Source: Lepiota brunneoincarnata (lineage: Eukaryota; Basidiomycota; Agaricomycetes; Agaricales; Agaricaceae). From it: DNA of 64,000 nt. Below the pieces are notes generated by a model. That model worked only from the letters and a program-made list of their open reading frames with translations. It made no database searches and was not told where the DNA came from. Location: positions 62,001 through 126,000 of the forward strand of contig JAEBUN010000019.1 of NCBI GenBank assembly GCA_023014365.1. The letters run 5' to 3'. Positions 1 through 64,000 of this stretch are shown here, in pieces (the first letter of the stretch is position 1; each line of letters starts with the position of its first letter). The position numbers were made by a program, and so were the translations under genes.

Positions 1-197
1 GGAGGTGTGTGCAGAGTATATGTTCTATGATCTACTATGTAGCGGGAAAGGCATTTTGCGGAGAAACAAGAATGGGGATGACATTGGCAACGAAGGCTTT
101 CCGGATACAGTGGATCACTGCATGGGCAGAGAAGGTTATGAGAATATTTGGTCAAGGCAACCAAGAGCACTGTAATGTGATGTCTAGTATATACTGT

Positions 198-345
198 TGA
201 AATCCACCCAAGAAGGTGGACAATGACGAGGGCAGGTATTCATGAGAGACAACAACGGGGGTGGGGAGGAAGGGGAGTAAATAGACAAGGTACTACTGGT
301 AAACTACACATGTATATAATCTACCTACCTCAGTCTTGTCCTACT
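198..345 (-). repeat. Degenerate LTR fragment
   Basis: Read on the + strand, this stretch begins TGTTGAAAT and matches the reverse complement of the solo LTRs at 4477-4681 and 56728-56931, including a shared GACAAC..CGGGGGTGGGG block and a following TAAA.GACAA block. Similarity fades after about 345 and I see no target duplication, so it is a truncated old copy on the minus strand. The rest of 1-700 shows no gene I can support; a 63-codon open frame at 9-200 has no recognisable features. Confidence 0.6.
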
Positions 346-879
346 CGTATGACCTTGTTAAACACCATGGTTTTGGATGTTTACTTGCTAGATGAAGGAG
401 CCCAGATGCAACGAATTTAGTGGGGGACGTGAGATTGCGTGATATAGGGTGTGTGAATGAATCTGTATTCCGTGGTGATTTCCTGGAACACTTTTCTATG
501 TGCCTTCCAGATATACGACTATTCGCATAGCAATTATCTGCTAGTCAGCATCAATGATGGTGTGTTTGGACAACAAGGGTAGTCCGAGTCTCCCGGTACA
601 CACAAACTCGGCACTGCATCAAATTACAAACCTATTCAGATCACCTAATACTATAATATGTGAGCATAGTGCGTTCACCTGGCACCTTGAATAGAGACCG
701 TAGAGAACGGTCGTCACCAAATGTAGCAGGAACGGGATCAGTAGCCGAGGTTATTATATCCTCAGGACGGGCTCCGTCCGTCTCGAAGTCCTGTGGTTGT
801 TTCGCTCGATTGGACTTGCGCCCTGTTCCGCCGACAGAAATGTTGCCTGCTCCTCAAGGGTATCCTTGGGACAATCGAT

Positions 880-1060
880 AGCTGTCCTACCTTGGGACTC
901 CTCATACCTGTGTGACTTACTCGCCCTTCCCCAGCAAGGGACAACAGAACTCCGGTGTCAAACTCGCTCACTTTCCCCTTCGAGCTTAATGACTTCCTCA
1001 TTTCTCCTCGGACCCTGTTGCTGGATAATTTAGGGGACTCTTCCGATGATGCGAGTATGA
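880..1060 (+). pseudogene. Inverted remnant of bZIP-kinase gene N-terminal exon
   Basis: On the + strand a short frame at about 970-1050 reads FELNDFLISP and LDNLGDSSDD, closely matching FEPNDFLTSP and LDNLGDPPDG in exon 2 of the bZIP-kinase gene encoded on the opposite strand at 3619-3785. The intron-like sequence before that exon (CTTGCCTTCACCAGCAG in the gene) also has a recognisable counterpart just upstream. Nothing after about 1060 continues the gene. It is therefore a fossil of another, inverted copy, not a functional gene. The duplicated unit carries the equivalent remnant at 9280-9480. Confidence 0.65.
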
Positions 1061-1376
1061 GTGCTACTCGTGCTGACTGGGGCGGAGGCTCTTCAAAGTA
1101 TAAAATACATTCTGCACAACGTAAATCTAGGTTGGTTGTGGTCCGACAGCCTGGGAAAATGATGATTTTCTCAAAGCCTCTGATGGCTCGATGTTGTAGT
1201 AAAGTTGTTGAAACATGCCTAGAGTCTTGTTCACCAGCTAGGTCTATGCAGAATACGACTCGGGGCGATCCCTGATCACCTCGTACATGCTTGGCTTTGA
1301 GAGCGGGTGATGGCTTCCGTCTCTCGCTTTCATAATCTCGCAGCGCCAACCTGGTATATCGGATATCGTCGCAAAG

Positions 1377-4149
1377 TCACGAAGGGGGCTGCTGATCATC
1401 TGTGACCTCTGTAGACTCTCCCGGTCTTGCCTGGATCAACATGGGATATGTCAAAGGCAGCCCACACAATGAACGTCTCTCACGACTCACCCAACAATGA
1501 AGTGCCCTCTGTACACTATCATAGTCAATCGTAATCGCTTGCGACCTAGCCTTCCTTTCATTGTGGCAGAGAATGGCAGGATCAAGTTCAATGGGAAGAC
1601 GATCATCTTCTATATTCAAGGCATCAATGAGGTCCCGGACAGCACTTGCCGATGGGCGGCTTGCCGGATCATAGTCCCAGCAGCTACGCATCACTGGTCC
1701 TACTGCATTATCAACCGACTTGTATACCCGTACATCACCCAGAACTGGTCGTTCCGGATCGATTCCTCCCCTCAAAAAGGCACGTATCAGTTGAGCGGGC
1801 AATGCGTACTGCGCAAATGGGATTTCTCCTGTAAGGACCTTCCGGAATCAAAGGACAGGTTGGGCGGAAGTTGCTGACAATACGAGGGAGAACCATCTCA
1901 CCTCAAAGCAGATGCAGCCAAACGCCCATATGTCAGTCTCATATGTTGGTGGCGGTACAAGATCCCCGGTGAAGAACTCTGGAGCCATCCAATTTGTGGT
2001 CCCGGAATGTTCCGCAGCAGTGGTGGTCCCAACAACCGTTGAGGCAATCTTGGCAACACCAAAGTCCGCAAGCATTGCCCTTTTAGTTTCCGAAACCAGG
2101 ATATTACTCTATAGGGTTTGCACATCAGAACGATTTCGCGTCCTCAAAACTAGTTAAAAACTTGCCGCTTTGAGGTCAGAATGCACAATCCCCATGCTGT
2201 GCAAGTACTCCAGCCCATGGATGATATCAGAAAGCTGTGAGTTACGATTAGGAACGTGGAGACAACCAGCGTCACGGTATTGATACACACCAGGGGAACG
2301 ACCGGAGTCTGCGGGGAACAGCTAAGATAGGAAGCAAGGTCGCCTGCCTTCATCCATGGAGCAACCATGCAAATCCTTGGTATTTCTTCATCAGAAAGGT
2401 AGACGCCGTAAAATGGGACAACATTTGGATGTGATATGTGGGTCCAGAGTGCCAGCTCTCCTGCGTGGGCCTGGGTAGCAAACGTGGGCTCGTGAACAAC
2501 ACACGTCAAGATCTCGGACATATGACGTACTCTCAGAACTTGTTCACTCGCACCTCTTTGATACATACGGACAGCTTTGACACACACTGTCCGACCATTG
2601 GAATGTCCTTTGTAGATGAAACCGAACCCTCCTTGTTGAACTGGGCGGATGAGGTCACATTGTACGTCTGTAAGCCTAAGACATTGGGGGAAGACCTGAG
2701 CCGACTTGGTTACTTTGGTGAAAATATGTAAGATGTGCCTTCTTTCGCGTGGCGATTGGAGGGCGTCACTGTCGTCGAGCACCTTTGAAATGAACATCCG
2801 CCATCCTAAACAAAGCACTTGGGTACTGGTGAGACTCACTTTGGTCAAGAAGTCGACCATGCATTGAGCATCATCATTACAGAGACTAGCAATCTCGGCA
2901 TTCTTTACTGAGTTTCGAGCTGCGAGAGTCGATACAAGAACACAAGAATATCTGTACTTCTCTTTTTCCCTCTCGTTCTCCTGTGGCCACTGCCGCTCCA
3001 TTTCGCTTTCATTCTCACTCTTGCCTTCCCTTTCATGGAGCATCAACGCCTGCTGCCTCCACTTCGTCTGAACGGGGGAGACGATCCTGGCCTCCTGTCC
3101 TTCGGGATGGAAGAGCTTACGCTTCCTGCTCTTCCGAGCTGCCAGGGTATCTTGACTACGTTTCCATTCGATCTGCTCAAGTTCGGCAGCGTTCGGTTTG
3201 GAGGGTTCTTCCGCGAGCTCATCCTCCTCATCGTCCAACATTTGTTGGTGAGCACGTTTGCGAGAGAAACTTGCAGGTATCTCTCTGCTCGACATCCCCG
3301 AAGGAGCTAGGTACCTCGTTGCATGGGTGGGAGCATCGAGTGGGACGAGGGATTCAGAGCTAATATTCTTGCGAGCCCCTGTCGTCGAGCCGCGGTGACG
3401 CGTGATGGTCGTTGTAGGGGGTGCAGCCTCGGGTGCTACAGCTGTTCGCTGGGGGGGCGAGAAAGTCGAGTTATATATAGGTTTGTCCGGTGACAAGATC
3501 GCAGAATCGAGGGCAAGCGCTTCAAGAGCGGGTGACCACTGTAAAAGTGTCAACAAAAGAGGAATTTAATGAGGGGGACTCGAGCAGATGGCTCGGGAAC
3601 CGTCTAAGAATGACTCACAAAGATATTACTATCGGAAATAAGAGGGGTAGAGAGGAAGTCGGCGTACGGTGTACCATCGGGGGGGTCGCCTAAATTGTCC
3701 AACGATGGGGTCCAAGGAGAGGTAAGGAAGTCATTGGGCTCGAAGGGTGAAGCGATAGAGTCTGGCGCCGGAGTACTGGTATTTTCTGCTGGTGAAGGCA
3801 AGTAAACCACACGCATGAAGAGCCCCGAAGTGGGACAATTACCTATGGACTTGAGAATATCCTCGAAATCCACCTCAAAGTCAGAGGCCAGTGGTCTCTG
3901 AAGACCGGCTGGGGACACTTTAGGATTTGGCACGTCATCAAATGCTATAAGCTTGGGGGATTTTTGCGAGAGCATGTTGAGATAGTTAGCCTTAAGTGCA
4001 GAGAAGTCCGGTACTGCTGTTGAGTGCGGCGAGGGCTGCGTTGCATTATCGGAGCAACGGGGTTGGGTACTAGGCAGTGGTGGGAGCGGTAATGGGACAT
4101 GATAATGAGCCCCGAGATCCGACATGGATGCGAAGGCCTGGTCAGACAT
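1377..4149 (-). CDS. bZIP (GCN4/CPC1-like) - TKL protein kinase fusion, copy A
   Basis: Predicted 779-aa protein from eight exons: 4149-3843, 3785-3619, 3538-2531, 2470-2291, 2234-2166, 2108-1902, 1838-1491 and 1430-1377. All phases fit and no internal stop remains. Residues 1-158 are Ser/Pro/Thr/Asp-rich with DFLTSP and ADFLSTPLIS motifs, as in fungal GCN4-like activators. An acidic stretch (DDEEDELAEEP) precedes a bZIP-like basic region at about 283-300 (TLAARKSRKRK); a regular leucine zipper is not evident. A TKL kinase follows: glycine loop GGFGFIYKG (about 461), VCVK lysine (about 479), HSDLKASN catalytic loop, DFG (about 592) and MAPEFF. The usual catalytic residues are present. The invariant bZIP Asn is Asp here, unlike copy B. 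The intron after DLKA is GC-AG (GCAAGT donor). The NACHT gene lies upstream in the same orientation. Family assignment of the N-terminal half is by motif recognition; the kinase call is firm. Confidence 0.85.
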
Positions 4150-4476
4150 CCTCGGACGGGTCGAGGAGTGGTTGTCCAAGACCCGTTGAAAACCCGGGGT
4201 CAGTTTTAACAGGATATTAGATTTCACACGTCCACACGTCAACTTGCCAAGGATAGGCTGTGCCGCGTTTACCCTTCAAGCCCCCTCCAGCCATTTTCTT
4301 AGAATTCATCTCATGGCCAAATTTTCATTATGTTTGGCCCTTTCAAACTCCTATATTTAGCGTTTACTGCTCCAAAAATTGTGTGTGGCATATGTGTGGC
4401 AGAAGTGCTCTCAAGAGAAGTATCCGAGGCAGGCGCCACGCTGGTTCAGCAAGCGCTTGTTGGCGCTATGTAAATG

Positions 4477-4681
4477 TGTAGGAATTGGTATTTTCGGCAA
4501 ACTGATGGAATGCCGATTCCGAGATCACATGACTGCCTCACGGATGCCACGTGGTAGGTAGAATATATGCACATAGTTTATGAGTAAATACCTTTGTCCG
4601 TTTACTCCCCACCCCCGTCGTTGTCCCGCTCTCGCTAATACACGTTGCTGTTTTGTTCACCCTCTTGAGCGTATTTCAACA
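4477..4681 (+). mobile_element. Solo LTR with AAATG target duplication
   Basis: A 205-bp sequence begins TGTAGG and ends CAACA, flanked by AAATG at 4472-4476 and 4682-4686. It is homologous to the solo LTR at 56728-56931. In the duplicated unit the orthologous site near 12870 reads GTATGTAATGGTCTATTG without the insert, giving a natural empty site. No internal retrotransposon region accompanies it. Confidence 0.9.
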
Positions 4682-4926
4682 AAATGGTCTATTGACCTCG
4701 AGGTCCTAGATGCGTGACCATTGTGTTGGGAAGGAGGATGCCATTTGTAAATGGTCCTGTTGTAGTCCTACCATCCCTTGACAAGTATCTGTGAGATGTA
4801 AAACACGGGGACATTAGTCACCAAGGTCGAAGAAAAAATAGCTTATATAATATGTACGCAGGAGAAACTATATAATAAAGAAACTATATAATAAATACCG
4901 TCGTGGTCGCTGGTATTTATCTCCAG

Positions 4927-7546
4927 TCAGTTAAAACTACATATTAGGGCTAGTACGGTCTGCTCCCCCCTGCCAATCCAGAATGCCATCCGTTGACAAT
5001 CCGGCGAGGGGTCATCTGCATTTGGTCTATGTAGTGAAATGAACACAAATTCATTGTCCCCAGTAGTCAAATCTGGGGGGAAAGAGTCGTGAAGAGGCAA
5101 GGGCGTCGTGAATCGCATCGCAAGAGTTTTATCCACTACCGTTGATGGGCGGAATCGAATCAAGTCGTACTCATAGTGGTCATCCGCCTTTTGGTGCAAG
5201 CCTCATAAACAACCAAATCTACATCATAACACTGTAGGACCCACCGAGTTCAGTCCCGAACCTTTCGAGAGCCATTGAAGAAAACGTAAAAAGTGTTTGT
5301 CTTCATACAGACTCCAGGCATGAGGAAAATGGCTGAAATTGAACTTTTCAAGTTCTGCCATAATGCCCGGTCGTCTCGAATCTTCTAACAATGCACACAT
5401 ATCCCAAACATTGAGCCTGAGGAAGTCAGAGATACGTTTGTCGTCCCCTATGTCACCAACCCAACGCGAGCTATCAGGTGAAATTTCGTTGTGCGTGGAG
5501 ATAGAACAGTCTGATCAAGGGTCAGCACAGCCGTACATGGGAAAGAGAACACCCACGTTCGAGTTCACAATTTGATTGAAGAAGGTGACTATGCCAGCGG
5601 AGGGCGAGTACCGCGATGTCATGATGGGATTGATCCATATCCAAGGCAAATGACTGGGATCGGTTTTGGTCTTGCAGAAAATCGGGAAATGATTTATGAA
5701 AGAAAGTAATGGGCTTTTCATGTGCCAATTTGGGAGGGGGGACATCAATGACAGAGTGTAGGTTACGAAGAGCTGAGTAGAAGGCATCCGTGCGAATGCC
5801 AAGAAATCGTCCAACTTCAGAGACTCTCTCAAAGTGGGTGGCGTCCATACGTGTTTCGTAGGAGTGAGAAAAAATGTAGAACGCTATAATCCACTTAGTA
5901 GTGGGAAGCGTCGATTGAGGAACGCGATGCATGATCTGCATGTAAAAGGCGTCCAGGGCCTCCAAAGGCGTCACCTTATCTCTCTCCCCAATCGCATCAA
6001 GGTACGCAAGACATATCTCCAGTTGCGTGTCGGGCAATAGGCTCCCGTCACCAATAAAGTGGAGAACAACCGAGGCAAGGATGGGCAGTCCGCCAACCCC
6101 CTGCGAAAGCAGCTGCAGTTTAGACTCGTTCGGCCATCGTATCCGATCCAGAGTAAGATCCCATCCGGTCGCATCATGAATCTTCTGCAATCCGTCCTTG
6201 AGGATATGGTACACGTCCTGGACATCCTGTTCGGCGTCGCACGTGATCCCCTCACGCCCGCAATCAACTGGAGGATCGGCGCTGGCGAATGCGCGCTTGA
6301 GATGCCACTCAGGACGGCTGGAAACCAGCCACAGGAGTGGGCACGGACTATCGGCCAATTGCCGAACGTAGTCGCCAATGAGTGTAATGAGCAGGCACTG
6401 AGCAACCTCATCGCTGCACTCGTCGACCCCATCGACGATGACAACGAGAGGTTTGCAGGTGGTGTTGGCGGCAGTATGCTGAGCTGCCAGGAGGGTGAAT
6501 GGGTCGACGATGAGCTTCCGAAACTGAATGGAGAGCGTCTTGTCGAGGATGGAGGGATCACGGGATAGGATGCGCGTTATCAAATAATTATACCCCGCAT
6601 CCCCGCTGGCAAGTTGGTAAGCGATTGTGGCGACGACACCCTTGGGACTGTCGCGGTTTTGCAATCTGGAAAAGAAGAAGGATGCTCCAAGCTGCCCAAG
6701 CTCTTGACAATGCTCGGCAAACGTCTGAGCAACAGCAGACTTGCCTGCACCTGCAGGACCTGACAGCCATATAAAGTCCCAAGCCCGTTTCTCGCCTAAC
6801 AGCCATTTATTAAGCGTGTCCAGCAGCTCCGTGCGGGTTTCAGGGTGACATCTCGGCGGGGGATCGCGGTCGGACGAGTCCACCTCAGCACCCGGAACTC
6901 GCTTTTGGTTGAGTAGGAGGAGAACTGATTGACTTGAATCAATTGATGGTCGAGCAGATATACCACACCAGAAAGAATCGTACCTGTTCCACCGCTGTCA
7001 AGGTTTTGGAAAAACTGTTGAAGAAATTGAGGATCCTTGAAAGGTTTACTGTCGACCTTGTAAATGATTTTCTCAGCGAAGGTGGGATTCTCCATCTTAA
7101 TGTCGTGGGCACCAGCAAAAAAACCAGCCGAAGCACAACCAGATGGCTCTAATATACCAAGAAAATCCAGTGGTCAGTATGGATCTTGTTCAGAGTGGGC
7201 AGCACGCACGACTGGATCGGTCGGAGGTATTGTGTGCTTCCTGCTGTTTGGGTACCGAGTTGTGTTCAATCGTAGACTTGGGGGTATCTGACTGGTGGTT
7301 CGACATGTTCGATACGGGCGGGGCGTCGGCGACTGTCGTGGGCTTGTTCGACAGTGCGACGGCAGCGGCGTCTCGGGGTGTAATGTTGCAGGATGATGTT
7401 TGATTCGCTATCACCAACGCAACTGCGGGTATTGCGCGTATGGTTTTGGGAGCTTCAGGTAGGGGTCCAGGTGGAAGTGGACGTTTTGAGGAAAATATCA
7501 TTCGGAAAAACGATCTCTTTGCCTTGGGGGGTTTGGATGTCGACAT
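4927..7546 (-). CDS. NACHT-domain NTPase (NLR-like), copy A
   Basis: Predicted 798-aa protein from five exons: 7546-7210, 7148-6984, 6924-5557, 5510-5245 and 5187-4927. Introns use GTGCGT, GTACGA, GTGGGT and GTGGGT donors, and all phases fit. The N-terminus is Lys/Arg/Pro-rich and low complexity. The NACHT core has Walker A GPAGAGKS at about 223-230, Walker B LVVIVDGVDE at about 327, and an SSRPEW sensor-like motif at about 370. NACHT proteins are STAND NTPases that act as ligand-triggered switches, often in fungal non-self recognition. Unusually, no WD40, ankyrin or TPR repeats follow; the last exon encodes an 87-aa tail of unknown type that is conserved in copy B. The start at 7546 is supported by the equivalent ATG in copy B (16147). 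The gene lies directly upstream of the bZIP-kinase gene on the same strand. Confidence 0.85.
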
Positions 7547-7599
7547 GATGGTTGAGGGGACAGGGCGATCTGATGAGGAGACGCCCATGCGGTCGTGTG

Positions 7600-8760
7600 T
7601 ACTGCTTTTGGAACCCAGGTCACGACACCAGGATGGGGGTAGTCCACAGTTCTAAATGAGTTCATGAGCTTGCAACCTTCCAGAATCCTTGCCAGCAGTA
7701 CTCTGGGTAGGGATGGCTCGGATCAGCTAACACAACCACTCACTAAAATGCAAGATCATCCAGCCCAACACCCTCAAGCTCGTCCTCGAGTATCCCAGCA
7801 CCCTGCTGCAGTTGGTAGTTCCGGATAGCTTAGGACTTATCATCGCAGAATAAGGAACTTTGCTAGGCCACCGGGACGGTGATGTGACCACAGGATGATG
7901 GACCTGAACGGAGCTGAGTAATGGTGCTGAAATGGGATCGATTCTGAGATAGGATTGCTCAAGTTGCCCAACGTACAACAGGAAGACACTCTATGGGCAT
8001 ACATATCCTTCGTATCAGGGAGCGTTGATGGCGGTTCGCGGAAAACAATAGTCTGCTTAGGTTCTGTGATGTAACCGATTTTATTCACTGTCGAGCATCA
8101 TTGATTGTTCTTGTCTCTCGTCGTATTTACTTCTCTCGGACCTATTCCCCTCCTTAGACTTGGATAGGGTTCGCGCTCTTTCATACTTATCACTAATTGC
8201 AAAAGCAATAACTTTTTTCTCGGAGACACCCAAGTCACGGAATAGATACACATGAAATGTATTTTTTGCCGAACCATAAAGCGTATGTTCAACCTTAAGC
8301 CATGAAATGTGTCTGAATTCGTAAGATTCCCCTAGAGTAAACTCGCCGCATCAAGCCCTTTTACTATCTGGAGCAATGGCTAGCAATCTATCTTTGCAAT
8401 ACTACTGTGAGAAACAGAGCTTGGTGGGTTCCCGTTCTCATAGCGGCCAGCATGGATTCCTTCATCTTGGCAACCCAAGTGAATATAAGCTCATCGACGA
8501 GGACCCTCCAACTTGCAACTAGATACCACTCTCGAGACACCGCGACACCCTCCTGGGCCACAAACCGAGCTTGGAGAACCATCAATAACCCAAAGTGCAG
8601 AACTGGTAGGCAGGGAGTCTTCCAAGTGCATTAGACAAACTATGAAACTAGGAGAGCTGATAATGTCCATTGCAGAGTACGGAAAGGTGCTGTGGGCTAT
8701 CCAGGGAGAGCCTAGAGATTCAATTGCGGCATAGGAAGATCGTGGAAATATTGACCAAGA
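7600..8760. repeat. Non-coding flank of the duplicated unit, copy A
   Basis: This stretch has no gene I can support. It aligns by eye with 17300-18690, and its last part (8300-8750) also aligns with 37870-38330. Length differences between copies are not multiples of three (for example near 8250 against 18060), arguing against coding function. It marks the outer edge of the unit. From 8760 to about 9100 I see no feature. Confidence 0.55.
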
Positions 8761-9279
8761 CGTAAGCTATCTCGGTGTTCTCAGCGATAGTCGCAAACCC
8801 ACCTCGGGAATTACAGGACATAAAGCACTCAGTAGTCGTAGGGTACGTGTCATCCACCAAGGGCTGTTTCCGGTACATGCACATCCGAGTGCTTAGTACT
8901 GTAGTCGTATCTTTGACCCATGCATTGATCGGATTTGGACCCGACTTTGTAACACGGGATAATACCGTAGGAACAAGCCTAATCGAACTTAATCACCGCT
9001 TGGGACAACCAAGAAACAGAGGGAGGCGCTGCACGTCTACACAACGAAATTACAATCCGGGCGGAAGGAATGAGTCATCTGCCCCGAGGTTGTTGCCAGT
9101 CCCTTTGCCGCCCAATGTTAGTGTTCCAACCAAATGTACCAGGAATGTCAAGGTTAGGGTTACATATCTTGAGACAAACTCTGTTCGTCTCTGGTTGTTT
9201 TACTGGATCGTACTCACCCTATTTCGTTGATAGAAGTGTTGCCTGCTCTTCAAAGGTATTCTTGGGACAATCGGTAATT

Positions 9280-9480
9280 GGGACTCCTCATACCTGTGAC
9301 TTACTCGCGCTTCCCCCGCAAGGGATACCAAAGCTCCGGTGTCAGACTCACTCACTTTACCCTTTGAGCCCTAATGTCTTGCTTACAGCTCCTTGGATCG
9401 TGGTGTCGCTAAATAATCTGGGTGAATCTTCCGATGACGGGGTTATAGGTGCTACTCGCGCTGAATGTACTGGGGGCTCT
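9280..9480 (+). pseudogene. Inverted bZIP-gene exon remnant, copy B
   Basis: This is the counterpart of the remnant at 880-1060, with related sequence running from CTGTGACTTACTCGC through TCACTTTACCCTTTGAGC to AATAATCTGGGTGAATC. It is on the opposite strand to the intact bZIP-kinase gene that follows. It has an insertion relative to copy A (CTTGCTTACAGCTCC) and no usable open frame. Its presence in both units means the inverted fragment predates the segmental duplication. Confidence 0.6.
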
Positions 9481-9752
9481 TCAATAAAATAATGCATTTT
9501 ACGCAAATCTAGGTTAATTGTGTTCCGACAGCCTGGGAAAATAGTGGTATTCTCAAAGTCTCTAATGGCTTGATGGTGTAGTAAAGTTCTCGAAACATGC
9601 CTAGATTCTTGTCTACCAGCCTGATCTATGCAGCATACCAGTCGGGCCGATCCGAGGACATGCCTGGCTTTTAGAGTGGGTGATGGCTTCCATCTCTCAC
9701 TTTCATCATGATCTCGAAGCGCCCACTTGGTATATGGGGTATCGTCGCAAAG

Positions 9753-12584
9753 TCACGAAAAAGGGCGCTGATCGTCGGTGACCTCTGTAGACTCTCCCAG
9801 TCTTGCCTGGATCTACATAAAATATATCAAAGGCAGCCCACGCAACAAACATCTCTCACGACTCACCCAAGAGTGAAGGGCTCTCTGTACTCTATCATAG
9901 TCAATCGTAGTCATTTGCGACCTAGCCTTCCTCTCATTGTGGCCGAGAACGGCAGGATCAAGTTCAACAGGAGGACGATCATCATCCACGTTCAAAGCGT
10001 CAATGAGGTTCCGGACAGTACTCGCCGATGGGCGACTTGCTGGGTCATAGTCCCAGCAGCTTCGCATCACTGGTCTCACCGCATTATCAACCAACTTGTG
10101 TACCCGTACGTCACCCAGAACTGGTCGTTCCGGATCAATTCCTCCCCTCAAGAAGGCACGTATCAGTTGAGCAGGCAATGCGTACCGCGCAAATGGGATT
10201 TCGCCTGTAAGAACCTTTTGGAATCAAAGGATCGGTCGAACCGAAGTTGCTGACAATAAGGAGAACCACCTCACCTCAAAACAGATGCAGCCGAATGCCC
10301 ACATGTCAGTCTCGTATGTTGGTGGCGGCACAAGATCCCCAGTGAAGAACTCTGGAGCCATCCAATTTGTGGTCCCGGAATGCTCCGTAGCTGTGGTGGT
10401 CCCAACAACCGTTGAGGCAATCTTGGCAACACCAAAGTCCGCAAGCATTGCCCTTTTAGTTTCCGAGACCAGGATATTGCTCTATAGGGTTTGCACATCA
10501 GAACGATTCCGTATCCACAAAACTAGTTAAAAACTTGCCGCTTTGAGGTCAGAATGCACAATCCCCATGCTGTGCAAGTACTCCAGCCCACGGATAATAT
10601 CAGAAAGCTGTGAGTTACGATTAGGAATGTGGAGACAACCGGCGTCACGGTATTAATACACACCAGAGGAACGACCGGAGTCTGCGGGGAGCAGCTAAGA
10701 TAGGAAGCAAGGTCGCCTGCCTTCATCCACGGAGCAACCATGCAAATCCTTGGTATTTCTTCATCAGAGAGGTAGACGCCATAGAATGGGACGACATTTG
10801 GATGCGATATATGGGTCCAGAGTGCCAGCTCTCCTGCGTGGGCCTAGGTAGAAAACGTGGGCTCGCGAACAACACATGTCAAGATCTCGGACATATGACG
10901 TACTCTCAGAACTCGTTCACTCACACCCCTTTGATACATACGGACAGCTTTGACACACACTGTCCGACCATTGGAATGTCCTTTGTAGATGGAACCGAAC
11001 CCTCCTTGTTGAACTGGGCGGATGAGGTCACATTGTACGTCTGTAAGCCTAAGACATTGGGGGAAGACCTGAGCCGACTTGGTTACTTTGGTGAAAATAT
11101 GTAGGGTGTGCTTTCTTTCGCGTGGCGATTGGAGAGCGTCACTGTCGTCGAGCACCTTTGAAATGAACATCCGCCATCCTAAACAAAGCACTTGGGTACT
11201 GGTGAGACTCACTTTGGTCAAGAAGTCGACCATGCATTGAGCATCATCATTACGGAGACTAGCAATCTCGGCGTTCTTTACTGAGTTTCGAGCTGCGAGG
11301 GTTGATACAAGAACACAAGAATACCTGTACTTCTCTTTTTCCCTCTCATTCTCCTGTTTACGCTCCCGCTCCATCTCGCTTTCATTCCTGCCCTCGCCTT
11401 CCCTTTGATGGAGCATCAACGCCTGCTGCCCCCACTTCGTCTGAATGGGCGAAGCGATCCTGGCCTGCTGTCCTTCGGGATGGAAAAGCTTACGCTTCCT
11501 GCCCTTCCGGGCTGCCAGGGTATTCTGACGACGCATCCATTCAATCCGCTCAAGTTCGACAGCATTCGATTTGAAGGGTTCTTCCGCGAGCTCATCCTCC
11601 TCATCGTCCAACATTTGTTGTTGAGTACGTTTGTGAGCAAAAACTGCAGGTATCCCTTTTTTCGACGTCGCCGAAGGAGTTAGGTACCTCCTTGCATAGG
11701 GGGAAGCGGGTGGATAGGGGGAAGCGCGGAGTGGGACGAGGGATTTAGGACTACTGTTCTTGCGAGCACCTGTCGCTGAGCCGCGATGACGCGTGGCGAC
11801 GGTTGTGGGATGTGTGACCTCGGGTGCTGCAGCTGTTTGCGGAAAGAGCACGACGAAAGTCGAGTTATCTATAGGCTGGGCAGGTGGAAACATTGCAGAA
11901 TTGAAGGCAGGCGCTTCAAGAGCGGACGACCACTGTAAAAGTATCAACAAAAGAGGAATCTAATCAGGGGACTCGAACAAATGGCTCGGGAGCCTTCTAA
12001 GGAGTGTCCGAATAGGGCAAGCCACTGAACGGAGGCAATCAAGATGACTCACAAGGGTATTGCCATCGGGAATGGGGGATGTAGAGGGGAAGTCGGTGTA
12101 CGGTGTGTCATGGAGAGAGTTGTCCCAGTGGTCCAACGACGGGGACCAAGGAGAGTGAAGGAAGGCACTGGGCTCGACAGGTGAAGGGAACGAGTCTGGT
12201 GCCGGAGCATTGGTATCTTCTGCTGGTGAAGGCAAGTGAGTCACACGTATGAAGGGTCCTGAGGTAAGACAATTTACCTATGGATATGAGAATACCCTCG
12301 GAATCCACCGTAAAATCAGAGGTCTGTGGTCTCTGAAGGTCGGCTGGGGTCACTGTAGGATTCGACACATTATCGAATGCTATACGTTTGGGGGATTTGT
12401 GCGAGAGCATGTTGAGATAGTTAGCTTTAAGTGTAGAGAAGTCGGGTACTGTGGTTGAGTGTGATGAGGGCTGCGTTGCATTGTCGGAGCGACGGGATTG
12501 GATACTAGGCTGCGGTGGAAGCGATAATGGGATACCGTAATGAGCAGCAAGATCCGATGTGGATGCAAAGACCTGGTTAGACAT
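9753..12584 (-). CDS. bZIP (GCN4/CPC1-like) - TKL protein kinase fusion, copy B
   Basis: Predicted 788-aa protein from eight exons: 12584-12278, 12219-12053, 11932-10904, 10843-10664, 10607-10539, 10481-10275, 10214-9867 and 9812-9753. Six exons have exactly the lengths seen in copy A; exon 3 is 21 nt longer and exon 8 is 6 nt longer, so the frame holds. The basic region reads RRQNTLAARKGRKRK and fits the bZIP signature including the invariant Asn, which copy A has lost; a Gly replaces the usual Ser/Cys. The preceding segment (RRYLTPSATSKK, then DDEEDELAEEP) resembles basidiomycete GCN4-like factors. The kinase half keeps the glycine loop, VCVK, HSDLKA, DFGVAK and MAPEFF. The fifth intron (10482-10538) is GC-AG, as in copy A. 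Intron 3 contains an in-frame TAG that copy A lacks, confirming it is an intron. Confidence 0.85.
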
Positions 12585-12884
12585 CCGAGGATGGGTCGAA
12601 GAGTGGTTGTCCAAGACCCGTTGAGAACCCAGGTTCAGCTTTTACAGCATCACACATTGCACGTGAACTCTCGGATAGGCTGTGCCGCTTTTACCCTTCA
12701 CTCATATCATTTTCTTGAAATTCATCTCACGACCGGACTTTCCTCATACTTTGGCTCTTTCCAACTCGTATGTTTAATACTTATTATTCCAAAAATTGTG
12801 TGTGATATACGTGTGGCAGAAGTATCTGAGACGGGCACCGCACTGCTTCAGCAAGCGCTCGTTTATGCGTATGTAATGGTCTAT

Positions 12885-13000
12885 TGATGGGGGGACTTAT
12901 GCGGGTTTCGCCCTTGCGAGGGGGCTCATCAGAGGGCTTAACCGCTGCGCTAACCCGCCTTGGCTCGTGTCGCGACAGAATTAGACTACCTAACTTAGGG
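12885..13000. repeat. Interspersed repeat with tRNA-like hairpin
   Basis: The reverse complement contains CCACCCTAAGTTAGGTAGTC, then GGTTAGCGCAGCGGTTAAGC, then CCCTCGCAAGGGCGAAACCC. The same series occurs on the + strand at 35736-35826. The segment GCGGGTTAGCGCAGCGG resembles a tRNA acceptor plus A box, and its end (AAACCCGC) can pair with its start. It is absent from copy A of the duplicated unit, so it is an insertion, possibly SINE-derived. I could not define its ends or a target duplication. Confidence 0.5.
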
Positions 13001-13002
13001 TG

Positions 13003-13270
13003 GCTGTGGGGGAGTATGAAAGATAAAGCGGCAGAGGAAGAAAGTGGGATAGTTGCGTAGGCAATGGCTGAAGGAGGATGGGAGATTATTGGGAAGGGGA
13101 ATGTTTGTAAGGTTCGAAAAATCTATGTATGCACACAGGCAGCAGCAGTTGTGGTGGATATTGGAGAGAAGGAAGGCACAAGAGAAACCAGAGAAACGGG
13201 AGTCACCAGAGATGCTTGAGACGTCAGAGAAACAGTGGATACCGGAGACGCCAGAGGCTAAATACACGAA
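13003..13270. repeat. Purine-rich interspersed repeat R1
   Basis: One of four related stretches in the window (also 16755-17150, 24255-24450 and 37545-37860). They share GGCTGAAGGAGGATGGGAGA-type and GTGGAGGATATTATAGA-type blocks and a G/A-rich + strand. Long open frames read through it on the minus strand are Ser/Pro low-complexity products of base composition and are not conserved in frame. It lies between the kinase and NACHT genes of copy B and has no counterpart at that position in copy A. Confidence 0.55.
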
Positions 13271-13489
13271 GAGCAAGGCGAGTCTCGGAGGACACTGTTT
13301 GAGGGTAATCCAAGCCCTTGCCATTCTGCACTCGGCCGGGTGGAATCCTTTAGGCAAGCTTGGGCTCCTGCTAAGGTGAAAAATTGGTGCACTGTTCTGT
13401 ATAACGACATACAGACTCAAACGAGTGGAAAGTAAATCGCATGGAATTGGGTCACGACATAAGGTACAATATTATGCACGCAGGAGGAA

Positions 13490-16147
13490 CTATATAATAT
13501 TCACGGTCGTGGTAGTATTTATCCCTAGCCATCTAGCTCGATATATCAGAACTAATACGGTCCGCTCCCCTTTACCGATCCAGAATGCCATCCGCTGACG
13601 ATCCGGCGAGGGGTTACCTTCATTGGGCCTATGTAGTGAAACGAACACAAATTCAAATTCCTTGCGTCTAGTGGTCAAATCTGGAGGGAAAGAGTCGTGA
13701 AGAGGCAAGGGTGCCATGAATTGCATTGCAAGAGTTCTATCCACTGCCGTTGATGGGTGAAATCGGATCAAGTCGTGCTCATGGCAGTCATCCGCCTGTT
13801 GGTTCGAGCCCCATAAACAACTCACATTTGCGGCATAACACGATATGACGCACCGAACCCAGTCCCGGACCTTTCGAGAGCCATCGGAGAAAATGTAAAA
13901 ATCGTGAGTCCTCATGAAGACTCCCCCATGTGCCAGGAAAATGATTGAAGTTGAAGTTGAAAAGTTCGGCCATCATCCCCGGTCGCCTCGAATCTCCCAG
14001 CAATGTACACGTATCCCAAATATTGAGCCTGAGGAACTCAGAGATACGTTCGTTATTCCCTACATCACCAACCCAACGCAAGTTATCAGGTGAAGATTCA
14101 TTGTGTGTGGAGATGAAACAGTCTAATCAAGGGTCAGGACAGTCGAACATGGCAAGGAGAATACCCACGTTCGAGTTTGCAATTCGATTGAAGAAGGTGA
14201 CTGTACCAGCGGAGGGCGAGTACTGCGACATCATGACAGGCTTGACCCATGTCCAAGGTAAATGACTGGGATCGGTTTGGGTCTTGGAGAAAATCTGGAA
14301 ATGTGAAAGAAAGTGAGAGGGTTTTGATGGGCCAATTTGGGAGGGGGAACATCAATGACAGAGTGCAGATTGCGAAGAGCTGAGTAGAAGGCATCCTTGC
14401 GAATGCCAAGAAATCGTCCAACCCCGGAGATCCCCTCAAAGGGGTCAATGACTCCTCTGTAGTAGCGCGAAATAATGTAAAATGCAATGATCCGCTTAGT
14501 AGTGGGACGCATGGATTGAGGACCACGATTCATGATCTGCATATAAAAGGCATCCAGAGCCCCCAAAGGCGTCATCTTGTCTCTCTCCCTAATTGCACCA
14601 AGGTACGCAAGACATATTTCCAGCTGTGTGTCAGGAGACAGGCTCTTATCGCCAGCAAGGTGGAGAACAACCGAGGCAAGGATCGGGAGTCCTCCAACCC
14701 TCTGCGAGAGCAGCTGCAGTTTGGACTCTTTGGCCATCGCACCTGATCCAGAGTAAAATACCACTCAGTCTCATCGTGAATCTTCTGGAGTCCATCTTTG
14801 AGGATATAGTACACGTCTCGGATATCCTGTTCGGCGTCGGAGGTGATTTCCTCACGCCTGCAATCAACTGGAGGATCGCCTCTGGCGAATGCGCATTTGA
14901 GATGCCACTCAGGACGACTGCAAACCAGCCACAGGAGTGGGTAGGGACTGTTGGCCAATTGCCGAACGTAGTCGCCAATGAGTGTAATGAGCTGACGTTG
15001 AGCAACCCCATCGCTGCACTCGTCCACTCCATCAACGATGACAACGAGAGGGCTTCGGGTGGTGTTTGTGGCAGTATGCTGGGCTGCTAGGAGGGTCAAT
15101 GGGTCAATGATGAGCTTCCGAAACTGAATGGGGAGTGTCTTGTCGAGGATGGAGGGGTCACAGGACAGGATGCGCGTTATCAAATAATTATACCCCGCAT
15201 CCCCGCTGGCAAGTTGGTAAGCGATCGTGGCGACGACACCCTTGGGACTGTCGCGGTTCTGCAGCTTGGAAAAGAAAAAAGATGCTCCAAGCTGCCCGAG
15301 CTTTTGACAATGCTCGGCAAATGTCTGAGCAACAGTAGACTTGCCGGCACCTGCAGGACCTGACAACCATATAAAGCCCCAATCGCGTTGCTCGCCCAGC
15401 AGCCATCTGTTAAGCGTATCAAGCAACTCCGTGCGGGTTTCAGGGTGACATCTCGGCGGGGGATCGCGGTCGGATGAGTCCACCTCAGCACCCGGAACTC
15501 GCTTTTGGTTGAGTAGAAGGAGAACTGATCGACCTAAATCAACTGATGTCCGGATAGATATACTACACCAGAAAGGATCGTACCTGTTCCGCCACTGTCA
15601 AGATTTCGGAAAAACTGTTGAAGGAATTGGGGATCCTTTTTTTTTTCTTTTACAGTCGATCTTGTAAACGATTTTCTCAGCGAAGGTGGGATTATCAATC
15701 TTAAAGTCGTGGGCACCAGCAAAAAAACCAGCGTTGGCACAAGCAGACGGCTCTGATATACCAAAGAAATCCAGTAGTCAGTATGAATCTTGTTCAGGGT
15801 AGGCAGCACGCACGATTTGATTGGTCGGGGGTGTTGTAGGCCCTCTGCTGTTCGGGTACCGGGTTGTGTTCAACTGTGGGGTTGGGGCCATTCGACTGGT
15901 GGTTGGATATGTTCGATGCAGGCGGGCCATCGGTGACTGTTATGGGCTTGTTCGACAATATGGCAGCGACGTCTCGAGCTGTAATATTGCGGGATGATGT
16001 TTGATTCGCTGTCACTAACGCAACTGTGGGTATTGCGCGTATGGTTTTGGGAGCTTCAGGTAGAGGTCAAGGTGGAACTGGGCGTTTCGAGGAAAATATC
16101 ACTCGGAAGAATGATCTCTTTGCCTTAGGGGGTTCGGACGTCGACAT
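13490..16147 (-). pseudogene. NACHT-domain NTPase, copy B (broken)
   Basis: Homologous along its length to the intact NACHT gene at 4927-7546, with the same exon order, Walker A (GPAGAGKS) and Walker B (LVVIVDGVDE). Several lesions disrupt it. A TGA replaces GGA at 16067-16069, about 27 codons after the start. A poly-A expansion near 15640 changes length by four. A base is missing near 14735 (GGCCAAAGAG against GGCCGAACGAG), and five bases are missing near 14300. The C-terminal exon remains open and differs from copy A by an in-frame 9-nt indel, so decay may be recent. An assembly error cannot explain several independent lesions easily. Confidence 0.8.
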
Positions 16148-16289
16148 GATGGTTGAATAAATAGAGGGATCCGATGAGGAGATGCCCATGCAGCCGCGGA
16201 TACTGCTTTCGGGACCCAGGTCACGCCATCGGGAAGGAAGAAGCCAGAGGTAATCCACGGTTCTTGGGCATTCACAAGCTTCCAAAAGG

Positions 16290-18690
16290 AGCTTGCAGGG
16301 AGGTTAATGCGCCTCTAAAACTTCAACATTCCAGGCACTGTGCAGACACTTGCCATGGATGTGTGAGCCGCAACGAAAGAATTGGAGAGACTCCCATTTT
16401 GATGTGGACATGTAGAAATTCAGAGTCTTTTATGTTGAAAATATTTATTCGTCGATGTCACGACGGTGAGACTTAGCGCTTACCTACCACCACCAGAAAA
16501 AAGTCACCGGGCCGGTCGTTGTTCTCCAGACAACATGGTTCGTGATCCAAAGCCCCAGTCGCTCGGCCGTTCATCTACCGGTGACCGGACTCAAAGTTGC
16601 CATCCTGGTGTTTGCTACGCTCAACCTTATCACACATATGTTGTGGTGGAAAAAGCCACAGAAAGTCCTGGCAGCCATCTCTTTTCAGTGGGGTATCAGT
16701 GTCGGTCATGAGCAGCTCCAATCAAAAAGATTCGTGGCGATTGGAGGGGGGGGGAGGGGGGAGTAGGATAGTGAGAGCGCAATCGTAAGGTGCAAATGGG
16801 ATACTCTGAGGAAGCGGGCGGACGAGGAATGAGAGAAATCGTGGTCTCCGAAGAAGGAAATGCGTTCAGGTACTGAGATAGCGGAGCGGGTGAAGAAAAC
16901 ATGGCAGTCACATATGGAATAGCTGAAGGGGGAAGGGAGATTGTTGGGAAAGGGAGTGTTTGCAATATTTGAGAAATGCGTGCACACAAGGTAGCACTTG
17001 TGGAGGATATTATAGAAACAAGAGGTGTCGGAGAAGTAGAGGATGCTGAAGAAGCAGGGGACACCAGAGGTATCGGAGACTTCAGAAAAGCAGAAGACAC
17101 TGGCAAAGGAAGAGGCACAGGAGGTGCCAGAGGCAGCCTCGCACCGTGATGCAAGTAAAGACTTGTACATTTAACTCATTTTGGCCATGTCCAAGGTGAA
17201 ATTATCTGAAAATTAAGAATTGTGATAACTGGAGAATTGAGGTGTTTTCACCAACACGCCCAACTTCGCCGTCAATCACACAACCACGTTCTGATTCCGG
17301 AATCTTTGTCAGCATCCTCTCTGGGTGCAGATGGCTCAGACCAACTAACACAACCACTCACTAAAAATGCAAGATCATCCAGCTTAACACCTTCAATTTT
17401 GTCCTCGAGTACCCCACCACGCTACTGCACTTAGCGATTCCAGATAGCTTTAGACTTATCATCACAGAATCGGGAACTTTGTTAGGTCACAAGGGCTGTG
17501 GCACGAACACATGATAATGGATCTGAACAGAGCCGAGTCTTCGCAAAAGTTCTGGAACGCTCTCACACATTAACTTGTGTACTGTACAAACGGGCCTCTC
17601 CTATAGTCAAATTTGAGGGGCTCAATCCTCCTGCGCTGACTCCCCCAGATATGCAGATGTGTGCGGAACCAAATCGATGGTGCTCTTTGAGGGTAAGAGG
17701 AGGGAGGTGGTGTTGCTAGAATGGCGTTGATGTTGGGATAGCATACTAAGTCGCTCAAGGTAAAACGGGGAGACACTATCTAGACATGACCGCTCGGCTA
17801 GGATTTGTATTCTTCACATCAGGGAATGTTATAAAGGCTCGACAGAAAGCAATAATCTGTTCTGGCTATACGCCGTGACCAATTTTATTCACTATCGAGT
17901 ATCATTAATTCGTTCTTGGCTCTTGTCGTATTTACTTCCCTCGAATTTATTCCCGCCCTAGACTTGGATCGGGTTCGCGCTCTTTCACACCTATCCCTAA
18001 TTGCGCAGGCAATAACTCCTTTCTTGGGGACACCCAAGTCATGGGATAGATACACATGAATTTTTTGGCCGAACCGTAACACGTATGTTAAGCCATGAAA
18101 TGTGTCCAAATTCTTAATATAAAACACACCGAGAAAGCCATCATCCGTTCTCTCCACAAAATATCGAACCCATAAATATACACAATTGAGTATTCTCCAG
18201 AGACCAAGCCCTTTCATCTGGGAAACACTATCTAAAACAACGGTGTCTTGTCATGTCATAAATACGTGCTGGCCACTAAGAGAATAGGAACACATCAAGT
18301 TCTGTTTCTCACAGTGGCGTTGCAGAGATAGATTACTACTATCCCTTCATCCCGACCATTCAAGTGAATACGAGCTCATCGACGGGGACTCCCCAGCTTG
18401 CAACCAGAGACCACTCTCGGGACACCGCGACATCCTCGTGGACCACTACCCGGCTCTTGAGAACCATCGATAACCCACAGTACAGAACTGGTCTTAATGA
18501 GCGACACAAGTAGTTCCAGGAACAGGTAGGCGGAGAGTCCTCCAAGCGCATTAGCCAAACTATCAAACTACGAGAGCTGATAATGTCCACTGCAGGTACG
18601 GGAAGGTACCATGGACCATCCGGGGTGAGCCTAGAGATTCAATTGCGGCATAGGAGAATTGCGAACATATTGACCAAGACCTAGCGAGTG
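16290..18690. repeat. Flank of the duplicated unit, copy B
   Basis: This region aligns with 7600-8760 and with 37140-38330, and includes an R1 repeat at 16755-17150. The block near 16480-16620 (CCGGTCGTTGTTCTCCAGAC) recurs at 37380-37500. A 110-codon minus-strand frame at 17885-18217 is open here, but its counterpart in copy A carries out-of-frame indels, so I do not call it a gene. No other coding signal is convincing. Confidence 0.5.
16755..17150. repeat. Purine-rich interspersed repeat R1
   Basis: The longest copy of the R1 family, with strongly G/A-biased + strand including a poly-G tract near 16745. It aligns with 37545-37860 over most of its length (CTGAGATAGCGGAGC.GGTGAAGAAAA type blocks). 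No transposon hallmarks are visible. Confidence 0.55.
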
Positions 18691-18699
18691 GAAAGAGCT

Positions 18700-19200
18700 C
18701 GGAAAGAACGAGGAACCTGAAATCGTGGTTGAGATTGGCATTGGTTATAGGCAAGTTTCATCTTGAGGCGGCTGGGTGTTGGGGTGGATTCTGCAAAGCT
18801 AACAGTAGAACGGCGGGTAGCGATCAAGGGATTTGTGCCCACTGACCATATGTAAGCTATTCCAAACCAAGCCCCGTGATTTCCCTCGGAATAGCGTAGC
18901 TGCCCCACCACGATACTATGCACCCACAACTTCCATATACAGCATACTTAGATTGGGTATACATAAGGTTTTTTGGAATTCATTGACTATGCCACATGCA
19001 TCCAGCCTTCGGCTAGGATGCGCAAGAGGAGTGGGGCCTCTACATACTCAATGTGAAGACACGCCCAAGAAAAAAAAGAAAATCAAATTTTCTCAGTAAA
19101 CGCACTACAAAAGACTCTTAGCCGCTCAAAACCCTACTCCACATCCATAAAAAGCGGCATGAAACCGCTCAAACTCATCCCCCTCAACTTAAAAGCGCCA
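18700..19200. promoter_or_regulatory. Conserved leader upstream of small basic-protein gene
   Basis: The segment around 18925-19060 (CACAACTTCCATATACAGCA, then GGGTATACATAA, then TTTTTTGG) recurs at about 27250-27360 and 32080-32190, each time upstream of the same small gene. It is conserved at DNA level without a shared open frame, so it is probably promoter and 5' untranslated sequence. Function is inferred from position only. Confidence 0.4.
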
Positions 19201-19212
19201 TACAACACAACG

Positions 19213-19703
19213 ATGCCTCGCGAGGATACTGACGCCGGGACAGAGAACGAGAGAGGAAGACAGATCACATTCTAGTTCCCACGTCAACCCCAAGGCAACA
19301 CATTCTCCGGATCCCGTCTGCCCTCCCTCCCCCCTTCCCCGGGCCCCCTCCATCCACTCCGAAACCCAAGTGACTCCAAAGATCTCCCACAGCTTGCATC
19401 CAAGAACAACGCTCAGAACACACTAAGACTAGAGTATCGCGAACCCCATCTTGCGAATAAGTCAAGCGCACAAAGCGAAGGCACTACCCACAAGTCACCG
19501 TGCGGTGAGCAGGTCATTCTCCGAGTGGATTACTGGGTCCAGAACAACAAAAACCTGACAGCACTCGTCGCAGACTACACAGAGGTGTTGCGCCTAGAGG
19601 TTGAGCCGCCGCATCGGCCAGCAACCGACCAAGACCAAGCAAGTGTAGGACATCGCCAAAGCAGAGAGGAGCAAGACCTCGACCCGAAAGGATATTGGCT
19701 TTA
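19213..19703 (+). pseudogene. Small basic-protein gene, broken copy 1
   Basis: The frame starts MPREDTDAGTENERG at 19213 but stops at TAG (19273-19275), where the copy at 32370 has CAG. Beyond the stop, a conserved stretch (EQVILRVDYWVQNNKNLTAL at about 19507-19566) continues in a readable frame to about 19700. This is a member of a family with no function I recognise. The stop is a C-to-T change. Confidence 0.5.
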
Positions 19704-20069
19704 AGGTAGTTTCAAGTCGAACGAACCGGGTACAGGGCTAATTTTCATTTAAGCATCAGGAGATATCGCACAGCTATCAAGAGCCAGAGCGCATTAGCCA
19801 TATGTGAGCCAGCCCCAAGGTACCCAGTGGTAGAACAGAACTGAGACAGGAGGTTTTAAAGCGCAGAGATTTCCCTGTCCGTGAGGGATACCGCCGAAGA
19901 GCTACAGACATTGGGCACCGTCCATTGAGATACACATACACTAGTGGGCGCTAATATGCTGTTGGGTGCTCCAATAAGCCGCATACTGATACTAATGGTC
20001 AGGTCATAAAAAATACATTGCCTCGCAGAGTAAAGCGATACCTGTAGAAAACAACATCAGCGAATAGCG

Positions 20070-20750
20070 ATGAGCAACCATTACCTCCTGGGATGGCCAA
20101 GGAACGGAGGGAGGGCCCGAGTACCCGCCCAGCAAATATACAGATTTGACTGTCCCCCTACCCCGATGTTAATACCGGTGCCATTACCGCCCGCCGACGA
20201 TATCCCTATCAGCACCACACCAATGGACGCCGTAGGGGGCGGCGGCAACCAAATACTACCAAGCAACATGTTGCTCGAAAGGATGCCATGGGCAATTGAT
20301 TTTGATCTGGAACGTCGAGAGGCACCGCGGCCCGTCGTCCAGCCCATCGCGGGTAATATACCAGCATATCCGGGACACATGTGGGGGGCCGTAAACGATT
20401 ACGTCCAGGGCACCGTCCACGGAATAACAGTACATTTTGCGGACATTTCGGCGCCGGCGACGAACCCTGCGGTGGCAAGGTTGAGGATCGTGACAAACTT
20501 CGGTGAGACCATCGTAGTCGATCCTCGGTTAGGGAGCCACCACATCTCGGTCGGAGATGTACAGAGAGCGGTTGTCGCTTGGATGGGCCGAGTGGAACAG
20601 ATGGCGCAATTGCGTGGGCAAAGCGCTGGCTTGGCACGTCGGGTGACAGTGAAGACAAGGGATGGGGTGGAAATGAAGGTCGAACTATGGGTGTGGAGGG
20701 GCCTTGCGCAGATGGGGCCTAGGGTGGACCTGCTTGTGCTTGAGCTGTGA
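20070..20750 (+). CDS. DUF6699-like protein, divergent copy
   Basis: Single-exon frame of 226 aa starting MSNHYLLGWPRNGG. The N-terminal 60 residues are Pro-rich. The rest matches the fold pattern I associate with DUF6699: a W.IDFDLERRE.P strand, a central HFADISAPATNPAVARLRIV block, VVDPRLGSHHISVGDVQRAV, and a C-terminal W.WRGL segment. DUF6699 is a basidiomycete-expanded domain of unknown role. This is the only open copy on the + strand and the most divergent from the others (21631, 28193). Its 3' end faces the next copy across a long inverted repeat. The MSN start is shared with the other copies. Confidence 0.75.
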   Translation: MSNHYLLGWPRNGGRARVPAQQIYRFDCPPTPMLIPVPLPPADDIPISTTPMDAVGGGGNQILPSNMLLERMPWAIDFDLERREAPRPVVQPIAGNIPAYPGHMWGAVNDYVQGTVHGITVHFADISAPATNPAVARLRIVTNFGETIVVDPRLGSHHISVGDVQRAVVAWMGRVEQMAQLRGQSAGLARRVTVKTRDGVEMKVELWVWRGLAQMGPRVDLLVLEL

Positions 20751-20995
20751 GGGGTTCGCCCGAGGATGAATATCGGTGAGTCAAATAAAATCGCTGCTGG
20801 AGTTGGTAGAGTGCTGAGTCGATAGCCCACAGGACCAGAAGTGTAGGGAAAAAAGAGATTATCTTGCTTGTATATGAAAGTCCCAGGTCGAAACCAATTT
20901 ACTGCCTGCTTAAGTTGAACGAGGAGAGGAGACAGGAGGGACCAATAGAATCACAGAAACCACCAGTCTCATGTTTGTGCTATCTGCGCGCCTAT

Positions 20996-21460
20996 GAATT
21001 TGTGAGCGTTGCCCGTGACCCAAGTAAGATATGCATAGACCGACTATATGCTTGAATATGAGAGAGATAGAGATGGGGAGGGGGAGGAGAAGTGGAAACA
21101 CAGCATGGGAGGAACGGGGGAGCATCGGTGGGACTCGTTCCACAGTGCTGGGTCTGAACCGTCTGAACCAACGCAACGGAACGCTTAGCAGTCATGCCAA
21201 TTTCGGACGCCCCGATCACGTGTACGAAATCTTTGCTACTTACTGGAAATAAATCTTAGCATGACTGCTACGCGGTCCGCTGCGTTGGTTCAGACGGTTC
21301 AGACCCAGCACTGTGGAACGAGTCCCACCGATGCTCCCCCGTTCCTCCCATGCTGTGTTTCCACTTCTCCTCCCCCTCCCCATCTCTATCTCTCTCATAT
21401 TCAAGCATATAGTCGGTCTATGCATATCTTACTTGGGTCACGAGTAGCGCTCACAAATTC
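20996..21460. repeat. Long inverted repeat, two 202-bp arms
   Basis: The left arm is 20996-21197 (starting GAATTTGTGAGCG) and the right arm is 21259-21460 (ending CGCTCACAAATTC). They are near-identical reverse complements around a 61-bp loop. The arm sequence is the 3' flank of the DUF6699-like genes, seen singly at about 27830-28030. The two genes beside it converge, so it is a tail-to-tail junction of two cassettes. Confidence 0.9.
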
Positions 21461-21630
21461 CCAACAACACGATACAGTCCAGTCATAAACGAAAATCTTC
21501 GAGCGTGCAGACAGTACATAACATGGTTCATTTTCCTTATCCTCCTGGTTTTCAAGCCCTCCGTCAGCAAATCTCCAATCGATGGTGCATTTTATTCCAC
21601 CTGCCAATTCCTTTTCCTCGTTTGGACGTC

Positions 21631-22326
21631 TCACAATTCGAGCGCTAGAACATCCACCCGTGGACTTATCTGCCTCAATCCCCTCCAGACCCATACATCC
21701 ACTCTCATCTCTACGCCATCTCTGGCCCTCACTATCCTTTCTCGTATCAGACCAACACTTCGTCCGCGCAGTTGCGCCATCTGTTCTACACGGCGCATCC
21801 AATTGATAACCGCTCGCTGCACATCCCCAAGCGAAACATGGTGATTCCCCGCCCGCGGATCGACCATGATAGTCTCGCCAAGGCTTGTTATAATTCTTAA
21901 CCTCGCTACCTGCGGGTCCGTCGCTGGCGTTGCAATGTCTGCAAAATATACCGTCCGTCTCTCGTTGGCCCCTTGCACACGGTTACTCGCAGCTCCCCAC
22001 AGATGTCCCTGGTACGCTGGCATGTCGCTGATTACGGGTTCGACTACTGGCCGCAATGAATTTCTGTGGCTCAGATTAAAATGAATAGTCTGTGGCATCC
22101 ATTCGAGCAGCATCCCGTTTGGTAGCGCGAGGCTGCTACGACTCTCCATAACACCCGTTGGTGGGGTGCTGGCGCGGATAATGTCCACCGCCGGCAATGG
22201 GATTGGAAGCATTAATGGAGTAGGAGGATACTCGAGCCTTTCATCTGAATTTAACACTTGTCGCTGGGTCGGTCCTCGGGGTCTTCCTCCGTCCACTGGC
22301 CGTCTCGGGAAGTAACAGTTGCTCAT
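21631..22326 (-). CDS. DUF6699-like protein
   Basis: Single-exon frame of 231 aa from MSNCYFPRRPVDGG. A Pro-rich N-terminal region (PPTPLMLPIPLPAVD) is followed by the DUF6699-like core: IHFNLSHRNSLRPVVEP, YFADIATPATD, VDPRAGNHHVSLGDVQRAV, ending with VWVWRGLRQISPRVD. It is intact and the same length as the 28193 copy. An upstream in-frame stretch stays open in several copies, so a longer start is possible, but the MSN start is shared by all. It is transcribed divergently from the small TM-protein frame at 22711 across about 380 bp. Confidence 0.75.
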   Translation of the reverse strand: MSNCYFPRRPVDGGRPRGPTQRQVLNSDERLEYPPTPLMLPIPLPAVDIIRASTPPTGVMESRSSLALPNGMLLEWMPQTIHFNLSHRNSLRPVVEPVISDMPAYQGHLWGAASNRVQGANERRTVYFADIATPATDPQVARLRIITSLGETIMVDPRAGNHHVSLGDVQRAVINWMRRVEQMAQLRGRSVGLIRERIVRARDGVEMRVDVWVWRGLRQISPRVDVLALEL

Positions 22327-22357
22327 TCGGATAATTGGTGTCACCCTTCGACACAAA

Positions 22358-22373
22358 ATCTTGCTTGCAAGAT
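22358..22373. promoter_or_regulatory. Conserved palindrome between divergent genes
   Basis: The 16-bp sequence ATCTTGC-TT-GCAAGAT is a perfect 7-bp inverted repeat, about 30 bp upstream of the DUF6699-like start. It recurs, exactly or with one or two changes, before the copies at 25133, 28888, 38900, 42094, 58641 and 62436. It may be a transcription-factor site in a bidirectional promoter. Because the stretch can also be read as an in-frame 5' extension, the role is uncertain. Confidence 0.4.
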
Positions 22374-22710
22374 GCCACGCTACTCGTTTTCTGACCTGTC
22401 CACCATTATTAGTGCGTCAATTGACACTGCCACCGCTCTTGGATTCCCACGGCATTAGACGCTCACCTGTGCGACTGACTGCTCAAATCCACTGTGACCA
22501 GCGTCCTGCTGTGTTCTCTATGGAGTGTCCCAGCGAGTGGCGAATACCTGACCCCGCTGGCGGGACGTATCAACCACCTTTCATTGCTGGGCACTCCAAA
22601 ATCGCTTACCGGTGACTAATACACGGAATCTCCAAGTGGTAGCCGCTTGCACCTATCATTGCCTGGAGGTTAGCCTCAGCACCTGGTTACTCCAAACGTT
22701 CAACCCACCT

Positions 22711-23110
22711 ATGGTCAATCTCTTCCCAGTCAACGACCCCCACCGCAAATTATCCAATCGATGGCGGCGTCGGTGGACACTACTCAGGTCTTCCTGGAGC
22801 AACAGTTTCCTCCAGATCCTAGGTTGCCCTCAGCGCCTTTACTGGTTCTGTCACAAACGCTATCAGTGTGTCTGGTCCCGGACAATTGAGCGGCTTTTTC
22901 GCCCACCACACTTTAGATCGTTACGACCTCGAGGACAGTACCTACGGGTACTGGCAGCGGCAAGATGGAGGTCAGGAGTTTGCTGGGTAGGGTGCTGGGA
23001 CGCCTTGGATATGTACCCGGGTGTTAGGTGAGGGTTCTTGGCAACAAGAACCTGGGCCAACTGCCCCAACTTGAAGGGACCGTTGGGACTTATATATGCT
23101 CGGGGAGGGT
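22711..23110 (+). pseudogene. Small TM-protein gene, frame-shifted copy
   Basis: Aligns with the open copy at 42474-42917 from its ATG. The segment after the seventh codon is one base longer (GACCCCCACCGCAAATTATC region), which throws the frame. Downstream sequence including GGACGCCTTGGATATG (the hydrophobic segment) is still recognisable. It is probably dead, although a different frame stays open to 23031. Confidence 0.55.
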
Positions 23111-24250
23111 GTGGGAAATGGAATGTGATCTGTTTGCCCTCCGGCGCCTCGTGTGGTAACTTGTTCGCCGAAATGCTTTGATGTTCAGGGATGGTTTGTT
23201 ATGGACTTTGGAGAGCTTGTCGATGCGAGAGCCGGGGGTGCGAATTCGACTCGTCGTGTTCCCCGGGCTAAATACTTGTTTTGGTCGAGCTTTGTTATTC
23301 GCTTAGTATGGGACTCTGTGAAATGGAAATTATTGGCTTGATAAACGTAGGCTGCACATCACTGCTAGGTATTCTGAACAAAACCTGTACTATCGCAGGA
23401 GGGGCAGTTCGGATCGAGCGCCGTATCTTGTAGTACGCTAGGCCAAGCCGGGCCATATCATTCTTGCATGACATATGTATGATGCGTATTCTTGTATTTC
23501 CTGCTCTTTTTTTTTTTTTACCAACAAATCAGCTGGAGAAGACTAAGCACGTGACCCATGTCGTCCGCTTGTCAAGTTGAGCCACGGCCGAGTCTGAGTA
23601 TTATTAATGGAGTCTGGGGAGTTCCCGCTATCGAAGTTCACAACCCGTCAGTACCTGCTGCTAAGGAAAAAACAGAAACCACTCTGTGAACGATTCGTGT
23701 CCTTTTGAACCACTGAGGTCCCTGGGTGATGATTACTTTGGGCAAAGGCCGGTGTGTGGGCAAGGACAAGGATCTGTAATTCTGTTCGTGGTTAGCCAGA
23801 CGTTCTGTGCGAGACCAGCGTTATGTACGTGCATCAGCCTCTAAGGCTTGTATTGCGGCGGGATGCTGTGACTTATGCGTCAGACATAACAGTTATAGCC
23901 AATACATCAGCATTGCATAAAGCTGTTTAAACTATCAATGAGGGGGGAGGACCTGGTTGATGCCTCGCGGGGCACAAGAACATGTCTGATTAGGAGTGAG
24001 GATTGCGGTGGTGCCCTTAAGTGAGGTAGTGAGTGCAAGTATCGTGAACATCTACTCGAAATGGAATGTGTTGTATGTCTATCTTCTCCGATTACATATT
24101 ATGACATCATGTCACTAAGATCAGCACTGGATTGGCCACTTGCCGACTAGACAATGGTCTTGTTGTAATTGTACCTCTCAGAGGCAAGTCCGAGCAGGTG
24201 TACCGCCAGCAACAAATCTTTCCCCAAACGTGGAGAAGCTTTTATCTCCA
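23110..24250. other. Gene-free cassette flank
   Basis: I see no gene here. The block 22920-23350 is almost identical to 29480-29910, much more so than the surrounding cassettes. A T-tract lies at 23507-23519. The sequence from about 23630 (CAGTACCTGCTGCTAAGG) is the common flank found after other cassettes. Confidence 0.5.
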
Positions 24251-24254
24251 AGAC

Positions 24255-24450
24255 TTACGATAATGAATAACAGAGGGTAGATAAAGTGAGGTCGTGTGGT
24301 GGAAATGGGATTCTCTGGTGAAGCAGTTGGTCGAGGAAAGGGGGAGATTGTAGTCTCTGGGGAAAGAAGGGGGTTCAGGCACTGAGATAGCGCAGCAGAG
24401 GAAGAAAGTAGGGCAGTTACATTGACAATGGCTGAAGAAGGAAAGGTCCC
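24255..24450. repeat. Purine-rich interspersed repeat R1
   Basis: Short member of the R1 family (AGGCACTGAGATAGCGCAGC matches AGGTACTGAGATAGCGGAGC in the copies at 16880 and 37650). It abuts the 3' end of the broken DUF6699-like copy at 24482 and appears to have replaced that gene's normal 3' flank. Confidence 0.55.
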
Positions 24451-24481
24451 GCTCACCAATCCCTACCCCTCTTTGAGTGTC

Positions 24482-25133
24482 TCACAACTCAAGTGCCAAA
24501 ACATCCACCCGTGGACTTAGCTGCTTCAATCCCTTCCAGGCCCATACATCCACTCTCATCTCTATGTCATCCCCCGCCCTCACTACCAATTCTCGTATCG
24601 GACCAACACTTCGTCCGCGCAGTTGTGCCAGCTGCACGTCCCCAACCGAACCATAGTGTTTCCCCGGCCATGGGTCGACCACGATGGTCTCGCAAAGGCT
24701 TGTTACAATCCTTAACCCCGTTACCGACGTGCCCCGTTGCTGGCGTTGCAATATCTGTAAAATGCACCGTTCTTCTCTCGTTGGCTCGGTTACTCGCGGC
24801 TCCCCACAGATGTCCCTGTTGCGCTGGCATGTCACTGATTACCCGTTCGACTACTGGCCGCAATGCATTTCGGTAGTCCAGATTAAAATCAATCGTCTGT
24901 GGCATCTGTTCGAGCAGCATCCCGTTTGGTAGCGCCCGCATGCTACGATTCTCCATAACACCAGTTGGTGGGGTGCTGGCGTGGATGATGTCCACTGCTG
25001 GCAATGGGATTGGAAGTATCAACGGAGTAGGAGAGCATTCGAGTCTTTCATCTGGATTTAACACTCGTCGCTGGGTTGGTCCTCGGGGTCGTCTTCCGTC
25101 CACTGGCCGCCTCAGGAAGGAACGGTTGCTCAT
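24482..25133 (-). pseudogene. DUF6699-like gene, broken copy
   Basis: Starts MSNRSFLRRPVDGRR and follows the family until ATPAT (near 24745), where a small deletion shifts the frame. The remaining family sequence continues in another frame to LALEL. A further deletion of about 12 codons removes the RAVIAWM..VEQM segment. The 3' flank is an R1 repeat. Confidence 0.7.
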
Positions 25134-25515
25134 TCGAATAACTGATGTCACTCTTCGACGCGAAATATTGCTTGCAAGATGCCACAATACTTTTTCTGAC
25201 CTATCCACTATTATTATTAGTGCATCGATTGATACCGCCACTGCTCTTGGATTCCCACAGGATTAGACACTCACCTATGCGATTGCTCAAATACAATGCG
25301 GCCAGCGTCCTGCCGTATTCTCTATGCAGTGTTCCGGGAAGTAACGAATACACGAGCCCGCTGGCGGGCAGTAACAACTACTTTCATTGTTGGGCACTCC
25401 AAAATCGCTCACCGGTGACTATATTACACACTGAATCTCGAAGTGGTGGCCGCTTGCATTATCATTTTGTGGAGATTAGCCTCAGCACCCGGTTACCCCA
25501 ACAGTCAACCCATCT

Positions 25516-25690
25516 ATGGTAGATCTCTGCCTAGTCAACGAGCCATACTACGGATACCCGATCGATGACGGCACCGGTGGGCGCTATTCAGGCCTTCCTG
25601 GAGCAACAATCTCCCCAAGGCCCTAGATCGCATTCAGCGCCCTTACTAATTCTGTCACAAACGCTATCATTTCGTCTGGTCTACTATATT
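25516..25690 (+). pseudogene. Small TM-protein gene, truncated copy
   Basis: Begins MVDLCLVNEPYYGYPIDDGT like the open copies, then meets TAG at about 25627 where they have CAG. The 3' half, including the hydrophobic segment, is missing: sequence jumps near 25680 to the common cassette flank (TATTATCCTCTGTACTTGCC). Confidence 0.6.
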
Positions 25691-25806
25691 ATCCTCTGTA
25701 CTTGCCCTAGAGTTTGTGGTGCTTTAAGAACCAGTGGCTATAGTCCGACTAACTAAAGTCCTGGTGGTAAGCTACTCGATGCCCTTGCCCTTGCTGACTT
25801 CTGAGA

Positions 25807-26553
25807 CTACCACAGGATCCAAATTGACTCATTTCTCCGACTTCCGACGATTGGATTATCCCAACCAAATCCAACATCGTAACTAGGCTGCGGATCCCCC
25901 GCCTGTGGCAACTTAAGCACAACGTGCATACCTGTGAGGACGAGGCAAAACTTCAACAACTACTCGCTCGACCAGGTTTTAATTATGCGATCTTACCTTC
26001 GTTGTTCGTGCCATATTCTTTGGCGTAATACTTGAAGCCAAGTAGCTCCTGCACAGATGAGAAGGGTATAGGCATGGGCATCCACTTTTGGTGGCCCGAC
26101 CCTGTGCAATCCTTAACACTGATTGAACCTGGCGCACTGGAACTTTTGTTCCATTTCTCTTTTGTGAATTAGAGCACGAAATCGGGCTGTGGCTTGAACT
26201 ACTCACCATCGCGAGTCAAACACAAGTTTGTATTATTCATGCGCAATGTACTATTATCAACCACCCACATTTGGGATTGGTGGGGGTATTTACATCCTTG
26301 TCTGTAGATTAGCGAATTCGGGAGTGAGTGCTAAGACTATTGAGATCAAGTTGTAACGTGGCACGCACACAACAAGTTTCTCTGCAGGCCCAACAACGGA
26401 GCCTGGAGTGTCCATACATAGGGTGTAGGTGGAGAGAGATCTCATGCTACGAGCACGCCCGGGATCGGCCCTTGTAATGACGAGAGCTTGGGAGAGTACG
26501 CTGCCTGCAGCAATGAACCAAAGCATAGAAACCCACTGCCGGATGGTCACCAT
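25807..26553 (-). CDS. Secreted ricin-B-like (QxW) beta-trefoil protein L1
   Basis: Predicted 188-aa protein from four exons: 26553-26369, 26301-26207, 26158-25997 and 25931-25807. Introns begin GTGCGT, GTGAGT and GTAAGA; phases fit and the frame is open. Residues 1 to about 22 (MVTIRQWVSMLWFIAAGSVL) form a signal peptide. The mature part has the Cys-Leu-Asp/QxW pattern of ricin-B lectin repeats: LCMDTPG, then a QMW motif followed by LRMNNTNLCLTRD, then SISVKDCTG with QKW, and a C-terminal SIWIL. Ricin-B domains bind sugars; fungal secreted members act as defence lectins or in host contact. No enzymatic or toxic domain is attached. The gene converges on the small TM-protein remnant at 25516. 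Confidence 0.75.
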
Positions 26554-27545
26554 TTCGTGGGAGAGAAGAGTTAAAGAACGATAGATACGGTTGTTGGACC
26601 GGGCCTTGACATTCTCTTTAAACTCTGTCTCAATAATAATATCAAACCGCGCGATACCCGGAGCACCCACAAAAGTTCAGTCTGTATTTCAATTTTCATC
26701 AGGGACCCCACAGACAACAACATCATAGCGTTGATAAGAGGGTCCCGTCGCCATGGCGCTTTCTTAGTTTTGTTTTTGTTGTTTTTGTTTTGCCTTTTGC
26801 TTTTGTTGTTTTCTCTGTGTTTCTTTGAAAGCCGACCCGGAGCGGTAGATTGCTGAAAGAAAGTGCACAGAACTGAAGAATAGGAAGCAAGGTGTTACTT
26901 TTTCCCTTCGTTCCGCACAAGAGATTTCGGATCCGAAATGTGTTTCGGTGTCGGCTCAAGTATGGGAATGCTGTATGGCGCTGTTATAATATTATGCACG
27001 CTAGTAGGGCATGGGCCCGTGGATGGAGAGATGTTGGGTATTGAAGTATAAAAGTGCATGAAAGCGAGGAGTGGGCGAAAGAGAGAGATGGACGGAGGAG
27101 AGGAGGGTGTAGGGACGAGCGGGAGAGGAGAGTGGGGATGTTGCACAACCTCGGCATTTGCCACCCGTCGTCGTAAGGCTTGGCCGCCTGAGCGTTTAAC
27201 TAGGAAACGTGCTTTGTTCCCCCTTACCAAAAAATGGACCACGATACTATACACCCAAAACTTCCATATACAGCATACTCTTATCGGGTATACATAATAT
27301 TTTTTGGGAACCATTGACTGCGTCACATGGATCCAGCCTTCACCTAAGAAACACAAGAGGGGTGGGGCCTCTAAATCCTCAACGCGAAGATATGCCAAGA
27401 AGAAAAAAAAGAAAAAACATTTTTTTCAGTAAACGCACTACGAGGCTTTTAGCCGCTCAAAACCCCGCTCCACGTCCACCAAAAAATGGCATCAAACCAC
27501 TCAAATTCATTCCGCCCGACCAAAGACGCACCATCCCACACAGTG
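26554..27545. promoter_or_regulatory. Intergenic region with conserved leader and TATA box
   Basis: The first 200 bp are the 5' flank of the lectin-like gene and are conserved before other copies, with out-of-frame indels, so they are untranslated. A TATAAAA box lies at 27045-27051 on the + strand (also near 31897), and the AACTTCCATATACAG leader lies near 27263. No gene is supported here. Confidence 0.4.
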
Positions 27546-27800
27546 ATGCCTCGCGAGGATACTAACGCTGATACAGAGGACGAGAGAGGTAAATAGATCA
27601 CATTCCAGTTCCCACATCAAACCCGGGGCAACACATTCTCCCCCCCTTCCCCAGGCCCCCTCCATCCACTCCCCAACCCAGATGACTCCAAAGATATCCC
27701 ACAGCTTGCAGCCAGGAACAACGCTCAGAACACTAAGACACCAGAGTATCGCCAGCCCGATCTTGCGAATAAGTCAAGTCCAGTGGCGAAGATTTCGTAC
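27546..27800 (+). pseudogene. Small basic-protein gene, broken copy 2
   Basis: Opens MPREDTNADTEDERG but stops at TAG (27594-27596), where the copy at 32370 has CAG. Later sequence (GATGACTCCAAAGATATCCC, CAGAGTATCGCCAGCCCGAT) still aligns with the 32370 copy until about 27780, where it joins the 3' flank of the DUF6699-like gene. Confidence 0.5.
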
Positions 27801-28192
27801 ACGTGATCGGGGTGTCCGAAATTGGCATGACTGCTAAGCGTGCCGCTGCGTTGGTTCAGACCCAGCACAGCGGAACGAGTCTCCCAAACCCGCCCGCTGA
27901 TGCTCCTGCCCCGTTCCTCCCATGCTGTGTTTCCACTTCTCCCCTTCCCCATCTCTATCTCTCTCATATTCAAGCATATAGTCGGTCTATGCATATCTTA
28001 CTTGGGTCACGAGTAGCGCTCACAAATTCGCAACAACACGATACAGTCCATTCGTAAACGAAAATCTTCGAGCGTGCAGACAGTACACAACATGGTTCAT
28101 TTTCCTTATCCTCCTGGGTTTCAAGCCCTCCGTCAGCGAATCAATGGTGCATTTTGTTCCACCTACTGGTTCCTATAACTCGTTTGGACGTC

Positions 28193-28888
28193 TCACAATT
28201 CGAGCGCTAGAACATCCACCCGTGGACTTATCTGCCTCAATCCCCTCCAGACCCATACATCCACTCTCATCTCTACGCCACCTCTAACCCTCACTATCCT
28301 TTCTCGTATCAGACCAGCACTTCGTCCGTGCAATTGCGCTATCCGTTCTACTCGGCACATCCAGGCAATAACCGCTCGCTGCACATCCCCCACCGAAACA
28401 TGGTGATTCCCCGCCCGCGGATCGACCACGATAGTCTGGCCAGGGCTTGTTATAATCCTTAACCTTGTGGCAGGCGGGTCCGTCGCTGGCGTTGCAATGT
28501 CTATGAAATGCACCGTCCGTCCCTCGTTGGCTCCCTGCACACGGCTACTCGCGGCTCCCCAGAGATGTCCTTGGTACGCTGGCATGTCACTGATTACGGG
28601 TTCCACTACGGGCTGCAATGCATCCCGGTGGCCCAGATTAAAACGAATCGTCTGTGGCATCCATTCGAGCAGTATCCCGTTTGGTAGCGCGAGGCTACTA
28701 CGATTCTCCATAACGCCCGTCGGTGGGGTACTGGCGTGGATAGTGTTCACTGCCGGCAATGGGATTGGAAGTATTAATGGAGTAGGAGGGCATTCGAGCC
28801 TTTCATCTGAATTTAACACTTGTCGCTGGGTCGGTCCTCGGGGTCTTCTCCTGTCCACTGGCAGTATCCGGAAGTAACGGTTACTCAT
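28193..28888 (-). CDS. DUF6699-like protein
   Basis: Open single-exon frame of 231 aa from MSNRYFRILPVDRRR. The order is a Pro-rich N-terminus (PPTPLILPIPLPAVNTI), then the DUF6699-like core with IRFNLGHRDALQPVVEP, HFIDIATPATD, VDPRAGNHHVSVGDVQRAV, and VWVWRGLRQISPRVD at the end. It is the same length as the 21631 copy. An upstream extension of 39 codons is also open, but the MSN start is conserved. A near-palindrome (ATCCTGCTTGCAAGAT) lies just upstream. It is divergent from the broken small TM-protein gene at 29271. Confidence 0.75.
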   Translation of the reverse strand: MSNRYFRILPVDRRRPRGPTQRQVLNSDERLECPPTPLILPIPLPAVNTIHASTPPTGVMENRSSLALPNGILLEWMPQTIRFNLGHRDALQPVVEPVISDMPAYQGHLWGAASSRVQGANEGRTVHFIDIATPATDPPATRLRIITSPGQTIVVDPRAGNHHVSVGDVQRAVIAWMCRVERIAQLHGRSAGLIRERIVRVRGGVEMRVDVWVWRGLRQISPRVDVLALEL

Positions 28889-29270
28889 TCTGATAACTGA
28901 TGTCACTCTTCGACGCAAAATCCTGCTTGCAAGATGCCACACTACTCGTTTTGTGACCTGTCCACCATTATTCGTCATTGTTAGTGCGTCGATTGACACC
29001 GCCACCGCGCTTGGATTCCCACGGCGTTAGACGCTCACCTGTGCGATTGCTCAAATCCACTGTGACCAGCGTCCTGCTGTGTTCTCTGCGGCGAGTAGCG
29101 AATACCCGACCCCGCTGGCGGGACGTATCAACAACTTTACATTGCTGGGCACTCCAAAGTCGCTTACCAGTGACTAATACGCACTGAATCTCCAAGTGGT
29201 AGCCGCTTGCACCTATTATTGCCTGGAGGTTAGCCTCGGCACCTGGTTACTCCAAACTTTCAACCGACCT

Positions 29271-29640
29271 ATGGCCAATCTCTTCAAAGTCAAAGACCCC
29301 CACCACAAATTATCTAATCGATGACGGCGTCGGTGGACACTACTCAGGTCTTCCTGGAGCAACAGTTTCCCCCAGATCCTAGGTTGCCCTCAGCGCCCTT
29401 ACTGGTTCTGTCACAAACGCCATCAGTAATTCTGGCCCCGGACAATTGAGCGGCCCTTTCGCCCACCACACTTTAGATCCGTACGACCTCGAGGACAGTA
29501 CCTACGGGTACTGGCAGCGGCAAGATGGAGGTCAGGAGTTTGCTGGGTAGGGTGCTGGGACGCCTTGGATATGTACCCGGGTGTTAGGTGAGGGTTCTTG
29601 GCAACAAGAACCTGGGCCAACTGCCCCAACTTGAAGGGAC
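29271..29640 (+). pseudogene. Small TM-protein gene, broken copy
   Basis: Opens MANLFKVKDPHHKLSNR and stops at TGA near 29322, carrying the same extra base as the 22711 copy. Downstream sequence is nearly identical to that copy. The two broken copies therefore share ancestry after the frameshift arose. Confidence 0.55.
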
Positions 29641-29910
29641 CGTTGGGACTTATATATGCTCGGGGAGGGTGTGGGAAATGGAATGTGATCTGTTTGCCCT
29701 CCGGCGCCTCGTGTGGTAACTTGTTCGCCGAAATGCTTTGATGTTCAGGGATGGTTTGTTATGGACTTTGGAGGGCTTGTCGATGCGAGAGCCGGGGGTG
29801 CGAATTCGACTCGTCGTGTTCCCCGGGCTAAATACTTGTTTTGGTCGAGCTTTGTTATCCGCTTAGTATGGGACTCTGTGAAATGGAAATTATTGGCTTG
29901 ATAAACGTAG
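29480..29910. repeat. Near-identical block shared with 22920-23350
   Basis: About 430 bp match 22920-23350 with only a few differences by eye, while flanking cassette sequence is clearly diverged. It has no gene of its own except the degenerate end of the small TM-protein copy. Confidence 0.75.
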
Positions 29911-30675
29911 ACCACGGATCACTGTTGGGTGTTCTGAACAAACCACTATCACGGGGGGGTAGCTCAGGTGGGGCGACAGTTCGGATCGAGCGAAGTATCT
30001 TGCAGTATGTTGGGCCAAGCCGGCCATGTCATCCTTGCATGACATATGTATGAGGCGTGTTCTTGTATTTCCTGCTCTTTGTTTTCAAATCAGCTGGAGA
30101 AGACTAAGCACGTGACCCATGTCGTCCGCTTGTCAAGTTAAGCCACGTTGCCACTATCGAATTTCACAACTCGTCAGTACCTGCTGCTAAGGAAAAACAG
30201 AAACCACTCCGTGAACGATACTTGTCCTTTTTAACCACCGAGGGCCCAGGGTGATGATTACTTTAGGCAAGGTGTGGGCAAGAACAAGGACTTGTAATTC
30301 CGTTCGCGGTTAGCCAGGCATGCTGGGTTCATGTAAGGGAAAGATCCCTCTGAATGTTTGGGAAGAGTCTGCAGATAAATATGCCCATGGAGAGAAAAAG
30401 CATATTACAGCCTACAGGTGTGGAGTGCACCGTGTGCTAGTTAGGTAGCGCACGATGATTATCTCTTCAACGACGTCTTGCGTCTATTGGACACAGATTG
30501 AGCCAACTCAATTATAGTTGTCATAGTCCAAAATCAAGCGCCAGTGCTAGACCCACGATATTATCCTCTATACTTGCCCTAGAGTTTGTGGTGCTTTAAG
30601 AACCGGCATCTATAGTCCGACTAACTAAAGTCCTGGTGGTAAGCTACTCTATGGCCTTGCCATCGCTGACTGAGA

Positions 30676-31422
30676 CTAGCGCCGGATCCAAATTGACTCA
30701 TTTCTCCGACTCCCGGAGATTGGATTATCCCAGCCAAATCCAACCTCAAAACCAAGCTGCAGATCCCCCGCCTGTGTCAACTTAAGCGCAACGTGCATAC
30801 CTGTGAGGACAAGGCAAAACTTCAACAACTACTCGTTCGACCAGGTTGTAATTATGCAATCCTACCTTCGTTGTTCGTGCCATAGTCGTTGGCATAATAC
30901 TTGTAGCCAACTGGCGCTCTACTAGCTGGAAAGATTATGGGCATGAACATCCACTTTTGGTGACCCGACCCTGTGCAATGCTCAACACTGATTGAACCTG
31001 GCGCACTGGAACTTTTGTTCCATTTCTCTTTTGTGAATTAGAGCATGAAATCGGGCTGTGGTTTGAACTACTTACTGTCGCGAGTCATACACAAGTTTGT
31101 ACGATCCATACGCAAGGTACTATTATCAACCACCCAGTATTGGGATTGGTGGAGGTAGTGACATTCTTGTCTGTAGGTTAAAGAATTCGGGAGTGAGTGC
31201 TAAGACTATTGGGATCAAGTTGTAACGTGGCACACACAGAACAAGTTTTTCTGCAGGCCTAACAATGGAGCCTGGAGTGTCCACACAGAGGGAGGAGTTT
31301 GAGAGCGCTCTTATGCCATAAGAATCATTGGGATCGTCCCTCGCAATGACGAGAGCTTGGGAGAGTACGCTGCCTGCAGCGAGCAGCCAGAGCACAGAAA
31401 CCCATTGCCGGATGGTCACCAT
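30676..31422 (-). CDS. Secreted ricin-B-like (QxW) beta-trefoil protein L2
   Basis: Four-exon gene with the layout of L1. The signal peptide begins MVTIRQWVSVLWLLAAGSVL. Exon 1 ends at a GTGTGT donor. Exon 2 contains SQYW and LRMDRTNLCMTRD, and exon 3 contains SISVEHCTGSGHQKW. Exon 4 ends in SIWIRR and a TAG at 30676-30678. I followed the frame through every exon and found no stop. The QxW and Cys positions match L1. The second intron has a GTAAGT donor. The secreted sugar-binding role is inferred from the fold pattern. Confidence 0.72.
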
Positions 31423-32369
31423 TTCGTGAGAGAGAAGAGTTAAAGAACGGTAGGTATGGTTGTTGGACTGGGCCTTGACATTCTCTTTAAACTCTGTCTC
31501 AATAATAATTTCAAACCGTGCGATACCCGGAGCGCCACAAAAGTTCAGTCTGTATTTCAATTTTCATCAGGGACCCCACAGACAACAACATCATAGCGGT
31601 GATAAGAGGGTCCCGTCGCCATGGCGCTTTCTTAGTTTTGTTTTTGTTTTGCCTATTTCTTTTGTTGGTGTATTGCTTTGAAAGTCGACCTGGAGCTGTA
31701 GATTGCTGAAAGAAAGTGCACAGAACAGAAGAATAGGAAGCAAGATATTATGGTTTTCTTTCGTTTCGCACAAAATATTTCGGATCCGAAAAGTGTTTCG
31801 GTGTCGGTTCAAGTATGGGAATGCTGTATGGCGCTGTTATAGTATTATGCACGCTAGTAGGGCATGGGCCCGCCGATAGAGAGATGTTGGGTATTGAAGT
31901 ATAAAAGTGTATGAGAGCGAGATGGCGGAGGAGTGGGCGAAAGAGAGATGGACGGAGGAGAGGAGGGTGTAGGGATGAGTGGAAGAGGAGAGTGGGGTAT
32001 TGCGCAACCTCCGCATTTGCCACCCACCGCCATAGGCTTGGCCGCCCGAGCGTTTAGCTAGGACACGTGCTTTGTTGCACCCACAACTTCCATATACAGG
32101 ATACTCATATCGGGTATACATAATATTTTTTGGAAACTGTTGACTACGTCACATGCATCCAGCGTTCGCATAAGAAACACAAGAGGGGTGTGGCCTCTAA
32201 ATCCTCAATGCGAAGATATGCCAAGAAAAAAAGAAAATCTTTTTTTTTTTTCAGCAAACGCACTACGAGGCTTTTAGTCGTTCAAAACCCCACTCCACGT
32301 CCACAAAAAATAGCATCAAACCACTCAAATTCATCCCCCTCGACCAAAAACGCACCATCCAACACAGTG

Positions 32370-32762
32370 ATGCCTCGCGAGGATACTCACGCTGGGACAG
32401 AGGACGAGAGAGGTAAACAGATCACAATCCAGTTCCCACGTCAAACCCAAGGCAACACGTTCTTCCAATCCCGTCTACCCCCCCTCCATCCACTCCCCAA
32501 CCTGGGTGACTCCAAAGATCTCCCACAGCTTGCATCCAGGAACAAAACTCAGAACACTAAGACTCCAGAGTATCGCCAACCCGATCTTGCGAATAAGTCA
32601 AACACACAAAGCGAAGACACTACCCGCAAATCACCGAGTGGTGAGCAGGTCACTCTCCGAGTGGATTACTGGGTCCAGAACAACAAGAGCCTAACAGCAC
32701 TCGTCGCAGACTACGCAGAGAGGTGTTGCACCTGGAGGTTGAGCCGCCGCATCGGATATTAG
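32370..32762 (+). CDS. Small basic protein of unknown function
   Basis: Open frame of 130 aa starting MPREDTHAGTEDERG. It is rich in Gln, Asn, Ser, Thr and Lys in the middle. The best-conserved segment is EQVTLRVDYWVQNNKSLTAL near the end. I do not recognise the family. Two other copies (19213 and 27546) share the start but carry C-to-T stops. The last 13 codons differ in frame from the 19 kb copy because of a 2-bp difference (GCAGAGAGG against ACAGAGG), so the true C-terminus may lie in the alternative frame or beyond an unseen intron. No signal peptide or membrane segment is visible. Confidence 0.4.
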   Translation: MPREDTHAGTEDERGKQITIQFPRQTQGNTFFQSRLPPLHPLPNLGDSKDLPQLASRNKTQNTKTPEYRQPDLANKSNTQSEDTTRKSPSGEQVTLRVDYWVQNNKSLTALVADYAERCCTWRLSRRIGY

Positions 32763-33192
32763 TTGACCAAGACCAGGCAAGTGTAGGACGTCACTAAAGC
32801 AGAGCAGAGTGGTACCTCGACCCGAAAGGATATTGGCTTTAAGGTAGTTTCAAGTCGAGTGAACCGGGACCCGGGCTAATTTTCGCTTAAGCATCAGGAG
32901 ACATCGTACAGCTACCAAGAACCAGAGCGCATTAGCCATATGTGAGCCAGCCTCAAGGTACCCGGTGGTGGAACAGAACCGAGCCAGGAGGTTTTAAGGC
33001 ACAAAAACTTCCCTGTCCGTGGGCCGCCGAAGAGCCACAGACGTTGGGCACGGTCCATTAAAGCACACGTACACTTGTGGGCGCTAAAATGCTGTTCGAT
33101 AAGCCGCATACTGATACTAACGGTCAGGTCATAAAAAATACATTGCCTCGCAGAGTAAAGCGATACCTATAGAAACGACATCAACAAATGCC

Positions 33193-33617
33193 GACAAACA
33201 ACCATTATCTCCTGGGATGGCCGAGGAACGGAGGGAGAGCCCGAGTACCCGTTCAGCAAATATACAGATTTGACTGTCCCCGTTACTACCGGTGCCATTT
33301 CCGCCCGCCGTAGGGAGCGGCGGCAACCAAATACTACCAAGAAATATGTTGCTCGAAAGGATGCCATGGAAAATTGATTTTGATCTGGAACGTCGAGAGG
33401 CACCGCAGCCCGTCGTCCAGCCCATCGCGAGTAATATGCCAGCTTATCCGGGACACATGTGGGGGACCATAAACGATTACGTCCAGGGCACCATTCACGG
33501 AATAGCGGTATATTTCCGCGGACATTTCGGCGCCAGCGACAAACCCTGCGGTGGCAAGGTTGAGGATCGTGATAAACGTCGGTAAGACCATCATAGTCGA
33601 TCCTCGGTCAGGGAGCC
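33193..33617 (+). pseudogene. DUF6699-like gene, truncated + strand copy
   Basis: Related to the 20070 copy (NNHYLLGWPRNGGRARVPVQQ, then GGNQILPRNMLLERMPW). It has a deletion in the Pro-rich region that throws the frame, a further frameshift near 33520, and an abrupt end at about 33617. There GGGAGCC joins the common cassette flank TATCGAATTTCACAACTCG. About the last third of the gene is missing. Confidence 0.7.
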
Positions 33618-34149
33618 TATCGAATTTCACAACTCGTCAGCACCTGCCGCTAAGGAAACAACAGAAACCACTCTGTAAACGATACGTGTCCGTTTTAACC
33701 ACCGAGGTCCCAGGGTGGTGATTACTTTGGGCAAGGGCCGGTGTGTGGGCAAGAACAAGGACCTGTAATTCCGTTCACGGTTAGCCAGACGTTCTGGGTT
33801 CATGTAAGGAAAAGATCCCTCCGAATGGTTGGCAAGAGTCTGCAAATGAATGTGCTCATGCAGAGAGAAAGCATACTGCTGTTTACATGTGTGGAGTGCA
33901 TGGCGTGCTAGTTAGGTAGCGCACGACGATTATGTCTTCAACGATGTCTTGCGTCTATTGTGCAGAGGTTGAGCCAACTCAATTATAGCGGTCGTAGTCA
34001 AATATCAAGCGCCAGTACTAGATCCACTATATTATCCTCCGTGCTCGCCCTAGAACTTGTGGTGCTTCAAGAACCAGTATCTGTAGTCCGACTAACTAAA
34101 GTCCTGGTGGTAAGCTACTCGATGGCCTTGCCCTCGCTGACTTCTGAGA

Positions 34150-34899
34150 CTAGTTGAGGATCCAAATCGACTCATTTCTCCGGCGGCTCCCGGAGAGTGG
34201 GTTATCCCAACCAAATCCAACCTCATAACCAGGCTGCGGAACCCCCGCCAGTGTCAACTTTAGCACAACGTGCATACCTGTGAGGACGAGGCAAAACTTC
34301 AACAACTACTCGCCCGACCAGGTTTTAATTATACGATCTCACCGTCATTGTTCGTGCCATAGTCGTTGGTCCAATACTTGTAGCCAACTAGCTCCCTATT
34401 ACTTGGAATGACCATGTGCAACAGCATCCACTTTTGGTCACCCGACCCTGTGCAATGCTCAACACTGATTGAACCTGGCGCACTGGAACTTTTGTTCCAT
34501 GTTTCTTTTGTGAATTAGAGCATGAAATTGGGCTGTGGCTTGAACTACTCACTGTCGCGAGTCATACACAAGTTTGTATTATTCATACGCAATCTACTAT
34601 TATCAACCACCCAGGATTGGGATTGCAAGTGGTTGTCACATTTCTGTCTGTATGTTAAAGAATTCGGGAGTGAGTATTAAGACTGTTGAGATCAAGTTGT
34701 AACGTGGCACACACAGAAAAAGTCTCGCTGCAGGCCCAACAACGGAGCCTGGGGTATCCACACAGAGGTCGAAGATTGAGAGCGATCTCAAATTATGAGC
34801 ACGCTCGAGATCGGTTTCTGCAATGGCGAGATCTTGGGAGAGTACGCTGCCTGCAGCAATGAACCAAAGCATAGAAACCCACTGCCGGATGGCCACCAT
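34150..34899 (-). CDS. Secreted ricin-B-like (QxW) beta-trefoil protein L3
   Basis: Four-exon gene with an unbroken frame when spliced as in L1. The signal peptide begins MVAIRQWVSMLWFIAAGSVL, with Thr3 changed to Ala. The first intron has a GTGTGT donor. Exon 2 carries SQSW and LRMNNTNLCMTRD, exon 3 carries SISVEHCTGSGDQKW, and exon 4 ends SIWILN before TAG at 34150-34152. The stop lies in the same conserved context (TAGTCTCAG) as in the other copies. Function is inferred as a secreted carbohydrate-binding protein. Confidence 0.72.
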
Positions 34900-35559
34900 T
34901 TCACGAGAGAGAAGAGTTAAAGAACGACAGGTACAGTTGTTGGACCGGGCCTTGACATTCTCTTTAAACTGTGTCTCGATAATAATTTCAAACCGCGCGA
35001 TACCCGGAGCGCCACAAAAGCTCAGTCTGTATTTCAATTTTCATCAGGGGCCCCACAGACAACAACATCATAGCGTTGATAAGAGAATCCCGTCGCCATG
35101 GCGCTTTCTTAGTTTTGTTTTTGTTGTTTTTGTTTTGCCTTTGCTTTTGTTGTTTTCTCTGTGCGTTGCTTTACGTTTCATCATCGTCCCCACAAAAGTG
35201 CTATCGTCTACGGTTGTACAGTTGCCGACCTGCGTCAGGTCAGGATTTCACTGGTGACTTGGGTCCTGGAACCACGCAACGCCCAAGGTGCTTATCTTGT
35301 CACGGGCACTCATCGGATGTAGCCGGTCTGTCCTTTCCCATTTCTCCCATGCAGTGTTTCCACTTCTCCTTCTCCCTGTCTCTGTCTCTGTCTACGCCCT
35401 ACCTTCCGTTTAAAATCACAGTCTGCCTGTTTACATCATGGTAATGCCGTAAATTCACAGTAACACTATACAGTCCATTATTGGTTCGATTCCAAGACGT
35501 CGCACTTTCGCAGCTTGCCGGGCTGATGGTTAAGTAAGGATCTAGCTAAGGAATCGCAC

Positions 35560-35826
35560 ACAGACAGACAGACAGACGAAAAAGCCGCGGTGTCAAAAGA
35601 CTATGCAGTGGGCCAGCCTCTCGGACGCCGTACCGTGGGGAGTCCGAGTGGGACCCCCTATTCTACCCCGGCGCGCTTGCCGGTCTGGCAGATCAATTAA
35701 TATATTCATACTCCCCAAAAGCCACCCTAAGTTAGGTAGTCTAATTCTGTCACTACACGAGCCAAGACTGGTTAGGGCAGCAGTTAAGCCCTTTGATGAA
35801 CCCCTTCGCAAGGGCGAACCCAGTGA
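35560..35826. repeat. Interspersed repeat with tetranucleotide tract and tRNA-like part
   Basis: A CAGACAGACAGACAGAC tract at about 35563-35579 is followed by GC-rich sequence (GTGGGGAGTCCGAGTGGGAC) and then by the block shared with 12885-13000 in reverse complement (CCACCCTAAGTTAGGTAGTC to CGCAAGGGCGAA). It lies at the junction between a DUF6699-like 3' flank and the NACHT fragment. A SINE-like origin is possible but unproven. Confidence 0.5.
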
Positions 35827-35829
35827 GAT

Positions 35830-37130
35830 TAGGATGGGTCTGGAAGAGAATCTGGAAATGCTTTATGTAAGAAAGTAAGAGGCATTTCATGAGCCAATTT
35901 GGGAGGAGGGACATCAATGACAGTGTAGATTGCGAAGAGCAGAGTAGAAGGCATCCATGCAAATGCCAAGAAATCATCCAACTTCGGAGACTGTAAGCCT
36001 GGGCTTGCTACAGTCTCCCTACTGTTCATATATATGTACAGTCCGGTAGCAGAACACCTAACGTGTTCTGTTATGTCCCTTTTGGTGTAATGGTTACGGC
36101 AGCTGTGTTCTTGTCGAGGATGGAGGGGTCACAGGACAGGACGCGCGTTATACCCCGCATCTCGGCCGGCAAGCTGGTAAGCGGTTGTGGCGACAACACC
36201 CTTAGGACTCTCGCGGTGCTGCAGCTTGGAAAAGAAAAAGGGCGCTCCAAGCTGTCCAAGCTCTTGACAATGCTCGGCAAACGTCTGAGCAACAGCAGAC
36301 TCGACAGTACCTGCAGGACCTGACAAGCCACATACAGCCCCGATCCCGTTTCTCGCCCAGCAGCCATCTGTTAAGCGTGTCCAGCAACTCCGTGCGGGTT
36401 TCAGGGTGATATTTTGGCGGGGGATCGCGGTCGGACGAGCCCACCTCAGCGCCCGGAACACATTTGGTTGAGTAGAAGGAGGACTGATTGGAAATTTTTG
36501 TTGAAGGAATCGGAGATCGCTGAAAGGTTTACCGTCGATCTTGTAAACGATCTTCTCAGCAAAGGTAGAACTCTAGATCCTAATGTCGTTGGCACCAGCG
36601 AAAAAAACTGGCTGGAGCAAAAGCAGACCGCTCTGACACACCAAAGAAGTCCAGCAGTCGGTATGAAGCTTGTTTAGGGTAGACAACACGCACGATTGGA
36701 TTGATCAGAGGTATTGTGGACCCTGTGATGTTCGGGCACCAAGTTGTGTTCAACTATAGACTTGGGGGCATCCGACTGACGGTTGGATATGTTCGATGCA
36801 CCCAGGGCATCGACGACTGCCATGCGCTTGTTCGACCGTGTGGCGGCGGCAGCGTCTCGCGCTGCAACATTGTAGGATGATGCTTGATTCGCTATCGCTA
36901 ATGCGGCTGTAGGTATTGCACATATTGGGGGGCCCAGGTGGAAGAGGCCGTTTTGAGGAAAATATCTTTCGTAGGAACGATCTCTTGCCTTGAGGGTCTG
37001 TACATGGGTATGGTGGTTAAGGAGACAGAGGGATCCGATGGGGAGATGCCCATGCAGTCGTGGATACTATTTCCGGAATCCAGGTCACGACACTGGTTGG
37101 GGGCCGGAGGTGATCCACGGTTCTAAAGAG
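35830..37130 (-). pseudogene. NACHT gene fragment, copy C
   Basis: Two blocks match the NACHT genes. 35850-35990 matches the region around TFFHK and ALRNLHSVIDVPPPK. 36110-37130 matches the Walker A region back to the N-terminus. About 700 bp between them, including Walker B, are absent and replaced by about 110 bp of hairpin-rich sequence. Walker A is altered: the residues before Ser-Ala-Val-Ala-Gln read GTVE instead of AGAGK. The 5' part is also eroded. This is a dead relic. Confidence 0.8.
35988..36092. repeat. Cluster of three hairpins plus tRNA-like sequence
   Basis: Three inverted repeats occur in about 100 bp: AGACTGTA..TACAGTCT, ACTGT..ACAGT around an AT-rich loop, and AGAACAC..GTGTTCT. 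Next comes TTTTGGTGTAATGGTTACGG, which resembles a tRNA A-box region. The cluster occupies the internal deletion of the NACHT fragment and is unique in the window. Confidence 0.5.
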
Positions 37131-37139
37131 TTCATCAAC

Positions 37140-38330
37140 TTGCAAAAGATTGCGCGGAGGTTTCTGCGCCTCCAAGTCTTCAACTTTCTAGGCACTGTCC
37201 AGAGACTGACCACGGATATTTGAACCACAACGAAAAAAAAAACTGAAGAGAGTATGACGTACTCCCAATTTTGATGTGCAAAGTTAGAAATTTAGATGCC
37301 TTTGTGTTGGAAGAGCCGTTCGTCGATATCACAACAGGGAGACTTAGCGCTTACCTACCGCTGCCAAAAAAAATCACCGGCCTGGTTGCTGTTCTCCAGA
37401 CAGCGTGGTTCGTGGTCCAAAGCCTCAGTCCCTGGGCTGTTCATCCACTGGTGACCGGACCCAAAGTAGTCACACTGCGCTTGCTACGCTCAATGTTATC
37501 ACATGTACTCTGATCAAACAAGGCTCGGGAGATGGAGAAGAATGGAAGGATAGTGAAAGCGAGATCGTGCGGTACAAATTGCATACTTGAGGAAGCAGGC
37601 GGATGAGGAATGGGAGAAATTGCGGTCTCTGAGGAAGGAAATGCGTTCAGGTACTGAGATAGCGGAGCAGGTGAAGAAAATGCGGCAGTTGCATATGGAG
37701 TGGCCGAAGGGGGAAGGGAGACTGGGGAAAGGGAGTGTTTGCAATGCTCGAGCAATATGTACAAATAATGCAACAGCACTTGTGGAGGATATTAAATAAA
37801 CAAGAGGTATCGGAGAAGTAGAGAATGCTGAAGAAGTGGGGGACACCAGAGATACCGGACACTCCCGGAAAGCGGTAAAACAGTGGTGTCTTGTCAGGTC
37901 ATGACTCGGTCCTGGCCGTTACAAGAACGGGAACACATCGAGTTCTATTTCTCACAGCGGCGTTGCAAAGATAGATGGTTACGATCCCTTCATCCGGACA
38001 ACCCAAGTAAATTTAAGCTCATCGACGAGGGCTCCCCAGCTTGCAACAAGATACCACTCTTGGGACACTGCGACATGCTTGTGGGCCACTACCTGGGTCT
38101 TGAGAACAACCAATAACCCAAAGTGCAGAACTGGTCCCAGTGAGTTGACGCAAGCAGTTCTAGGAATAGGTAGGCGGAGAGTCCTCCAAGTGTATTGGCT
38201 AAACTATGAAACTAGGAGAGCTGATAATGTCCATTGCAGGGTACGGAAAGGTGCTGTGGACCATCCAGGGAGAGCCTAGAGGTTCAATTCCGGCATAGGG
38301 AGATTGTGGAACTATTGGCCAAGACCTAGC
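37140..38330. repeat. Duplicated-unit flank, copy C, with R1 repeat
   Basis: Aligns with 16290-18690 in the same order: the CTGGTTGCTGTTCTCCAGAC block, an R1 repeat at 37545-37860, then the block found at 8300-8750 and 18240-18690. It lacks the part corresponding to 17300-18200. No gene is supported. Confidence 0.55.
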
Positions 38331-38459
38331 GAGCTCTTCAGGTATCCCGCAGTGTCCTGGATAAAATACCGACGGCGGGCAGCCCCAGGACATACATACA
38401 ACTACAACACAGATCGTCGTTCCAGTCTCATTGTTCCCTCACCGGCTCTCACTATCTCT

Positions 38460-38900
38460 TCTCGCTCCTCGGTATCGATGCCACGGTGTCCTTCGCTGAC
38501 GTCGCAGTGTCTGCAAAATGCACCGTTCGTCTCTCGTGGGCTCCCTGCACACAGTTACTCGCCGCTCCTCACAGATGCCCCTGGTACGCCGCCATGCCGC
38601 TGATTACGGGTTCGACTACTGGCCGTAGTGCTTTCCGGTGGTCCAGATTAAAGCCAACTGTCTATGGCATCCACTCGAGCAGCACCCCGCCTGGTAACGC
38701 GCGTATGCTACGATTCTCCATAACACCCATTAGTGGGGTGCTGGCGTGGATAATGTCCACTGCCGGCAATGAGATTGGAAGTATTAACGGAGTAGGAGGG
38801 CATTCGAGCCTTTCATCTGAATTTTTTACACTTGTCGCTGTGTCGGACCTCGAGGACCTCTCCCGTCCGCTGGCCGTCTCTGGAAGTAACGGTTGCTCAT
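38460..38900 (-). pseudogene. DUF6699-like gene, 5' half only
   Basis: Starts MSNRYFQRRPADGRGPRGPT and is then thrown out of frame by extra A residues near 38825. Family sequence continues to about 38480 (the FADI region) and then ends. The 3' half is absent; sequence characteristic of the gene's 3' flank is found instead at about 35330-35480, on the other side of the NACHT copy C block. Confidence 0.7.
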
Positions 38901-39280
38901 TGAATAACTGATGCCACTCGTCGACGCCAAATCTTGCTTTGCAAGATGCCGCACTACTCTTTTTCTGACCTGTCCACTATTATTAGTGCATTGATGATAC
39001 CGCCGCGACACTTGTATTCCCACGACGTTAGGCGCTCGCCTATGCGATTGCTCAAATCCATTGTGACCAGCGCCCTGCAGTGTTCTTTGTGGAATGTCCC
39101 AGCGAGCAGCGAATGCCCGAGTCCGCTAGCGGGCCGTATCAACTACTTTTCATTGCTTGGCACTCCAAAGTCGCTTACCAGTGACTAATTACACACAGAA
39201 TCTTGAAGTGGTAACCGCTTGCACTATCATTTTGTGGAGATTAGCCTCAGCACCCAGTTACCCTAACGTTCAACCCACTT

Positions 39281-39560
39281 ATGGTCGATCTCTACCTAGC
39301 CAACGAACCCTACTACGAATTCCCGATCGATGGCGGCACCGGTGGGTGTTACTCAGGTCTTCCTGGAGCAACAATCTCTCCCAAGTCACCCTCAGCGCCT
39401 TTACTGGTTTTGTCACAAACGCTATCAGTGCGTCTGGTCCCGGACAATTGAGGGCCTTTTCTCCCACTACACTCTAGATCGATACGACCTCGATGACAGT
39501 AAGTACCTATGGGTACTGGTAGCGGCAAGACGGAGGTCAGGAGTTTGCTGGGTAGGGTGC
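39281..39560 (+). pseudogene. Small TM-protein gene, broken copy
   Basis: Begins MVDLYLANEPYYEFPIDGGT. An 8-base deletion after ATISPK, relative to the 42474 copy, shifts the frame and leads to a stop. The C-terminal part is degenerate and ends near 39560. Confidence 0.6.
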
Positions 39561-39826
39561 TGAGATGCCTCGAATATTTTGCACCTGAGTATTGACACAG
39601 CCCTGCACGTTTCACGACTCGTCAGTGCCTACTAACAGGGAAAAACAGAAATCAAAATCACCCCCCTGTGAACGATAAGTGTTCTATTTAACCACCGAGG
39701 CGGTGGTGATTACTTTGAGCAAGGGCCGGTGTGTGGGCAAGGACAAGGATCTGTAATTCTGTTCGTGGGTAGCAGGCCGTTCTGGATTCATGTGAGGAAA
39801 AGCTCCTTCCGAATGGTTGGGAATGG

Positions 39827-40266
39827 TGTGAGGGAGGAAACACGCCTACGCGCACAGCTCGTTGCGCGCTTCCTCCTCACCATTGTCTCATCAGATCCCG
39901 ACGCGACTCAATTCCCGAGCCATTGTCGCTCCCGGTGGCACAATGCCCCCCCCCTCCTTAGCATAGTTTTTTCTCTTTGTCACTGTAGATACTATTCACC
40001 TCCCTCGCAACTCGTCCCACTTCAGGTAGCTAATTATCTCGGACTCGTAGTATAAATTCGGGTGCTCGAGCACCTAGCTAGTCAGCCCCCCCCCTTCCTT
40101 CATTCGTTACTCTCGAAACTCCTTACATTTACCCTCGATCATCTAATTGCACACACATTCTTTTATTCATCGCATCCTCTTTTACACGGACCTAAGCCCC
40201 TAGACCGTTTTGCCGGTCTGACTAATTATCTGTCATTTTCGTTGCTAACGACGAACTCGTTTTACA
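39827..40266 (+). mobile_element. Probable solo LTR (about 440 bp)
   Basis: An insertion within common cassette flank begins TGTGAGGG and ends TTTTACA, with ATGG (or AATGG) on both sides (39823-39826 and 40267-40270). It has a TATAAA at 40051-40056 followed by a C-rich tract, as in an LTR promoter. Homologous flanks at 30350 and 33820 lack it. The family is unknown; a gypsy-type LTR is possible. Confidence 0.6.
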
Positions 40267-40514
40267 ATGGTCCAGAGAATAAGCATATTACTGGTTACAG
40301 GGTTGGAGTGCATGGTATGCTAGTTAGGTAGCGCATGATGATTATGTCTTCAACGACGTCTTGAATCTATTGAGCATAGTCCAAAATCAAGCGCCAGTAC
40401 TAGATCCATTATATTGTCCTCTGTACTTGCCCCAGAACTCGTGGCGCTTTGAGACTTAGTATTTATAATCCAACTAACTAAAGTCCTGGCAGTGAGCTGT
40501 TCGATAGCCTTGTC

Positions 40515-40767
40515 TCGGGAATGAGTACTAAGACTATTGACCATGATCAGTTGGAATGTGGCACGCACAGAACAAGTTTCTTCCCAGGTCCAACAACGGA
40601 GTGTCCACACAGAGTTCGGAGACTATGGCTGGTCTAATGGTATAAGGAAGCGTGGAATTCGTATCTCTCTTTACAATGACGAGTGCTTGGGAGAGTGCGC
40701 TGCCTGCAGCGAGAAGCCAAAGCATAGACACCCACTGCCGGATGGTCACCACTTCGTGAGAGAACAG
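40515..40767 (-). pseudogene. Ricin-B-like gene L4, exon 1 only
   Basis: Matches exon 1 of the lectin-like genes (VTIRQWVSMLWLLAAGSAL, then SELCVDTP), but the start codon ATG is GTG. The second to fourth exons are missing, the sequence joining common flank at about 40515. This is the only clearly dead member of the six. Confidence 0.75.
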
Positions 40768-41389
40768 AGTCAAAAAACGATAGGTATAGTTGTTGGACCT
40801 GGGGAGCGGGCCTTGACGGTCTTTTCAAACTCTACCTCAATAATACCAAGCTGCATAATACCTGGAGTGACAAAAAAGTTCAGTCTGTATGTATTCTAAT
40901 TTTCATCAAGGACCCACAGAAAACAACATCATAGAGGGTCCAGCCGCCAAGGTGTTTTGTTTTTGTTTTGGTACCGCTATAATTATCTTGTCCATAAGCT
41001 TGTCGATTTATTTGTGTTGCTTTACGTTTCATCGTCTTCCCTGCAAAAATGCCCATCGTCACCGTTTGAACGAATCTGAGTTGCTCGCGTCCTGGAACCG
41101 CGTGACGCCTAAGGTGCTTACTCCCATGCGGTGTTTCCACTTCTCCTTCTCCCCGTCTCTGTCTCTTACGCCTTACCTTCCGTTCGAAAAACACAGTCGG
41201 CCTGTTCGCATCCTTGTTTGAGTCACGGTTATACCATGAATTCACAGTAGCACGATACAGTCCGTTCAGTGTTCACAAACGAAAATCCGTAGGCACATAG
41301 TTCATTCTCCTTGCCCCCCGGTTTTCAAGCCCCCCGTCAGAAAATCTCCAATCCAGGATGCACTTACCGATTCCTACCTTTTGAGCGTC

Positions 41390-42094
41390 TTACAACTCAA
41401 ACGCCAGAACATCCACCCGCATACTTATCTGCTTCAGTCCCCTTCAGACACATACATCCACTCTCATCTCTACGCCACCGCTCGCCCTCACTATCCTTTT
41501 TCGTGTCAGACCAGCACTTCTTCCGCCCAATTGCGCCATCTGTTCTACTCGGCACATCCAAACGACAACTGCTCGCTGCACATCTCCAACCGAGACGTAG
41601 CCATTCCCCGCCCGCGGATCGACCACGATAGTCTCGCCAAGGCCTGTTATAATCCTTAACCTCGCTACCGGCGGGTCCATCGCTGGCATTGCAATGTCTG
41701 CAAAATGCACCGTGCATCCTCTCATTGGCCCCCTGCACACGGTTACTCGCCATTCCTCACAGATGTCCCTGGTACGCTGGCATGTCACTAATTGTGGGTT
41801 CTGCTACTGGCCGCAATGCATTTCGGTCGTCCAGAATAAAACCAATCGCTGCAGCATCCGTTCGAGCAGCATCCCGGTTGGTAGCACGAGGCTGCTACGA
41901 TTCTCTATAACACCCGTTGGTAGGGCTGATGGGGTGCTGGCATGGATAATGTCCACTGCTGGTAATGAGATTGGAAGTGTCAATGGAGTAGGAGGGCATT
42001 CGGGCCTTTCATCTGAATTTAATACTTGTTGCTGGGTCGGTCCTCGGGGTCTTCTTCCGTCCACTGGTCATCTCTGGAAGTAACGGTTGCTCAT
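41390..42094 (-). pseudogene. DUF6699-like gene, broken copy
   Basis: Full-length by homology, from MSNRYFQR to a final LAFEL. After eight codons a TGA replaces the family's coding triplet. Further frameshifts lie near 41850 and in the C-terminal third. The CGA-to-TGA change is a C-to-T transition. Confidence 0.7.
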
Positions 42095-42473
42095 TCTGAT
42101 AACTGATGTCACTCTTTGACGCAAAATCTTGCTTGCAAGATGCCACACACTTGTTTCCTGACATGTCCACTATTATTAATACATTGATTGATACCACCAC
42201 CGCGCTCGGATTCCCGCGGCGCTAGACGCTCACCTGTACGATTACTCAAATCCATTGTGACTAGCGCCTTGCGGTATTCTCTGTGGAGTGTCCCAGCAAG
42301 TAACGAATGCCTGAGCCCGCTAGCGGGCTGCCTCAACTACTTTTCATTGCCGGGCACTCCAAAATCGCTCACCGGTGACTAATACACACAGAATCTCGAG
42401 TGGTAGGCGCTTGCACCTATCATTTGTGGAGGTTAACCTCCAGCACCTGATTACCCCAACGTTCAAGCCACTT

Positions 42474-42917
42474 ATGGTCGATCTCTGCCTAGTCAACGAA
42501 CCCTATTACGAATACTCAATCGATGGCGGCACCGGTGGGCGCTATCCAGGTCTTCCTGGGGCAACAGTATCCCCCAGACCCCAGGTCGCCCCCAGCGCCT
42601 TTACTGGTTCCGTCACAAACGCTACCAGTGCGTCTGGCCCCGGACAATGGAGGGCCATTTCGCCCACCACACTTCAGATCGATATGACCTCGAGGACAGT
42701 ACCTATTGGTACTGGTAGCGGCAAGACGGAAGTCAGGAGTTTGCTGGGTAGAGTGTTGGGATGCCTTGGATATGCTACCTGGGTGTTAGCTGGGGGGTTC
42801 TTGGCAAAAAGAGCCTGGGCCAACTACCCCAACTTGGAGGGGACCGTTGGGACTTATCTGCTCGAGAACAGGTGTGGGAAAGGGCATGTGATCCGTTTCC
42901 CCTCTGACGTGTGGTAA
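42474..42917 (+). CDS. Small protein with C-terminal hydrophobic segment
   Basis: Open frame of 147 aa starting MVDLCLVNEPYYEY. A Gly/Tyr/Pro-rich N-terminus is followed by a Ser/Thr-rich middle and a hydrophobic segment at about 90-110 (LLGRVLGCLGYATWVLAGGF), which could be a single membrane helix, then a short polar tail. I do not recognise the family. The frame is open 99 bp further upstream, but indels there between copies are not multiples of three, so I chose this ATG, which is present in six of the seven copies found. It is divergent from the DUF6699-like copy at 41390 and convergent with the lectin-like gene at 43677. Confidence 0.5.
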   Translation: MVDLCLVNEPYYEYSIDGGTGGRYPGLPGATVSPRPQVAPSAFTGSVTNATSASGPGQWRAISPTTLQIDMTSRTVPIGTGSGKTEVRSLLGRVLGCLGYATWVLAGGFLAKRAWANYPNLEGTVGTYLLENRCGKGHVIRFPSDVW

Positions 42918-43676
42918 CTTGTATGTTTTGATATCCAGGGGAGGCGGTTTGCTCATCAGCACTTGAATGAAATCATCCTGCAGTTGAAAGTAAATCCCAA
43001 TGGCAGTGAGTCCCTTTCGCGGTAGCTCGACGATCAATGATCAATCGATCATTTGAGCACTGTGCGCTGGCATTTATGACCCTGAGATCTCCAGACGCAC
43101 CTTTTGCACCTGATTATTGACAAAGCCGTGCACGTTTCACATCTCGTCAATACTTGCTAAAAGGAAAAACTGAAACAAAAATCATCCCTGTATGAACCAT
43201 AATGGCCCTTTACCTTTACTATTAACAACCGAGGTTCCAGGGTGGTGATTACTTTGGGCAAGGGCGAGTGTGTAGACAAGAAAAAAGAAATGTAATTCCG
43301 TTCGCGGGTGGCGGGGCGTTCTGGGTTCATGTGAGGAAAAATATTTCTCTGAATGGTTGTGAAGATCTCGCAAATTAACGTGTCCATGCAGGAAAAAAGC
43401 ATATTACTGTTTACAGGTTTGGAGTGCATGGTGTGCTAGTTAGGTAGCGCACGATGATTATGTCTTCAACGACGTCTTGCTTCTGTTGGGCGTAGATTGA
43501 GCCAACTCAATTGTAGTGGTCGTAGTCCAACATCAAGCGCCAGTACTAGATCCACTATATTATCCTCTGTACTTGCCTCAGAGCTCGCGGCGCCCTAAGA
43601 ACCAGTATCTAGATCTACATAACTAAAGTCCCGGTGGTGAGCTGCTCGACGGCCTTGCCCTCGCTGACTTCTGAGA

Positions 43677-44423
43677 CTAGTGCAGGATCCAAATTGACTG
43701 ATTTCTCTCCCGCACGTCATGTTCCCAACGGAATCCAACCGCGGAACCAACCTGCGGATTCGCCTCCGCCATCTTGAGCAAAACACGGAAACCTGTGAGG
43801 ACGAGGCAAAACTTCAACAACTACTCGCCCGACCAGGTTCTAATTATGCAATCATACCATTGGGGTTCGGACTATAATCAGCGTAATACCTGAAGCCAAG
43901 GCCCGCCGCACCACCCGGAAGGGGTATGGGTTCGAATTTCCAGTTTTGATCAAGACCCGACTCGCTGCAAGCCTCAACACTGATTGTATCTTTCAAATTC
44001 CAACTCCCGTCCGCCCTCCCTTCTGTGAATTAGAGTATGAAATCAGGCTGTAGCTTGAACTACTCACTGTCGCGGGTCAGACACCAGTTTGTACCATGCA
44101 TATGCCATCGAAGTTTGTCATCATACACCCAACTTTGGGATGGTGAGGAGTTGCATTTCTGCCTGTAGGTTAAAGAATTCGGGAGTGAGTACTAAGACTA
44201 TTGACCATGATCAGTTGGAATGTGGCACGCACAGAACAAGTTTCTTCACAGGTCCAACAACGGAGCCTTCGGTATCCACACAAAGCTCGGGGACTTTGAG
44301 CGGTCTAATGGTATAAGGATGCTTGGAACTCGTATCGTCCCTTGCAATGACGAGTGCTTGGGAGAGTATGCTGCCTGCAGCGAGAAGCCAAAGCAAAGAG
44401 ACCCACTGCCGGATGGTCACCAT
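43677..44423 (-). CDS. Secreted ricin-B-like (QxW) beta-trefoil protein L5
   Basis: Four exons with an unbroken frame. The signal peptide begins MVTIRQWVSLLWLLAAGSIL. Exon 1 ends before a GTGCGT donor. Exon 2 has SQSW and HGTNWCLTRD, exon 3 has TISVEACSESGLDQNW, and exon 4 ends SIWILH before TAG at 43677-43679. Exon 1 is almost identical to that of L6, but exons 2-4 differ clearly, suggesting local gene conversion or fast change of the mature part. Carbohydrate binding is inferred from the QxW pattern. Confidence 0.72.
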
Positions 44424-44986
44424 TTCGCGAGAGAGAAGAGTTAAAGAGCTATAGGTATAGTTATTGGACTGACCAGACGTTGGCGTTTTTTAAACCCTGC
44501 CTCAATCATAATATCAAATTGCATAATACCCGGAGTGACAAAAGAATTCAGTCTGTATTTCAATTTTCATCAAGGATCCACAGACAACAATATCATAGCA
44601 TTATTATGAGGGTCCCGACGTCATGTACTTTTTTTTTGTTTTTTTTTTGTTTTGCATTTCGCTTTTGTTGCTTTCTGTGTGTTGCCTCACGTTTCATCAT
44701 TGTCCCCGACAAAATCTCCCAACCTCATTATTTAAACGGCCCCATAACCAAATATTCTATTGGGCCGAGCTCTTTGGACTTATGCGAATCACCAGGGAAG
44801 CCATTCTATCGAACTTCCCTTGGCTTCTGAAGAGAGACAGACCCTTCAACACGTGAGAAGCGCCGAAACGAAACCGAAACGAAACCGAAACACAAACGAA
44901 GCAGCGCTAACACGTCCAAACAAAGGGGCGAGTGTGATTGGCGGAACAACCACTGGGCTTCGAAAACCAAAGAAAGACGAGTTAGA

Positions 44987-45016
<30 letters not shown>
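44987..45016. repeat. (TG)n(AG)n microsatellite
   Basis: Nine TG units are followed directly by six AG units. Just upstream (44860-44895) lies a short CGAAAC tandem array that also occurs in looser form near 59795-59830. Confidence 0.95.
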
Positions 45017-45017
<1 letters not shown>

Positions 45018-45099
45018 CGGAGAGAATGAAGGAGTTTATGGGTCGTATTTTGACTGGAGAACAAGTCTCCGGAGCCTGCTTCTTATATACAAACATTTG

Positions 45100-46980
45100 T
45101 ACTAAGTTATAATCTTTTCCTATGCTCGAAAGCGATAAGAAAATTGAGGGAAAATAGATCTAAGCTACTTGCAAGATGGAGAAGGTGAAACAGGGGATGA
45201 AATGTGAAGTTTTCGTAGCTACGTGAGGAAGGGATTAGGAAAGGTGAAAGAAAATTATATAAGTAGTGGTTTGCGAGGCATATAGAGGCCTATAAGAAGA
45301 GAAAAATTTTACTTTACAGTGACACTTGGGGAAAGGAATGGAAATGGAGAGAAAATATTTGAATGAAGGAAACAGAGGTGGAATGGGGATGTTGTCGAAA
45401 TGGTACTGCCTGCCTTGATGTGCGCACTCCGAGACTTTTGATCTGAGGTTTTGATCCGAGTCCTACGAGAGGTGGCATAGGGCGGCCGTTGCAGGTGTAG
45501 CCACTTGCCCACCTCTACACCTCATCGACAAACACCTCTGCTGCCACCGCACCCCCGTTATGACGGGGCTATCTCTTGTATAAGTATCCGGGTTATCGAG
45601 GATGCAAAGGGCGGGCGGGTGGTCCCTCGCAGTATGGTCTCCATCTTCTCCACGCTTATCGAAGGCTCATGACCGATTCTCAGCAATGACTTCAACTCCT
45701 GGTAGGCCTGCCTCCACCAACGTTCCTCTCGACCATCCGAGTAGAATGCCCCACCACGCATCACCACAGCAGTCAAAAACGAAACAGCGATCTCCTACGA
45801 TAATGGACCTGGGGCCTCGTAACGGGCTCCCGAGCCCCCGGTGTATTCCTTAAAGTCTCGATGTCAAGTCAGAACAGAAATGTACAATATCTAGTCGCCG
45901 CTGATGTTTCACGTGGGCACAACCGAGTTTTATGCTTGTCTGAGGGCTAGGTCCGTAAGCGGTAAAGTACATAATCCCTGCTGGATAGACCGCCTAGGTT
46001 ACGGACACTGTTTTTAGCTTTTTACCACACCGCACGGTCATACTTTCGAATCGAGAAAGTATGCAGAGTCGTTCTGCTGCGCGAACACCTGTAAGACCTC
46101 TTTTAACTGCTGAAATCATCCCGAGAAGGTTGTTGAAACGCGAGTGTCAGCTCGCCGTCTTTTGTTTGTTTGTTTATTTCATATTCACCATGGACACAGT
46201 AGGTACTCTATTATACTTTAGATAGCAACACAATCGCTCTACGTTCCCTAGTAAATAGGTGTACATACCATCGCGTCGTATTTAGGTAGAGTCCTGACAT
46301 CCCTAGGATCCAGTTTTGGATCCTAGGTGCGTTACTTACCCACTCTCTCGTCTCTGGTAGATGCTGATATTCTTCCTATCTTGGATCCTAGTGATCTACT
46401 ATAACATTTCTTGTCTCGACGTGACCCTGCGTATACTTAATCTCGTTAAAGGTGACAAACGACGACGGCGTATATTCGAGAGAGACAATAACGGCGGGGT
46501 GAAGAGGGGGTAGGGAGGTAAACAGACAGGGATACCCACTGTAGACTACGAGTATATGCAATACCTACAATGTAGCCACCATGAGGTGGTCAGGTACGTC
46601 AACCATAATCATTCCGCCGGTTTGCCGGAATCATAAATTCCAGCTACCGGGGTTCAGTACTCCTGTATTTTGGACTAAACCTTTGCGTTTCCTTTAGTAA
46701 ACACTACCCCCTGTCTAAGGTGGCGCTGCTAGAAACAATGCCCGCGCTCTCCGCTTATCCTTAGGGAAAACAAACCGCTTCTCCATGTTCGGGGAGAGAT
46801 CGATTGCTGGCAGTGCGTTGGTTGACTTGGATCATGGAGAAAATATATTTCAAGGATCTGGTGGCACGAGTACCCCCCCACCCCCACCCCACAAGCCATC
46901 ACACGAGGTCATCGTTGAGTTATTCTCCGTCATTGGATGATTCACACCAAGAAATTATGAGCATTAAGCTACACCACCAC
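45100..46980. other. Gene-free region with hairpins and a degenerate LTR
   Basis: No convincing coding frame. Perfect inverted repeats occur at 46302-46312/46317-46327 (CCTAGGATCCA, 4-bp loop) and 46039-46047/46055-46063 (CATACTTTC). A weaker pair, GTCCGTAA/TTACGGAC, brackets about 45950-46010. The stretch 46450-46650 resembles the 205-bp solo LTR family in reverse orientation (ACGACGGCG, GGTTTGCCGGAATCAT). The region is unrelated to the cassettes and precedes the copia elements. Confidence 0.5.
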
Positions 46981-46985
46981 TAGAC

Positions 46986-47328
46986 TGTAGGAATTTTACA
47001 AGCCAGTGGACAGTCGACGCGACGTCGGCTGGACTCTCTCGTTAGTCTCTATTTGGACATGGACCCTACTTGTGCAAATCGCGATCTCGCGATTTATTTA
47101 CTATTTTATTTCTATTCCCATTCAGTAAAACTTCGGTTACCTGGCATACGGACACGTAGCTAGGCTTTCCTCAGTACTCGTGCGTATAACGAGTGACTGA
47201 GGTGAGCATCCACATTTACATCCACTATACTTATGTTAAGCTTATGTTCGTAGTCTTATATTCTTACAGGTTAGCTAATATACAAGTACTCGTGCGTATA
47301 ACGAGTGACTGAGTCTTATATTCTTACA
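46986..47328 (+). repeat. 5' LTR of element 1
   Basis: 343 bp, TG...CA ends. Its 3' third contains a 29-bp sequence (47173-47201 and 47285-47313) twice, each copy holding the hairpin ACTCGT..ACGAGT. The first is interrupted from its partner block by a GT-AG intron-like segment (47202-47253); the second reads straight through. Confidence 0.97.
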
Positions 47329-47340
47329 GGTTATGGGCCC
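47329..47340 (+). other. Primer binding site, initiator tRNA-Met anticodon arm
   Basis: GGTTATGGGCCC immediately follows the LTR and is complementary to GGGCCCAUAACC of the eukaryotic initiator tRNA-Met anticodon stem-loop. That is the half-tRNA primer arrangement known for Drosophila copia and Ty5, rather than priming from the tRNA 3' end. Confidence 0.8.
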
Positions 47341-47362
47341 CGACTGTTGCTAAATCTACACA

Positions 47363-50300
47363 ATGAGCTCCGCAACATCAGACATTCTCCCTTCCTCTGT
47401 TCCGAAAACTCGACCCGGCAGGATCGAACTGGGCTATCTTCATGCTCAGGTTCGAAGCAGCCATCCAGGGCAAGGGGCTCTGGGGCCATTTTGATGGTAC
47501 CGAGATGCGCCCCCAGCTGCCAGACATGACAGCTGCTGCCACGACCACACAGGGACAGACACCCACCACAACCCCATCTCCTATCACAGCCGAAATGGTT
47601 GAGAAGTGGGACCGTGACGAACGCGTCGCGCGTGCCCTACTCATCCAGCGGTTGCCCGACTCCACCCTCATGATAGTTGCCCGCGTAATCACTGTCAAAA
47701 ACATGTGGGACCAGGTGAAACAGGAATACACCTACAAGGGTGCCTTCTCACAGGCACGACTGCGACGCAAGTTCATGGCAGCACAGTGCCCTGAACGTGG
47801 AGATGTCCGAGCCTTCCTACACGATTTACGTGCAAAACGTGTCGAGCTGTCAACAGTCGGAGTCACCATCAGTGATGATGACTACAGAAGCATGGTCATA
47901 GGTTCCCTACCTCGCTGGTTGGCATCATATGCCTCAGCACAACTATCCTTCGCTCGCGTCCATGCTGCCCCTTCCTTCACAATAGACCCTGAAATCTTGA
48001 TCATCCTGATCTGTGACGAGTGGGACCGATGTCGAAGCAACAAACCAAAGGGTCCTACCAAAAATGATGGTGATGAAGCCATGAATGTCGAGGGAGGCAG
48101 CCAGAAGAGTTCAGGAAAGAGGAACTTCAAAAAGGGGAAGTGCCACAACTGTGGAATCCCAGGCCATTACGCCTACGAGTGTCGCAAACCAAAGAAAGAA
48201 GGGGGAGCAGAAAAGTCAGCACCCGAAGCTTCAAAAAGGGAAGCACCCAAACCTAAACCAGCGAGCGTAAATGCAGTCATGGATGACTTCGAGGATGAAG
48301 CCCTGATGGTGGAAATGGATGACGAGATCGAGATCATGGATGACGATGCCGACTGGGGCATCCCGATTGTTGCTACAATAGAAGTAAGCAAATTAGAAGA
48401 AGATCTCCCCTGATTTCGAAGAGACAGACCTACTAGAAGAGGTCTACGCCACCTCCGAAGACAACGAAGTCTTCATAGGGCAGGTTCAAGAACAGAACCT
48501 CCATACGCACATCGAATTATTTGATTCAGGGACATCCAGGCATATCTCACCATATCGAGATGCCTTCGTAAAACTGCAGAGCATCCCCCCTCGACCCCTA
48601 AAGGCTGCCAATAAACAGAGTTTCAGTGCGATTGGGATTGGCGATATAATCCTTGACTTACCAAATGGCAGTACCACCTCGAAACTGCATTTATCCAACG
48701 TCCTGTACTCACCTGAGGCTGGGTACACCCTCATATCCATTGGACGACTCGACGAAGCTGGATATATGGTCACATTTGCAAATGGCAGGTGTATTATACG
48801 TGAACCGGGTGGAAACAAAATAGCCGAGATCCCACGAAACCAAGCAGTCCTATACAAACATGTCAGGGAAGGAGAAATTGAGGTGAATGCTGTCTGTGAG
48901 ACACTCACTCTCGACGAGATGCATCGACGGCTTGGCCACATCGCACCAGCAGCCGTGAAAAGACTTCTACGTGAAGGAATGGTGATCGGTTTACAACTAG
49001 ACTCCAACGGAGACACAAACCTGTCCTGCGATTCATGTATATTCGCAAAATCGACACAGCAGCCAATCGCAAAGGCTCGGCAAGGCACAGGGGCAACTAG
49101 CTTTGCCCAGGAAATACACTCCGATGTGTGGGGACCTGCCAAAACAGAGTCACGAAGGGGACGTAAATACTACGTTACCTTTACCGATGATTATTCTCGA
49201 TGGACACATGTGGATTTCCTGTCAAATAAATCTGACACCTTCGACGCGTACAAACGGTTTGAGGCATGGTGCGAGACGCAGTTCCAAGCTCGTGTGAAGG
49301 CCCTACATTCGGACAGAGGTGGAGAGTACACTGGAAATGATTTTCAGCAGTATCTCAGATCGCGAGGCACAGAGATCAAGCTCACCGTGCATGATACTCC
49401 CCAGCACAATGGAATAGCCGAACGTCACAATCGCACCATCATGGAACGATTCCGAGCCATGAACCACATTGCTCGCCTCCCAGAATACCTGTGGCCTGAA
49501 GGAGTTCGCCATGTCGTGTGGCTAATGAACAGAACAGGGACAAAAGCGATTGCAGGGACAACACCCTATGAGGTCCTGTACAGCAAGAAGCCAGATCTTC
49601 GAGCAGTACGCGAATGGGGAGAGGAATGCTGGGTGCACAAGCCAGGGGTAAATAAAATGGCTGATCATGCTAAAAAGGGCCGGTGGCTGGGTTTCGACCC
49701 GGAAAGCAATGGCATACGAGTCTGGATACCTGCCACAGGTGCCGTGAGGGTAGAACGAAACATCTGTTTCAGAAAGGAGGCAAATCTCGAGGGGGAGAAT
49801 GTGCCAATCAGCGAGATTCGCAGTGAGCAACCACTCACCACGCACCAGACCACCATACAACCCTCAAGCCAGCCACAAACAAGTGCCGAAACCCCTAGCG
49901 AGCCACTAGAGGTCCCAACGAACCCCCCAGAGTCAGTGGTACAACTGCCAACAAAGACAGACAACCAGGACCCGCCCCAGAGTGACCGTCCACAACGTAT
50001 CCGCATGCCAAGCCAAAAAGCTCGCGAAATCCTTGAGGGAACAGCCGTAACGATGGCTGAGGAGCTAGATTGGGAGGACGTGCATGCCCTAGCAGCCGAA
50101 ATGGAGTCCATTGAGGCATTGGAACCAGGAAGCCTCAAAGAGGCTAGAGAACGAGTGGACTGGCCACTATGGGAGAGCGCAATAAAGGAGGAGTTAGCTA
50201 CCCTCAAAGCTGCAGGGACATGGGAACTAGTGGACGCACCACCTGGCGTAAATCGAGTGGGCTCGAAGTGGGTTTTTCGAGCCAAGAAGGATCCAGCTGG

Positions 50301-51688
50301 CAATGTTGTCAAGTACAAGGCCAGGCTCGTCGCGCAAGGATTTTCGCAGGTGCCTGGAGTAGATTACTTTGACACATTCGCTCCAGTAGCACGTCTGGCA
50401 TCGATTCGGGCAGTGCTGGCCATCGCAGCAGCAAGGGACATGGAGTTGCACCAGATAGACATAAAGGGTGCTTACCTAAACGGTCAGCTGAACGACAACG
50501 AAGTTGTCTACATGTCACAGCCTCCTGGTTACCGTGATCCCCTACATCCTCACAAGCTCTGCCGCCTCCGAAAAACTCTCTACGGGCTCAAACAGTCTGG
50601 CCGACGATGGTATCAAAAATTATGCGAGATCCTGGTGGACAATCTTGGCTTCACGAGATGTGAAGTCGATCAGAGTGTGTTTTTTAAAGATACACCTCCT
50701 GATCTCACCATCATTCTAGTCCATGTCGATGACTGCACACTGGCAGCCACTAAAATTGCTCTAGTTGCCTGGACAAAGTCTGGAATATCCGGCTTTGTTG
50801 AAATTTCGGACTTAGGAGAGCTGCACTGGCTCTTAGGCATCGAGATCAAACGAGACCACGCAAACCGAAAAATTTTCATGTCCCAGCGATCCTACATCGA
50901 CGCCTCGCTTCGTCGCTTCGGTTTGGAAGATGCCAAACCACTCAGTGTGCCTATGGACCCATCCACCCGCATTACGGTTGACGCAGCACCGAAATCGACG
51001 GCCGAAATCGCTCGGATGGCCCAAGTTCCTTATCAGGAAGCTGTGGGCACCCTCATGTATGCTGCCCTAGGCACTCGTCCCGACATCGCATACGCCATCC
51101 AACACCTCTCCCGCTATCTAAAAAACCCGGGCGAGGCTCACTGGGACGCTGTCAAACGCGTTTTTCGTTACCTCAAAGGCACTCGAGAACTTTGGCTCAC
51201 TTATGGAGGCCATGGCCAAGATCTTACAGGGTACAGCGATGCAGACGGCAACATGGCCGAGGACCGTCGCGCTACAGTCTGGTTATGCGCTCATTATCAA
51301 TGGAGGGGCTGTTTCCTGGAGTGCGAAACGGCAGGAGATAGTCACTCTATCAACTACGGAATCTGAGTACGTAGCAGCAACCCATGCAGCTAAAGAGATT
51401 CTTTGGCTGCGCTCCCTTATTTCGCAGGTTTTCGGCACCCCCCTTCCCACCACCACTCTCTTCTCGGACAACCAGTCCGCGATCGCGCTCGCGAAGGACC
51501 ATCAATATCACGCGAGAACGAAACACATTGACATTCGGTATCATTTTATTCGATGGATCGTTGAGGAAGGAAAATTAAGGCTAATTTATTGCCCTACCGA
51601 AGAAATGGTTGCCGACGTTTTTACGAAGGCTCTCGCATCGCTGAAGGTCAAGCATTTCGCTCGAGAACTCGGCCTGTCCTTGGCTTGA
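47363..51688 (+). pseudogene. Gag-Pol of element 1, three frameshifts
   Basis: Gag begins at ATG 47363 and includes a CCHC knuckle (CHNCGIPGHYAYEC). Then follow a protease motif (FDSGTSRH), pre-integrase zinc region, integrase (HSDVWGP, HSDRGGEYT, AERHNR), reverse transcriptase (KARLVAQGFSQ, HQIDIKGAYLNG, VHVDD) and RNase H with a VADVFTKAL end. The frame is broken by single-base insertions near 47404 (an A run), 48411 and 51275. Each moves the frame by +1; otherwise the sequence is conserved. Whether these are real mutations or assembly errors cannot be told from the sequence. Confidence 0.9.
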
Positions 51689-51695
51689 GGGGGAG

Positions 51696-52038
51696 TGTAG
51701 GAATTTTACAAGCCAGTGGACAGTCGACGCGACGTCGGCTGGACTCTCTCGTTAGTCTCTATTTGGACATGGACCCTACTTGTGCAAATCGCGATCTCGC
51801 GATTTATTTACTATTTTATTTCTATTCCCATTCAGTAAAACTTCGGTTACCTGGCATACGGACACGTAGCTAGGCTTTCCTCAGTACTCGTGCGTATAAC
51901 GAGTGACTGAGGTGAGCATCCACATTTACATCCACTATACTTATGTTAAGCTTATGTTCATAGTCTTATATTCTTACAGGTTAGCTAATATACAAGTACT
52001 CGTGCGTATAACGAGTGACTGAGTCTTATATTCTTACA
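51696..52038 (+). repeat. 3' LTR of element 1
   Basis: 343 bp, identical to the 5' LTR except for A at 51960. It is preceded by the polypurine tract GAGGGGGAG (51687-51695), the usual plus-strand primer. Confidence 0.97.
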
Positions 52039-52108
52039 TAGACCGAGGTTCGGCTGATTGTTGCTGACATGCAGCACATCCCGTTCGCATACATGTTCCC
52101 AATACTTG

Positions 52109-52499
52109 TGTCGGGCTCGCAAACGCGTGCCGAGTTCCGATCTCCGTTTCGCTGGCGTTCCTTTCGCGCCCTCCGCTTTTGCCCTCTATCCCGCGCTCCA
52201 TTCCTTTTGCACGGTCTCTACCGTTTTTGTATCTTTTATGCTATGCCCTTACCATTCTCCTCTGCCCGTACACTATTGCTATTGTGCTTATTGTCTACGT
52301 ACAAGCGCGTGTATCGTAGTGTTAGATAAATAGTCTCTCGCTTGTAGTCGCACTTCAGCTCTCGCGTCGAGACTGAAGTGAGTATTCTACCAATACCTTT
52401 AATTACTGTACTGACTACTTTGTAGTATATCTTATATTGTTCTACAGGTAAATAGTAAGCTCTCGCGTCGAGACTGAATATATCTTATATTGTTCTACA
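52109..52499 (+). repeat. 5' LTR of element 2
   Basis: 391 bp, TGTCGGG...TCTACA. A 21-bp block (52357-52377) is split from its following block by a GT-AG segment at 52378-52425 with GTGAGT donor and a TACTGAC branch-like site. The same blocks are then repeated fused at 52458-52499. Confidence 0.97.
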
Positions 52500-52511
52500 G
52501 GTTATGGGCCC
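52500..52511 (+). other. Primer binding site, initiator tRNA-Met anticodon arm
   Basis: GGTTATGGGCCC follows the LTR as in element 1, although the LTRs of the two elements are otherwise dissimilar. It again fits half-tRNA priming by initiator tRNA-Met. Confidence 0.8.
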
Positions 52512-52560
52512 CGCCCCGTTGCGCTACTAAGACAATCAAACCTACAGATATATTGTGGCA

Positions 52561-55500
52561 ATGTCTACCGTAAATGATGTACTCCCCATGTCAGTGCCAA
52601 AGTTGGATGTGTCCGGAGGAAACTGGGCGATCTTCTCGCTACGTTTGCGGACTGTGATCCAAGGCAAAGGGCTGTGGGGCCATTTCGACGGCAGCACACC
52701 ATGTCCCATACTCCCAACCCCTCAAACGACTATCACTCCTTCCACCACTACTCCCCAGGCTGCTGCTACACCAGCACCTGCCCCTACCACAGTACCTACT
52801 GCCCCTGTCGTCACTGCCAAGACAATCGAGGCATGGCAAAGAAACGAGAATATCGCTCGCTCCTTGCTTGCCCAACGCCTCCCAGACTCCACGCTAATGG
52901 TCACAGCTGGACACCACGCAGTCAAAGCGATGTGGGATGCCATAACGCAAGAATACACTTACAAAAGCGCATTCTCGCAAGCACGGCTCCGTCGCGAGTT
53001 TATGACCATGAAATGTCCTGACCGGGGTGACGTACGTTTGTTCCTGAACGAGATCCGATCTCGAAAGGCCGAATTAGGTGCTGTGGGTGTCACAATTAGC
53101 GACGACGACTACAGGAGTGCTATACTCCAATCCCTACCTTGCTGGCTATCAACGTACGCTGCCAACCAGCTCTCTGCTGCCCGACTTCACAGTTCCCTCC
53201 ATTACACCATTGAGCCCGAAATCCTAATCATACTGATCAGCGATGAATGGGACCGAGGCCGCCCTGAGCGATCCAGGGTCGGCAATGCCAAATCCGAGCA
53301 GGATGACGCTTTGGTAGCTGAGGGTAGCAACGGGAGTGGAAAGCCGAAAGGAAAAGGAAAGAAAAAAGGTCCATGTTGGAATTGTGGTGGAGAGCATTGG
53401 AAGAGAGAGTGTCCTAACCCGAAGAAGCCAGTCAGTGAGAGGAAAGCTGGGGAGAAGGGAGGAAGCCCACCCAACAAGAAGGGTGGCAGCGCCAACATCG
53501 TTACGGCGGATAGTGATGATGAGGACTGTTCCCTCATGGTTGAAGAGTTATCGGACTCGGAAACAGATACGAGCTGGGCCGAAATCGAGGCAGGCAGCTC
53601 CACAGATGAGCTATGGAGTGAAGGGGAGTCAACAAGTGAGTTTGACGACCTGGATATTGGTGAATGTGACGTAGCTACGGATGAAATCACCAGTGTCACC
53701 GAAACAAGTCCAACCCGAGTCGAAGTCTTCGACTCAGGAGCTACGAACCATATCTCCCCCTACCGAGATAGTTTTGCGACCTTCGAATCCATTCCCCCTC
53801 GCCCCTTACGCGCCGCAAATAAGAAAGCATTCGATGCCATTGGAAAAGGCGAAGTAGTCCTCGAGCTGCCAAACGGCGCCACCTCATCCCAACTCCACCT
53901 GAGTGAAGTCCTATACTCACCGGAGGCAGGCTATACACTTGTATCGATCGGCCGTCTTGACGATGCTGGCTTCACGACCACATTCGCAAATGGCAAATGT
54001 ATAATTCGAGACACTAGTGGCACCCGGATCGCTGAGATTCCAAGGACTGGAAGGGGTTTATACAAACTAGTCAAAGAAGCGGAGGAAGCAAACGTGGTGG
54101 CTGAACCACTTAGCTTAGACATGTTACACCAAAGGCTGGGCCATATCGCTGCTGGTGCAGCCCAGAAACTTGTCCGCGATGGTCTGGTGGCTGGCCTGAG
54201 GCTAGAGGATGGAGCTGATGTTGATTTCTTCTGCGAGTCATGTGCCTACGGCAAGGCAACTTGGCTGCCAATTTTGAAGGCACGGGAGGGCGAACGAGCA
54301 TCCACTTTTGGACAGGAGGTTCATTCTGATGTATGGGGGCCTGCACGAGTAGAGACGAAGAGGGGAAAGCGCTACTATGTAATGTTTATCGATGATTTTT
54401 CGAGGTGGACACATGTTGACTTTCTCTCCAACAAATCCGATGTTTTTGAGGCCTACCGAAATTTCGATGCATGGTGCGAGACACAATTTGGTACCCGAGT
54501 TAAGGCGTTGCATTTGGATAGGGGAGGGGAGTACACTGCGACCGAATTTCAGTCCTACTTGAAATCCCGAGGCACGGAGACCAAACTCACAGTACATGAT
54601 ACACCCCAACACAATGGTGTTGCCGAACGCCGAAATCGTACAATCGTCGAACGTACACGTGCACTACTGCATGCTAGCCGTCTCCCAAAATCGTTGTGGG
54701 CAGAAGCTGTTGCCCATGTTGCCTGGCTGATGAATAGGACAGGCACTCAAGCAGTCGAGGGCAAAACACCTTTCGAGGTGTTGTACAGTCGTAAACCGGA
54801 CCTAAGGGCAATACGTGAGCGGGGTGAAGAGGTATGGGTACACCAGGCAGGTGGGGACAAGCTCGGAGGATGAGCGAAGAAGGGGAGATGGGTGGGATAT
54901 GATGCCGAGAGCAATGGCTCCCGCATTTATTTTCCAGACATAGGTGCTGTAAAAATCGAACGAAATTTTCGGTTTATTAACACAGGTCGTCCCGGGCTCG
55001 AAGGGGAGCATTCACCTGCGAGCGAGCCTCGAAACGACCCCCCACACAGCCCCAACACCCCAGCAAACCCCTCAAACGAGACACCAGATGCACCAGACCA
55101 GCATCCAGTCGATCCCACCAAGCCTATAGTCAATCCTGCCGAAAACAGCACTCCAAACAATGCTAGCCCTGAGGAGACACCTAGCGAGGGCGACCTACAC
55201 CCCCAACGACCTCAACAAGCTCGAAACCCAAGCACCAAGGCAAGAGACATCCTAGAAGGGCGAGCAGTCACCCTAGCCGAAGAACTGGACTGGGCAGATG
55301 TACATGTCCTGGTGGCCGATATTGAGGAAACAGAGGGCCTGGAGCCAGGGAGCCTGCAGGAAGCGAGGAAACGAGCAGACTGGGAGTTGTGGAAAAGGGC
55401 CATGGAGGAAGAACTTGCCATGTTGGGTGATGCCGGAACGTGGGAACTTGTTGATCCACCGATCGGAGCTAACATCGTCGGCTCGAAATGGGTTTTTAAA

Positions 55501-57116
55501 GCTAAAAAGGATGCTGCTGGCAATGTTGTCCGTTACAAGGCCCGTCTCGTCGCCCAAGGATTTTCTCAAGTCCCCGGAGTCGATTATTTCGACACTTTTG
55601 CGCCTGTAGCACGACTCGCGTCTATCCGGACAGTCCTAGCAATTGCTGCCGCTCGTAACTACGAGATCCATCAGATCGATATCAAGGGTGCGTACCTAAA
55701 CAGGAAATTAGGCCCTGGTGAGACGATCTACATGCGGCAACCACCCGGTTTCACATCCACCACCCACCCACGTTGCATTTGCCACCTCAAGAAGACCCTC
55801 TATGGTCTCAAGCAGTCCGGCCAACGATGGTACCAACGTTTATGCGAGATTTTGGTCGATCACCTGGGCTTTTCACACTGTGAGGTTGACCAGAGCGTAT
55901 TCTTCAAGATCGTGGCGCCAGATCTCACCATAATCCTGGTGCACGTTGATGACTGTACTCTCGTTGCGTCTACTATTTCGCTGATTGACTGGGTGAAGGA
56001 TGGAGTGCGAAAATTTGTCAAAATTACGGATCTGGGAGAGATCCACTGGCTCTTGGGAATCGAAGTGAAGAGGGATAAGGAACAGGGTAAGCTCATGCTA
56101 TCCCAACGTTCCTACATCGATGCTTCGCTCAGACATTATGGTTTCGACAACGAGAAACCGGTTAGCACCCCCATGGATCCCGCCATCCGCCTAACAAGCG
56201 AGCAATCGCCTCAAACGACTTCGGACATTGCTCGCATGACCCGGAAGCCTTATCAAGAGGCCGTTGGCACACTTATGTACGCCACCCTCGGAACGCAACC
56301 GGATATAGCATACGCTGTCCAAGTTCTCTCGAAATTCACGAAGAACCCCGGAGAGGCGCACTGGGAAGCGGTTAGGTGAGTTTTTCGGTACCTGAAGGGT
56401 ACACAGGACCTATGGCTGACTTACGGAGGCACTGGGGAAGGCCTCGAAGGCTATGCTGATGCCAACGGCAACATGGCAGAGGATCGCCGAGCTACCTCCG
56501 GGTACGCATTCCTTGTCAATGGTGGGGCCGTTTCTTGGAGTGCCAAGCGACAAGAAATTGTCACTTTATCCACGACGGAATCCGAGTACGTAGCCGCTAC
56601 TCATGCCTCAAAAGAAGCCCTGTGGCTTCGTTCGCTTATTTCGCAGATTTTCGACGCTGCCGTCCCCTCCACCACGATTTTTTCGGACAACCAATCCGCC
56701 ATTGCACTCAGTAAAGACCACCAGTACTGTTGGAATTGAGGATTCCGGCAAACTGACGGAATGCCGATGTGGAGGTCACCTGATTGCCTTGTGATGGCCA
56801 CGTTGTAGAAGGGATATACACACGTAGCGTACTAGCAGGTAATTTGTCCGTTTACTCCTCACCCCGTCGTTGTCTCCCTCTCGTGAATACACTTCGTTGT
56901 CGTATCACACCCTCTTGAGAAGATTTCAACAAGTACCACGCGCGAACGAAACATATCGACGTTCGCTATCATTTCATTCGCTGGATCGTCGAAGAAGGCA
57001 AAATCCGGCTTGTTTATTGCCCCACTGAGGACATGGTAGCTGACGTCTTCACCAAAGCGCTCCCCTCACCGAAAGTCAAGCATTTCGCGCGAGAACTCGG
57101 ACTCACTACGGTTTGA
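52561..57116 (+). pseudogene. Gag-Pol of element 2, two stops and an insertion
   Basis: One frame runs from ATG 52561 through Gag, protease (FDSGATNH), integrase (HSDVWGP, HLDRGGEYT), reverse transcriptase (HQIDIKGAYLN, VHVDD) and RNase H. In-frame TGA codons at 54871-54873 and 56377-56379 each replace what is most simply CGA, since the frame resumes directly after. The Gag knuckle is CWNCGGEHWKREC, one residue short of the usual CX2CX4HX4C spacing. RNase H is split at 56728 by a solo LTR; the final coding part resumes at 56932 and ends at 57116. All changes postdate an intact ancestor; the element is now non-autonomous. Confidence 0.9.
56728..56931 (+). mobile_element. Solo LTR inside RNase H of element 2
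   Basis: 204 bp, TGTTGG...CAACA, flanked by AGTAC at 56723-56727 and 56932-56936. It is homologous to the solo LTR at 4477-4681. It interrupts the coding sequence after KDHQY, so it inserted after element 2 and later lost its internal region by LTR recombination. Confidence 0.95.
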
Positions 57117-57123
57117 AGGGGAG

Positions 57124-57514
57124 TGTCGGGCTCGCAAACGCGTGCCGAGTTCCGATCTCCGTTTCGCTGGCGTTCCTTTCGCGCCCTCCGCTTTTGCCCT
57201 CTATCCCGCGCTCCATTCCTTTTGCACGGTCTCTACCGTTTTTGTATCTTTTATGCTATGCCCTTACCGTTCTCCTCTGCCCGTACACTATTGCTATTGT
57301 GCTTATTGTCTACGTACAAGCGCGTGTATCATAGTGTTAGATAAATAGTCTCTCGCTTGTAGTCACACTTCAGCTCTTGCGTCGAGACTGAAGTGAGTAT
57401 TCTACCAATACCTTTAATTACTGTACTGACTACTTTGTAGTATATCTTATATTGTTCTACAGGTAAATAGTAAGCTCTCGCGTCGAGACTGAATATATCT
57501 TATATTGTTCTACA
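57124..57514 (+). repeat. 3' LTR of element 2
   Basis: 391 bp, with four substitutions by eye relative to the 5' LTR, three of them C/T or G/A at CpG sites. It is preceded by the purine tract AAGGGGAG. It keeps the intron-like segment and the fused second copy. Confidence 0.97.
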
Positions 57515-57944
57515 ACTTGCACACACTGCCTCACTCAAGGTAATTGGAGCAATGTCCGCTCCTGATCGGACATGTTCTTGGCCGCTCTTTTCAAGGGTGT
57601 TCTCATTCTGTACGCGTGATCTGAGGTTGTCATGTCACGCGTTTCGCTGCCTTAATCAAGTCTGATATGGCCGGTCTGTCCTTACCCATTTTTTCATGTT
57701 GTGTTTCCCCTTCTCCGCCTCTGTCTCTCCCTTACGCATACTTTCTGTTCACATTCTGGTTTGAGTCACGGTAATGCCACAAATTTATAGTGACACGATA
57801 CAGTCCATTCATAAACGAAAATCCCCAGACACGCAGATACCACAAACGTGGTTCATGTTCCTTATCCTCCTGGTTTTCAAGCCCTCCGCCAGCAAATCTC
57901 CAATCCACGATGCGCTTCATCTCGCTTCCTACTCTTTGAGCATC

Positions 57945-58641
57945 TCACAACTCGAGCAGCAGAATATCTACCTGTGGACGTATCTGCTTCAATCCCCTCC
58001 AGACACATACATCCACTCTCATCTCTACACCATCCCTGGCCCTCACTATCCTTTCTCGGATCAGACCAGCACTTCGTCCGCCCAATTGCGCCATCTGTTC
58101 TGCTCTGCGCATCCAATTGATAGCTGCTCGCTGCACATTTCCAACCGAGACGGGGTGATTCCCTGCCCGCGGATCGACCACGATAGTCTCGCCAAGGCTT
58201 GTTATAATCCTTAACCTCGTTACCGGCGGGTCCGTCGCTGGCGTTGCAATGTCTGCAAAATGCACCCGTTCATCTCTTGTTGGCTCCCCGCACATGGTTA
58301 CTCGCGGCTCCCCACAGATGTCCCTGGTACGCTGGCATGTCGCTGATTATGGGTTCGACTACTGGCCGCAATGAATTTCGGTGGCCCAGATTAAAACGAA
58401 TCGTCTGTGGCATCCGTTTGGGCAGCATCCCGTTTGATAGTACAAGGCTGCTACGATTCTCCATAACACCCGTTGGTGGGATGCTGGCGTTGATAATGTC
58501 CACTTCCGGCAATGGGATTGGAAGTATTAACGGAGTAGGAGGGCATTCGGGCCTTTCATCTGAATTTAGCACTTGTCGCTGGATCGGTCCTTGGGGTCTT
58601 CTCCCGTCCACTGGCTGTCTCTGGAAGTGACGGCTGCTCAT
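57945..58641 (-). pseudogene. DUF6699-like gene, broken copy
   Basis: Begins MSSRHFQRQPVDGRRPQGP and follows the family to GANKR (near 58272), where a TGA and an extra G interrupt it. The rest (VHFADIATPATD to LLLEL) is open in the next frame. The extra G is shared with the copy at 61740. Confidence 0.75.
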
Positions 58642-59021
58642 TCGGATAACTGGTGTTGCTCTTCGACGCAAAATCTTGCTTGCAAGATGCCACACTACTC
58701 GTTTTCAGGCCTGTCTACTATTATTAGTGCATTGATTGATACCGCCGCCATGGCCGGATTCCCACGGCGTTAGACGCTCACCTGTGCGATTGCTCAAATC
58801 CACTGTGACCAGCGCCCAGCTGCGGTGTTCTTTGTGGAATGTTCCAGCGAGCAGCGAATGCCCGAGCCCGCTAGTGGGCTGTCTCAACTAGTCATTGCTG
58901 GGCACTCCAAAATCGCTCACCAGTGACTAACACACACAGAATCTCGAGTGGTAGCCGCTTGCACCTATCATTTGTGGAGGTTAACCTCCAGCACCTGGCT
59001 ACCCCAACGTTCAACCCACTT

Positions 59022-59438
59022 ATGATCGATCTCTGCCTAGTCAACGAACCCTACTACGAATACCCAATCGATGGCGGCACCGGCGTGTGCTACTCAGATC
59101 TTCCTGGGGCAACAGTAACACCCAGACCCCAGGTTACCTTCAGCGCCTTTACTGGTTCTATCACAAACGCTACCAGTGCTTCTGGTCCCGGACAATGGAG
59201 GGCCATTTCGCCCACCACACTTCAGATCGGTACGACCTCGAGGACAGTACCGATGGGTACTGGTAGCGGCAAGACGGAAGTCAGAAGTTTGCTGGGCAGA
59301 GTGTTGGGACGCCTCGGATATGCTACCTGGGTGTTAGCTGGGGGATTCTTGGCAAAAAGAATTTGGGCCAACCATCCCAATTTGAAGGGACCGTTGGAAC
59401 TTGTATACTCGAGAACAGGTGTGGGAAAGGGAATGTGA
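59022..59438 (+). CDS. Small protein with C-terminal hydrophobic segment
   Basis: Open frame of 138 aa starting MIDLCLVNEPYYEYPIDGGT. It is closely related to the 42474 protein, with the same order: Tyr/Gly-rich start, Ser/Thr-rich middle (SAFTGSITNATSASGPGQW), and a hydrophobic segment (LLGRVLGRLGYATWVLAGGF) that could span a membrane. The C-terminal 15 residues differ because of an indel. It is divergent from the broken DUF6699-like copy at 57945 and convergent with the lectin-like gene at 60113. Function unknown. Confidence 0.5.
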   Translation: MIDLCLVNEPYYEYPIDGGTGVCYSDLPGATVTPRPQVTFSAFTGSITNATSASGPGQWRAISPTTLQIGTTSRTVPMGTGSGKTEVRSLLGRVLGRLGYATWVLAGGFLAKRIWANHPNLKGPLELVYSRTGVGKGM

Positions 59439-60112
59439 TCCGTTTCCCCTCTGACGCCTCGTGTAGTAACATGTATGTTTTGATGTCCAGGGGAGCACTC
59501 GAATGAAATCGTCCTGCAGTCGAAAGTAAAGCCCAATGGCGGTGAGCCCCTTTCGTGGTGAGTCGACGGTTAATGACCAATCGATCATCCTCTGAGCGCT
59601 GTGTGCTGGCAATCGTGACCTGAGATTTCCCGGATGCACTTTTTGCACCCGAGTATTGATACAACCCTGCACGCTTCACATCTCGTCCATACTTGCCAAT
59701 AAAGAGAAACAGAAACCAAAATCATCCCTCTGTGAGCGATAAGGTGAAGAGGCCTACAGAGGGATTGCGTAGGGGCAGGCACGGCCGAGCGAAACGGGCT
59801 GAAACATGCCGAAACGAAGCGAAACACAACAAAACAAGGGGCGAGTGTGATCGGCGAAACGATCACAAGGGCTTTTAGCTAGTGCATGATGATTATGCCT
59901 TCAATAACGTCTTGCGTCTATCGGGCATAGACCGAGGCAGCTCAATTGTAATGTTCGTAGTTCAAAATCAAGCACCAGTGCTAGATCCACTATGTTATCC
60001 TCTGTCCTTGCCTCAGAAATTGTGGCACTTTACGAACCAGTATCCACCGTCTGGCTAACTAAAGCCCTGGTGGTGAGCTGTGAGATGGCCTTGCCCTCGC
60101 TGACTTCTGAGA

Positions 60113-60864
60113 CTAGTACAGGACCCAAATTGACGGATCCCATGTCTCCCACGCGCTATCATCTGAATAAAATCCGACCCTGGAACCAACCTGCAGATCC
60201 CCTAACACCGTAAGCAAAACGCGGAAGCCTGTGAGGACGAGGCAAAACTTCAACAACTACTCGCTCTACCAGGTCTTAATTATGCGATCTTACCTATGAT
60301 GGACAAGCCATAGTCAGCGTAATACTTGAAGCCGAAGGGGGGTTCAAATGTACGATTTGGGAAGAATACGAATTCGGTGCCCCAGTTTTGATATTCATTT
60401 GACTCTCCACAACCATGAACACTGATTGAATTTAGCTCAATCACAGTCCCGTCCTCCTGCTCTTCTGTGAATTAGAGTATGAAATCGGGCTGTAGCTTGA
60501 ACTACTCACTGTCGCGAAACATACACCAGTTTGTACCATTCATACGCCATTGAGAGTTATCATCAATCACCCAGCTTTGGGACGGTGAGGAGTTGCATTT
60601 CTGCCTGTAGGTTAAAGAATCGGGAGTGAGTACTAAGACTATTGACCATGATCAGTTGGAATGTGGCACGCACAGAACAAGTTTCTTCACAGGTCCAACA
60701 ACGGAGCCTTCGGTATCCACACAAAGCTCGGGGACTTTGAGCGGTCTAATGGTATAAGGATGCTTGGAACTCGTATCGTCCCTTGCAATGACGAGTGCTT
60801 GGGAGAGTATGCTGCCTGCAGCGAGAAGCCAAAGCATAGAGACCCACTGCCGGATGGTCACCAT
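60113..60864 (-). CDS. Secreted ricin-B-like (QxW) beta-trefoil protein L6
   Basis: Predicted 190-aa protein from four exons: 60864-60674, 60604-60510, 60464-60294 and 60228-60113. Introns are 69, 45 and 65 nt with GTGCGT, GTGAGT and GTAAGA donors, and phases fit throughout. Residues 1 to about 22 form a signal peptide (MVTIRQWVSMLWLLAAGSIL). LCVDTEG starts the first lectin-type repeat, which ends with QSW at about 73-75. A second unit has MNGTNWCMFRD, and a third has SISVHGCGESN with QNW at about 121-123. The C-terminus has the conserved SIWVL. Secretion and the beta-trefoil fold are inferred from these motifs; sugar specificity cannot be read from sequence. Confidence 0.75.
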
Positions 60865-61739
60865 TTCGTGAAGAGAAGAGAGAAAGAACGGTAGGAATGG
60901 TTGTTGGATTGGGGCCCGGGCCTTGGCATGTTTTTTAAACCCTGCCTCAATAATAATATCAAACTGCGTGATGCCCCGAGTGCCAAAAAAGGTTCAGTCT
61001 GTATATCAATTTTAATCAAGGACCCACAGACGACAACATCATACCGTTGATAAGGGGGTTCCGACGGCTATGGTGCTTTCTTGGTTTTATTTTTGTCTTC
61101 CCTTTTGCTTTTGTTGTTTTCTGTGTGTTGCTTTACGTTTCATCATCGTCCCTGCAAAAATGCTCATATTTAGTCACCATTTGAACGGTCCTTTAACTAC
61201 CGTTGCCCAGCAAGGATTTGACTGGTGGGTACTTACAATCACATGTACTGACAATGCCAGGGAAATGGATAGATGAAGGCTCTCGTAAACTAATCCTTCC
61301 TTACTACCATATCATCCTTCCATATTACCAAAACGCGGATTTTTTTTTTTTGCAAAGAAGACGACGGGAATCATTCAATTGACGTGAGCTCGTAAGTTTT
61401 GTTACTCGGTTTCTTTTGAGCCCGCACTACGGTACGAATGTGGCCGGTCTGTGCTTTCCCTTTTCTCCCATGCTGCGTTCCCACTTCGGCACCCCTCTCT
61501 CTCTCTCTTACGCCTACCTTCTGTTCAAAAACACGGTTGGCCTGTTCACATTCCGGTTTGAGTCACGGTAATGCCGCAAATTCATAGTAACACGATACAG
61601 TCCATCCATAAACGAAAATCCCAGACGCGCAGATACCACAAACATGATTCATTTCCTTATCCTCCTGGTTTTCAAGCCCTTCGCCAGAAAATATCCAATC
61701 CACGATGCGCTTCATCTCGCTTCCTACTCTTTGAGCATC

Positions 61740-62436
61740 TCACAACTCAAGCAGCAGAATATCCACCTGTGGACTTATCTGCTGCAATGCCCTCCAGACC
61801 CATACATCCACTCTCATCTCTACACCATCTCTGGCCCTCACTATCCTTTCTCGTATCAGACCGGCACATCGTTCGCCCAATTGCGCCATCTGTTCTACTC
61901 TGCGCATCCAATTGATAGCTGCTCGCTGCACATCTCCAACCGAGACGGAGTGATTCCCTGCCCGCGGATCGACCACGATAGTCTCGCCAAGGCTTGTTAT
62001 AATACTTAGCCTCGTTACCGGCGGGTCCGTTGCTGGCGTTGCAATGTCTGCAAACTACACCCGTTCGTCTCTTGTTGGCTCCCTGCACATGGTTACTCGT
62101 GGCTCCCCATAGATGTCCCTGGTACGCTGGCATGTCGCTGATTATGGGTTCGACTACTGGCCGCAATGAATTTCGGTGGTCCGGATTAAAACTAATCGTC
62201 TGCGGCATCCGTTCGAGCAGCATCCCATTTGGTAGTACGAGGCTGCTACGATTCTCCATAATACTCATTGGTGGGGTGCTGGCGTTGATAATGTCCACTG
62301 CCGGCAATGGGATTGGAAGTATTAACGGAGTAGGAGGGCATTCGAGCCTTTCATCTGAATTTAACACTTGTCGCTGTGTCGGTCCTCGGGGTCTTCTCCC
62401 GTCCACTGGCAGTATCGGGAAGTAACGGTTGCTCAT
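61740..62436 (-). pseudogene. DUF6699-like gene, broken copy
   Basis: Starts MSNRYFPILPVDGRRPRGPT and is in frame to GANKRRT (near 62065), where the same extra G as in the 57945 copy shifts the frame. The C-terminal part (VDPRAGNHSVSVGDVQRA to LLLEL) remains in the original family frame. It is otherwise well preserved. Confidence 0.75.
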
Positions 62437-62804
62437 TCGGATAACTGGTGTTGCTCCCCGACGCAAATTCTTGCTCGCAAGATACCACACTACTATCGTT
62501 TTCTGACCTGTCCACCATTATTAGTGCATTGCTTGATACCGCCACCGCGCTTGGATTCCAGCGGCGTTAGACGTTCACCCGTGCGATTGCTCAAATCTAC
62601 TATGATTAGCGCCCTGCGGTGTTCTCTGTAGAGTGTCCCAGGGAGCCCGCTTGCGGGCCGTATCAACAACGTTTCATCGCTGGGCACTCCAAAATCGCTC
62701 ACCGGTGACTAATACAAACAGAATCTCGAAGTGGTAGCCGCTTGCACCTGTCGTTCGTGGAGGTTAGCCTCCAGCACCTGGTTACCCCAACGTTCAACCC
62801 ACCT

Positions 62805-63130
62805 ATGGCCGATCTCTGGCCTGCTACGAATACCCAATCAATGGCGGCCCCGGTGGGTGTTATTCAGGTCTTCCTGGGGCAACAATCCCCCAAGACCCTG
62901 GATCGTCCGCAGCGCCTTTTCTGGTTCTGTCGAAACGCTATTAGTGCATCCGGTCTTGGGCAATCGAGGAACGCTCCGCCTACCACACTTTAGATCGGTA
63001 CGACCTCGAGGACAGTAGCTATGCCTGCTGGTAGCGGCAAGATGGAAGTCAGGAGTTCCCTGGGTAGGGTGTTGGAACACCTTGAACGCGCTTTCTGGGT
63101 GTTAGCTGGGGGGTTCTTGGCAAAAAGAGT
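62805..63130 (+). pseudogene. Small TM-protein gene, broken copy
   Basis: Opens MADLW, with a deletion right after the start relative to the 59022 copy (ten or more bases missing before CTACGAATACCC). The C-terminal GTGTTAGCTGGGGGGTTCTT hydrophobic-segment sequence is still visible near 63100. No lectin-like gene follows before the end of the window; 63130-63740 has no gene I can support. Confidence 0.55.
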
Positions 63131-63748
63131 CTAGGTCAATTACCTCAACTTGGAGGGACCGTTGGAACATATATTTGCTCGGGAACGGGTGTGGGAAAGA
63201 AGATGTGATCTGTTTCCCCCTCCCTCTTCGGACGTCTCGTGGGTTCAACGGAATGTTTTGATCTTCAAGGAAGATAGTTCCCTATGGGTTTTGGAAGGTT
63301 TAACAATGCGAGGGCTGTGGAATTAGAGATGATGGGTGTTGGTACTTTGACTTGTGTGCACGAGAACAGGTGTTGGAAAATGTGATCTTTCCCTTCGCTC
63401 CCTTGGCGCGTTGGTCACCGTTTCACCGAAATGTTCTGATGCTTAGGGAATGCCGTTTGCTATATACTTTGTAAAGTTCGTCAGTGCAGGGGATGGGGAA
63501 TTAGAGATGGTAGGGTGTCGGTACTTGACATTGGGCCTTGTTATGCTCCCCAGACTAAATACTGGCTGTCTTTGGTAAAACCGCGTTTTCTGTCTGGTGG
63601 GAGGATTTATCAACTTGATAAGCGCGGACCACGGATCATGGCTGAGTGTTCTTAGCAATCTGCTCACTTATGCTGGGCCATACTATTCTTGGATGGCATA
63701 TGCGTGATCGGTGTTTCGCATATTCCTGTATTCTTTTTTTTTTTTACC

Positions 63749-64000
63749 ATGCTTGGTTGCGAAAAGGGAGCGGGCATGGCTGCTTCACTGGGGCCCTTTG
63801 GGCGGCTTGATCTACATGGTTATCTTTGTTGGGACAAACCAGCCAATATGATATTTCCATGGGGCAGACAACTCGGGAGTTTCATCAGAATTGATGGAAG
63901 ATGCCAAATCAACAACTCCCAGCTGAACTGCCATTTCCACATCGCCACCTGGTCGGAAAAGTCAACTGGCCAGTCTGATCCGCCTATCATCGACCCTGGT
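63749..64000 (+). CDS. Possible partial frame at window end
   Basis: An open frame of 84 codons starts at ATG 63749 and runs off the window without a stop. It is Cys/Trp-containing and includes HFHIATWSEKS near the end. I recognise no domain, and no other copy exists in the window. It follows a T-tract (63736-63746). It may be the start of a gene or chance. Confidence 0.25.
   Translation, partial: MLGCEKGAGMAASLGPFGRLDLHGYLCWDKPANMIFPWGRQLGSFIRIDGRCQINNSQLNCHFHIATWSEKSTGQSDPPIIDPG

What the first reader, a model, noticed from the sequence alone, without database searches (positions are those of the whole stretch)
47173..47333. Copia LTR carries an intron-like segment next to its own spliced copy (element 1)
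Within the LTR, a 29-bp block is followed by GTGAGC...GTAG (47202-47253, 52 bp) and then TCTTATATTCTTACAGG. The 29-bp block then recurs (47285-47313) joined directly to TCTTATATTCTTACAGG at the LTR end. The second copy is exactly what splicing of the first would give. The base run after the first copy (GGTTA) also repeats the start of the primer site. This suggests either template switching between spliced and unspliced RNA during reverse transcription, or intron gain in one of two tandem copies. I know of no description of this layout.
Basis: partly seen in the sequence, partly recalled or inferred. Interest (0 to 1): 0.88.

Follow-up and report, generated by a model that had tools for sequence, protein, structure and literature searches.

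The report
Copia LTR with self-renewing spliced copy
In what looks like a mushroom-group fungus, the end repeats of copia-type jumping genes contain an intron beside its already-spliced copy, and the sequence pattern suggests that the spliced copy is remade from the unspliced one each time the element copies itself.

Summary
In this 55.6-Mb genome I found 78 LTR places with the layout U3–A1–[GT…AG intron]–B1–S–A2–B2. In a test that scored neither GT nor AG, all 36 layout hits had GT…AG gaps, 21 of them with a unique gap position. (1) A and B differ between subfamilies but match inside each element: B1/B2 differ by 0.28 per 15 nt against 7.6 when pairs are permuted. (2) The base before A2 varies between insertions yet is shared by both LTRs in 15 of 15 pairs; the base before A1 is C in 49 of 49 elements. 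(3) A TATA-like box lies 30–34 nt before A1 in 11 of 18 representatives.

Best reading: RNA starts at A1, its leader is spliced, the spliced strong-stop cDNA (A–B) lands at A2 and rewrites A2–B2 each cycle, while the intron survives in the part inherited from the RNA 3′ end. A hairpin arm upstream of the start may hide the splice donor in the 3′ copy, as in foamy virus. No RNA data were available.

The parts
46986..47328 (+). 5' LTR of copia element 1 (TSD TAGAC 46981-46985 / 52039-52043)
   Evidence: TG...CA ends, 5-bp TSD, 342 of 343 sites identical to the 3' LTR
47164..47172 (+). possible hairpin arm upstream of the inferred transcription start (GCTTTCCTC), complementary to the end of A1 plus splice donor
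   Evidence: fold and helix search; for this family the 6-bp helix alone is not significant
47173..47201 (+). A1: inferred first exon, starts at the inferred transcription start A (47173)
   Evidence: -1 base C in 49 of 49 elements; TATA-like box at about -32 in other families, none clear in this one
47202..47253 (+). intron I1, GTGAGC...GTAG, 52 nt
   Evidence: GT-AG gap between the two copies; 36 of 36 layout hits in the GT/AG-blind test
47254..47269 (+). B1: inferred 16-nt micro-exon TCTTATATTCTTACAG
   Evidence: concerted with B2; exon length 16-24 nt in 76 of 78 places
47270..47329 (+). inferred intron I2 (GTTAGC...ACAG, 60 nt) holding S, A2 and B2; its removal would join B1 to the primer site. 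Its last G is the first base of the primer site
   Evidence: GT after B1 and ACA at the LTR end, 52-66 nt, in 76 of 78 places; use not shown
47270..47284 (+). S spacer; its last 1-2 bases are the hypervariable junction
47285..47313 (+). A2: copy of A1, inferred landing site (R) of strong-stop cDNA
   Evidence: identity to A1, variable base at its 5' edge across insertions
47314..47328 (+). B2: LTR terminus, copy of B1
47329..47340 (+). primer-binding site GGTTATGGGCCC (half-tRNA-iMet type; type recalled)
   Evidence: sequence; 163 exact sites of ACAGGTTATGGGCCC in the genome, 0 of the reversed control
47442..48413 (+). gag ORF of element 1 (copia-type gag, zinc knuckle)
   Evidence: PF14223 1.9e-21, PF00098 0.00017
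48766..51366 (+). pol ORF of element 1: gag-pre-integrase, integrase, then RVT_2
   Evidence: PF13976, PF00665, PF07727 in that order
51696..52038 (+). 3' LTR of element 1, same layout (A1 51883-51911, I1 51912-51963, A2 51995-52023)
52109..52499 (+). 5' LTR of copia element 2 (TSD ACTTG): A1 52357-52377, I1 52378-52425, B1 52426-52447, inferred I2 52448-52500, A2 52458-52478, B2 52479-52499
52349..52356 (+). possible hairpin arm CGCACTTC upstream of the inferred start; CACTTCAG pairs with CTGAAGTG across the splice donor
   Evidence: 8 bp; shuffle frequency 0.03-0.16 for fam2 copies
57124..57514 (+). 3' LTR of element 2, same layout

Best explanation
These copia elements have an LTR with two copies of the 5'-terminal segment R (A). 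Transcription starts at A1. In the 5' leader the spliceosome removes I1 (and, in layout type 1, also I2), giving RNA 5'-A-B-primer site. Reverse transcription from the half-tRNA primer makes strong-stop cDNA of the spliced A-B. It transfers to the 3' part of the RNA by pairing with A2, the unstructured terminal copy, and extends into the unspliced S-B1-I1-A1-U3. The new LTR is U3-A1-I1-B1-S-A2-B2: the intron-bearing half is inherited from the 3' end of the RNA, while A2-B2 is rewritten each cycle as a cDNA of spliced A1-B1. Shown by sequence: the GT-AG relation, the concerted A and B copies, and a junction set anew per insertion at A2 and not at A1. Inferred: start site at A1 (TATA spacing), I2 splicing, RNA 3' end at or after A2, and that an arm upstream of the start, present only in the read-through 3' copy, pairs over the splice donor so that the 3' copy stays unspliced and can be polyadenylated.
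For: 78 full-layout LTR places (the matcher requires a GT donor). GT...AG at 36 of 36 gaps when neither was scored; 21 have a unique gap position, 15 have up to 2 nt of slack (slack by my reading). B1=B2 exactly in 69 of 78 and within 1 mismatch in 75 of 78; in 47 non-redundant combinations B1/B2 differ by 0.28 and A1/A2 by 1.9 mismatches, against permutation means of 7.6 and 8.1 (10,000 permutations, minima 5.2 and 5.7); of 11 B types more than 2 mismatches apart, 8 have B1=B2, 2 differ by 1 and L161 by 3; 84 of 92 counted A1/A2 mismatches are transitions, as expected from decay after insertion. Junction: 10 fam2 elements show 5 singleton transitions in 150 flanking sites but four different dinucleotides at the junction; 14 fam1 elements show six junction variants (22 variable flanking sites of 161, 2 with a transversion). 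Both LTRs share the junction bases in 15 of 15 pairs (6 pairs carry the commonest junction of the L018 group, and two fam2 pairs are one insertion). -1 of A1 is C in 49 of 49, -1 of A2 is mixed in all four groups. One element (C18) has a base change in A1 of both LTRs but in A2 of neither, as expected if A1 comes from the parent's 3' LTR and A2 from its 5' LTR. TATA-like word 30-34 nt before A1 in 11 of 18 representatives, no chance control run. I1 48-54 and I2 52-66 nt in 76 of 78 places, near the 48-58 nt predicted for introns of an actin gene of this genome. Type 2: in 14 loci of 4 families the second A ends in CAG, so one intron of 49-63 nt would suffice. Intronless LTRs exist (L069, L124, L098, L163, L164). 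HIV-1 precedent for an unusually variable -1 base by cap copying and mismatch extension at minus-strand transfer: PMC12172438 (passages read).
Against: No RNA evidence of any kind. Element 1's own family lacks a recognisable TATA box (best 3 of 8 matches); 7 of 18 representatives have none at 30-34 nt. Branch-site consensus CTRAY in only 7 of 30 distinct I1 sequences. The I2 donor in fam1 (GTTAGC) is weak. Helix over the donor: in the GTGAGC families 6 bp with shuffle frequencies 0.62-0.91, the 8-bp helices reach 0.03-0.21, and L036 and L021 gave a different best helix. The donor is predicted partly paired even in the 5' context (unpaired 0.12-0.55), and one of 18 representatives (L013) goes the wrong way. 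Weak TATA-like matches also lie upstream of A2 (4-5 of 8). Only one genome could be searched. Short forms (A-I-B, A-B) can also arise by recombination between the direct repeats.
Confidence: 0.7

Rival explanations
1. Same spliced strong-stop cDNA, but homology-free: reverse transcriptase jumps end to end from the RNA 5' end to an RNA 3' end lying at the S/A2 boundary, adding 1-2 untemplated bases; the parent's A2 is not used.
For: Junction of any base, 1-3 nt long, at exactly the position of the inferred RNA 5' end.
Against: No poly(A) remnant at the junctions read; the end of S is fixed within each subfamily, whereas poly(A) sites usually scatter (recalled); mostly only the last base changes, as expected from mismatch extension after pairing with A2.
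Confidence: 0.15
2. One ancient template switch made the duplication; afterwards the two A-B copies were kept alike by gene conversion or recombination between the repeats, with ordinary reverse transcription.
For: The repeats are close (101 and 112 nt apart in the window elements), and forms that look like deletions between them exist.
Against: Does not explain a junction that differs between insertions, is shared by both LTRs, and lies at A2 but not at A1. No locus with the intron in both copies or only in the second was seen when reading; the matchers were not built to find one.
Confidence: 0.08
3. A2 is the true start of transcription (weak TATA-like sequence in B1) and replication is conventional with R = A2; A1-I-B1 is a decaying relic in U3.
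For: The junction scar is at A2; TATA-like match of 4-5 of 8 about 31-35 nt upstream of A2.
Against: Much better TATA boxes at A1 in fam2 and the L018 group (7-8 of 8), though in fam1 A2 scores no worse than A1; A1 and B1 are concerted with A2 and B2, not decaying.
Confidence: 0.05
4. Tandem duplication of A-B followed by intron gain in the first copy.
For: Formally gives the same layout once.
Against: Would need parallel changes of both copies across 11 B types more than 2 mismatches apart.
Confidence: 0.02

Closest known systems
Foamy virus LTR: splice donor in R, U1 snRNP blocks 5' poly(A), RNA structure hides the donor at the 3' LTR (PMC3694450; abstract, outline and one results section read)
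   Same: Splice donor upstream of the poly(A) signal in the LTR; the 13 nt upstream of the start change the fold of the 3' copy so that fewer U1-binding bases of the donor are free.
   Different: As I recall, foamy virus genomic RNA keeps its leader and the LTR holds no spliced copy; here the spliced leader itself seems to be the strong-stop template and the LTR carries the product.
Ty1/copia retrotransposons with half-tRNA-iMet primer (Drosophila copia; primer type recalled)
   Same: Domain order integrase then RVT_2, primer site GGTTATGGGCCC, 5-bp TSD, TG...CA ends.
   Different: No intron in the LTR and a single R in the elements I recall.
HIV-1 U3-R junction variation by cap copying (PMC12172438; passages read)
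   Same: The base just upstream of the RNA start is unusually variable because strong-stop cDNA carries an extra base through minus-strand transfer.
   Different: There the change is to G; here all four bases occur, and the scar lies at the second A copy, not at the U3/A1 border.

Membership tests
Ty1/copia LTR retrotransposon | integrase domain upstream of RVT_2 reverse transcriptase; copia-type gag | tested here: met
   Element 1: PF14223; PF00665 (118-207) before PF07727 (485-730). Element 2: PF14223, PF00665, then PF07727 in the next ORF
Ty1/copia LTR retrotransposon | paired LTRs, TG...CA, short TSD, primer site next to the 5' LTR, purine tract before the 3' LTR | tested here: met
   TSDs TAGAC and ACTTG; purine runs GAGGGGGAG / GAAGGGGAG before the 3' LTRs
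Foamy-virus-like masked splice donor in R | used splice donor in R, downstream of the start | tested here: inconclusive
   GT-AG relation strong but splicing and start were not measured
Foamy-virus-like masked splice donor in R | sequence upstream of the start folds over the donor only in the 3' copy | tested here: inconclusive
   Helix over the donor 8-13 bp in most families examined, 6 bp in the GTGAGC families; donor less open in the 3' than in the 5' context in 17 of 18 representatives, three of them by 0.03 or less; less open than with the upstream 30 nt shuffled also in 17 of 18
Foamy-virus-like masked splice donor in R | U1 snRNP suppresses 5' LTR polyadenylation | not testable with these tools
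   needs RNA work
Retrovirus proper | pol order with reverse transcriptase before integrase | tested here: not met
   integrase precedes RVT_2

The most novel reading that the evidence does not exclude
An LTR retrotransposon life cycle in which a spliceosomal intron inside the LTR is obligatory: the genomic RNA leader is spliced, the spliced copy is rewritten into U5 each generation, and a start-site-dependent hairpin keeps the 3' copy unspliced, so the LTR holds a template half (A1-I-B1) and an expressed half (A2-B2) with one-way information flow.
Probability: 0.5. Interest if true: 0.92.

Novelty: new variant of a known kind. Interest (0 to 1): 0.86.

Why it matters
Introns are expected to be lost when an element passes through RNA. 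Here one seems to be kept across many subfamilies inside the very repeat that reverse transcription rebuilds, and the genome holds the spliced product next to it, so splicing can be read from DNA alone. It also offers a non-retroviral case of the old problem of how identical LTRs behave differently at the two RNA ends, testable with RNA sequencing and with natural insertions.

Tried and rejected
Intron gain after tandem duplication: disfavoured by concerted change across 11 B types. Chance repeat: rejected (38 versus at most 9.0 in 150 shuffles). Conventional transfer with R = A1..S from unspliced RNA: would put the scar at A1, where -1 is C in 49 of 49. Relatives elsewhere: the primer-site pattern in IMG/VR gave 8 loci, none with the layout; the pol protein gave no confirmed locus there; no eukaryotic DNA other than the window's own genome could be searched. 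Protein relatives (1981 at E <= 0.001 among 7998 scored candidates, best 120 listed) include proteins named from Agaricus bisporus and Cyclocybe aegerita; their LTR DNA could not be fetched. Literature: nine searches, several with capped lists (10 of 94 shown, 15 of 17, 8 of 13, 8 of 12); no title or abstract opening that I saw describes an intron-bearing LTR next to its spliced copy. Only PMC3694450 and PMC12172438 were opened. A first hairpin script used 36 of 78 places because its search frame was too short; one search replaced it. The full-layout matcher leaves out degraded copies such as L147, L113, L110 and L160; two of the 78 places (L135, L145) have a broken I2 donor. Of 163 primer-site places the tool listed 100; those were followed, the other 63 were not.

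Full report
Check of the observation. Both window elements are copia-type elements with perfect 5-bp target duplications; their LTR ends lie 70 bp apart (60 bp between the target repeats). All four LTRs carry the layout. The order is U3, A1, intron I1, B1, spacer S, A2, B2, primer site.

Genome-wide pattern. The genome (55.6 Mb, 95 contigs) has 163 exact places for ACAGGTTATGGGCCC and none for the reversed control. The tool listed 100, and I followed those. Among 105 distinct primer-site-anchored upstream stretches (these include a few further sites in loci), an aligner that allows one long gap but scores neither GT nor AG found the layout in 36, all with scores of 25 or more; the next best score was 9.5, and all 36 gaps are GT...AG. 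By my reading 21 of the 36 have a unique gap position; the other 15 can slide by up to 2 nt, so 21 of 21 is the clean count. Adding 3' LTRs and solo LTRs gives 78 distinct places; that matcher requires a GT donor, so it adds nothing to the GT test.

Concerted copies. B differs strongly between subfamilies, yet B1 equals B2 in 69 of 78 and is within one mismatch in 75 of 78. In 47 non-redundant combinations the mean B1/B2 difference is 0.28 per 15 nt versus 7.6 after permutation; A1/A2 is 1.9 per 20 nt versus 8.1. Of 11 B types more than 2 mismatches apart, 8 have identical copies, 2 differ by one, and L161 differs by three, against a mean of 9.4 between types. A1/A2 mismatches are 84 transitions of 92 counted. 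The copies are related by descent, so the permutation is a description, not an independent-sample test.

The scar. In 10 fam2 elements the junction between S and A2 reads TA (5), TC (3), CC (1), TT (1), while 150 flanking sites hold 5 singleton transitions. In 14 fam1 elements it reads C (6), CA (2), T (2), CT (2), CC (1), G (1); 22 of 161 flanking sites vary there, 2 of them with a transversion. In 14 L018-group elements it reads CT (12), TG (1), CC (1), with 8 of 149 flanking sites variable and no transversion. Two of the fam2 places (C13, C38) share a flank and are one insertion. Both LTRs of one element agree at the junction in 15 of 15 pairs, of which 6 have the commonest junction of the L018 group and two are that one insertion; so the junction is set during reverse transcription. 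In a set with C38 removed, one more divergent fam2 copy added and fam1 widened, -1 of A1 is C in 49 of 49 elements, while -1 of A2 is mixed in all four groups. The L020 group of type 2 varies there too: CC in 6, CT in 2, TCC and CCT in 1 each of 10. HIV-1 shows a hot spot of the same kind one base upstream of the RNA start, explained by cap copying plus mismatch extension (PMC12172438, passages). Here the scar marks A2 as the landing site of strong-stop cDNA.

Start of transcription. TATA-like words lie 30-34 nt before A1 in 11 of 18 representatives (no chance control, and several representatives are related). Fam2 and the L018 group match TATAAATA at 7-8 of 8, the L014 group at 6 of 8, fam1 at only 3 of 8. 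In the 18 representatives A starts with AG after C or T.

Splicing. To put B1 next to the primer site a second intron is needed in type 1: from GT right after B1's CAG to the CAG formed by the LTR end and the first base of the primer site. GT after B1 exists in 76 of 78 places, giving lengths of 52-66 nt; I1 is 48-54 nt. Because the last G is the primer site's first base, this acceptor is complete at the 5' LTR and, at the 3' LTR, only if the flank begins with G. A host actin gene gives predicted introns of 48-58 nt (a simple model, not curated). In type 2 (14 loci, four families) the second A itself ends in CAG and one intron of 49-63 nt would do the same job; no A1 block of the 78 type 1 places ends in CAG. 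Branch-site consensus is found in only 7 of 30 distinct I1 sequences.

Hairpin. An arm before the start can pair with the end of A1 and the splice donor: 8 bp in fam2 (CACTTCAG/CTGAAGTG), TACTTCAG/CTGAAGTA in L085 where the donor is GTAAGT, 8 bp in the L014 group, 10 bp in the L012 group, 11-13 bp in the four type 2 families. Shuffle frequencies are 0.000-0.004 for type 2, 0.007-0.011 for the L012 group, 0.03-0.21 for the 8-bp helices, and 0.62-0.91 for the 6-bp helices of the GTGAGC families, element 1 among them; L036 and L021 gave a different best helix. Since RNA from the 5' LTR would lack this arm, the donor could be open at the 5' end and closed at the 3' end. In foamy virus the 13 nt upstream of the start change the fold at the donor in this sense (PMC3694450, section read). 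Folding agrees in direction for 17 of 18 representatives, three of them by 0.03 or less; the donor is partly paired in the 5' context as well.

Sister forms, by my reading. A-I-B next to the primer site (L024, L037, L086, L088, L109, L120, L128 and others) and intronless A-B next to the primer site (L069, L124, L098) occur. What appear to be single elements are intronless in both LTRs (L163/L164) or short in both (L131/L132) (target duplications not checked). Three elements with matching target duplications are asymmetric: C22 (TGTTA) and C20 (CTATC) have a full 5' and a short 3' LTR, C28 (CAGCC) an intronless 5' and a full 3' LTR. These fit transfer of alternative splice products, but repeat-mediated deletion would look the same.

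Not all families share the layout: the L010 group, 19 loci by my count with the same primer site, shows none.

Judgement. That the spliced leader is the recurrent template of A2-B2 is well supported by sequence (0.7 for the model); the hairpin switch is a good lead; end-to-end template jumping is the main variant.

Noticed in passing
L052 (C38:315842) and L054 (C13:119393): Two fam2 LTR copies on different contigs share the same 3' flank and the same A1 change: probably haplotype contigs or a segmental duplication in the assembly, so some counts of insertions may be inflated.
   Followed up: partly
L002/L129 (C22), L103/L130 (C20), L124/L145 (C28): Elements with intact target duplications but unequal 5' and 3' LTR forms.
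   Followed up: partly
L072 (C8:1081000-1081390): LTR with a type 2 A-intron-A block followed by a fam1-like end: looks like a chimera between families.
   Followed up: no
L015/L016 (C1:1183234-1186412): Two primer sites in opposite orientation about 160 bp apart with matching LTR-end sequence, forming a palindrome-like fragment.
   Followed up: no
A1/A2 comparison, 78 places: Mismatches are mostly C/T and A/G, suggesting transition-biased decay (CpG deamination or RIP-like) of repeats in this genome.
   Followed up: partly
L021, L096, L125, L127: A family with A-I-B next to the primer site only, an intron of about 35 nt and no second copy in any of the four loci read.
   Followed up: no
L087 (C13:33840-34240): Type 2 layout with GC instead of GT at the donor, otherwise like L013.
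   Followed up: no
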